From Thermoplasma sp. (GTDB taxonomy: Archaea > Thermoplasmatota > Thermoplasmata > Thermoplasmatales > Thermoplasmataceae): DNA of 40,232 nucleotides. The stretch lies in NCBI RefSeq assembly GCF_008709555.1, contig NZ_VYIJ01000013.1, positions 1 through 40,232 of the forward strand, given 5' to 3'. Made by a program: the position numbers and the translations under genes. Below are positions 1 through 40,232 of the stretch, piece by piece; positions within the stretch are counted from its first letter, which is position 1; each line of letters begins with the position of its first letter. The notes beneath the pieces are model-generated. The model worked only from the letters and a program-made list of their open reading frames with translations. It was not told where the DNA came from and ran no database searches.

Positions 1-14
1 GATAACTTCCGAAG

Positions 15-230
15 GTGGATGTTAACCATGTTAACAGAAACCATAACCTGAAGTTCAGGGTTGGAGGCTTCACGGGCATAGGCGGAATGTTCCTTGGGGG
101 ATGGAACGATATGATGGAGACGACACAGACATTCACGCTGTACAGATGCCCGCAGTGCGGAAAGGTTGATTTCTACGAGCCTGTGAACTCAAATCAGGAG
201 AACCAGAGGCAGAAACACCACCTACTCTGA
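15..230 (+). CDS. Small zinc-ribbon protein, possibly short at the N-terminus
   Basis: A 71-residue protein whose second half reads like an archaeal/bacterial zinc-ribbon family: a segment with Phe-Arg-Val-Gly-Gly, then a single CPQCG knuckle at about residues 45-49 followed by a Val-Asp-Phe-Tyr-Glu strand. As I remember the family, members usually have a second Cys pair near the N-terminus, about 30 residues earlier. That pair is absent here, and an in-frame stop at 3-5 blocks any upstream extension. The GTG at 15 is the only start that keeps the conserved middle part. Either this is a half-knuckle paralogue or the N-terminal coding part lies in another frame or has been lost. A hairpin with a T-run follows at 240-275. 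The function is unknown; nucleic acid or metal binding is only a guess from the ribbon. Confidence 0.6.
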   Translation: MDVNHVNRNHNLKFRVGGFTGIGGMFLGGWNDMMETTQTFTLYRCPQCGKVDFYEPVNSNQENQRQKHHLL

Positions 231-239
231 TCGAAAAAT

Positions 240-275
240 AGGTTTCCATGAAAAATCACGAGAAACCTCTTTTTT
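240..275 (+). terminator. Hairpin plus T-run behind the zinc-ribbon gene
   Basis: AGGTTTC (240-246) pairs perfectly with GAAACCT (262-268) and is followed by a run of six T (270-275), which is the form of an intrinsic terminator. It overlaps the 3' end of the convergent gluconate dehydratase gene. Archaeal termination needs mainly the T-run, so the contribution of the stem is uncertain. Confidence 0.55.
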
Positions 276-1413
276 CCCAACCTGAGGAGAACAGATTGAA
301 ATCTGGATCCTTCTCAGTGGCTAAGTAATCCCTCACCTTCTCTTTCAGTTCTATGCCTATTCCAGGTCTCTCCGGAAGCTTCGCGTAACCGTTTACGACC
401 TCTGGCTTTCCAGTCACGACGTCCCATGCCCATGATGGATAGGCGAACTCATCGAACATCTCCTGTATCTTGAGATTGGGCATCAGGGCGTCCACGTTAA
501 GGGTTATGAAGGTATTTATTGGTCCTTCGGCCTGATGTGGTGCCATAGCTATGTTGTGCGCCTCAGCCATTGCGCCTATGACCAGCGTCTCGATGATACC
601 GCCTGTATTTATAACGTCCGGCTGAGCTATGTGTATGGCACCGCGGACAAATGGATCCACGAAATCGTAGCGTGTTATGAATCTCTCGCCGGCCGCTATC
701 GGTATACGCAGAGAACGAGAAAGGATGGTCAGGCCCTCAACATCCTCTGGTATGACAGGTTCCTCAAACCACCCGATGTTATCGTATCTCTCAAGTTCCT
801 TTCCGATCTTCAGCGCCATGGACCTGTTGAAGCGCCCATGGCCTTCGATGAGCATTTCCGTGTCATCGCCGACCTCATCGTGAACTGCGCGTATTATCTC
901 CATGGATCGTTTGAACTCTTCATTGCTCAGGAATCCAGATCCAGCACCAAAAGGATCGAACTTCAGTGCCGTGTACCCCCTCTCCTTCACCTTCTTTGCG
1001 GCCTTTGCCCAGTCCTCCACATCGTTGATCGCTGTGTACCAGCCGTTGGCGTAGACGCGTATCCTATCATTCACTGGACCGCCCAGGAGTTCGTAGACAG
1101 GCGATCCGTAATGCTTTCCGATGAGATCCCAGCATGCCGCTTCCACACCGCTGATCAATGCCACGTTGACCATATCGTGCGCCCGGTTGAATGTCGAAAC
1201 GAACCATTCCCCGATCAGTCTCCGGACCTTCATGGGATCCTTCCCCAGGATGAACCTTGATACGTCCTTCAGTCGAGACGCAACAGAAAACTGCCCATTG
1301 AAGACCGTTGCCTCTCCGTATCCGATGGAACCATCATCAGTTTCTAACTCGATGAAGACCCACTTTTTCCAAGGGTTCCTAACAATATATGGTCTCACTT
1401 CGGTAATCTTCAT
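256..1413 (-). CDS. gad: Gluconate dehydratase (enolase superfamily)
   Basis: A mandelate racemase/muconate lactonizing enzyme family protein of 385 residues from the chosen start. It resembles the gluconate/galactonate dehydratases of Sulfolobus and Thermoplasma, which turn D-gluconate into 2-keto-3-deoxygluconate in the non-phosphorylating Entner-Doudoroff pathway. Recognisable parts are the capping-domain strands with GYGEA, the barrel segment ALKFDPFG with the lysine, the IEGHGRFN segment with acidic metal-site residues, the EEPV strand and the AGERF strand. An in-frame TTG at 1500 would add 29 residues unlike the family. ATG at 1413 begins MKITEVRPYIV, has a GGTGGTGAT ribosome site just upstream, and lies about 35 bases from a CTATACC box. 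It stands alone and converges on the zinc-ribbon gene. Substrate (gluconate or galactonate) is inferred from family membership. Confidence 0.88.
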   Translation of the reverse strand: MKITEVRPYIVRNPWKKWVFIELETDDGSIGYGEATVFNGQFSVASRLKDVSRFILGKDPMKVRRLIGEWFVSTFNRAHDMVNVALISGVEAACWDLIGKHYGSPVYELLGGPVNDRIRVYANGWYTAINDVEDWAKAAKKVKERGYTALKFDPFGAGSGFLSNEEFKRSMEIIRAVHDEVGDDTEMLIEGHGRFNRSMALKIGKELERYDNIGWFEEPVIPEDVEGLTILSRSLRIPIAAGERFITRYDFVDPFVRGAIHIAQPDVINTGGIIETLVIGAMAEAHNIAMAPHQAEGPINTFITLNVDALMPNLKIQEMFDEFAYPSWAWDVVTGKPEVVNGYAKLPERPGIGIELKEKVRDYLATEKDPDFNLFSSGWEKRGFS

Positions 1414-1542
1414 TCCATCACCACCTGGCCTCATGTCCATCCTATGGTATAGAACAGATTCATTTCGAGGCCAATGTGCCATCCATTCATCGGATATCAA
1501 CCTTCTTCGATCCTTGAAAACTACTGCAATGCAACGGTGTTC

Positions 1543-1552
1543 ATATTTTAAT
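1543..1552 (+). promoter_or_regulatory. TATA box of the small membrane protein
   Basis: ATATTTTAAT is centred about 28 bases before the ATG at 1576, the spacing expected for a leaderless archaeal message. Confidence 0.5.
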
Positions 1553-1575
1553 AGGAGAATTGCATTGGAATCAGG

Positions 1576-1932
1576 ATGGTCAGAAGAAATCCCATAGTCT
1601 ATATGATAATACTTTACGTCCTTTTCTTCCTGGTAATGGATTTCCTGCTGCCAGTATTCCTACCTCGCTATGGTTACTACTTCAGCTACTTCCCCATATT
1701 TTTCTTCTTTCCATTCTTCTGGTACGGAAGGAGGAATTACAACAGATCTAAACCGGCTCCGGCCCAGGACGCTGACAACGAAGGCCAGGAACACAGCGAT
1801 GATTACGAATATATCACAGAAAACGTGGACGAATTTGGAATGCCCATACACAGGAGGGATTCCACCATATTCTATATACTGGGTGCAATAGTGATAATCG
1901 TCGCCGTAATCGTCCTTTTCATGCATTTCTGA
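1576..1932 (+). CDS. Small membrane protein with two membrane segments
   Basis: A 118-residue protein that I do not recognise. Residues about 7-48 are strongly hydrophobic and aromatic (many Phe, Tyr, Leu) and look like one or two membrane passes. Residues 52-92 are polar and acidic, rich in Asp and Glu, with a Pro-Ala stretch. Residues about 95-117 form a clear C-terminal membrane helix (many Ile and Val). The likely topology is a membrane hairpin with a charged loop between the helices. A TATA box about 28 bases before this ATG supports the start and a leaderless message. The T-run at 1965-1970 behind it may end transcription. It lies between gluconate dehydratase and polX with no clear link to either. 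Confidence 0.7.
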   Translation: MVRRNPIVYMIILYVLFFLVMDFLLPVFLPRYGYYFSYFPIFFFFPFFWYGRRNYNRSKPAPAQDADNEGQEHSDDYEYITENVDEFGMPIHRRDSTIFYILGAIVIIVAVIVLFMHF

Positions 1933-1974
1933 CCGTAACAGGAAGATTATTATCGGTGCAGTTGTTTTTTAATC

Positions 1975-3603
1975 ATGATGAACGAAGATCTCGCCGCCAT
2001 GTTCGAAGAGATCGCTTACATGATTCAGGCCGAGGGAAATGATAAATCACGTTTCGAGGCTAATGCCTACCTCAGATCAGCGAGGGCCCTTCGATCGCTG
2101 AACGAGGATGTTGAGGATATCTACAGGAGGGGCGGTATTGAAGCTCTGACCTCAATAGAGGGCATAGGCAAGAAGATCGCATCGTACATAGAGGAGTACA
2201 TACGCACCGGCAAGATAGGAAAATATGACGATCTCAAGAAGAAATATCCCATAGACTTCCGCGGGCTTTCAAAGGTACAGGGCCTTGGTCCCAGGAAGAT
2301 AGCGTCGCTCTACAAATATGCCGGTGTAAAGGATCTGGATGATTTAAAGAAGGCCCTTTCCGAGCACAGGATAGCCTCAATACCCGGTTTCGGTGATAAG
2401 AGCGAGAGAGAGATAGCCGACAACCTGCAGATAGCAGAGATGTCGTACAGGAGGATACCACTGCCACAGGGCTACAGGATCGCGATGGATATAGTTGAGG
2501 AGATACGTCGGGCACCAGGTACATTGAACGTCAGCGTCGCCGGGTCCATAAGGAGAATGAGGGATACTGTGGGTGACATCGATATACTTTGCGTCACGGA
2601 TGATCCGGCAAGTGCCATCGACGCCTTCACAAGGAGCAGGCACTGCGTCAGGGTCATAAGCAGCGGAGAGAAGAAAAGCACGATTGCAACAGACGCGGAT
2701 GTGACATGCGATCTCAGGATCATAGACAGGGCCAGTTTCGGATCGACTCTTCAGTACTTCACAGGATCGAAGGATCACAACATAAAACTGAGAAAGATCG
2801 CCATAGACAGAGGGCTCAAGCTTAACGAGTATGGGCTGTACAGAGACGACAGGAACCTGGTGGAGAACCAGGGCGAGGAGCGGATATACGCTGAGCTTGG
2901 CATGCAGTATATACAACCGGAGATGAGGGAGGATCGAGGAGAGATCGACCTTGCCATCTCATCGAAGCTGCCTAATGTGATGGGATACGGTGATGTGATT
3001 GGCGATTTCTACATACCATATGATTTCGCCATGAGCTACGGAGTCAAGGAAATCAAGAAGATGACAGGGTATGGATACATCGGTGTGGTGGCGAAAGATC
3101 AGTCGATATCAGAATTTATGAAGGATATTAAGTCCATGGAAGGCGTCCTAGTCGGTGTCGAGATCTCTGGAAAACAGGATCCGGATCGGATGGCACATGC
3201 GACATTCGATTTCACTGTTCTTGACCTTTCGGAGTCATCGAACACAGCGGACGCATGCAGCACCATAGAATCGATGAGGCCCACGTTCATAAGAAATCCA
3301 ACAGGAAGGAGATTCGGAGGAGACAGGATCAGAAACCTGTCGGATATAGTCAAATCGGCCAAGAAGGCTGGTTCCATCATCATGATAACGGCCACCGATC
3401 TTGCCTTCGATCCCATTGCAGAGGACATAATATCCTGCAGGGATGAGGTGACCTATGCACTGGGTTCCTTTTCGGAGAAACCGGAGGGAATTGCCGATAT
3501 AAGGTATGGCGTTGGCATATCCAGGCGAGCCGGCCTTCCCAAGAACAGAATACTCAACACTTTCAGCTATGATGATGTCATGAAGGCGATCTCTGGCCAC
3601 TGA
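1975..3603 (+). CDS. polX: Family X DNA polymerase with a degenerate PHP domain
   Basis: A 542-residue PolX of the bacterial/archaeal layout, which normally joins a Pol beta-like gap-filling polymerase to a C-terminal PHP phosphoesterase/nuclease. The N-terminal 8-kDa-like helices (1-80) and helix-hairpin-helix repeats near 62-68, 102-107 and 136-140 are present. The nucleotidyl transfer site is intact: GSIRR followed by TVGDIDIL (Asp201, Asp203) and a third Asp at 246. The fingers/thumb segment with YFTGSKDHN is well conserved. The PHP part (about 335-542) keeps the length and the closing motif YGVGISRRAG but has lost its metal ligands: the usual HxH is Tyr346/Pro348, the HPTGR His is Asn441, and the DAH segment is replaced. 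The polymerase is probably active and the nuclease probably dead. A likely role is base-excision or gap-repair synthesis. The start ATG-ATG at 1975 lies about 27 bases from a weak TATA box. Confidence 0.9.
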   Translation: MMNEDLAAMFEEIAYMIQAEGNDKSRFEANAYLRSARALRSLNEDVEDIYRRGGIEALTSIEGIGKKIASYIEEYIRTGKIGKYDDLKKKYPIDFRGLSKVQGLGPRKIASLYKYAGVKDLDDLKKALSEHRIASIPGFGDKSEREIADNLQIAEMSYRRIPLPQGYRIAMDIVEEIRRAPGTLNVSVAGSIRRMRDTVGDIDILCVTDDPASAIDAFTRSRHCVRVISSGEKKSTIATDADVTCDLRIIDRASFGSTLQYFTGSKDHNIKLRKIAIDRGLKLNEYGLYRDDRNLVENQGEERIYAELGMQYIQPEMREDRGEIDLAISSKLPNVMGYGDVIGDFYIPYDFAMSYGVKEIKKMTGYGYIGVVAKDQSISEFMKDIKSMEGVLVGVEISGKQDPDRMAHATFDFTVLDLSESSNTADACSTIESMRPTFIRNPTGRRFGGDRIRNLSDIVKSAKKAGSIIMITATDLAFDPIAEDIISCRDEVTYALGSFSEKPEGIADIRYGVGISRRAGLPKNRILNTFSYDDVMKAISGH

Positions 3604-3701
3604 TGTCCGGTGCGGAACGGATCATGGAGTATCCATTATGATCAAAATGTAGATGAAAATGATAAGGTAAAAATCATCCGGCTAATTTTTCTATATAAAA
3701 T

Positions 3702-3712
3702 CTTATATATTA
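3702..3712 (+). promoter_or_regulatory. TATA box of the AT-hook-like protein
   Basis: CTTATATATTA is centred about 25 bases before the ATG at 3731. A second TATA-like element (CTATATAAAA, 3691-3700) lies just upstream. Confidence 0.6.
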
Positions 3713-3730
3713 AGTTGTCATAAGTAAAAT

Positions 3731-4084
3731 ATGGAACCTTTCTACTTCAAATCTTACGACCGTCTCATAGGGATCGCATGCGATGTTCCGAGCCTTTATC
3801 ATGAGATGAAATGCCTCCTGGCCTATGACAGAGCCGCTGTGCAGTATCATCTCGCCGAGGGTCATGTGTCCATGTGGCTCGACTATATCGGTGAGCATGA
3901 CCTTGCAGATAGCCTTCGCTATGAGCCAGATCCAGATTCGGCTCTGGCAGTACTGGAGAAGGCCGTCGGTTCGAGTGGACATGGCATGCCGAAGAGGCGA
4001 GGTAGACCGAGGGGATCTGGCCGAAGGAAGGGGGCAGTGGCCCGTGACCATATGGAAGGCGAAACTCATGAGGAGCAGGAGTGA
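3731..4084 (+). CDS. Uncharacterised protein with an AT-hook-like tail
   Basis: A 117-residue protein. The N-terminal part (about 5-62) is helical with the pattern LAYDRAAVQYHLAEGH, then an aromatic MWLDYIGEHDLADSL segment. This vaguely recalls small archaeal domains of the DUF5752 kind, but I cannot confirm it. Residues 88-100 read KRRGRPRGSGRRK, a textbook AT-hook core (Arg-Gly-Arg-Pro) in a basic stretch, which in other proteins binds the minor groove of AT-rich DNA. The last 17 residues are acidic. Leaderless start at 3731 from the TATA box at 3702-3712. It follows polX by 127 bases but has its own promoter. A DNA-binding or chromatin-associated role is inference from the tail alone. Confidence 0.7.
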   Translation: MEPFYFKSYDRLIGIACDVPSLYHEMKCLLAYDRAAVQYHLAEGHVSMWLDYIGEHDLADSLRYEPDPDSALAVLEKAVGSSGHGMPKRRGRPRGSGRRKGAVARDHMEGETHEEQE

Positions 4085-4104
4085 ACTGACATAAAACCTG
4101 AATA

Positions 4105-4845
4105 TCAGTCCATGCGCCTGTATCTTCTCTCCAGCTTCATGACCTCAAACAGCTCTGCCAGATATCGTTTGAGGAATGATGTCCCGCTCACTATCTTCGA
4201 ACGACCGCGCAACCTGCTCTGGAAAACGTAGCCGATGTCGCATACCTTCGCGTGCCTGTTCTCAGCGAGTATTATCAGCAGAATTTTTGCGCCATAATCC
4301 GCAGTTGAGAATGTCTGCCTATAATTGAAGTCATGTCGCAGACTTCGCCGAAAGGCAAAGAAGCCCGACATGGGATCACTCGTGACCCTTGAGGACGGGA
4401 CAAGCGCATGTGCGAGGAATTCTGCACCACGGGAAAGAGCTGCCCGGAATGCATCCCTGTCTCCAGCAGAACCTCCGTCTATGTAGCGGCTTCCTATTGC
4501 GATATCGCATCCGTTATCTATCCTTGAGATCAACGCTGGTATGGCTGATGGTGGATGCTGTAGATCCGCGTCCATGACGAGCACAATCTCACCCACCGCC
4601 TTCTCTATACCCTGCTTCAGGGAACGCAGCATCCCGTATCTGTACGGATTTTCTATGACAACCAGATGAACGTCCTGCTTCATGCGGCCGGCTATGTATT
4701 CCTTCGTGCCGTCCCTGCTGTCATCATCGACTATTATGATTTCAAAATTCCTACCATCCAAGGATCTTTCGACCTCATCTATGAACTGGGCTATATTATC
4801 GATCTCGTTGAGGGTGGCTGCGACAACGCTTACCTGTACGGACAA
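4105..4845 (-). CDS. Family 2 glycosyltransferase, dolichyl-phosphate mannose synthase-like
   Basis: A GT-A fold glycosyltransferase of about 247 residues. It has the N-terminal strand VSVVAATLNEIDNI, the IIIVDDDSRDGT nucleotide-sugar motif, the catalytic-site VMDADLQHPP (DxD-type metal site), GSRYIDGG, and the SDPMSGFFAFRR segment typical of polyprenyl-phosphate mannosyl/glucosyltransferases (DPM1/DpmA). No C-terminal membrane helices are seen, so it is the soluble or membrane-peripheral type. It probably charges a lipid carrier with a sugar for glycoprotein or membrane glycolipid synthesis. An upstream GTG at 4872 would add nine residues; I prefer TTG at 4845 because the TATA-like AAATTTAAAT at about 4881-4890 places transcription start near 4860, downstream of that GTG. 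The gene stands alone, tail to tail with the AT-hook-like gene. Confidence 0.85.
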   Translation of the reverse strand: MSVQVSVVAATLNEIDNIAQFIDEVERSLDGRNFEIIIVDDDSRDGTKEYIAGRMKQDVHLVVIENPYRYGMLRSLKQGIEKAVGEIVLVMDADLQHPPSAIPALISRIDNGCDIAIGSRYIDGGSAGDRDAFRAALSRGAEFLAHALVPSSRVTSDPMSGFFAFRRSLRHDFNYRQTFSTADYGAKILLIILAENRHAKVCDIGYVFQSRLRGRSKIVSGTSFLKRYLAELFEVMKLERRYRRMD

Positions 4846-4943
4846 TGGGATATCACTTGAATCGAGATGCACTGTACAGATTTAAATTTTCAACAGCGTA
4901 CCGTGATCCGTCATGATGTTTTTCCGAAATGAGGTACAGCAAC

Positions 4944-4953
4944 ATTTTATTAT
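4944..4953 (+). promoter_or_regulatory. TATA box of the 4977-6544 operon
   Basis: TTTTATTATT is centred about 28 bases before ATG 4977. This favours that start over the ATG at 4929, which would lie upstream of the box. Confidence 0.5.
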
Positions 4954-4976
4954 TGGAGTGGCGATATGGAAAGAGG

Positions 4977-5573
4977 ATGCAGCAGCCGGACTACAGGATA
5001 AATGACGTGGAACTTAATCCCGAGGGATCCGCCATAATAGTGATGAATCCTGATGAAGACGCCTTCAGGCACAGTTTCAGCAAGTTCGAATTCATAACGT
5101 CGATGCAGGTCTTGAAGAAGGCTGCTGCGAAGTATGGCATCCCGATGATCGGCATTCATAGAGAGTACAGGAATTCCAGGACTACCGAGTACATAATGAG
5201 AAAGCAGCAGCAGAAGATGATAAGCCTGATGTCGCCGTCGAGCTTCGATGAAGAGTACCTCAGACAATTCAGGGACCTGGATCTTCGATCCTCCTACACC
5301 ATATATAGCGAGGATATATTCACCAGCGACGATGTGGCAGAACGGCTTGATTCCATGAACGTGAGGTCTGTTCTGATATCCGGGTTCTACACCGAGTCTG
5401 ATGTCTACGTATCTGCCGTTGAAGCGCTGATACATGACTATTTTCCGTTCGTTGTATCTGATGCGACCTCAACAATATCAGAGCGCGTGTACTTCGAGGC
5501 GCTGGACCTGCTTGCCCAACATGTAGAGGTTATCGATTCAAGAGATCTGATCAGGGTATGGGGTGTTGATTGA
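4977..5573 (+). CDS. Isochorismatase-fold protein lacking the catalytic triad
   Basis: A 198-residue protein with the layout of the cysteine hydrolase (isochorismatase/nicotinamidase) family: an N-terminal beta strand, a helix with VLKKAAAKYGIPMIGIHREY, a middle strand, then VLISGFYTESDVYVSAVEAL and VVSDATST. These last two match the family's G-x-x-T-x-x-C-V signature and the following D-A strand. The Asp-Lys-Cys triad is missing: the first strand ends Val-Met-Asn instead of Asp-x-Gln, the Lys position falls in SSYTIYSED, and the nucleophile Cys is Asp142. It is therefore probably a non-hydrolytic relative or an enzyme with other chemistry. The start is taken at 4977, not 4929, from the TATA spacing. 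It is first in an operon; the next gene starts after three bases. Function unknown. Confidence 0.7.
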   Translation: MQQPDYRINDVELNPEGSAIIVMNPDEDAFRHSFSKFEFITSMQVLKKAAAKYGIPMIGIHREYRNSRTTEYIMRKQQQKMISLMSPSSFDEEYLRQFRDLDLRSSYTIYSEDIFTSDDVAERLDSMNVRSVLISGFYTESDVYVSAVEALIHDYFPFVVSDATSTISERVYFEALDLLAQHVEVIDSRDLIRVWGVD

Positions 5574-5576
5574 TCC

Positions 5577-6185
5577 ATGAAATCGCGCATAATGTTCATA
5601 GGTGGCGTACCCGGAGTAGGGAAAACAAGTATTTCCGGGTACATAGCCAGGATCATGGGCATTGACATAGTGCTATCCTCGGATTACCTGCGGGAATTTC
5701 TCAGACCATTTGCGCCGGAGTCCTCACACCTTGGGACCAGCGTCTACGATGCATGGAAATTCCATGGTGATATGAACGATGACAACATAATAAGGGGATA
5801 CCTGGATCAGGCAAAGCCCATGATGGAAGGGATAAACCGCGTCATATCGCGGGCACTTGCCAACGGCGAGGATCTTGTGATCGAAAGCCTGTACTTTGTC
5901 CCAGAGATGATGGACAAAGGCATAACGGAGGAGATCTTCATGGCCTATATATACATACAGGATCCTGAGCTGCATAGGTCAAGGCTCGAGGATCGGGTGA
6001 ACTACACACACAGAAATTCACCTGGCACAAGGCTAGCAGCACATCTCAGGGAGTACAGAGCGATCATGGATTACACCATGAGGAAAGCAAGCGAGAGCGG
6101 AATAGGCCTTTATATGACGGATCATTATGAACAGGCCAGGGAAAGGCTCCTGGCAGATTTCAAAGTATTCGCGGGACAGGGATGA
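5577..6185 (+). CDS. Small P-loop kinase, 2-phosphoglycerate kinase-like
   Basis: A 202-residue P-loop NTPase with a Walker A motif GGVPGVGKTS at 9-18, followed by an SSDYLREFLRP segment. The later segments EDLVIESLYFVPEMM and YIQDPELHRSRLEDR match the 2-phosphoglycerate kinase family (synthesis of cyclic 2,3-diphosphoglycerate in methanogens) and related zeta-toxin-like kinases. It lacks the N-terminal ATP-cone region that some archaeal 2-phosphoglycerate kinases carry, so the true substrate is open. The gene starts three bases after the stop of the isochorismatase-like gene and its stop overlaps the ATG of the PIN gene (ATGA), so translational coupling is likely. The kinase fold is certain; the substrate is a guess. 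Confidence 0.8.
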   Translation: MKSRIMFIGGVPGVGKTSISGYIARIMGIDIVLSSDYLREFLRPFAPESSHLGTSVYDAWKFHGDMNDDNIIRGYLDQAKPMMEGINRVISRALANGEDLVIESLYFVPEMMDKGITEEIFMAYIYIQDPELHRSRLEDRVNYTHRNSPGTRLAAHLREYRAIMDYTMRKASESGIGLYMTDHYEQARERLLADFKVFAGQG

Positions 6186-6544
6186 AGGCAAATTTTGCCA
6201 TTGTTGATACGAATGTTATAATATATGCGATGAAGAGCAGGATAAGGCTTGACGATATCGTTTTGGATCTGAACGGAATAGCGAGGATAGCCATACCAGA
6301 GTGTGTTCTAGACGAATTGAAAAAGCTGTCTGCCAGCGACGTGAACGCCAGGATCGGACTCAAGTATGCCCAGAAGCACGAGATAATAAGGAGCGAGGGA
6401 CGTGGTGATGAATGCATCCTTCAGACAGCGATCAGGTACGGATGCCCAGTCATAACCAACGACAGAGAATTCATAGAGGTACTGAAGAAGAACCATGTTG
6501 TCGTTGCATCTCTCTCAGGAAGAAAAATTGTGAGGATGAACTGA
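6182..6544 (+). CDS. PIN-domain ribonuclease
   Basis: A single-domain PIN protein of 120 residues. The acidic metal-site residues are all visible: Asp9 in FAIVDTN, Glu45 in CVLDEL, Asp76 in GRGDECIL and Asp94 in VITNDREF. The length and the GDE/TND pattern match the archaeal FCF1/VapC9-like PIN group, whose relatives act in rRNA processing or as toxin nucleases. No small antitoxin gene sits directly upstream; instead it overlaps the P-loop kinase gene by four bases, as third gene of the operon. A housekeeping RNA-processing role seems more likely than a VapBC toxin, but the sequence does not decide. Its stop codon lies in the left arm of the inverted repeat at 6541-6569. Confidence 0.85.
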   Translation: MKANFAIVDTNVIIYAMKSRIRLDDIVLDLNGIARIAIPECVLDELKKLSASDVNARIGLKYAQKHEIIRSEGRGDECILQTAIRYGCPVITNDREFIEVLKKNHVVVASLSGRKIVRMN

Positions 6545-6569
6545 TCCTTATTAGGCTCTATCGGATCAG
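6541..6569. terminator. Inverted repeat shared by two convergent gene ends
   Basis: CTGATCC (6541-6547) and GGATCAG (6563-6569) form a perfect 7-base-pair stem with a 15-base loop. The TGA of the PIN gene lies in the left arm and the TGA of the minus-strand hydrolase in the right arm. There is no T-run, so termination is inferred. Confidence 0.4.
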
Positions 6570-7240
6570 ATCTCAATAGGCTTCTCTATCTCTGGTATTA
6601 TAACATAAGTCCCGACCGTACCGGCCAGCGACTTGAACCTCTCCGGATCTGCCTTTATGACATCGAATGTATTATAGTGCATAGGCATTGCTATTGCAGG
6701 CTTTATGGCCTTCACAGCCTCAAAGGCACCATCCACATCCATGGTGTAATGTCCCCCTATGGGCAGAAGAGCTATATCTGGATGATCTATGGATCCTATG
6801 GCCTCCATATCCTTGAAGTATCCCGTATCACCCGCGTGATAGATCTTTCTACCCATGTCAATGACGAATCCCATTGGGTTTCCAGCATATTTTCCGTTGT
6901 AGCTTGAGGAATGTGTTGCCATGGTCGCCTTGACCCTTATGCCATCATACTCTATGGTTCCACCTGGATTTATGTCTATAGTTTCAGCACCCTCTTCTTT
7001 TAGTATCTCTGAGAGCTCAAATGCGGCAACCACCGGTGCATGGGCCGCTTTCGATATCTTAACTGCATCCTCTGCATGATCTGAATGCCCATGCGTAACA
7101 AGTATTATGTCGGGCTTCAGATCCTCTGGCTTTACCTTCGCCAGCGGGTTATCCGTCAGAAATGGGTCGATCAGCACGTGCTTCTTCCCTATCAGGCTGA
7201 AGCATGCATGTCCATGCCATACTATCTTGATGCTCTCCAT
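6566..7240 (-). CDS. Metal-dependent hydrolase, UPF0173 family (metallo-beta-lactamase fold)
   Basis: A 225-residue protein of the UPF0173 family. It has a WHGHACF strand at the N-terminus, THGHSDH at 49-55 (the HxHxDH zinc site), a conserved YHAGDTGYF (Asp bridging two metals) and GGHYTMD and MHYNTF segments with further metal-site His. Biochemical function is not settled for the family; it resembles a small di-metal hydrolase related to UlaG. I chose ATG 7240 ([11 protein letters not shown]), which lies 25 bases from the box CACTTAAATT; an upstream ATG at 7285 would add an atypical 15-residue head. It is single and converges on the PIN gene. Confidence 0.88.
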
Positions 7241-7260
7241 GATTTCAAATTGGTACATTG

Positions 7261-7270
7261 AATTTAAGTG
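7261..7270 (-). promoter_or_regulatory. TATA box of the UPF0173 gene
   Basis: On the minus strand CACTTAAATT is centred 25 bases before ATG 7240, as expected for a leaderless message. Confidence 0.55.
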
Positions 7271-7490
7271 TTTCTCTAACTTCAATATGGTGCAGACTCA
7301 AATGAAAGCCGGGAATATCAACGATCGGGGTTCCTATAATTATAGATTTTTAGGGCAAGGAAACGAATGTTAGTTTTCCCATATTGACTTGGATCCATTG
7401 CGATAATAGATACGTATGTAATCCGGTGTATGCCACCCGTTTCTGACTCTATCTCATAATGGCATATCATAATGTCAGCAGATCATGACA

Positions 7491-7500
7491 ATATTTTATA
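7491..7500 (+). promoter_or_regulatory. TATA box of the aminotransferase gene
   Basis: ATATTTTATA is centred about 29 bases before ATG 7525 and only 8 bases before the ATG at 7504, so it supports the later start. Confidence 0.5.
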
Positions 7501-7524
7501 TTCATGATGCAAATCAGCCCTCGT

Positions 7525-8682
7525 ATGAAACAGATTCAGCTCAGCAGGAATGTCGTAGACGATATTTCGTTCGGCGCTATCGTCAAGATTAGAGACCAGC
7601 TTTTGGAGATGCAGAGGTCTGGGAAGAAGGTCTACAGGCTTGAATCCGGAGACCCGTCGTTTCCAATCCCCGATCATGTAAGGATGGCCATTGAAGAGGC
7701 CCTGAAGAAGAACAAAACACATTACACGGATTCTACCGGTATCCCAGAACTCAGGAAGGCCATAGCTGAGAAGTTAGTGAAGAAGAATGGCATAAGAGGT
7801 GCTACGCCTGAAAACGTTCTGGTATCAAATGGTGGAATGAACGCACTTTACATAACGTTCAGATCCCTCATCGCACCGGGCGAGAAGGTCATAATACCTG
7901 ACCCAATGTGGACAGAGATTGCGGAGATCATCAAACTGGCTGATGGAATACCGGTGAGGCTGCCTGTAGAGAATTATATAGAAGAAATGAGGAAATACGA
8001 AAACGATGACAAGGTCCGTGCCGTATTCATAAACAGTCCACATAACCCAACGGGATACGTGTTCAGCGAGAAGCAGATCTCGGAGATAATTGATTTTGCG
8101 GAGAGCAAGGGAATATTCATAGTGAGCGATGAGGCCTACGAGGATGTTATATTCGATGGCTTAAAGCATGTAAGCCCAGGATCGATGTACGACGACACCA
8201 TCTCACTTTTCTCCATGTCAAAGAGCTACGCCATGAGTGGATTGAGGATCGGATATGCGCACACGGGAAACGAGCTCCTGTATGACAGGATGAAGAAACT
8301 GCTGAGATGCACCATAAATGGCGTCAATTCCGCAACACAGTATGGAGCTGTGGCTGCATTGACTGGCCCGCAGGACTACATAGCGGAGATGCGCAGCGAA
8401 TACCAGAAGAGGAGAGACATAATATATGAAGCCGTTTCTGGGTCAAGGTATCTGGAACCCTTAAAACCGCACGGAACGTTCTACCTCTGGAACAAGATAA
8501 GGGAGTATCCTCCGGGCGTTTCCGACTCATGGGGTATGACATCGTACCTGCTCGAGAAGACGGGAGTCGGATCCTCGCCAGGCCCAGTCTTTGGGCCAGC
8601 AGGAGAAGGCTATATAAGATTCGCATTCAGCGCGGCAACCGACCACATCAAGGAGGCAGCCGAGGTTCTCAAGAACTTCTAA
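7525..8682 (+). CDS. Class I/II PLP-dependent aminotransferase
   Basis: A fold-type I aminotransferase of 385 residues from the chosen start. Recognisable parts are LESGDPSF, HYTDSTGIPELRKAIA, the NGGMNAL cofactor loop, INSPHNPTGYVFSE (Asn that contacts PLP), VSDEAYEDVIF (Asp for the pyridine nitrogen), the Schiff-base lysine in FSMSKSYAMSGLRIGY, and the C-terminal GPAGEGYIRFAFS with the carboxylate-binding Arg. It belongs to the aspartate/aromatic aminotransferase subgroup I-gamma; the exact amino donor cannot be read from sequence. ATG 7504 is possible, but the TATA box at 7491-7500 is too close to it. A long hairpin and a T-run follow the stop. Confidence 0.9.
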   Translation: MKQIQLSRNVVDDISFGAIVKIRDQLLEMQRSGKKVYRLESGDPSFPIPDHVRMAIEEALKKNKTHYTDSTGIPELRKAIAEKLVKKNGIRGATPENVLVSNGGMNALYITFRSLIAPGEKVIIPDPMWTEIAEIIKLADGIPVRLPVENYIEEMRKYENDDKVRAVFINSPHNPTGYVFSEKQISEIIDFAESKGIFIVSDEAYEDVIFDGLKHVSPGSMYDDTISLFSMSKSYAMSGLRIGYAHTGNELLYDRMKKLLRCTINGVNSATQYGAVAALTGPQDYIAEMRSEYQKRRDIIYEAVSGSRYLEPLKPHGTFYLWNKIREYPPGVSDSWGMTSYLLEKTGVGSSPGPVFGPAGEGYIRFAFSAATDHIKEAAEVLKNF

Positions 8683-8739
8683 GAAGATCAGAGAAAAAAT
8701 AAACAGGATTCCAAAATGCTGGATCTTCTTGAATTTTTT
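8681..8739 (+). terminator. 9-bp inverted repeat with T-run after the aminotransferase
   Basis: AAGAAGATC (8681-8689) and GATCTTCTT (8722-8730) are perfectly complementary with a 32-base loop and are followed by six T (8734-8739). The form suits a transcription terminator. Confidence 0.5.
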
Positions 8740-8850
8740 CAATTCATTCTTATGATCCATTGCTGAAGGAAAAGAACACAACTATCTTCATAAGTGAAAA
8801 ATTTTGGATTCAGATCTAATAAAAATATGCATTAAAAATTAATTGACAAT

Positions 8851-9171
8851 TCAGACGTGGATGTAGTACCATCCTTCCTGCTGTCTCCTGACGATCTCTA
8901 TGAAGCCTCCCATTGGAGTTGCAGAAACGCCCTTCACAAGATCCGTCTCCTTGATGTTGTTCATTTCCATTGAGGTCCTGCAGGCCATAACTATTATCTT
9001 CTTGTCTTCAAGCAGGGGCTTAATCATATCTTCATGGGTTGTTGCGATGATTGCACTTTCTAAAAAGACGACCTCAACAGTCTCCACATCCTTCAGCACT
9101 GCTATGTGTGTCCCCACGATGTTCCCCATGGGGATCTTTTCCTTCTCTGATACCTGAATCACTACCTTCAT
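8851..9171 (-). CDS. DsrE/DsrF-like sulfur-relay family protein
   Basis: A 106-residue protein with the DsrE-like fold pattern: beta strand KVVIQVSE, a helix, VETVEVVFLESAI, then KKIIVMACRTSMEMNNI and the closing GVSATPMGGFIEIVRRQQEGW. Cys64 sits at the position where DsrE-type proteins often carry their reactive cysteine. Relatives bind or transfer sulfur, or act as peroxiredoxin-like or uncharacterised small proteins, so a role in sulfur or redox chemistry is plausible but not shown. Start ATG 9171 is the only good one. It is a single gene, 263 bases downstream of korB; the korB T-runs separate the two. The region behind it (8815-8850) is rich in T on the minus strand. Confidence 0.75.
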   Translation of the reverse strand: MKVVIQVSEKEKIPMGNIVGTHIAVLKDVETVEVVFLESAIIATTHEDMIKPLLEDKKIIVMACRTSMEMNNIKETDLVKGVSATPMGGFIEIVRRQQEGWYYIHV

Positions 9172-9434
9172 AGTTAGGGTATACCTAATTCACATATCAA
9201 GATATCTATTCATACTCATGATTAATCACGAAACTTATCACATAGAGCTGCGGCCAGCGATGATGTATCACCTATTTCATGCCTCAATTTCTGACCTCGG
9301 TGTCAGAAGACCAATGTTCATGGATAGTTGTATCCCTCTTTACATAGCAGACCCAGTAATTGCATCATTCTCTATTCCGAAAATAAGCCCGTATTGAAAA
9401 AAGATAATCGAAATGAAAAAATAGGATGAGATCT
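9172..9434. other. Intergenic region with a small hairpin
   Basis: No gene is visible. Besides the T-runs at 9396-9422 there is a perfect 7-base-pair inverted repeat, TTCTGAC (9289-9295) and GTCAGAA (9302-9308), with a 6-base loop and no T-run next to it. It may be an operator or a leftover terminator. Confidence 0.3.
9396..9422 (-). terminator. Double oligo-T terminator of korAB
   Basis: Directly behind the korB stop the minus strand reads two T6 runs about 12 bases apart, the usual archaeal oligo-T termination signal. Confidence 0.6.
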
Positions 9435-10358
9435 TCAGACTATTATCTTATCCTTGAAGGTCTCGAATGGGTCCACTATGGGCTTTCCGTCCTTGGACTT
9501 GACGTCCTGAGCGGCCGGTGGTACGCTCTCGTAGTTGTCAACATACTGTTTCAGGCGCTCCGTGAACGGAGGGATCTTCTTGTTCACATAGAATATGCCG
9601 ATGGGTATGCGGTCTCCCCATTCGAAGGATTTCTCTATGGCCCTGTTGTACTTTTCCTCGGCCTTCGGATCGTTCTCCGTGACCACAGGATCCCACGTCT
9701 TGTCGTCGTCCAGCTTGTAGACCCTTTTCTTGTACCAGTCCATTGTGTTGATATTGTTGTACGTCGGGCATGGCTGCAGTATGTCTATGAAGGATGAACC
9801 CGGGAACATTACGGCTTGCTTTATTATATTCTTCAAATGCGCTATCTCGAAGCTGAATCCCCTTGCGACGAATGAGTATCCAGTGGATATTGCAAGCATT
9901 ATCGGGTTTATTGCATCGTATATGTTGGGTCTGGCCAGGCTCTTCGTCTGGACACCGAGCTTTAACGTCGGAGCTGCCTGTCCCTTGGTGAGGCCGTAGA
10001 CAGCGTTATCATACATGAGCACCGTTATGCCGCTGTTTCTCCTGCCCTCTGCAACGAGATGACCAGCTCCGATGCTCATGAGATCGCCATCACCGCCGGT
10101 GACTATCACTTTCAGCTTCGGGTTTGTGAGCTTCACTCCAACAGCAACAGGTATGGCCCTGCCGTGAAGAGTGTGAGCGCCAGCTGCGTTGACATAGTGC
10201 GGTGTTTTCCCCGAGCACCCAATACCTGATATGACCGCAACGTCATGCGGCCCAAGATTCAGTTCCTGCAGTGCCGAGGTCAATGCAGTGAGTATACCAA
10301 AATCACCGCAGCCAGGGCACCAATCCACAGTTATATCATTTCTGAAATTATGAACCAT
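9435..10358 (-). CDS. korB: 2-oxoacid:ferredoxin oxidoreductase, beta subunit
   Basis: A 308-residue thiamine diphosphate-binding subunit. It begins with WCPGCGDFGIL, has GIGCSGKTPHY, then the TPP/Mg motif GGDGDLMSIGAGHLV about 30 residues before MYDNAVYGLTKGQ, and the QPCPTYN segment typical of KorB/OorB. With KorA it oxidises a 2-oxoacid (2-oxoglutarate, pyruvate or branched-chain) to the acyl-CoA and reduces ferredoxin. Only a CPGC pair is present at the N-terminus; no extra ferredoxin domain is fused. Start ATG 10358 has GGTGGTG upstream; TTG 10364 is an alternative. The gene overlaps the end of korA by 11 bases, so translation is probably coupled. The substrate is not decided by sequence. 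Confidence 0.9.
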   Translation of the reverse strand: MVHNFRNDITVDWCPGCGDFGILTALTSALQELNLGPHDVAVISGIGCSGKTPHYVNAAGAHTLHGRAIPVAVGVKLTNPKLKVIVTGGDGDLMSIGAGHLVAEGRRNSGITVLMYDNAVYGLTKGQAAPTLKLGVQTKSLARPNIYDAINPIMLAISTGYSFVARGFSFEIAHLKNIIKQAVMFPGSSFIDILQPCPTYNNINTMDWYKKRVYKLDDDKTWDPVVTENDPKAEEKYNRAIEKSFEWGDRIPIGIFYVNKKIPPFTERLKQYVDNYESVPPAAQDVKSKDGKPIVDPFETFKDKIIV

Positions 10359-12237
10359 CTTCAAGCACCACCATCAAACTTTCCTTGTTCAATATCTCCT
10401 TAGCAGACTTCAATATCTCGTCCTCTGTCATGTGTCGGCCGTTATACTTCAGTATCTTATTCTTTATGTCTATGCCGGTATAGAGCTTTATCATCTGAGC
10501 GGCCTGTGCAGTATAGTTGCTCTCCACATCGATGACTAGGCTTGCCTTGCTGAGAACGTTCTTCACAAATTCCGTTGGGAATGGTGAAAACATCTTCAGA
10601 TAAAGAAGGTTCGCTGAGATCCCCTCCTCCTTTAGATCCTCTATGACATCAAGGATCGGGCCCTTCTGGCTTCCCCATGTGACGAATGTTATATCTGCCT
10701 CCTTCTCTCCTATCAGTACTGCCTTCTCCTCAAGAGGTATCTCCCTATCCGCCGTCTCGAGTTTCTTGAACCTCTTCTCCATCATCCTGTCCCTTATATC
10801 GGAATCCTCTGTCACATGCCCGAGTTCGTCATGTTCATCACCGGTCATCCAGAATATATTCCGACCCATGGTTGTGTATGGTGAAACACCATTCTCCGTA
10901 TTCAGGTCATAACGTTTAACATCGTCGCCTTCCTTTGCCAGCTCCACCGTTTCGATCTTTATCCTGTCCAGATCGACCTTTGATATCAGATCCAGCGTGT
11001 TTGCCAGGTTCTTGTCTATGAGGTGGATCACTGGCATCTGGTATTTCGCTGCGTAGTTCAGCGCCTTTGCAGCGTCGTATATGCACTCATCAACCGTCCC
11101 TGAAGAGAACACTATCCTGGGATACTCACCATGGCCGGCGTTTAGAGCGAATAGCAGATCAGACTGCCCATTCCTCGTCGGAAGACCAGTGCTGGGTCCA
11201 CCTCTCTCATAGAAGGTGACTACGAGCGGGACCTCGTCCATGCCTGCGAATGATAAACCTTCAGCCATGAGCGAGAAACCAGGGCCGCTCGTGGCCGTGG
11301 CAGATCTTACGCCGGTAAGGGCACCACCGATGGCCATGTTTATCGCAGACAGCTCATCCTCTGTCTGAACGATCACGACACCGCCCTTTCTGAGGTTCTC
11401 AGCCTCCTTGCCTATCCACTTTATGTTCTGGTGCTCCTCTATGGTTGTGCTCTCATCGCTTGCTGGCGTTATCGGATAATAGGTCTGGAACCTGAGTCCA
11501 CCCAGCAGCTTTCCGAGGGCCGATGCATCATTTCCAGTGAGAAGCAGCTTCCTCGGCGTCGGGAGTGCCGGCAGCGTCTTGCCAGCCACCTTGCTGTCCT
11601 CGGCAAACCTGTATGATGCGTCGACGACCTTAACATTCTCCTCAACAACCTGCTGTTTACCCTTGAATATGTAGGATATTGCATCGTCTGCAAATTTTCT
11701 ATCAATACCGATGATTGCGAGGGTTATGGCTGCACCAATGGTGTTGTAGTACCGGCTGGGTGTACCATCTGGAACGGCCTCGGTCGCTATGTCAGAGAAC
11801 GGTATCGGCAACAGCTTTGCACCGCGCTTCTTCATATAGCCGAGAGCCCCCCTTATCGTGGTCTCAAAGCCATTTTCGGTCAGTATCCGCCTGATCTTTG
11901 CGGACGTATCCCTCATTATCATCCTTGCCGCCTGGAGGTCGTAATCCTCTGTGGTCTTGTCGTAGAGAACCGTTGAGACCTCTGAAACGTCATCAAGGTG
12001 TTCAAAGATAGTGTCAGGATCCAGAGCGACGAAAATATTCACAGGGTACTTCAGCGACCTTGGCTGCTTGTCCATCACCCTCATATGGGTATAACTGTGG
12101 CGCCCCTTTATATTTGAGTGGTATTCTCTGACACTGAGAACACCATACCCAGAAGTTGCAACTGCTTTCCCAACAAGGTTAGCGGCTGTATCTATACCGC
12201 CCCCTTGCGGACCGCCTATGAGTATATTGAAATCCAT
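10348..12237 (-). CDS. korA: 2-oxoacid:ferredoxin oxidoreductase, fused gamma/alpha subunit
   Basis: A 629-residue fusion in the Sulfolobus/Thermoplasma style. Residues about 1-200 are the gamma domain (start NILIGGPQGGGIDTAANL, SYTHMRV), which binds CoA/TPP ends. From about 230 the alpha domain follows, with the diagnostic YPITPASDEST motif, VIVQTEDELSAINMAIGGAL, the TATSGPGFSLMAEGLSFAGM segment, and RGGPSTGLPTRNGQSDL. The C-terminal domain (about 530-629) has ITFVTWGSQKG. It works with KorB as a two-subunit enzyme that feeds electrons to ferredoxin; these enzymes often accept several 2-oxoacids. ATG 12237 lies about 30 bases after the TATA-like element at 12262-12275, so it is probably leaderless, and it leads the korAB operon. 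Confidence 0.92.
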   Translation of the reverse strand: MDFNILIGGPQGGGIDTAANLVGKAVATSGYGVLSVREYHSNIKGRHSYTHMRVMDKQPRSLKYPVNIFVALDPDTIFEHLDDVSEVSTVLYDKTTEDYDLQAARMIMRDTSAKIRRILTENGFETTIRGALGYMKKRGAKLLPIPFSDIATEAVPDGTPSRYYNTIGAAITLAIIGIDRKFADDAISYIFKGKQQVVEENVKVVDASYRFAEDSKVAGKTLPALPTPRKLLLTGNDASALGKLLGGLRFQTYYPITPASDESTTIEEHQNIKWIGKEAENLRKGGVVIVQTEDELSAINMAIGGALTGVRSATATSGPGFSLMAEGLSFAGMDEVPLVVTFYERGGPSTGLPTRNGQSDLLFALNAGHGEYPRIVFSSGTVDECIYDAAKALNYAAKYQMPVIHLIDKNLANTLDLISKVDLDRIKIETVELAKEGDDVKRYDLNTENGVSPYTTMGRNIFWMTGDEHDELGHVTEDSDIRDRMMEKRFKKLETADREIPLEEKAVLIGEKEADITFVTWGSQKGPILDVIEDLKEEGISANLLYLKMFSPFPTEFVKNVLSKASLVIDVESNYTAQAAQMIKLYTGIDIKNKILKYNGRHMTEDEILKSAKEILNKESLMVVLEDGS

Positions 12238-13179
<942 letters not shown>

Positions 13180-13291
13180 TATTTATCTTAAGCGATCGAG
13201 GGATCATCAGCATCTAATCTGTTTTAAATATCCTTAATCCAAGATATTAATATATACGCCTAAGTATATGGCAATTCGATAAGGCAAATAA

Positions 13292-13301
13292 AATTAATAT
13301 A
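13292..13301 (+). promoter_or_regulatory. TATA box of the MFS permease
   Basis: AATTAATATA is centred 25 bases before ATG 13322. Confidence 0.5.
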
Positions 13302-13321
13302 CACTATCGGCTGATCATGTG

Positions 13322-14746
13322 ATGGAATCAAACGCATATTCCAAACCAGTTAGAGTACCGGGAAGATCGACCATCACATCGCTGTCGGCGATGGGCTACT
13401 TCCTCGACGGCTATGACCTGAGCGTGATATCTGTCTTCACGCTGGTTCTTGTCACGTACAAGATATTCAGGTACACGGCCTTCACGGAATCCTTCGTCAC
13501 CGGATCGGCTCTCCTCGGTGCCTTTGTTGGTGCAGTTGTTTTCGGCCATTACGCCGACAGGATCGGCAGGAGGTATCTGTACATCTTCGATCTGATATTC
13601 TTCGCTGTATTTGCGGTTCTGACGGCACTGGCGACCAACATATACGAGATGATAGCCTTCAGATTCTTCGTCGGCTTAGGCGTCGGCGCCGATTATTCCC
13701 TCAGCCCGGTGTACACCACGGAAATGTACCCTAACGCCAAGAGGGGAGGGGGCTATGGTTGGGTCTGGACCTTCTGGAGCCTTGGAGCGGCTGCGGCATT
13801 CATCATAGGCTACGGCTTCTATCTTATAGATCCGCTGACGGGATGGCGCTGGACGCTGGGCCTTGGCGCTATACCTGCGATCATAGTCGTTGTGATGAGG
13901 ATGAGGATGCCTGAGTCCATAAGGTGGAGGGCTGCAGACAAGAACGTATCGGAACAGGAGATAAGGGACGTGGCAGACAGCATAGGCATAAAGAAGGAGG
14001 AAATGGACAGCATAATAGCTGAGAGGAAAAGAGAATCGAGGATACACTCCGGATCGCTGGCTTCTCTGTTCAAGGGCGAGTATGGTAAACGAACGCTGAT
14101 CGTGTGGATTCAGTGGATACTCTACGATATAGCTGGATACGGAATAGGACTATACTCACCGCTCATACTCAAGGAGCTTGGTGTGGTCGGATCATACACG
14201 CTGCTGTACTCCTTCATGTTCTACATGCCCATAGGGTTCATGGGTGCCTTCGGTGCGGTAATGCTCAACGACCGCGTTGGCAGGAGGCCACTCCAGATAC
14301 TGGGCTTCGGCTCCATGGCTCTGGCTATGCTGCTCTTCTTCTTCGCAGCAAGCGGCAAGGGCCAGGTCTTCCTCGCCATCGGCATACTGGCATTCATCAT
14401 AGACTACGCCCTCGGCAACCTGGGACCAGGTAATACCATGGGCCTCTACGCCATAGAGCTCCTGCCAACAAAGCTGAGGAGCTCATCGATGGGCAGCGCC
14501 ACGGGCATAACAAGGATAGTATCGTTCCTGTCCGCATTTCTGTTCCCGTATCTTTCAAAGCCGACCGTTCTGGGTAAGGAGGGGTTTTTCTTCGTCCTCT
14601 TCGTCGTGATGATACTTGCCCTCGTCTTCACGATATTCTTCACGCCAGAGACGAAGGGATTGACCCTTGAGGAAATAACCGTTGCAAAATACAGGCACAG
14701 GGGCTGGAAACCGGTACTCGCCCTGGATGATCCTTCAAAAAAATAA
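13322..14746 (+). CDS. Major facilitator permease, sugar-porter/aromatic-acid-type
   Basis: A 474-residue MFS transporter with about twelve membrane helices. Helix 1 carries LDGYDLSVIS, the Asp-rich signature shared with aromatic-acid/H+ symporters and sialate permeases. The loop 2-3 motif GHYADRIGRR and its repeat in the second half (NDRVGRR) are intact. The central cytosolic loop (about 210-255) is charged. The C-terminal FTPETKGLTLEEI is the sugar-porter ending. It probably co-transports an organic acid or sugar with protons, which fits an acidophile with a strong inward proton gradient; the substrate cannot be named. A GTG at 13319 directly before the ATG is also possible. It converges on glutamate dehydrogenase with an A/T-rich spacer. 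Confidence 0.88.
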   Translation: MESNAYSKPVRVPGRSTITSLSAMGYFLDGYDLSVISVFTLVLVTYKIFRYTAFTESFVTGSALLGAFVGAVVFGHYADRIGRRYLYIFDLIFFAVFAVLTALATNIYEMIAFRFFVGLGVGADYSLSPVYTTEMYPNAKRGGGYGWVWTFWSLGAAAAFIIGYGFYLIDPLTGWRWTLGLGAIPAIIVVVMRMRMPESIRWRAADKNVSEQEIRDVADSIGIKKEEMDSIIAERKRESRIHSGSLASLFKGEYGKRTLIVWIQWILYDIAGYGIGLYSPLILKELGVVGSYTLLYSFMFYMPIGFMGAFGAVMLNDRVGRRPLQILGFGSMALAMLLFFFAASGKGQVFLAIGILAFIIDYALGNLGPGNTMGLYAIELLPTKLRSSSMGSATGITRIVSFLSAFLFPYLSKPTVLGKEGFFFVLFVVMILALVFTIFFTPETKGLTLEEITVAKYRHRGWKPVLALDDPSKK

Positions 14747-14766
14747 AATAAATAAAACACTTTTTT
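14737..14766. terminator. Two-way A/T-rich terminator between MFS permease and gdhA
   Basis: The 20-base gap between two convergent genes is made of A-runs with a T6 run at 14761-14766 on the plus strand. On the minus strand the same stretch reads as T-rich tracts (TTTATTTATTTTATTTTTTT). It can therefore end transcription from both sides. Confidence 0.5.
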
Positions 14767-16016
14767 CAGTACATGCCTCTGGCCTTCATGGCGTCAGCCA
14801 CCTTCTTCACAGAGACAACGTAAGCAGCAGTTCTTGGATTCACCTTGTACTTATCCATGGCGTCGAACACGTCATGTGCTGCCTTTGTCATCTTCTGATC
14901 GAGCTTGGCGTAAACGTCCTCGGCTGTCCAGTACTCGCCGTAGTTGTTCTGAACCCACTCAAAGTACGATACGGTAACGCCACCGGAATTCGATAAGAAA
15001 TCCGGCAGATCAAGGATACCGCGCTTGAACAGTATCTCATCCGCTTCTGGAGTCGTGGGCCCGTTGGCCAGTTCAAGAACTATCTTGGCCCTTATCTTAT
15101 CTGCGTTCTTCCCGGTTATCTGCTCTTCGATCGCTGCAGGTATCAGCACGTCAACGTCAGATTCCAGAAGCTCCTCGTTTGTTATCGGCTTCGAGCCCGG
15201 AAAGCCCACGACGGTTCCTGTCTTCCTCTTATGTTCGAGAAGCGCCTCGTAATCTATACCGTCCTTCTTGTATATGCCACCCTTGGTATCAGATACCGCA
15301 ACGACCTTCGATCCGAACATGTCGTGCACGAACTTCACGGCGAACTGACCGGCGTTTCCAAACCCCTGGACGGCAACCGTCGCCTTTGAGAGGTCAAGAC
15401 CTATCCTCTTCGCACCCTCCCTCAGGACGTACATACCGCCTTTGGCGGTAGAGTCACCACGGCCCTCAGAACCGCCAACCTCCAATGGCTTTCCAGTGAT
15501 CACGTTCGGTGCGCTGTGCCTCACAATGCCTTCATATTCATCCATCATCCATGCCATTATCTGCGGATTCGTGTAAACGTCTGGTGCCGGTACGTCGACC
15601 TCCGGCCCTATGAAGTCCGCTATTGCCCTTATGTAAGCCCTGCTGAGCCTCTCCAACTCGCCGGGACTCATGGATTTCGGATCGCATATGATGCCTCCCT
15701 TTGCACCGCCGAACGGTATGTCCACGATGGCACATTTCCAGGTCATCCATGCGGCAAGAGCCTTTACAGTCGAGAGAGTCTCCTCTGGATGATACCTGAT
15801 GCCACCTTTCCCAGGGCCTCTCGCTGTGTTGTACCTCACCCTGAAGCCGGTGAATACCTTGATCTTACCATTATCCATCCTCACGGGTAGGCTTACCTGC
15901 AGGATCTTCTCCGGCTGCTTCAGAATCTCAAGGGCCTGCTCATCAAGCTTCAGAACCGCGGCGGCTTTTTCGAGCTGCTGGAGGGCCATCTCAAAAGGAT
16001 CCATATTCTCCGGCAT
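14766..16016 (-). CDS. gdhA: Glutamate dehydrogenase
   Basis: A 416-residue Glu/Leu/Phe/Val dehydrogenase of the hexameric archaeal type, which interconverts glutamate with 2-oxoglutarate and ammonia using NAD(P). The N-terminal catalytic domain shows [36 protein letters not shown] with the active-site lysines, and [17 protein letters not shown]. The dinucleotide-binding domain has [10 protein letters not shown] and later [18 protein letters not shown]. The start is ATG 16016, with the ribosome site AGGTGAC (16021-16027) six bases upstream; the GTG at 16025 lies inside that site and is not a good start. Two TATA-like elements precede it, at about 16032-16044 and about 16060-16072, so both a leaderless and a leadered message are possible. 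Confidence 0.95.
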
Positions 16017-16020
16017 ATAG

Positions 16021-16027
16021 GTCACCT
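16021..16027 (-). promoter_or_regulatory. Shine-Dalgarno site of gdhA
   Basis: The minus strand reads AGGTGAC four to five bases before ATG 16016. It decides that start against GTG 16025, which overlaps it. Confidence 0.6.
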
Positions 16028-16099
16028 TATCATTAAATATCTAATTACATGTGGACATGCATTAATAATATATGAAATTACTTATCTCGTTATTCTTAA

Positions 16100-18784
16100 T
16101 CATGATATATATATAACCGGTTTGCCGGGAATTGCTATTTTTCCGTTTATGACATCCCCCCTCTCGATCCTCACGGTACATCCAATTTGCTTTGATAAAT
16201 AGACCTGGTTTCTCTGAAGGACCTCGTACTCGTCGAACCCATATATGATTATATCCTTCCTGCGCTTCACAAGGTACTGCATGTATTTTTTCGACTGGCC
16301 GGACACGTTGTTGTTCAGGAATTCCTGCGCGGCCCTGATCACATCAGCGTTTGCCACCGTTATCTCAACGGATTTCGGTTCCATCCCTGTGACCTGAACT
16401 ATGTTCCTGACATCCTGCAGCACCTTCTCCACGTAATCCATGGCCGAGTACATCTGATCGCAGGTCATGCCAAACCTGCGGACGATGCGTTCATAACTGT
16501 CCTGGAAGTTCTCCTCGAACGGATCGGTTGATACGTATGTGTTTGCCACGTACATGTGCCAGTATTCCTCCGCATGATGCGGTATAACCGGCATCATCGA
16601 TCGGACCCAGTCCGCTATAACAGGGGTTATGGCCCTGTTGATGCTTCCACCCCTGGATCCCAGGTACCTTAGATCGTTGAGAACGCCGTAAAATATGTCG
16701 ATGTATGCATCCCTGATCTGGTATTTGTCCATGCTCTCCATGAACTGCCTGAGTCTTACGCTGAACCTTGCCACGAACCATGCCTCCTCAAAGCTGAGAT
16801 CCGATTCATCTGGCCTGAATGAGGACATTATCTCCTTGAACTCGTTGAATCTCCTGGTCACGCTTGCAAGATCAGTCTCATTCCAGTCCATGGTCGATGA
16901 TATGTCAGCCTGAACGGCGACGTACAGCCTGTAGATGTCCGCTGAATATTTCTTCGTTATCTCCAGAAGGGAGATGACATTTCCCTTGCTCTTTGATATC
17001 TTCGCACCGTTCGAAACAACGAGGCCTGATATTATGAGTCCGGCGGGCCACTTCTCCCGTGGGAACACAGCCGCATGGTTCAGGACGTAGAAGGATAGGT
17101 GGTTCGAGATGTGTGGTATTGCTGTGAGCCTTATGTCCACAGGATACCAGTACTGGAACTGTTTCTTTGCCTCTGACTCCTCTTCATTAACAGGTGAACC
17201 TTCGAGGAAGATCCTAGTGATCGCTTCATCGTTAAGATAACCCTTCTCGTAGAGGGACCTGATCTGTGTTGAGTTCGTGTACACCGCTGGATATATGGTG
17301 GAATCGGATAGCGACTCTATGACCCATCTGTCATCGAAGGGGAGCTTCGTTCCAAGCCCGCGTCTTCTGGCACATGGGCGTTCCTTCAGCCAGTCTATTG
17401 CATCGTTCATCACGTTCCGGTATACCTCCGGATAGAGGGTCATGGAGTTTATCATGTTATGGCCGAGATCCTTGAGCCATGCCTGCGAATAGTCCAGGAA
17501 CCACTGATCCGGTAACACGGCAACTATGACCTTCGAACCAGACCTGGTCACAGCGTGCCTTGACGTCTCGTAGAAAACGAAGGCGTTTCCGCTGGCTATG
17601 AGATCCCTCTTGACCGACTCGCGTGCCTCCCTCACAGTCATCCCGGTGTACTGGCCGGAGTTCACCATCTTTCCATAGTAGAACTCGTTTCTGTAGAGTT
17701 CCCTCGTCGCCTCCTCTCTCCCCTCATATGTGTTGAGATCGAATTTACTCTCGATATCTTCCATTTTGACTGGCGCCTCAATTATGACGGGAAAATCCTT
17801 ACCGCGTTTCTTCCTGTAATAGACGTAGTCGTAGACGGAGTGTGATGGTACGGAATACACTATTCCGGTACCGTTGTCAGGATCAACGAAATCGGCCTGA
17901 TACACCTTAACCTCTTTGCCCACAGGCGTTGTGTACGTCTGCCTCTGTATCTCCTCAACCGATACCGTTGCCTGCGTATCCACCTCGTTTCCCTGCAGCT
18001 TCAGCTTGACAGAGCACTCCTCGGATACAACGGCCTCACGGCCAGCTATGAGGATCTTCACGTATTTTGCCTTTGGATTCACCCATATGTTGGTTATGCC
18101 GTAGATGGTCTCCGGCCTCAGGGATGCGGCTATGAGATCAAACGATTTTCCATGAAAGAAGACGGCGGTGTACTCCTCTATGGTCACCTTATCGGTATCC
18201 CCGTCCTTTATGTCGTCCTCGCCGACCGCGTTGTCGTCCTCAAGACTGTACAGTATTGGATACCTGCCCTGCTTTATGAGACCCTTATCATTGAGCCGCC
18301 TGAACTGCCACTGAACGAATCTCTGGTAGAACTCGTCTGCAGATGTGAAGCGCCTTGTCCAGTCTATGGAGTACCCAAGGTGCTTGAAATCATTTATGAT
18401 CGCGTTGGAGAAATAATCAGCTATGTTCTTCGGATCCTTGAAGCTCTCGATGAGTCCATCGATATCCTTCTCTCCATATTCCTTCAGGTATGACGCGTAT
18501 AGATCGATGGTCGCCCTATCGCCGGATCTGATCCTCTCTGAAAAGGCAAGTATCGGGGTCCCACTCTGGTGAAATCCCATCGGAAAGAGGACATTGTAGT
18601 TTCTCGAACGCTTGTACCTTGCGATGATGTCGCCCAGCGTGTACGTCCTCCCATGGCCTACGTGAAGCGATCCGTTGGTGTATGGCCAGGGCACCGTTAT
18701 CATGAACTTCTTCCTGCCATCGATCTTCGGCACGAACACGCCGTCTCTTTCCCATGCATTCTGCCATTTTGTCTCTATATCCAA
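16100..18784 (-). CDS. leuS: Leucyl-tRNA synthetase
   Basis: A class I aminoacyl-tRNA synthetase of about 894 residues, archaeal/eukaryotic LeuRS type. It has WPYTNGSLHVGHGRTYTLGD with the HIGH-type motif, then the CP1 editing insert (about 200-480) with its typical long beta region. The KMSKS loop is seen as AKISKSKGNVISL with the class Ia helical anticodon domain after it, and a C-terminal extension follows. It charges tRNA-Leu. The upstream part of the frame (to 18832) codes for MDYRCGCGC, unlike the family, and overlaps pdaD. GTG 18793 overlaps the pdaD stop; TTG 18784 has GGAGTGA five bases upstream and is my choice. It is the second gene of the pdaD-leuS operon. Confidence 0.93.
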   Translation of the reverse strand: MDIETKWQNAWERDGVFVPKIDGRKKFMITVPWPYTNGSLHVGHGRTYTLGDIIARYKRSRNYNVLFPMGFHQSGTPILAFSERIRSGDRATIDLYASYLKEYGEKDIDGLIESFKDPKNIADYFSNAIINDFKHLGYSIDWTRRFTSADEFYQRFVQWQFRRLNDKGLIKQGRYPILYSLEDDNAVGEDDIKDGDTDKVTIEEYTAVFFHGKSFDLIAASLRPETIYGITNIWVNPKAKYVKILIAGREAVVSEECSVKLKLQGNEVDTQATVSVEEIQRQTYTTPVGKEVKVYQADFVDPDNGTGIVYSVPSHSVYDYVYYRKKRGKDFPVIIEAPVKMEDIESKFDLNTYEGREEATRELYRNEFYYGKMVNSGQYTGMTVREARESVKRDLIASGNAFVFYETSRHAVTRSGSKVIVAVLPDQWFLDYSQAWLKDLGHNMINSMTLYPEVYRNVMNDAIDWLKERPCARRRGLGTKLPFDDRWVIESLSDSTIYPAVYTNSTQIRSLYEKGYLNDEAITRIFLEGSPVNEEESEAKKQFQYWYPVDIRLTAIPHISNHLSFYVLNHAAVFPREKWPAGLIISGLVVSNGAKISKSKGNVISLLEITKKYSADIYRLYVAVQADISSTMDWNETDLASVTRRFNEFKEIMSSFRPDESDLSFEEAWFVARFSVRLRQFMESMDKYQIRDAYIDIFYGVLNDLRYLGSRGGSINRAITPVIADWVRSMMPVIPHHAEEYWHMYVANTYVSTDPFEENFQDSYERIVRRFGMTCDQMYSAMDYVEKVLQDVRNIVQVTGMEPKSVEITVANADVIRAAQEFLNNNVSGQSKKYMQYLVKRRKDIIIYGFDEYEVLQRNQVYLSKQIGCTVRIERGDVINGKIAIPGKPVIYIS

Positions 18785-18789
18785 GGCGA

Positions 18790-19338
18790 TCACTCCACTA
18801 TGAGAACAGCCGCAGCCACAACGGTAGTCCACTCGCCGGACTCCAGAACCACAGCCGTTGATGATATTGACCCGGTGGTTAGTATCTTGTCCTCAAGGAC
18901 ATACTCCTCCTTCTGCTTGTCATATGCAAGCTGTGCCGACGATCCGATGGTGGACGCCAGCATCTCGGCCGCAAGCTTCTCCGCGAAGGATCCTGCGACC
19001 TTCTCCGTTTCACCGAAGCTGTGATGCTCGCTGAGGTATCCCCACTTGCTGCGGTCCCTGGGTATGGCATATCCTATGGCCGCAGATATCATCCTGTTGA
19101 GCTCGTTTGATGTGTTTCTGGCAAGAACGGTGAACAGTATCTGCCCCGGGCTGAGCTTCTTGAGGCCCTCCTCCCTGGTTATCATCTCCGCATGAGGCGG
19201 GAATATCGAACTTATGCTGGACAGGTTGTATGGTGCTATGCCTGCATCCCTGAGTGCAGCTTCGAACGAAACAAGCTGCGTCTCTCCCCTCCCCACGCCT
19301 CTGGTGAAGAATATGTGCGTCGGCACGAATCCTGACAT
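18790..19338 (-). CDS. pdaD: Pyruvoyl-dependent arginine decarboxylase
   Basis: A 182-residue proenzyme of the archaeal pyruvoyl-dependent arginine decarboxylase family, which makes agmatine from arginine for polyamine synthesis. The self-cleavage site is seen in [14 protein letters not shown]; the second Ser of the pair at 43/44 would become the pyruvoyl group. Further family marks are [35 protein letters not shown] with the catalytic-site Glu, and a C-terminal strand region. Agmatine is also the substrate of TiaS for agmatidine in tRNA-Ile2. ATG 19338 lies 25 bases from GTAATATAAG (19359-19368, minus strand). The gene ends at the leuS ribosome site, so the pair is co-transcribed. Confidence 0.93.
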
Positions 19339-19358
19339 AAAAACCGATGTTCTGCATT

Positions 19359-19368
19359 CTTATATTAC
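19359..19368 (-). promoter_or_regulatory. TATA box of pdaD-leuS
   Basis: The minus strand GTAATATAAG is centred 25 bases before ATG 19338. It lies in a divergent promoter region shared with the dehydrogenase gene. Confidence 0.6.
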
Positions 19369-19447
19369 TTTTGATCGTCCCTAATATGCTGGACTGGATC
19401 ATAGCGATCCCGGTTCAACGTTCATTCCGCATTGATATGTGGCAAAG

Positions 19448-19457
19448 TATATATATT
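19448..19457 (+). promoter_or_regulatory. TATA box of the hydroxyacid dehydrogenase operon
   Basis: TATATATATT is centred about 25 bases before ATG 19477. The upstream ATG at 19432 lies before this box and is unlikely to be used. Confidence 0.6.
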
Positions 19458-19476
19458 ATTTTCCACTTATTTAAAT

Positions 19477-20406
19477 ATGAAGATACTGATCATAGTACCT
19501 GATTTTCTTCCGCTGGATCAGATAAAGGCAGCCGTATCGGCATTGACACCGGACATCGATATCAGGACTGATGCGAACTTCGATAGGAGCGATGCTGAGA
19601 TCCTCATCGTGACCACGTTCACGCCTGTCAACGAAGACCTGATAAAGAGGATGCCGAAGCTGAGGTTCGTGCAGGTGGCAAGCATCGGCTACAACAATGT
19701 TGACCTGGACCTCATGAGAAGGAACGGCATAGCCGTTTCTAACATACCAACAGCAAGCGCCGACAGCGTGGCAGAGCATGCGATCTCCATGGTGCTCTCT
19801 ATCCTCAAGGATCAGCGCTTTCTGGACTCCGAGATAAGGGCTGGAAGATGGCCGAAGATAACGAGGTCATCTGACCTCATGGGCAAGACGTTCGGCATAG
19901 TGGGCATGGGATCCATAGGCCGTGCCCTTGCTGCTAGACTTCTGCCATTCAAGGTCGCGATAATATACAATGACGTCAGGAGAATGAGCGAGGCTGAGGA
20001 GGAGGAATACGGCTGCACGTACGTTGATCTTGACAGGCTTCTTTCAGCTTCCGATATAGTATCCGTACATGTGCCGCTCAATGACAGTACACGGCATCTC
20101 TTCGATCGCAGAAAGTTCGACCTCATGAAGGATGGATCCATATTCATCAACACTTCGAGAGGCGAGGTTGTGGTGGAGAAGGACCTGGTGGAAGCGATAC
20201 AGAAAAAGGGCATACGCGCTGGCCTGGACGTATTCGAAAGGGAGCCTCCGGATCCCGAATCGCCATTGCTGCGGCTTGAAAATACCCTGCTCTCGCCACA
20301 TATAGCTGGAGTTACCGTGGAGAGCCAGATGCGTTTCTTCCGCGAGACAATTGCAAACGTGATGAGGTACATGCAGGGATACGACCCAAACTTCAGGGTG
20401 ATATGA
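19477..20406 (+). CDS. D-isomer-specific 2-hydroxyacid dehydrogenase
   Basis: A 309-residue NAD(P)-dependent dehydrogenase of the D-2-hydroxyacid/3-phosphoglycerate dehydrogenase superfamily. It has the dinucleotide motif TFGIVGMGSIGRALAARL, the catalytic Arg in FINTSRGEVVVEKDL, the Glu in GLDVFEREPPDPESPLL and the His in LSPHIAGVT. It lacks a C-terminal ACT regulatory domain, so it is of the short type. Possible substrates are glyoxylate, hydroxypyruvate, 2-ketoacids or 3-phosphoglycerate. ATG 19477 gives a leaderless message from TATATATATT. Its TGA stop (20404-20406) is in the same frame as, and immediately precedes, the coding sequence of the TPP enzyme. The two probably form one operon, and the dehydrogenase may act on a 2-oxoacid or aldehyde linked to the decarboxylase. 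Confidence 0.88.
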   Translation: MKILIIVPDFLPLDQIKAAVSALTPDIDIRTDANFDRSDAEILIVTTFTPVNEDLIKRMPKLRFVQVASIGYNNVDLDLMRRNGIAVSNIPTASADSVAEHAISMVLSILKDQRFLDSEIRAGRWPKITRSSDLMGKTFGIVGMGSIGRALAARLLPFKVAIIYNDVRRMSEAEEEEYGCTYVDLDRLLSASDIVSVHVPLNDSTRHLFDRRKFDLMKDGSIFINTSRGEVVVEKDLVEAIQKKGIRAGLDVFEREPPDPESPLLRLENTLLSPHIAGVTVESQMRFFRETIANVMRYMQGYDPNFRVI

Positions 20407-20433
20407 ACGAAGGGACACGAGATCTTCGGCAAG

Positions 20434-21945
20434 ATGTTGGAGGACCTGAACCTCCTGCCCGTATTCGGCAATCCCGGAACAACGGAGATCCCCATGCTGA
20501 CAGACGTTGATGATTATGTTCTGGCCCTGCATGACGGGGTGGCTGCCGGAATAGCGGAAGGATACGCCATCTCGTCCGGCAAACCGTCGATCGTCAATCT
20601 CCATACGGAACTCGGTATTGGGAACGCCATGGCCTTCCTGATAACTGCTTCGAGGAACAGGACTCCGCTAATAGTCACGGCAGGGCAACAGGACCAGCGG
20701 CATCTGGCCTATGATCCACTTCTATCAGGCGATCTAACTGGCCTTGGGGATAGATTCGCTAAGTACAGCTATGAGATCAGGAGACCATCAGACATCGCCT
20801 ATGTTATGAGAAAGGCCTATCAGATAGCTGAAGAACCGCCGAAGGGACCGGTGTTCCTATCGTTTCCGATGGATGTGATGGAGTCGGATGGAAACTACTC
20901 GAAAGAGGGGGTAGCAATATCGGAGTATGAGGTGGCCGACAGCGAGGACGTGCGGAAGGTGGCCGAGGCCATAATGGAATCCAATAACCCCGCAATAGTT
21001 TTTGGATCGGAGATAGACGAGTTCAGGGCCTTCGATGAGGCCGTTGAATTTGCCAGGAAACTGGGATGCCCGGTGTACTCAGAGCCCCTTGGAAACAGAT
21101 CGAGCTACCCTTCCGACGATCAGCAGTATGCCGGTGAACTCTTTCCAGCTGAGATACTGATATCACTGCAGCTCATGCAGAATGATCTCATCCTGTTCAT
21201 TGGTTCTGATCTGACGCTCTACCCGTACACCATCGATACTGTTCTTCCCGGGATAAGGAAGATATCAATAGGCATGAACAGTACGAGGAGGATCGGCGAA
21301 ACCTACAGGGCGAATCCAAGGACATTCCTCAGGAAGATCATACCCATGGTGCAGCGAAAATGCAGCTTCGCACGAGGGAAGGACTATATGAAGTTCACGG
21401 ACGCAATGCGCGAGAAAAAAAGGATGGGATACAGATACGTGTCATACAGGATATCGAAGTACTTCGGCGATTATGCGCTGGTAGACGAGGCAATTTCCAT
21501 GTCAGAGACCCTTCGCCATTACTTCGGGTACAGACCAAATGGCTATTTCACGGCAAGGAGTGGACAGATAGGATGGGCCCTGCCAGCATCAATAGGCATG
21601 TCCATGAACGATCCCAGAGTCCTATCAGTCATCGGGGATGGATCGCTGATGTATTCCATCCAAGCTTTATGGACAGCCAGGCATTATGGGGTACCGCTGA
21701 AGATGATAATTCTGAGAAACAGTGGGTACAACATACTGAGGAGCTATGCCATGTCCTATTATCCAAGCCTCAAGGATGCAGACTTCCTGAGGCCTGAACC
21801 AGACATCGAAGGCGTAATATCATCCTATGGAGTGGATGTCCGCACGGCTGATTCCGATCTCAGGAACCTGGAATGGCTCAGATCCGGATCAGACCAGAAG
21901 GCACTGGTGATCGATGTTGACAGATCGATACCGCGCATGTTCTGA
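20434..21945 (+). CDS. TPP-dependent 2-oxoacid decarboxylase, benzoylformate decarboxylase-like
   Basis: A thiamine diphosphate enzyme of the POX/benzoylformate decarboxylase family. From the ATG at 20434 it has 503 residues. The N-terminal Pyr domain shows VFGNPGTTEIPML and NLHTELGIGNAM (His57 at the benzoylformate decarboxylase active-site His position). The C-terminal PP domain shows the TPP/Mg motif VIGDGSLMYSIQALWTA and ILRNSGYN. Two oddities stand out. The codons between the dehydrogenase stop and ATG 20434 still read as a family-like N-terminus (TKGHEIFGK) but have no start codon. And the conserved Glu that activates TPP is Asp34 here. The product could be a decarboxylase, carboligase or oxidase. 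Its stop lies in a hairpin shared with the next, convergent gene. Confidence 0.82.
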   Translation: MLEDLNLLPVFGNPGTTEIPMLTDVDDYVLALHDGVAAGIAEGYAISSGKPSIVNLHTELGIGNAMAFLITASRNRTPLIVTAGQQDQRHLAYDPLLSGDLTGLGDRFAKYSYEIRRPSDIAYVMRKAYQIAEEPPKGPVFLSFPMDVMESDGNYSKEGVAISEYEVADSEDVRKVAEAIMESNNPAIVFGSEIDEFRAFDEAVEFARKLGCPVYSEPLGNRSSYPSDDQQYAGELFPAEILISLQLMQNDLILFIGSDLTLYPYTIDTVLPGIRKISIGMNSTRRIGETYRANPRTFLRKIIPMVQRKCSFARGKDYMKFTDAMREKKRMGYRYVSYRISKYFGDYALVDEAISMSETLRHYFGYRPNGYFTARSGQIGWALPASIGMSMNDPRVLSVIGDGSLMYSIQALWTARHYGVPLKMIILRNSGYNILRSYAMSYYPSLKDADFLRPEPDIEGVISSYGVDVRTADSDLRNLEWLRSGSDQKALVIDVDRSIPRMF

Positions 21946-21966
21946 TCGTCCCTTAGGGAAGATCAG
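21942..21966. terminator. Palindromic hairpin holding both stop codons of a convergent pair
   Basis: CTGATC-G-TCCC, loop TTA, GGGA-A-GATCAG is an almost perfect inverted repeat with one G/A mismatch. The left arm contains the TGA of the TPP enzyme and the right arm the TGA of the minus-strand oxidoreductase. No T-run follows; a two-way termination or mRNA-end role is inferred. Confidence 0.45.
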
Positions 21967-22916
21967 CGCCCGTACATCTTCAGCACAGCTTCCAGATTCC
22001 TTATGGCGTTCTCCGGAGGGTATGGCACCTCTGTGTCCCGCTCAATGCTATCGATGAATCCACCGATCTCAGACTCGTATACGTCCCTCCATTCTACGTT
22101 TACGATGGTCCCGTTCAGTACTGGTTGATTCAGCACGGTCCTCACGCTGTCAGGCTTCATCAGGCTCGTTTCCTTCATCTCGTACACGGACCCCTCGGTG
22201 CCTATGACCTCGAATGCCGGGACCTTTGGCGGATCTTTATAGCTCCAGGAGTAGTAGAATATGCCATGGGCGTCGTTCTCAAAGGTGAAGATCGCCGCGG
22301 TGTTGTCCTCGCCCTCAATAGATGTGCCTCCCCTGTAGTTATGGGCATCCACGTACTTCCATCGACCTCCAAAGTCCAGGAAAATCTCGAGGAAATGCAC
22401 GCCTCCATCTATGAGCGATCCGCCCATCATCTCCTCCTTCCTGCTCCTCCATCCGGGTGCGTCATACCTCTGCTGGTCCCTCACTATGACGGTGCGCACC
22501 TCACCTATCCTTCCGCTCTGAACGATCTCCAGCGCCTTCCTGAACGACGGATCGAAATAGAACTGTTCTGCAACCATGAACTTCAGATGCCTCCTTCTGG
22601 CCTGGTTCACGAGTTTGATCGCCTCGTCTATCCTGCCGGTCACAGGTTTTTCGATCATAACATGCTTGTTCCGGTCGATGGCCTTCATGGCCACGTCGAA
22701 GTGAAGGTTATGTGGAAGTACTATGTCAACCACGTCGCTATCTCCGCTCAGCGCTTCGCTCAAATCAGAATACGCGCTGCGGACTACGTAATTCTTCCTG
22801 TACTCTTCGAGAACCTGTGGATTCCTGTCATACACTGAAAAATCGAGGCCCAGCCTCCTGTATGTTTCAGCATGAACTCTGCCGAATCCGTTGCCACCGA
22901 TGAGAAGTATGTTCAT
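21963..22916 (-). CDS. Gfo/Idh/MocA-family oxidoreductase
   Basis: A 317-residue NAD(P)-dependent oxidoreductase of the Gfo/Idh/MocA family. The Rossmann motif is seen in MNILLIGGNGFGRVHAETY, the catalytic lysine in HVMIEKPVTGRIDEA, and the active-site GGSLIDGGVHFLEIF with the His. The C-terminal beta-sheet domain includes FEVIGTEGSVYEMKE. Members oxidise or reduce sugars, inositols or sugar acids, so the substrate is open. The start is ATG 22916; the upstream in-frame ATG at 22955 would add a hydrophobic head and overlap the promoter AAAGATAATATCC (about 22938-22950), which lies about 27 bases before 22916. It is single and converges on the TPP enzyme gene. Confidence 0.87.
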   Translation of the reverse strand: MNILLIGGNGFGRVHAETYRRLGLDFSVYDRNPQVLEEYRKNYVVRSAYSDLSEALSGDSDVVDIVLPHNLHFDVAMKAIDRNKHVMIEKPVTGRIDEAIKLVNQARRRHLKFMVAEQFYFDPSFRKALEIVQSGRIGEVRTVIVRDQQRYDAPGWRSRKEEMMGGSLIDGGVHFLEIFLDFGGRWKYVDAHNYRGGTSIEGEDNTAAIFTFENDAHGIFYYSWSYKDPPKVPAFEVIGTEGSVYEMKETSLMKPDSVRTVLNQPVLNGTIVNVEWRDVYESEIGGFIDSIERDTEVPYPPENAIRNLEAVLKMYGR

Positions 22917-23052
22917 TGCAATCAACAGCATAATTCTGGATATTATCTTTTCCAAGCCACAGGAAGATAAGAATAAAATACAATGTGCATATTACGATGC
23001 AGACAGGGCATCCAGCACTGGGCCGATAGGTGCCAGAGGCGGCATTTGACGA

Positions 23053-23064
23053 AAAAGTTAAAAG
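23053..23064 (+). promoter_or_regulatory. Promoter of the tRNA pair
   Basis: AAAAGTTAAAAG is centred about 30 bases before the first base of tRNA-Asn, which suits an archaeal TATA box with a short leader. Confidence 0.45.
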
Positions 23065-23088
23065 GAAAGTAGTTCTATCGGTCTTAGT

Positions 23089-23161
23089 GCCGCTGTAGCT
23101 CAGTTGGTAGAGCACTCGGCTGTTAACCGAGCGGTCATCGGTTCGAGACCGATCAGCGGCG
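23089..23161 (+). tRNA. tRNA-Asn (anticodon GTT)
   Basis: A full cloverleaf: acceptor arm GCCGCTG pairs with CAGCGGC and is followed by discriminator G; D arm GCTC/GAGC; anticodon stem CTCGG/CCGAG around loop CTGTTAA (anticodon GTT); T arm ATCGG/CCGAT with loop TTCGAGA. CCA is not encoded and there is no intron. Confidence 0.95.
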
Positions 23162-23162
23162 T

Positions 23163-23236
23163 GGGGATGTAGCTCAGCTAGGCAGAGCGCCTGGCTCATA
23201 ACCAGGTGGTCGTCGGTTCAAACCCGGCCATCCCCA
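23163..23236 (+). tRNA. tRNA with CAT anticodon (elongator Met, or Ile2)
   Basis: Acceptor GGGGATG pairs with CATCCCC, discriminator A; D arm GCTC/GAGC; anticodon stem CCTGG/CCAGG around CTCATAA (anticodon CAT); T arm GTCGG/CCGGC with loop TTCAAAC and one mispair. It begins one base after tRNA-Asn, so both are processed from one transcript. The stem lacks the three G-C pairs of an initiator tRNA. Whether C34 is modified to agmatidine (Ile2) cannot be read from sequence. Confidence 0.9.
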
Positions 23237-23429
23237 TCACGGTTCTCTCAAAGGCTTTTGAATACACGGAAAAATTCTCTAAAAACCTTTTTCAGGAAGC
23301 CAGCTATCTTTCAGTGTGCATCGATGGAAAACGATGGTGAGGATCATAATGCGCATATATCATAGGATCATGCGATGGAAGGCAGATATATACCGTTTCG
23401 GATACAATAACATGAAGGGGCGATGAGGC

Positions 23430-24779
23430 ATGCCTGAAGATCGCAATGTTAACAGAAGGATGCTGGGAATGCACTTCACGCCGGTCGAGGTTTTCCATGA
23501 ATACATCATGCCACAGATAGCCGACCGCCTGAAGGACTATCTGTGGGTCGATATGTTCTGCGGCGAGGGGAACCTTATCCTTCCGATGCTTGAGTATATC
23601 GATCCAGACGAGAGACTGGAATTCTTCAGAAAACATATGATGTGCTTCGACATAGATGGCGGTGCCGTTGAGAGATCCATACAGAATGCCCGCAGATATG
23701 GGATACCTCCTGATATTGCAGGGGAGAACATAAGGATCAGAGACACGCTCAAGGATTATCCTGCGCTTGATGGGGAGTATCCAGTATTTCACATCACAAA
23801 CCCTCCGTACCTGTATCTAGGATACATAAAAAAGCAGAGTGAAGCGTACAGACACAGGGCATACTTCCATGGCGAGAACGCCGGATATCAAGATCTATAC
23901 CAAATAGCGATGATGAACGATCTCCGGCATGGGATCGATAACATGATATACATAGTACCCTCAAACTTCCTCTTCGCAGATGCTGGTACCAGAAAGATCA
24001 GGGAGGACTTCCTCACCAGGTACAGGATAGAGAGCTGCTTCATCTTCGAGAGGAGGATATTCAGCTTCACGGGGACGAATGTGATGATACTTGGCTTCCA
24101 GCGCTCCCAATCGCCCATCGACAAAATGGAGTTCGAAGCAATGAGGGTAAACAGGCACATCGAGAGGAAGAGATATGTGCTGTACAGAGAAAACAATTTC
24201 AGGCCTGGCAACGAATACCAGGATTACGTGAGGAACAATTTCAAGCCTGATCACCCGGTCATAAGGTTCTACCTCACATACGATGAGGTCATCAAGAACC
24301 CGGGCAGCAACAGGGTGGTGCTTGTTGATTCCAAGGACTACAAACATGGGGATTACGCCAAGGAGACATTCTACGTGAACGATGATCTGTACGACAGCAT
24401 AAGATCGAACCCACTGTATGTGAGAACCGTCGATAAGGGAACACCGGAGGGCAGATCCGGCCTTTACTGGATAGCCGATGATTTCGATGCCGACGGTGTA
24501 TTCGTGAAGGGACCCACATACAGGACAAGCCCGATACAGGTGTTTTTGCAGCCAAGGCTGACGGAGAATGAGAGCAGGGCCCTCATGGCCATCTTCAATC
24601 GCAAACTGAACGAGATGAGGGAGAAAAGCAACAGCGACTTCATGACCACATACAAATACTCCGACAGTTCAGCCTATGTACGCAAATACCTGGGCCTCAA
24701 GCAGGTCAGAGAGATAATCAACACGATAAGCATCGATGAACTCAAAGGGGCTGGGGCATACAATGGTACGATGCCATGA
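23430..24779 (+). CDS. N6-adenine DNA methyltransferase, orphan
   Basis: A 449-residue class I SAM-dependent DNA methyltransferase of the type I/IIG-like N6-adenine group. MHFTP at 14-18 is the typical motif X region. DMFCGEGNLIL (about 41-51) is motif I for SAM, FDIDGG (73-78) the acidic motif II, and ITNPPYLYLG (122-131) carries the catalytic NPPY. The C-terminal half (about 240-449) is probably the target recognition part; it is rich in Arg/Tyr and has no nuclease motif that I can see. No restriction subunit or specificity subunit stands next to it. A TATA box (GATATATACC, about 23385-23394) puts the transcript start near 23412; GATGAGG precedes the ATG. It may protect against a separate nuclease or act as an epigenetic mark. 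The target sequence is unknown. Confidence 0.8.
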   Translation: MPEDRNVNRRMLGMHFTPVEVFHEYIMPQIADRLKDYLWVDMFCGEGNLILPMLEYIDPDERLEFFRKHMMCFDIDGGAVERSIQNARRYGIPPDIAGENIRIRDTLKDYPALDGEYPVFHITNPPYLYLGYIKKQSEAYRHRAYFHGENAGYQDLYQIAMMNDLRHGIDNMIYIVPSNFLFADAGTRKIREDFLTRYRIESCFIFERRIFSFTGTNVMILGFQRSQSPIDKMEFEAMRVNRHIERKRYVLYRENNFRPGNEYQDYVRNNFKPDHPVIRFYLTYDEVIKNPGSNRVVLVDSKDYKHGDYAKETFYVNDDLYDSIRSNPLYVRTVDKGTPEGRSGLYWIADDFDADGVFVKGPTYRTSPIQVFLQPRLTENESRALMAIFNRKLNEMREKSNSDFMTTYKYSDSSAYVRKYLGLKQVREIINTISIDELKGAGAYNGTMP

Positions 24780-24915
24780 GTATCCGAAGACGATCTTGTC
24801 GATACATGGATACGCAATGATCCTCAACTGAAGAATGCCGCCGGGCGATTCGTGATGTCTTGCAAACCCCCAGAAATCCAGCCTTACAAGCCAATTTGTA
24901 ATCGCAGCCATAATG

Positions 24916-24927
24916 AATTTAATATAG
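24916..24927 (+). promoter_or_regulatory. TATA box of the unrecognised gene at 24947
   Basis: AATTTAATATAG is centred 25 bases before ATG 24947, which shows that this gene has its own promoter apart from the methyltransferase. Confidence 0.55.
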
Positions 24928-24946
24928 TAGGAATCAATAAATTCTC

Positions 24947-25888
24947 ATGCAGCTCATAGACATAGATCATGCCCTGGATATGGATCTCATATTGAAACTC
25001 AGGGAGGACACACCTTTCATCAAATCTTCCTCAGATCTGGATTTCAGAATACCCGTGATGATTCATAACAGCGACGGGAAGTTGATGATGAGCGCATTTT
25101 TCCCCAAGTTCAGGTCTGGAAAGAAGGTAAATATGAATTTCAGCGCGTTCAATCCTGTGGAAAAGGAGGATTTCTTTGTCATCGATGAGAGGATCAATAA
25201 CATCCATGGCTATGAGATAATTGAAAAACTTCTCCGTGCACCATCCTGCGTTATGAGCAATATTGACATATTCAGAGGGGATTTGAACATATACATAAGA
25301 TTCCACAGCTCTAAGATAGAGGATATATCGGAACTTCTGTCGAAGTACATCATACACGGTGACCATACGAGGGTTGAATATCTGGGACCTACGAGGGGGA
25401 TCCAGGAAATGTTCGAACGCCTCAACAACGACTATGGGCTATCCGTGGTTTCATACGCGCTCCCTCTCGACGATGAGGAGAAGGAGATAGTCAAAGAACT
25501 CGCGTCGACACCATTCATAGGCGAACTCAAAAACGATTCCGTGCAGAAGGATCACCTGGAAACGATCATATACCTCCAGAAATCAAGGCTCAACAGGCAT
25601 TACAGTCAGATCCTAGCACCAGTATCCGAGGACAGCGGTGTATTCGAGGCCATGATAGAGAGCCGCAATGTATCAGAGATAAGAAAGATTTCAAACGATC
25701 AGCATATACCACGGTTCAGGTATTTCTTTAAACTGATAAAGGATATGATCGAGATAGACACGTTCCTTCCCACATCAGCGCTGTACGACTACTACACTGA
25801 GATATTCAGGCTGATTCAGCGTACCAACGGGTCGGTTTACGTGAAATACATCTCAAATTACAGCCAGGACGTCTGGAAGTACATCTGA
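24947..25888 (+). CDS. Unrecognised protein, possibly an HTH-type regulator
   Basis: A 313-residue soluble protein that I do not recognise. Residues 1-140 look like mixed alpha/beta. Around 142-180 the pattern HTRVEYLGPTRGIQEMFERL and SVVSYALPLDDEEKEIVKELA resembles the ligand-domain-to-helix transition of archaeal bacterio-opsin-activator-type (HTH-10) regulators. It is followed by a basic helical stretch (about 195-225, with LQKSRLNRHYSQIL) that could be a recognition helix. The last 90 residues are helical and aromatic. There are no Cys clusters, membrane segments or nuclease motifs. It starts leaderless at 24947 and follows the methyltransferase gene by 167 bases with its own promoter. 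A regulator role is weak inference; the open frame, codon use and promoter make it a real gene. Confidence 0.7.
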   Translation: MQLIDIDHALDMDLILKLREDTPFIKSSSDLDFRIPVMIHNSDGKLMMSAFFPKFRSGKKVNMNFSAFNPVEKEDFFVIDERINNIHGYEIIEKLLRAPSCVMSNIDIFRGDLNIYIRFHSSKIEDISELLSKYIIHGDHTRVEYLGPTRGIQEMFERLNNDYGLSVVSYALPLDDEEKEIVKELASTPFIGELKNDSVQKDHLETIIYLQKSRLNRHYSQILAPVSEDSGVFEAMIESRNVSEIRKISNDQHIPRFRYFFKLIKDMIEIDTFLPTSALYDYYTEIFRLIQRTNGSVYVKYISNYSQDVWKYI

Positions 25889-25950
25889 TCTATCTGGATA
25901 CGATTTCCGAAACAGATGAACGTACGATATCGCACATTGCCATGTGAAAA

Positions 25951-25970
25951 TTTATATCAATTTATATGAA
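25951..25970 (+). promoter_or_regulatory. Repeated TATA element of the DUF998 gene
   Basis: Two near-identical 10-mers, TTTATATCAA and TTTATATGAA, stand in tandem. The first is centred 27 bases before ATG 25982. Confidence 0.5.
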
Positions 25971-25981
25971 TATACGTAGAT

Positions 25982-26602
25982 ATGGCATTAAATGCAAAAA
26001 ATGATATGCCGCCTCGGTCTCTAGCCCTTGCAGGCATCATCGGGCCGATCATAGCGATACTGTTCATACTGATAGACGTGGCGATCAGCACCTGGTTCTC
26101 ATGGTCAAGGAATGCGTTGAGTGATCTGGGAGTACATCGATACGGTTTTCTGTTCAACTCCGGTCTCATAATAGAGGGACTTCTCAACATAGCCTTTGTC
26201 ATTTCTCTGAAGAGGATAAGGATTGCAGGATACGTTCAGGATCTCATGATAATATCCGGTCTGGCTCTCGCCATGGTTGGCGTGTTCAACGAACACTACG
26301 GCTACGTGCATCTGATCTTCGCCCTGGTATACTTCATACTCTTTCCGATATCGATAATAATTGCAAGCGCTTCCCGATCTCTATCTGGATGGATCAGGAT
26401 CTACGGAGTCTTCGGATCCATAGCTGCCCTAGTCGTGATCATCATGGGCATAGGCTTCGTCTTTCACTTCGTGACGATAAGGAACGTCGGCCTCGCCGTT
26501 CCAGAATTCATTGAAGCTGTTCTGCTCGCCATCTGGTCCATATACGCAGGCTTGACCGTGTATAATGTTCGCGGAGAAGCCGCCAGAGCTGTATCGATCT
26601 GA
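25982..26602 (+). CDS. DUF998-family membrane protein
   Basis: A 206-residue integral membrane protein with about six hydrophobic helices (about 13-37, 55-75, 86-102, 108-128, 138-162, 170-192). The extracellular/periplasmic-side motif FSWSRNALSDLGVHRYGFLFN near residues 39-59, with its Trp-Ser-x-x-x-x-x-Ser-Asp-Leu-Gly core, is the family hallmark of DUF998, whose function is unknown. Leaderless start at 25982 with TATA-type repeats upstream. It is the last gene of the patch behind the tRNA pair and ends 19 bases before the convergent scpA stop. No evidence ties it to the methyltransferase. Confidence 0.8.
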   Translation: MALNAKNDMPPRSLALAGIIGPIIAILFILIDVAISTWFSWSRNALSDLGVHRYGFLFNSGLIIEGLLNIAFVISLKRIRIAGYVQDLMIISGLALAMVGVFNEHYGYVHLIFALVYFILFPISIIIASASRSLSGWIRIYGVFGSIAALVVIIMGIGFVFHFVTIRNVGLAVPEFIEAVLLAIWSIYAGLTVYNVRGEAARAVSI

Positions 26603-26621
26603 ACGACTCCCCCATGAAGAA

Positions 26622-27356
26622 TCAATGGATCTTGCGTATCAGTATGTCTTCGTTCGGGTTGTCCTGTATCATCTCTATGCGTCCCTCATGGTGGAGGAAG
26701 AGCGAATATAGAAAGAACGAGGCCTGATCTCTGCGGTCGTGCCCCCAGACCTCTGACATGCGCATGGTATCTGATGGGTATCCGTTTATTATGCTCATTA
26801 CCTTTTCGATCTGTTCCTCAGGGCTCTCGCTGTTCAGGCGGTCTATTGAGAACGATACTGGCAGCGTTTTCTGCCTGACGTGCTGTTTTCTGGCCAGGTT
26901 GTGCCTCACCTGGTCTATGACCTCTATGAGCGATACTGGCCTCCTGAATGGTACTGTTATAACGGGAGTGACGTCTACAGGCTTAATATCCCTCGGTATC
27001 TCCACCGGGTATTCCTCAGGCACATCGTCCTCTACGCACTGTTCTTCCCTTACAGACCAGTCAGATTTCCTGCGCAGGACATACCATGCCTCTGCCAGCG
27101 CCCTTCCAGCGAATTGAAAATCGATAGTTTCACCCTGCGTGAAATTCATCATGATCTGTGAGAACTTTGTGAGATCCACGTTCCATGGGTCAATGAAACC
27201 ATCTGCGCACATCTCCAGTATCTTAATGACAGCAGCCTTTGATGGATCCACGACCTTTCTGGATCCGAGAGAACGCTCAAGATCCCTGTAGTACTCCGCC
27301 TGGTCCTCGTCCGAAGCCTGCACTATCAGGTCCTCTATGACCTCCTCAACATTCAT
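26622..27356 (-). CDS. scpA: Segregation and condensation protein A (kleisin)
   Basis: A 244-residue ScpA kleisin, which bridges the two head domains of SMC to form the condensin-like ring used for chromosome compaction and segregation. The N-terminal domain (about 35-110) with SKAAVIKILEMCADGFIDPWNVDLTKFSQIM is the typical SMC-neck-binding kleisin helix region. A variable acidic/Pro linker (about 108-140) follows, and the C-terminal part with QASFFLYSLFLHHEGRIEMIQD is the winged-helix domain that binds the SMC cap. Its ATG overlaps the smc stop (ATGA, 27353-27356), so translation is coupled to smc. No scpB gene is seen in this window. It is the second gene of the smc operon. Confidence 0.9.
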   Translation of the reverse strand: MNVEEVIEDLIVQASDEDQAEYYRDLERSLGSRKVVDPSKAAVIKILEMCADGFIDPWNVDLTKFSQIMMNFTQGETIDFQFAGRALAEAWYVLRRKSDWSVREEQCVEDDVPEEYPVEIPRDIKPVDVTPVITVPFRRPVSLIEVIDQVRHNLARKQHVRQKTLPVSFSIDRLNSESPEEQIEKVMSIINGYPSDTMRMSEVWGHDRRDQASFFLYSLFLHHEGRIEMIQDNPNEDILIRKIH

Positions 27357-30300
27357 GATACCGCCTCCAGCGAACCATCAAAACGGCCCGTAAAGACGAA
27401 GGATTCGCCATTCACGCTGGTGACACCTATGGCATTTGACGCATAGCTGAACACCACAGACTTGAGTGATATGACAATCGTCTGCGATTCTCCGGCGTTC
27501 TGACTTATCATCTTTATCATGTTCTCCGCGTTGTACCCGTCCAGGAACATGTCAACCTCGTCCAGGAAGTATATCGAACTGGGCATCAGTATCTGCACTG
27601 CAGTTATGAAGGATAATGCCGCAACGCTCTTCTCGCCTCCACTGAGCGCCTGTATCTTCACGGTTGCTTTGTCCTTGGGCGTGACACTCACCTCTATGGA
27701 CGAGGTTAACGGATCCGAACCCACCATGAGAAGGTTCGCCGTACCTCCATTTATTATGCCGTATACGTAGTTCATCTTCTCGCTTATCTCGGTAAAGGTC
27801 TTCATGAAAACCTCGCGCTTCCTATTGTTTAGCATCGCCGTGGTCTCCTCGAGAGCCTTCTTCTCGCTGACCAGCTGATTATGCTTCTTCTCGTACTGCT
27901 CCAGATCCCTCGACGCCTCATCGTACTGTTCCGGTGCCGCATGGTTTATCTCACCCAGCTCGAGTATGGATCTCTCTATCTCCTGCTTCATGGCCTGCAG
28001 ATCGCCCATAACGATGTTCGATCCGCTGTACGATGAGAGGTCCCTATCCAATGCTGATATGCGCTCATCCAGTACGCCTACCTTTATCCTGAGATCGTTT
28101 TTCATCTCATTCTTCAGGTCTATCGCGGCTTTGGCATCGCTTATGCCATTCTCGATCTCCCTCAACTGTTTGTCTGCATCCCTGACCTGTGCCGAAAGAT
28201 CGCTGTATCTTCCCTCTAGATCGTTCAGCATGTACTGATACTTCTTCGCCTTCTCCTCAAGTTCCCTCTTCTTGGCATTGGCTTCGTCTATCGCAGCAAG
28301 TATCGCGTTTTCCTGAAGCTTCGTCTCAACCATCTGATCCTCGGCGTGCTTCCTCTCGTTGATGATCAGGTCTCTCCTGCTGATGGCCTGGTTGAGGTCG
28401 GCTATGATAGCATCGAGCTCTGTTCTGGCCGAATTCATCTCATTGGAAATATCGCCCAGAGTCCTGAAGAACTCCGGATCGATCCTGTCATAAAGATCGT
28501 TCAAGGCCTCCTGATACTTGTGCAGATCCAGAGTCTTCTCATCTATGGTCTTTGACATCTCCTCGATCCGCGATCTCTTCATGGCTATGTCGGCATCGAT
28601 CCTGGCGATCTCAGCCATCACATCGGCAAGTTCCTCCCTGGACCTCTCCGCCTCCTTCCTGATCATCTCCTGCTCCTTCATCAGTTCGCCGGATCTCCTA
28701 GATGCTTCACTCATCTCGCTGAATGCCTGGTCCATCTCCTTCTTTATCCTCGATCTCTCATCGATTAGGGATGAGAGCTGAACCTTCATTCCCTCAAGAT
28801 CGTGCTGTATCCTCATGGCTGAAGCGTAGTCAGAAGCATAATTCCTGTATCCTCCCGTTATAGAACCGCCTGGATCGAATATATCGCCGTCAAGCGTTAC
28901 GAGGCGGAATACACCCATGATCCGTCTGCCCGCATCCATATCCTGGACAAGTATCGTATCGCGTACGGCATAATAGACCACTGACCTGTACTGATCCTCG
29001 AAGTCTATGAAGTCCATCAGCAGTCCAAGGTATCCCGGATCCTTCGATATCCTGCTGGTATCCCTCTGAGCCGGTGGTTCCCGCATCTTGTTCAGCGGCA
29101 GAAACGTCATCGGCGCGATCTTCTTTTCCTTAAGCAGGTCTATGCACTCCTTGGCAACCCCGTCGTCCATTACCACGACGGCGTTCAGCCTTCCTCCGCC
29201 GGCGCTCTCCACGGCCTTCACGTATTTCTCGCCGTAGGATATCAGATCGCGGACAAGGCCAACAACACCCTTCACGTTTTCCTCAAGCATCTTAACGTTC
29301 CTGACATACTCCGGAACCCTGCTTGAAGCATTCCTGGCCGAGGCCTCCTTCTCGCCGATCTCGCTCTTCAGGTCTGATATCCGATCGTTGATCTGATCGT
29401 ACTTAGCCTTGAGATCGTAGTATCTCTTGCTGTACTTTCCCATGTCCTCAGATGTTTCCTTTGCCTTCCATTCCGACGTCTTGATCTTGAGATCCAGATC
29501 CTCCTTCCTCTCTTCCAGGCCCGCTTTTTTCTGCATGAGGGCCGCAAGATCAGCATTTATATCCGCGGTACTGGCCTTCAGATCCTCGATCTCCTTGCTC
29601 AACGCCTCAATCTTATCCTGGTATTCCTTTGATTTTTTCCTCGTCTCTGCAGCATCCACAGCCTCAGCCTGTGCTCTGCTAAAAAGATCTTCATACCTGG
29701 CTTTCATCTCCGCGTATCGTGACTCAAGTTCCTTCCTCTTCGAGGTCTTTTCCTCGATCTGCCTTTCAAGATCCTCGATCTCCCGATCCAGACGATCCCT
29801 ATCGTTCTCGTATTTTGCCACTATCTCTTCCAGTTTCTCAATGTTTCTGTTCTTTTCGTCTATGGTGCCGCGTATCTTCGCTATCTCCACCTCAACAGCG
29901 TGCAGTTCCGACTTGACTCTGTTCATCTCTCCACTTGTGAGATCATCTATCCTCTTCGCGACCTCATCCCTCTTCGACCTCACGGTCTCGGATCTTTTTT
30001 CCAAATCGGATCTCTGATCTTCCAGCTTGGCGATATCGGCACCCAGATCAGATATCTGCCCCTCGATGGTGCGTTTCTGCCTCTCAGCGGAATTTCTCTG
30101 AGCCAGGATCTCCGTGTATTCTATATCACGTCTTTTCTTCAGCAGATCATCGTACTTCTCCTTCTTCTCCTTCTCAATTCGTAGCTTTTCCAGGTTCTGT
30201 CTCTTCTCATCTATGATCGTCTGATTTATCTCCATGTTCCTGTTTACAGCCTCGATATCCTCCTTCACCTTTTCTATCTCGCTATCAAACTGATCCACTC

Positions 30301-30775
30301 CAGATATCTTCTCTATGAGTCTTCTCCGTTCCTGGCCGGAGTACGATATGAAATCATTTATATCACCCTGAAGCACGAAGCTGTAAGTGCCGAAATTTAT
30401 ACCCATGGATGCCAGTGCATCGTCTATATCGGACAGCTTCGATCTCACGCCGTTGATGTAGTAATACGACTTTGGTTCGTCCTCGATTACAAGTTTCCTC
30501 TCTATTGTGAGCGTCCTGCCGTCATCGTTCCTGAAGGTGACTGAGACGCTGCACTCGTTACCCGATCCCTTGCTGACCAGATCGGATAGCCTGTCCGCCC
30601 TGACCGCATGTATGGATTTCGTTCCGAGAACGAAGAGCAGCATATCGCCAATGTTGCTTTTTCCACTGCCATTCGGGCCGCTTATGACGTTGAGGCCCTT
30701 CGTGAAGTTTATAACCTTCCTCTTGCGGAACGACTTAAAATTATGTGCCTCGATCCTCTCGATGTACGACGACAA
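27353..30775 (-). CDS. smc: Chromosome segregation ATPase SMC
   Basis: A full-length SMC protein of 1140 residues. Walker A GPNGSGKS stands at 33-40 after FKSFRKRKVINF; QGDINDFI (Q-loop) follows near 160. Coiled coil runs from about 170 to 490 and again from about 650 to 980, rich in Glu, Lys, Arg and Asp heptads. The hinge lies at about 495-645 with VKGVVGLVRDLI and DPGGSITGGYRN. The C-terminal head has the signature LSGGEK (about 1044) and Walker B SIYFLDEVDMFLD (about 1070). With ScpA it forms the archaeal condensin. The start is TTG 30775 because AAGGAGGT lies five bases upstream; a TATA box at 30806-30817 gives a short leader. It heads the smc-scpA operon. Confidence 0.96.
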   Translation of the reverse strand: MSSYIERIEAHNFKSFRKRKVINFTKGLNVISGPNGSGKSNIGDMLLFVLGTKSIHAVRADRLSDLVSKGSGNECSVSVTFRNDDGRTLTIERKLVIEDEPKSYYYINGVRSKLSDIDDALASMGINFGTYSFVLQGDINDFISYSGQERRRLIEKISGVDQFDSEIEKVKEDIEAVNRNMEINQTIIDEKRQNLEKLRIEKEKKEKYDDLLKKRRDIEYTEILAQRNSAERQKRTIEGQISDLGADIAKLEDQRSDLEKRSETVRSKRDEVAKRIDDLTSGEMNRVKSELHAVEVEIAKIRGTIDEKNRNIEKLEEIVAKYENDRDRLDREIEDLERQIEEKTSKRKELESRYAEMKARYEDLFSRAQAEAVDAAETRKKSKEYQDKIEALSKEIEDLKASTADINADLAALMQKKAGLEERKEDLDLKIKTSEWKAKETSEDMGKYSKRYYDLKAKYDQINDRISDLKSEIGEKEASARNASSRVPEYVRNVKMLEENVKGVVGLVRDLISYGEKYVKAVESAGGGRLNAVVVMDDGVAKECIDLLKEKKIAPMTFLPLNKMREPPAQRDTSRISKDPGYLGLLMDFIDFEDQYRSVVYYAVRDTILVQDMDAGRRIMGVFRLVTLDGDIFDPGGSITGGYRNYASDYASAMRIQHDLEGMKVQLSSLIDERSRIKKEMDQAFSEMSEASRRSGELMKEQEMIRKEAERSREELADVMAEIARIDADIAMKRSRIEEMSKTIDEKTLDLHKYQEALNDLYDRIDPEFFRTLGDISNEMNSARTELDAIIADLNQAISRRDLIINERKHAEDQMVETKLQENAILAAIDEANAKKRELEEKAKKYQYMLNDLEGRYSDLSAQVRDADKQLREIENGISDAKAAIDLKNEMKNDLRIKVGVLDERISALDRDLSSYSGSNIVMGDLQAMKQEIERSILELGEINHAAPEQYDEASRDLEQYEKKHNQLVSEKKALEETTAMLNNRKREVFMKTFTEISEKMNYVYGIINGGTANLLMVGSDPLTSSIEVSVTPKDKATVKIQALSGGEKSVAALSFITAVQILMPSSIYFLDEVDMFLDGYNAENMIKMISQNAGESQTIVISLKSVVFSYASNAIGVTSVNGESFVFTGRFDGSLEAVS

Positions 30776-30780
30776 GTCTG

Positions 30781-30788
30781 ACCTCCTT
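30781..30788 (-). promoter_or_regulatory. Strong Shine-Dalgarno site that fixes the smc TTG start
   Basis: The minus strand reads AAGGAGGT five bases before TTG 30775, a full match to the 16S rRNA tail. It makes a non-ATG start certain for a gene that is first in its operon. Confidence 0.75.
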
Positions 30789-30805
30789 ATGACATTATCT
30801 GATTG

Positions 30806-30817
30806 CTATATAAATAT
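30806..30817 (-). promoter_or_regulatory. TATA box of smc-scpA
   Basis: The minus strand ATATTTATATAG is centred about 37 bases before TTG 30775, leaving a leader of about 10-12 bases that contains the ribosome site. Confidence 0.6.
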
Positions 30818-30835
30818 TGTGAAACATTAATAGGT

Positions 30836-32062
30836 TCATACAACAGTGGCCAAGAAATCCGAGAAATCCTCTCTCCGCCTTATCAACCTGTCCGATCCGT
30901 CCTCCATGATCATGACCTCTGCAGGTCTGGGCCTGCCGTTGTACCTGGAACTCATAGAATAGACGTATGATCCTGAATCGAGCACGAGTATGCGATCGCC
31001 CTCGCGTACACGCCATTCCATCTCTCCGATCCTGTCGGTATCCTCGCAGACCTGCCCGGTAACCGTCATTCTTTCTCCTGCCTCGTGTCTGCCCAGAGGA
31101 ACTATGGTGTGCCTTGCCCCGTAAAGGGCGGGCCTTATATTGAGGTTCATTCCTATGTCTGTACCGACGAAGCCGTTATGGATGTCATTTACCGTCCCTA
31201 TGATCACGCCAGCATCGCCTATTATATATCGTCCAGGCTCCATCACAAGCTCTCCAAAACCATATTTTGAGAAATCCCTGACAACTGATGAACCCAGTGA
31301 AGCGATATCAAGATCCTCCTCGTTTTCAGAGTAAGGTATTCCGAGGCCGCCGCCCACATCCACGAACTCGAACCTGACACCTGCTTCCCTGGAGATCCTC
31401 TCAGCTATCCTGAAGAATGAGGAATAGGCTTCTGCAATCTTCCTGTGATCCCTGTTGTTCGACCCGATCATCATGTGGATTCCGAACTCACCGCATCCGT
31501 CATCCTTGGCCTTCCCGTAGGCCATGATCGCCGTATCCGGATCGATGCCGAACTTGGTGGTTGTGCCACCAGTAGTTATACCGGCGAACTGGCCCATGCC
31601 AAAACCCGGGTTTATCCTGAAGGAGATCCTTGAAGGCTTCTCACGCAGCTTCCTGTACTGCGTGAAACTGTTGAAATTTATTGTTATCCCCCTGTCCAGA
31701 GCGAATTCGAGATCGTATGCCGAGGCGTTGTTTGGTGAATAGAGTATGTCCGCAGCTGATATTCCAGAGAAGACTGAGATAGAGATCTCCATAGGACTTG
31801 CAGCATCAGATCCAAGAGACTCCTGATGCATGATCTCCAGGATCCTCGGATTGTCATTTGCCTTGACGGAGTAGAGTATCTTCGCATGACCCTGATAGGC
31901 TTCTTTGATCCGACGTATGTTTGCAACTATCCTCGCGTGAGAGTAAACGATCACCGGTGTACCGTACTTTTCAGCTATACGATCCAGAGGGGCACCGGAA
32001 ATGGTGCTAGCTGATCTATCATCAAAGATATCATAAATACCCATCAGGTCAACCCCGGTCAT
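30836..32062 (-). CDS. lysA: Diaminopimelate decarboxylase family enzyme
   Basis: A 408-residue fold-type III (alanine racemase-like) PLP decarboxylase. The Schiff-base lysine is Lys67 in ILYSVKANDNP. Other marks are SFRINPGFGMGQFAG, TTKFGIDP, FGIHMMIGSN, FVDVGGGLGIPYSE (PLP phosphate), VMEPGRYIIGDAG, and TGQVCEDTDRIG with the subunit-crossing Cys. This fits LysA, which makes lysine from meso-diaminopimelate, though arginine/ornithine decarboxylases share the fold. Its presence alone does not prove a diaminopimelate route, since no other lysine gene is near. In-frame ATGs lie at 32062 and 32044; a TATA-like TTAAATAAGG near 32075-32085 does not decide between them. Single gene, divergent from the APC permease. 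Confidence 0.87.
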   Translation of the reverse strand: MTGVDLMGIYDIFDDRSASTISGAPLDRIAEKYGTPVIVYSHARIVANIRRIKEAYQGHAKILYSVKANDNPRILEIMHQESLGSDAASPMEISISVFSGISAADILYSPNNASAYDLEFALDRGITINFNSFTQYRKLREKPSRISFRINPGFGMGQFAGITTGGTTTKFGIDPDTAIMAYGKAKDDGCGEFGIHMMIGSNNRDHRKIAEAYSSFFRIAERISREAGVRFEFVDVGGGLGIPYSENEEDLDIASLGSSVVRDFSKYGFGELVMEPGRYIIGDAGVIIGTVNDIHNGFVGTDIGMNLNIRPALYGARHTIVPLGRHEAGERMTVTGQVCEDTDRIGEMEWRVREGDRILVLDSGSYVYSMSSRYNGRPRPAEVMIMEDGSDRLIRRREDFSDFLATVV

Positions 32063-32227
32063 GAATACGAATGATCCTTATTTAAGTGCATGTCAACGCT
32101 CCTAAATGCCTGCGGACTGGATCATAATAAAGGTATGCAGAGGAACTAAATTGCGCAGGAGAACCTGGAAACGCAATTATCCAACTACAGCCTTCAATGC
32201 ACAGATGCCATCGTATGATCACCTTAT

Positions 32228-32240
32228 TACGATATTCGTA
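32228..32240. promoter_or_regulatory. Palindrome upstream of the APC permease promoter
   Basis: TACGATATTCGTA is a perfect 5-bp inverted repeat (TACGA, TCGTA) with spacer TAT, lying about 15 bases upstream of the TATA box. ATTACGATAT at 32226-32235 returns at 32274-32283 across the start codon. This looks like an operator pair, but no regulator is known. Confidence 0.4.
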
Positions 32241-32255
32241 TTGAAATTTCGAAAA

Positions 32256-32267
32256 TTTATATATATG
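32256..32267 (+). promoter_or_regulatory. TATA box of the APC permease
   Basis: TTTATATATATG is centred about 21-22 bases before ATG 32282 and about 24 before ATG 32285. Confidence 0.55.
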
Positions 32268-32281
32268 TATTCTATTACGAT

Positions 32282-34057
32282 ATGATGAATCAAGATACGA
32301 ATTTCGGAAATGGTAAACTCAGAAGGAGTCTGGGCGCATGGGACCTCTTCTTTCTATCCATAACTGGAATGATAGGGTCCGGCTGGCTCTTCGCTGCCCT
32401 GGATGCGGCTGATTATGTCGGCCCGGCATCCATTTTCACATGGATCATAGCAGCCCTGTTCTTCTTCATAATAGCGCTGACGTATGCTGAGCTGTCCGGC
32501 ATGATACCATATTCTGGATCGATCGTAAGATTCAACCAGTATTCCCATGGTTCAATGTCGAACTTCCTCATCGGATGGGCATACCTCATAGGCGCCGTGT
32601 CAACGGTAACTGTTGAGGCGATATCCGTCGTGACGTACACATCCACATACATGCCGCAGTTCTACAACACCACTGTCGGCGTCCTGACCCCGCTGGGCAT
32701 TCTTGTCTCGATAGCGCTGATAGCTTTCTTCTTCTTCATACAGTTCATAGGTGTCAACGTATACGGAAGGCTGAACACCATCATGACGGCCTGGAAGCTC
32801 GCGATACCCATCATCACCGTTGTGCTCATAATGTCCCTATCGTTCAACCCGCGCAACTTCTACGTGGCCCACGGTTTTCTTCCATACGGTTCGGCGGCGA
32901 TCTTCGCTGCACTCATACCAAGCGGTGTCGTATACGCGTTTGAGGGTTTCAGGCAGGGTATAGAGTACGCCGGCGAGGCCAGAAACCCTCAGCGCGATGT
33001 ACCGATAAGCCTCATCGCCGCCATGATCGCAACCATAGGGATATACGTGGCGCTGGAGATAGCGTTCATCGGATCAATAAAGTGGAACATAATAGGCATA
33101 AGGCCTGGAGACTGGAGCGAACTGAGCACCTCGTCATGGGCATCCGGCCCGTTCTATTACGCCACAAAATACTCAGGCGTCCTCGTGCTGTCCATATTTG
33201 CCATAGTGATACTGATCGATGCATTCATCTCACCCTTCGCGTCTCTCGGCGTATACGAGGGCACGTCAGCGAGGTCATTTTACGGCATGGCCAGGCTGAA
33301 CGTCATCCCGGAATTCTTTGGATCGATACACCCCAGGTTCAGGACCCCATGGATCGGACTGATATTCACCCTCGTAATCTCATCCCTGTTCCTGGCTCCA
33401 TTCCCCAGCTGGTACCTGATAGTGGGAATAAATGCCTCCTTTACGGTATATGCATATTTATCGGCGGGAATAACGAACACGGTGATAAGGAAGAACGCGC
33501 CAGATATACACAGGCCTTTCAAACTTCCAGCGGCATCGATCCTTAGTCCAGTTGCCTTCATCGTGGCTTCAATGCTGGTGTACTGGTCTGGTTTCTCCAT
33601 AATAGACTTCCTGATACTGATAGTATACGCAGGTCTTCCCCTGATACTGCTGAGCAGGTTCAGGGAAAAGGTCAATGTGACGCTGGGTTCCGCCCTAATC
33701 ATATCAGCCGTGTACTGGTTCCTGATCACCGTGGTGGGCTTCTTCGGCTATACCGGAAGGCTGCCCTTCGTCTATTACTGGCCGATCATATCTGCGATAC
33801 CATCGGCAACGTTTGCGTACGCCTATCTTCGATCAAGATCCATAGAGATAGTATCGTCCGTCTGGATAATAGTTTACAACGTGATACTGGGCATCATGTC
33901 CTACTACGGATCCCTGGGAACCAATGTCATAGTATATCCGTACGATTACCTGGCATTTGCACTGATCAGTCTGGGCATTTACATCTTTGCCGTGCGCACA
34001 GGATACAACACTGAAGACCTGAAAAACCTTGTTGCCTACGGCCCAGTGGCCGAATGA
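32282..34057 (+). CDS. APC-superfamily amino acid permease
   Basis: A 591-residue secondary transporter of the amino acid-polyamine-organocation superfamily. Helix 1 carries the substrate-site motif SITGMIGSGWLFA (Gly-rich unwound segment). It is followed by TYAELSGMIPYSGSIVRF (helix 2), a FIQFIGVNVYGRLNTIM segment, FEGFRQGIEYAGEARNPQRDVP (family signature after helix 6) and about 14 hydrophobic stretches in all. It probably imports amino acids with protons. ATG-ATG at 32282/32285 follows the TATA box at 32256-32267. A palindrome upstream suggests regulation. The last 22 bases overlap the 3' end of nth on the other strand, and T-runs at 34059-34087 act as its terminator inside the nth coding region. 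Confidence 0.88.
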   Translation: MMNQDTNFGNGKLRRSLGAWDLFFLSITGMIGSGWLFAALDAADYVGPASIFTWIIAALFFFIIALTYAELSGMIPYSGSIVRFNQYSHGSMSNFLIGWAYLIGAVSTVTVEAISVVTYTSTYMPQFYNTTVGVLTPLGILVSIALIAFFFFIQFIGVNVYGRLNTIMTAWKLAIPIITVVLIMSLSFNPRNFYVAHGFLPYGSAAIFAALIPSGVVYAFEGFRQGIEYAGEARNPQRDVPISLIAAMIATIGIYVALEIAFIGSIKWNIIGIRPGDWSELSTSSWASGPFYYATKYSGVLVLSIFAIVILIDAFISPFASLGVYEGTSARSFYGMARLNVIPEFFGSIHPRFRTPWIGLIFTLVISSLFLAPFPSWYLIVGINASFTVYAYLSAGITNTVIRKNAPDIHRPFKLPAASILSPVAFIVASMLVYWSGFSIIDFLILIVYAGLPLILLSRFREKVNVTLGSALIISAVYWFLITVVGFFGYTGRLPFVYYWPIISAIPSATFAYAYLRSRSIEIVSSVWIIVYNVILGIMSYYGSLGTNVIVYPYDYLAFALISLGIYIFAVRTGYNTEDLKNLVAYGPVAE

Positions 34058-34713
34058 TCCTGTTTTTTTCCTTTTTTCATCTTTTCTTCATAATAACTGC
34101 AGTACGCGGTTATGGGGCATTTATCGCATAGTGGCCTTACAGGCCTGCATATGGCCTTTCCGAACTCAACCATCATCGGATTGAAACCCACCTGCATGTA
34201 CTTCGGGATCAGACGTTCAAGATCGTACGTTGTCTCCTCAGGCGTCTTCGCCTCAGACCAGCCTATCCGATGCGATATCCTGAAGACATGCGTATCTACA
34301 GCTATCGACGGCCTGTGGAAACCCTCGGCCAGCACGACCTTGGCCGTCTTCATACCAACACCCGGCAAGGACATAAGATCCTCGAGGTTGTCCGGAACCC
34401 TGTGGTTATAGCGATCCCTTATGATCCCTGCTATCTCCACGATCTTCTTGCTCTTGACGCGCCAGAATCCTACCTTCCCGATTATGCTGCCGACCTCGTC
34501 AGGATCCGCGCCGGCAAGACCATCGATGTCCCTGTACCTTTCGTATAATGCCCTTGCGGCTGCATCCGTGGTTTCGTCCTTCGTCCTCTGCGAAAGGACG
34601 GTAGTTATGAGCATCCAGAACGGATCCGTGAAGACGAAGGTGTGCTTCGGCACGGCTGCTTTGATCTTCGCAATGATGATCCTTATGGCCTCCTCGTCCT
34701 TGTTCTCCTTCAT
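34036..34713 (-). CDS. nth: Endonuclease III
   Basis: A 225-residue base-excision repair DNA glycosylase/AP lyase for oxidised pyrimidines. The helix-hairpin-helix LPGVGMKTA carries the catalytic Lys122 and VDTHVFR the catalytic Asp140, at nearly the same positions as in the Escherichia coli enzyme. The four cysteines 189, 196, 199 and 205 (C-x6-C-x2-C-x5-C) bind a 4Fe-4S cluster. A Lys-rich tail follows. ATG 34713 is chosen since AGGTG precedes it by about six bases; GTG 34722 is part of that site. It begins directly behind the carB stop, so it is third in the carA-carB-nth operon. Its end overlaps the APC permease gene tail to tail by 22 bases. Confidence 0.94.
   Translation of the reverse strand: MKENKDEEAIRIIIAKIKAAVPKHTFVFTDPFWMLITTVLSQRTKDETTDAAARALYERYRDIDGLAGADPDEVGSIIGKVGFWRVKSKKIVEIAGIIRDRYNHRVPDNLEDLMSLPGVGMKTAKVVLAEGFHRPSIAVDTHVFRISHRIGWSEAKTPEETTYDLERLIPKYMQVGFNPMMVEFGKAICRPVRPLCDKCPITAYCSYYEEKMKKGKKQDHSATGP
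34059..34087 (+). terminator. Oligo-T terminator of the APC permease inside nth
   Basis: After the permease stop the plus strand has T7, T6 and T4 runs separated by CC and CATC. On the other strand these bases code for the Lys-rich tail of endonuclease III. Confidence 0.55.
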
Positions 34714-34722
34714 AGGATGCAC

Positions 34723-37700
34723 CTACAGGTACTCGCCGATCTCCCTGTAATCGATCGGAATTGGGCCTAGAGATTCGGCATAGGCCTTTGCCAGGTTTAC
34801 GTTCATTATCAGCGGTATGCCACGCATTATGCACATTCGTCTTATCTTGAATCCGTCCCTGACGGCACCGGCCGTCATCTCAGTCGTATTTATCACCATG
34901 TCTATGGCACCGCCCGATATCATATCGAGTATTCTGGGTTCCCTCCTGTCCCTGACCCTGTACAGCGTCTCTGCAGAAATGCCATGATCGTTGAGGTATC
35001 TTGCAGTCCCTGCAGTTGCATATATCTTTATGCCCTTATCCAGCATGATCCTGGCTATATCGACCATCCTGGGTTTATCCTCATCCCTGACCGTTATGAG
35101 TACCGATCGTATGCTCCTCTGGAGGCTCTTTCTCAGGGCCTCTGTGATCGTGCGTCCCGGGTACATGGCCTCGCCGGTTGACTTCATCTCGGGCCCGTAG
35201 ACAACATCCATATCTGAGAACTTTGAAAACGGGAAGACGGATACCTTTATGAAATAGCTCTTCGCCTCCGTACGTTTTTCCGTGATCTTCGATCCCATCA
35301 TGCATTCCACTGCGTATCTCACCCAGTCAACGCCGGTCGCCTTGGATATGAATGGAACCGATCTGCTTGACCTTGCGTTGAGTTCTATTACGTACACATC
35401 ATCATCCCTGGCGGCGATCTGAAGATTTGATAGGCCGATGAGATGGAATTCCTTGACCATGCTCTCAACTATGTTTTCTATCTTCTCCTCTACTTCTCTG
35501 CTCACCATGCCAGGTCCGTATACCATGGTGGCATCACCAGAGTGGACACCGGCCTCCTCTATATGCACCAGTATGCCACATATGTTGTAAGAGGAACCAT
35601 CGGATACGAAATCGACGTCCATCTCCGTTGCATTTTCAAGGTACTTGCTCACCAAAACGTTCTTTGAGATCGTGAAGACCTCTCTGGCCCTGTCCGCAAG
35701 ATAATCCATATCGTATATTATCTCCATGGACCTGCCGCCTATCACATGACTCGATCTGAGAATAATGGGAAGGCCCAGTGAAACAGCCTTCCGCACCGTA
35801 TCATTTTCATTCTCCGCGATGGCAAAAGGAGGTTGTTTTATGCCCAGATCCTCTATGACCTTTGAGAATACTGTTCGATCCTCAATGCGCTCGATGCTCT
35901 CAGTGGAAGTTCCGAGAACTATCCTCCTTCCAAGTATGTCCTCGATCCTCTTCGCCATGTTCTGTCCTGTCTGCCCGGAGAACTGCACGATGAGTCCGGC
36001 GCATCCTGATCGATTTATGACATTGATCACGTACTCAGGTGTGACGGGTTCGAAGAAAAGCGCGTCCGATACATCAAAATCGGTCGATACCGTCTCCGGA
36101 TTTGAATTGAGCATTATGCTCCTGTATCCCATGTCCCTCAGGGCGAGTATGGCCTTGACGGATCCATAATCGAACTCTAGGCCCTGCGCGATCCTGTTAG
36201 GCCCAGAACCGATGATCATTATGGATCCTTTGAGATCCGGCATCTCGTCTTCGTCTTCGTAAGTCGAATACATATAAGGCACTACCACCTCAAATTCCCC
36301 AGAACAGGTATCGATGCGCTTGTACACGGGCATGATGTTTTTCTCAATCCTGTACTTTGTTATGGCATCAGCCGGAATTCCGCAGAAACTAGAAATTATT
36401 TCGTCAGGTATTCCGATCCTCTTGAGGTGCAGCAGGTTCTCCGGAATGTGGCCTATCTCGACATGCTTCAGCATTTCAACAATGTTCTCCATCTTTTCTA
36501 TGAAGTATTCATCGTAACCAGACAGCCTGGCCATCTTCTTTGTGTCGAAGTTCCTGAACAGACCTTCAAATATGGCGAAAAGCCTGCGGTCGTTCGGTCT
36601 CTCGATCAGTTTCCAGAGTTCTTCATCCGATGCGTGCATCCTGATGTTTGATGAGAATGCGTTGTCCAGGCTGGCTATGGCCTTCATGATCGCCTCCTCA
36701 AAGGTGCGTCCTATGCCCATAACCTCTCCTATGGACTTCATCTGAACTCCTATTGTGCGGTCAACGGAGAATTTATCGAAGGGCCACCTTGGTATCTTAA
36801 CAGTCACGTAGTCCAGAGACGGTTCATAGGCCGCGTACGTGCTCTTCGTTATGGGATTACGTATCTCATGGAGACCGTATCCAGCCGCGATCTTTGCTGC
36901 TATGCGCGCTATAGGGTATCCGGTTGCCTTGGAAGCGAGCGCAGACGATCTCGATGTCCTGGGATTGACCTCAATTATGTAATAGCGCCCCTCGGACAAT
37001 GCGAACTGGATGTTGCATGCACCCTGGATGCCCAGACCTGATATGATGCGTATGGCGGAGTCTCTGAGCATCTGGTACTCCACATCGCTCAATGTCTGAG
37101 ATGGCGTAACGACTATGCTCTCGCCCGTGTGCACACCCATCGGATCTATATTCTCCATGTTGCACACGGTTATGCAGTTCCCGAAGGAATCCCGTATGAC
37201 CTCATATTCAATCTCCTTCATGCCCTCAAGAGATTCGTTGACCTCGAGATAATCTATATCCGAGGACCGGAAGAGATTCTCGGCCATGTTCTTGAGATCC
37301 TGCCTGGATCTTGCTATGCTTCCGCCGGTTCCACCCAGAGAGAACGATGTGCGGACTATGACAGGAGAATCGGGTATGGATGCGATGTCCTCTTCTATAT
37401 TATCCCGCCTTATCTTGTACCTGGCTGGCTGCGGTTCGCCCATAGTCTTCAGGAACTCGTAGAACTTCTCCCTGTCCTCCGCCAGCTCTATTGACTCAAC
37501 CGGCGTACCGATGATCTTTATCCCGTATCGATCGAGCACGCCGCTCTTCTTCAGCTTGACTGCAAGGTTGAGCGCCGTCTGACCTCCCATATGCGGCTCT
37601 ATGGCGTCTATGTTCTCCCTGGCTATTATGCGCTCCACGGCCTCTACCGTTATGGGCTCTATGTAAACACGATCAGCGATGCGGTGATCTGTCTGTATCG

Positions 37701-37857
37701 TGGCCGGATTGGAATTCAGAAGGACAACGAAGTAACCCTCTTCGCGGAGAGAGAGGCATGCCTGCGATCCAGAATAATCAAACTCAGCGGCCTGCCCTAT
37801 GACAACCGGGCCAGATCCGATGACAAGTATCCTGTGCACATCATCCCTTCGTGGCAT
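34723..37857 (-). CDS. carB: Carbamoyl-phosphate synthase, large subunit
   Basis: A 1044-residue synthetase with two homologous ATP-grasp halves. The first (about 1-530) starts VLVIGSGP-like RILVIGSGPVVIGQAAEFDY and has ATIQTDHRIAD, LGGTGG and EVNPRTSRSSALASKATG. The second (about 545-910) starts SIMIIGSGPNRIAQGLEFDY and has ELNARSSRSVPFISKATG. The C-terminal methylglyoxal synthase-like allosteric domain (about 920-1044) follows, with GIKIYATAGTARYL. It makes carbamoyl phosphate from ammonia, bicarbonate and 2 ATP for arginine and pyrimidine synthesis, with ammonia supplied by CarA. ATG 37857 overlaps the carA end by 17 bases. It is the second gene of the carA-carB-nth operon. Confidence 0.97.
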   Translation of the reverse strand: MPRRDDVHRILVIGSGPVVIGQAAEFDYSGSQACLSLREEGYFVVLLNSNPATIQTDHRIADRVYIEPITVEAVERIIARENIDAIEPHMGGQTALNLAVKLKKSGVLDRYGIKIIGTPVESIELAEDREKFYEFLKTMGEPQPARYKIRRDNIEEDIASIPDSPVIVRTSFSLGGTGGSIARSRQDLKNMAENLFRSSDIDYLEVNESLEGMKEIEYEVIRDSFGNCITVCNMENIDPMGVHTGESIVVTPSQTLSDVEYQMLRDSAIRIISGLGIQGACNIQFALSEGRYYIIEVNPRTSRSSALASKATGYPIARIAAKIAAGYGLHEIRNPITKSTYAAYEPSLDYVTVKIPRWPFDKFSVDRTIGVQMKSIGEVMGIGRTFEEAIMKAIASLDNAFSSNIRMHASDEELWKLIERPNDRRLFAIFEGLFRNFDTKKMARLSGYDEYFIEKMENIVEMLKHVEIGHIPENLLHLKRIGIPDEIISSFCGIPADAITKYRIEKNIMPVYKRIDTCSGEFEVVVPYMYSTYEDEDEMPDLKGSIMIIGSGPNRIAQGLEFDYGSVKAILALRDMGYRSIMLNSNPETVSTDFDVSDALFFEPVTPEYVINVINRSGCAGLIVQFSGQTGQNMAKRIEDILGRRIVLGTSTESIERIEDRTVFSKVIEDLGIKQPPFAIAENENDTVRKAVSLGLPIILRSSHVIGGRSMEIIYDMDYLADRAREVFTISKNVLVSKYLENATEMDVDFVSDGSSYNICGILVHIEEAGVHSGDATMVYGPGMVSREVEEKIENIVESMVKEFHLIGLSNLQIAARDDDVYVIELNARSSRSVPFISKATGVDWVRYAVECMMGSKITEKRTEAKSYFIKVSVFPFSKFSDMDVVYGPEMKSTGEAMYPGRTITEALRKSLQRSIRSVLITVRDEDKPRMVDIARIMLDKGIKIYATAGTARYLNDHGISAETLYRVRDRREPRILDMISGGAIDMVINTTEMTAGAVRDGFKIRRMCIMRGIPLIMNVNLAKAYAESLGPIPIDYREIGEYL

Positions 37858-38887
37858 CCTCAGTCCTCCTCCTCATCTCCGAAAAGAACCACCTCGTATC
37901 ATGCGGCCCGGGCGACGCCTCAGGATGATACTGTACGGCCATCATCATATCGTCCTCTATCATCTCAATGGTGCCATCATTGATGTCGTATTCTGAAACG
38001 CGGAAATCCTTGACATAGTCCGGATTCACCGCATATCCATGATTGTGTGTCGTGATGAATATCCTGCTTCCATCCGTCACCGCATGGTTCGAACCCCTGT
38101 GGCCAAACTTCATCTTGTACGTTTTCGATCCATAGGCGAGAGCGATTATCTGGAGACCAAAGCATATGCCGAATATGGGCTTCACACCTATGTTCTTCCT
38201 GAGGAATTCAACCACCGGCTTAAGAGATGGGTGATCCGGATCACCAGGACCATTAGAAACGAATATGGCATCGTACCTGTCGATGGAATCCAGGTCTGAA
38301 TCCACGGACGCCACAGTCAATGAAAAGTGGTCGAGCATCATGTCTCTGAGCGTCTTCTTCGATCCGAGATCGATGAAGAGCAGTTTCTTTTCGCCCTTTC
38401 CCCTTATATTCCTTATACCACGGGCTTCAACGGCCTTCGATACCAGGTTCTCAGCCATCGGATCTGGAAAGATCTTCGCCTTCTCTGGATCATCGGTGAT
38501 GTAGGCCCTCATCACACCGCCCTGCCTTATCTTCCGCACCAGAAGCCTCGTATCCACACCATCTATGCCAGGTATGCCCTCGTCCATGAGAAAACGGTCG
38601 AATTCCGTTCCAAGTCCGCCCGCTGGAAACTCAATATGCGCATCCCTTGTCACTACGCCGGATACCTTGACTCTTTCGCTCTCCATAACTCCCTTGCGGA
38701 GATCATAGTTCGATATGGTAGGTGATGCGAACACCAGTATCTGACCCACGTATGATGGATCCGTCAGACTCTCAAGATAACCGGTCATCGACGTTGTGAA
38801 AACAAGCTCTCCATAGCCAGTGACGGGGGAACCATAACCATAACCTGATATCACGGTCCCGTCATTGGTGATCAAGTATCGCTTCAT
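37841..38887 (-). CDS. carA: Carbamoyl-phosphate synthase, small (glutaminase) subunit
   Basis: A 348-residue glutamine amidotransferase subunit that splits glutamine and passes ammonia to CarB. The N-terminal CarA domain (about 1-150) has GYGELVFTTSMTGYLESLTDPSY and PGIDGVDTRLLVRKIR. The class I glutaminase domain has FVSNGPGDP, the nucleophile Cys in GICFGLQIIALAYG, and the His-Glu pair in AVQYHPEASPGP. ATG 38887 (MKRYLITNDG) is preferred to GTG 38902: AGGT lies four bases upstream and the TATA element TTTATTTAAAT (38918-38928, minus strand) puts transcription start near 38897. It heads the carA-carB-nth operon. Confidence 0.96.
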   Translation of the reverse strand: MKRYLITNDGTVISGYGYGSPVTGYGELVFTTSMTGYLESLTDPSYVGQILVFASPTISNYDLRKGVMESERVKVSGVVTRDAHIEFPAGGLGTEFDRFLMDEGIPGIDGVDTRLLVRKIRQGGVMRAYITDDPEKAKIFPDPMAENLVSKAVEARGIRNIRGKGEKKLLFIDLGSKKTLRDMMLDHFSLTVASVDSDLDSIDRYDAIFVSNGPGDPDHPSLKPVVEFLRKNIGVKPIFGICFGLQIIALAYGSKTYKMKFGHRGSNHAVTDGSRIFITTHNHGYAVNPDYVKDFRVSEYDINDGTIEMIEDDMMMAVQYHPEASPGPHDTRWFFSEMRRRTEDATKG

Positions 38888-38917
38888 TTCAACCTTTTCC
38901 ACGGGTATTGTGTATCA

Positions 38918-38928
38918 TTTAAATAAAT
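38918..38928 (-). promoter_or_regulatory. TATA box of the carAB-nth operon
   Basis: The minus strand TTTATTTAAAT is centred about 36 bases before ATG 38887, leaving a leader of about ten bases with AGGT. Confidence 0.5.
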
Positions 38929-38959
38929 TTTGCCTCAACCTATATTGATCTGACGCAGA

Positions 38960-40232
38960 TCACCGACCCTTGTTCTTAAGGGTGGATGTGTATGCTCCGG
39001 CAAGGCTCAGGATCCCGGAGACGAGCATAACTATCCTGAAGCCGTTTACGAAGTCGGAGGCGTAGGCTGGGTCTATTGAAACAATCACGCCAGAAAAAAT
39101 TCCTGATACAAGATCCTTTGGAATGTAGGCGGATAGTATAACCGAGGCAGTTATTATGCTGAAGAGCTGTCCAAGGAAACGCATTGTTCCGAGAAAACCG
39201 GAACCGGTACCGGAGAATTTCGGATCTATGGAGCCCATCACAGAATTTGTGTTCGGTGCTGAGAACAGGCCGAAACCCACACCGATGATGGCCAGGGATA
39301 TCATCAGCACATGGACGTCCCTGCCAGCATATAAGAAGAGATAGATGAAAGACCATCCGATGATCATCATGCCAACCGCCGCTATCATCCTCGAACCGTA
39401 GCGGTCGGAGAGGCGGCCGGCCACTGGCGAAAGTAGAACCATCATCACAGGTTCAGGCAGTATTATCAGTCCTGAAATAAAGGGGGTTATCCCAAGTATG
39501 GCCTGGAGGTATATGGAGAACACGAACACAATGGAGAATGTGCTGAGATAGTTCAAGAGTGCGGTTATGTTTGATGCGACGAATGTGCGGTTTCCGGAGA
39601 TCAGCTGCCTGGGTATGACCTGCGTCTCCGATCTGACCTCCAGATAGATGAAGATGGCCAGCAATATAATACCAGCCGCGAGCAGGTACATCATCTGGAT
39701 GTATCCGAGAAAGTATCCGAAGGCGGCGAATGAAGTCAGGGATAGGAGCGATGCCATGAAGATGGTTGCCTGCCATAGATCTCTGGATCTGTGGCCCCTG
39801 AGATCCACCGACCTGAGGCTGAAAATGGAGACCACGTATCCAACGAGCGCAAGTCCAGCTGAGAAGTAGAAGATGGACTGCCAGTCATAGATCTCGATGA
39901 GTGCGCCGCCCAGAAAAGGGGCAAAGGTGAGACCAAGGTAGACAGCCATAGCATTTATCCCAAGGGCAAATCCTCTTCCGCCGTGTGAGAAGATGTAACT
40001 GACGATGGCAGTACCGTTGGTACTCAGCGCTGCAGATCCAACACCGACCATGAACACTGCGATCAGAAGCATCGTATAGGATCTGGAGAAAGCTGCCATG
40101 ATCGAAAAGATCATGAATACGATGAAACCAATCCTGAAGACTAAGACACGACCTATGGCATCTGCGGCCTTACCTAGGAATATCATGAGGGATGCCAGTG
40201 GTATCAAAAGGATCATGGGAATTATGGCTGCT
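38960..40232 (-). CDS. Major facilitator exporter, DHA2/EmrB-like (partial)
   Basis: The visible part is the C-terminal 423 codons of an MFS transporter; the frame is open to the window edge, so the start and the first helix lie outside. The segment SLMIFLGKAADAIGRVLVFRIG carries the loop 2-3 signature (G-x-x-x-D-x-x-G-R), and VGVGSAALSTNGTAIVSYIF resembles motif C/D1 of 14-helix DHA2 drug:H+ antiporters. A central Arg/Asp loop (SLRSVDLRGHRSRDL, around visible residues 150-165) and LSPVAGRLSDRYGSRM, the second loop signature, support the family. About twelve helices are visible. It is probably a multidrug or organic-compound exporter driven by the proton gradient; the substrate is open. Confidence 0.85.
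   Translation of the reverse strand, partial: AAIIPMILLIPLASLMIFLGKAADAIGRVLVFRIGFIVFMIFSIMAAFSRSYTMLLIAVFMVGVGSAALSTNGTAIVSYIFSHGGRGFALGINAMAVYLGLTFAPFLGGALIEIYDWQSIFYFSAGLALVGYVVSIFSLRSVDLRGHRSRDLWQATIFMASLLSLTSFAAFGYFLGYIQMMYLLAAGIILLAIFIYLEVRSETQVIPRQLISGNRTFVASNITALLNYLSTFSIVFVFSIYLQAILGITPFISGLIILPEPVMMVLLSPVAGRLSDRYGSRMIAAVGMMIIGWSFIYLFLYAGRDVHVLMISLAIIGVGFGLFSAPNTNSVMGSIDPKFSGTGSGFLGTMRFLGQLFSIITASVILSAYIPKDLVSGIFSGVIVSIDPAYASDFVNGFRIVMLVSGILSLAGAYTSTLKNKGR

Follow-up and report, generated by a model that had tools for sequence, protein, structure and literature searches.

An inherited ACG codon touching the upstream stop as the probable start of a TPP-dependent enzyme gene in Thermoplasma

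Introduction

Is a gene whose reading frame holds no usual start codon ahead of its conserved N-terminus a damaged gene, or an intact one that starts at another codon? The question is raised by a TPP-dependent enzyme gene in a 40,232-nucleotide stretch of DNA from the thermoacidophile Thermoplasma sp. (the window; contig NZ_VYIJ01000013.1), which belongs to a genome (G000) of 1.45 Mb in 46 contigs. A sequence-only reading had regarded the start region of this gene as damaged by one extra base, and had offered a sequencing error, a real frameshift or an ACG start as possible readings. Archaeal start-codon rules rest on few organisms. Here we propose, with a probability of roughly 0.85, that the gene is intact and carries an inherited ACG start at 20407 that touches the stop codon of the dehydrogenase gene in front of it. 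A second gene, encoding a DUF92 membrane protein, appears to follow a similar design.

Results

The locus and its reading frames

The following features of the window, all on the + strand, are considered here.
19477 to 20406, + strand: D-isomer specific 2-hydroxyacid dehydrogenase gene (Pfam 2-Hacid_dh_C, 3.4e-58; 2-Hacid_dh, 4.5e-29), probable start ATG 19477, stop TGA 20404-20406
20396 to 20402, + strand: GGGTGAT, Shine-Dalgarno-like, lying in the 3' end of the dehydrogenase gene, 4 nt ahead of the ACG
20403 to 20405, + strand: out-of-frame ATG overlapping the dehydrogenase stop
20407 to 20409, + strand: proposed start codon ACG, with an in-frame stop directly 5' of this column in G000 to G003
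20407 to 21945, + strand: TPP-dependent enzyme (benzoylformate decarboxylase-like), 512 codons from the ACG, stop 21943-21945
20434 to 20436, + strand: first in-frame ATG of the TPP enzyme (residue 10)

The two genes share one frame with no gap between them, separated only by the TGA at 20404-20406, and positions 20395-20436 read AGG GTG ATA TGA ACG AAG GGA CAC GAG ATC TTC GGC AAG ATG. The first ATG, GTG or TTG of the TPP-enzyme frame is ATG 20434, as the sequence-only reading had stated; from there back to the dehydrogenase TGA the frame holds none. The ATG at 20403-20405 does lie one base out of this frame, and its own frame closes after 35 codons.

The enzyme has the TPP_enzyme_N, _M and _C domains (PF02776, PF00205 and PF02775), all above the Pfam cut-offs, as in the benzoylformate decarboxylase / acetolactate synthase family. 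Its best-matching solved structures by sequence are benzoylformate decarboxylases (best PDB match 4q9d, 1.6e-74). Unlike a benzoylformate decarboxylase proper, it scores only 323.2 bits against the NCBIfam equivalog, whose cut-off is 493, and the substrate is therefore left unassigned. A literature search on this enzyme in Thermoplasma found nothing on point, and in the viral contigs searched for its homologues no stretch fitted the patterns.

The segment upstream of ATG 20434

The residues in front of ATG 20434, T-K-G-H-E-I-F-G-K, had been recognized as the N-terminus expected of the family, and the alignments agree: Pfam TPP_enzyme_N is matched from residue 2 of the ACG frame, at profile position 2, and the second residue is a K or R in all 40 aligned orthologues, the third a G in 38 of them. 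Between G000 and its nearest relative (G001, a single-contig genome whose TPP enzyme is 79% identical), codons 2-9 show three silent changes and one replacement (Lys to Arg), and codons 10-512 show 187 silent and 105 replacement codons. An N-terminal segment that is conserved and changes mostly silently is very probably translated. If so, translation must begin at this segment or ahead of it, and the sole codon between the segment and the stop is the ACG.

The same evidence bears on a start farther downstream, which would give a shortened enzyme from ATG 20434 in the window and, in G001, from a TTG at residue 16 or an ATG at residue 19. No usual start codon comes before ATG 20434 in the frame, but this ATG is not conserved, being GTC in G001 and GTT in two further Thermoplasma genomes (G002 and G003), and the segment that would be lost is the conserved, mostly silently changing one. 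Pairing with the 16S RNA is also weak there (-3.0 kcal/mol before ATG 20434, -4.0 before codon 10 of G001, -3.2 and -2.7 before its residues 16 and 19). We judge ATG 20434 to be an internal Met codon and consider a downstream start very unlikely.

The start column in relatives

In G001 the corresponding stretch is AGG GTG ATC TGA ACG AAG GGG CAT GAG ATA TTC GGC AGG GTC, so that neither ATGA nor an ATG at the position of 20434 is present, and in G001, as in the window, ATG, GTG and TTG are all absent from the upstream in-frame stop to the conserved N-terminus. G002 and G003 (70% identity to G000, with hardly any difference between the two) read AGG GTG GCC TGA ATG AAG GGA TAC, and G004 (52% identity) reads GTG TTG TAG ATG AAG GGA TAT. 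The window, G001, G002 and G003 thus have a common register, with ATG in G002 and G003 where the window has ACG, and the ATGA overlap is found in the window alone among G000 to G004. We judge the ATG at 20403-20405 to be incidental, the product of an Ile codon written ATA before TGA where G001 has ATC. Programmed frameshifting from this ATG was also considered and is ruled out, as G001 has no such ATG.

The start column was read in 41 loci; at least six weaker family orthologues (G048, G049, G053, G054, G071 and G075) and the second TPP copies of three genomes lie outside this set. ACG stands there in five loci (G000, G001, L023, L051 and L054), directly preceded by an in-frame stop in G000 and G001 and by ATG in L023, L051 and L054. 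Another 35 have ATG, GTG or TTG, two pairs among these being the same protein under two names, and the remaining locus, L046, was aligned wrongly and is excluded from the tree, the Shine-Dalgarno list and the residue counts. In a tree of 40 TPP orthologues plus a paralogue, G000 and G001 form a clade (100/98), G002 and G003 stand beside it, and the four group together (100/100). A single T-to-C change in the ancestor that G000 and G001 share would explain ACG against ATG. The congener G004 has a TPP gene (L007) that falls outside the other Thermoplasma in this tree, which suggests a different gene history for it, e.g. transfer or paralogy.

These comparisons bear most directly on the idea that a normal coupled start, ATGACG, was disrupted by one extra base, whether a sequencing error or a recent insertion. 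In its favour are the ATG that overlaps the dehydrogenase stop in the window and the occurrence of ATGACG in another genus (L023, L051 and L054), where the ATG lies one codon earlier and overlaps the upstream stop. The sequence-only reading had named ATGACG in relatives as the check for an insertion, and such sequences do exist; they belong to a different clade, far from G000 and G001 in the tree and at about 46% identity, and with their ATG one codon earlier they are poor guides to the ancestor of these two. Against an extra base, G001, an independent genome, shares the window's register without ATGA, G002 and G003 have TGA-ATG in that register, so that none of these nearest relatives has a register free of the extra base, and the tree would demand more events for an insertion where one substitution is enough. 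We therefore give hardly any credence to the proposed damage, and of the readings first offered it is the ACG start that gains from TGA-ACG in G001 and TGA-ATG in G002 and G003.

Reading through the single in-frame TGA would produce a fusion of dehydrogenase and TPP enzyme, and column 1 is indeed immediately preceded by an in-frame stop in 12 of 40 orthologous loci, including G000 to G004. Ten of these 12 have ATG, TTG or GTG right after the stop, and the remaining 28 loci are in other registers; such a fusion is therefore not a conserved design and is highly improbable.

Shine-Dalgarno pairing

The 3' end of the G000 16S RNA, found in the genome, is GGATCACCTCC and is complementary to GGGTGAT at 20396 to 20402. 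With this G000 end used for both genomes, the 20 nt before the ACG give strong and well-placed duplexes of -9.5 kcal/mol in G000 and -8.9 kcal/mol in G001, which rank as tied 2nd-4th and tied 7th-15th among 40 orthologues; in each of the two genes 4 of 206 20-nt windows of the gene body reach the respective value. The conservation of GGGTGAT is not independent evidence, because GGGTG also encodes dehydrogenase residues (Arg-Val).

Initiation at ATC 20422 (residue 6, ATA in G001) would be another non-canonical start. NCBI table 11 admits both ATC and ATA as starts, many DUF92 genes seemingly use such codons (see below), and the presence of one of them at residue 6 in both genomes counts against the ACG. 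The codon lies 19 nt past the Shine-Dalgarno sequence, the duplex energies before it are -3.5 (G000) and -5.3 (G001) kcal/mol, and the conserved residues 2 and 3 would be lost, which makes this start very unlikely.

Gene pairs sampled for missing starts

In the window, 33 non-overlapping ORFs have a homologue in 50 kb of G001, of which 15 were flagged; three pairs at the right edge, 37-47% identical and with no start at all in the partner frame, were discounted as chance frames. The TPP gene alone among the remaining 30 lacks a usual start near the conserved N-terminus. A second sample, in which contig C11 of G000 was compared with 180 kb of G001, comprised 71 pairs with 18 flagged, some of the 71 resembling chance frames (e.g. 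C11:8523-8702). The control detects only conserved alignments that reach at least three (window) or at least five (C11) codons upstream of the first ATG, GTG or TTG in both genomes, and flagged pairs were judged by eye from their N-termini. The roughly 100 gene pairs sampled in all yielded one further gene without a usual start, that for DUF92.

The gene at 27356-30805 of the window (- strand), with about nine conserved codons before its first usual start, was tried as a second odd-start gene and rejected, as it has an ordinary TTG start behind AGGAGG. This large gene, which also has a TATA-like stretch, is kept in G001 to G003.

A DUF92 gene behind a pdxS-type gene

The second gene lies outside the window on contig C11.
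G000 C11:20137-20874 (= L065:137-874 and L082:1501-2238), + strand: DUF92 integral membrane protein gene (Pfam)

Its product matches TIGR00297 below the cut-off of that model. The gene directly upstream in G000 is of the pdxS type (Pfam SOR_SNZ, 3.1e-78; C-terminal end MRLQDRGW followed by the stop). In all five Thermoplasma genomes the pdxS stop TAA is followed by one base (G/A/A/G/T in G000 to G004) and then ACG, the next codon being ACT/AGC/ACC/ACC/ACA. G001 has a TTG two codons after the ACG and G004 an ATG four codons after it, and only three of the five Thermoplasma are without a usual codon there. The DUF92 gene, as a second gene with a non-canonical start, is put forward on these codon comparisons.

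Across Thermoplasmataceae, about 30 of 70 DUF92 loci have no ATG, GTG or TTG from the stop to residue 13 (29 in one count, 30 when codons before the pdxS stop are ignored), with ATA, ATT, ATC or ACG instead, and these loci span 12 of the 19 genera of the family. The set comprises 70 of 71 family loci after L154, matched from residue 42 only, was dropped, with the fragmentary G010 not included, and residue numbers come from ungapped counting. A usual start is missing from 26 of 41 copies linked to pdxS, 4 of 29 unlinked copies and 0 of 10 copies from other families of the order, where linkage means a short C-terminal motif upstream, with pdxS confirmed by Pfam only in G000. All 26 linked copies without a usual start carry ATA, ATT, ATC or ACG within the first three codons at the pdxS stop, as do 8 of the 15 linked copies that have a usual codon; in interior three-codon runs the figure is 34% (1410/4200). 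The rows are related by descent, hence these counts carry no probability. Shine-Dalgarno energies before the first such codon range from -6.8 to -9.8 across 29 loci.

Some linked copies counted as usual (L087, L089, L110 and L111) have an ATC or ATA at the conserved place, and their TTG or GTG follows a few codons later, so the number of 26 may be too low. The frame relation between pdxS and DUF92 varies, being the same frame in L087 and shifted in Thermoplasma, which speaks against a fusion by frameshift. Coupling to pdxS would not be needed everywhere, since a usual start is also missing from four of the DUF92 copies that have no pdxS-type end upstream. In another genus (L099, L101 and L115) ATG stands at the same DUF92 residue number. 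In three g15 genomes (L155, L160 and L161) the DUF92 match crosses one TAG that is followed by ATG TTG, and this TAG probably lies upstream of the true start.

Discussion

The proposed ACG start of the TPP gene is supported by TGA-ACG being common to two species that are 79% identical in this enzyme, one of them with a single-contig genome, and by ACG in all five Thermoplasma DUF92 genes, often with ATA, ATT or ATC in other genera. Several points weigh against it. ACG is elsewhere a poor initiator; the ATG at 20403 in G000 would compete for the same Shine-Dalgarno sequence; among the loci read, this near-cognate codon stands with no other start next to it in G000 and G001 only; and G002 and G003, which provide the ATG outgroup, are nearly identical here and amount to one lineage.

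We propose that a terminating or newly bound small subunit would be held by GGGTGAT in the dehydrogenase tail, and that initiator Met-tRNA would pair imperfectly with ACG in the P site, with a mismatch at the middle base. The product would be Met-KGHEIFGK..., at a yield reduced relative to the dehydrogenase, from a codon that would have derived from an ATG start by the transition described above. Ribosomes fresh from the upstream gene would probably initiate on the stop-adjacent near-cognate codon and give little downstream protein.

To our knowledge, no C-to-U mRNA editing of a kind that would make AUG from this ACG exists in archaea. The ATA, ATT and ATC starts proposed for DUF92 could not become AUG by such a change. 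The precedent for editing comes from land plants, where the chloroplast ACG starts of rpl2, psbL and ndhD are edited to AUG (PMC9845219); the likeness is a DNA codon ACG at the start position, and the difference is that the mRNA is edited there, whereas the ACG start here is proposed to work unedited. Editing has next to no probability as an explanation of this locus.

Closer parallels are the conserved non-canonical starts with extended Shine-Dalgarno sequences described for Staphylococcus aureus infC (AUA), cvfC1 (AUU) and ccpN (AUA), where non-canonical starts lowered protein yield (PMC13009471). They share with the present case a weak start kept across related species, a strong Shine-Dalgarno sequence and a presumed low output; they are bacterial, whereas here a putative archaeal ACG start (ATA, ATT or ATC in many DUF92 genes) adjoins an upstream stop. 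A GUC start mentioned for a Halobacterium salinarum mRNA is likewise an archaeal initiation outside ATG, GTG and TTG, but on a leaderless message, in contrast to the internal, Shine-Dalgarno-bearing and stop-adjacent site considered here (PMC4574771). No ACG start in archaea is reported among the works found, which is weak evidence of absence as most subscription journals lay outside the search, and on other non-canonical archaeal starts and on initiation in Thermoplasma nothing on point was found.

Thermoplasmataceae may make repeated use of conserved weak starts, a suggestion based on two genes and about 100 sampled pairs. It is conceivable, at somewhat less than even odds, that members of this family routinely start some genes at ACG, ATA, ATT or ATC just behind an upstream stop and a strong Shine-Dalgarno sequence, and that these weak starts are kept by selection for a low ratio of downstream to upstream protein. 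If so, the TPP enzyme would be low relative to the dehydrogenase and the DUF92 membrane protein low relative to PdxS, in what would be the archaeal equivalent of weak starts of the infC type, with genes that standard gene finders would truncate or miss, and gene calling restricted to ATG, GTG and TTG would clip the N-termini of such proteins. The TPP-enzyme and DUF92 genes would be ready-made reporters for the start-codon strictness of the archaeal ribosome. Archaeal initiation beside a stop codon would then tolerate near-cognate starts in natural genes, and would perhaps use them to set protein ratios.
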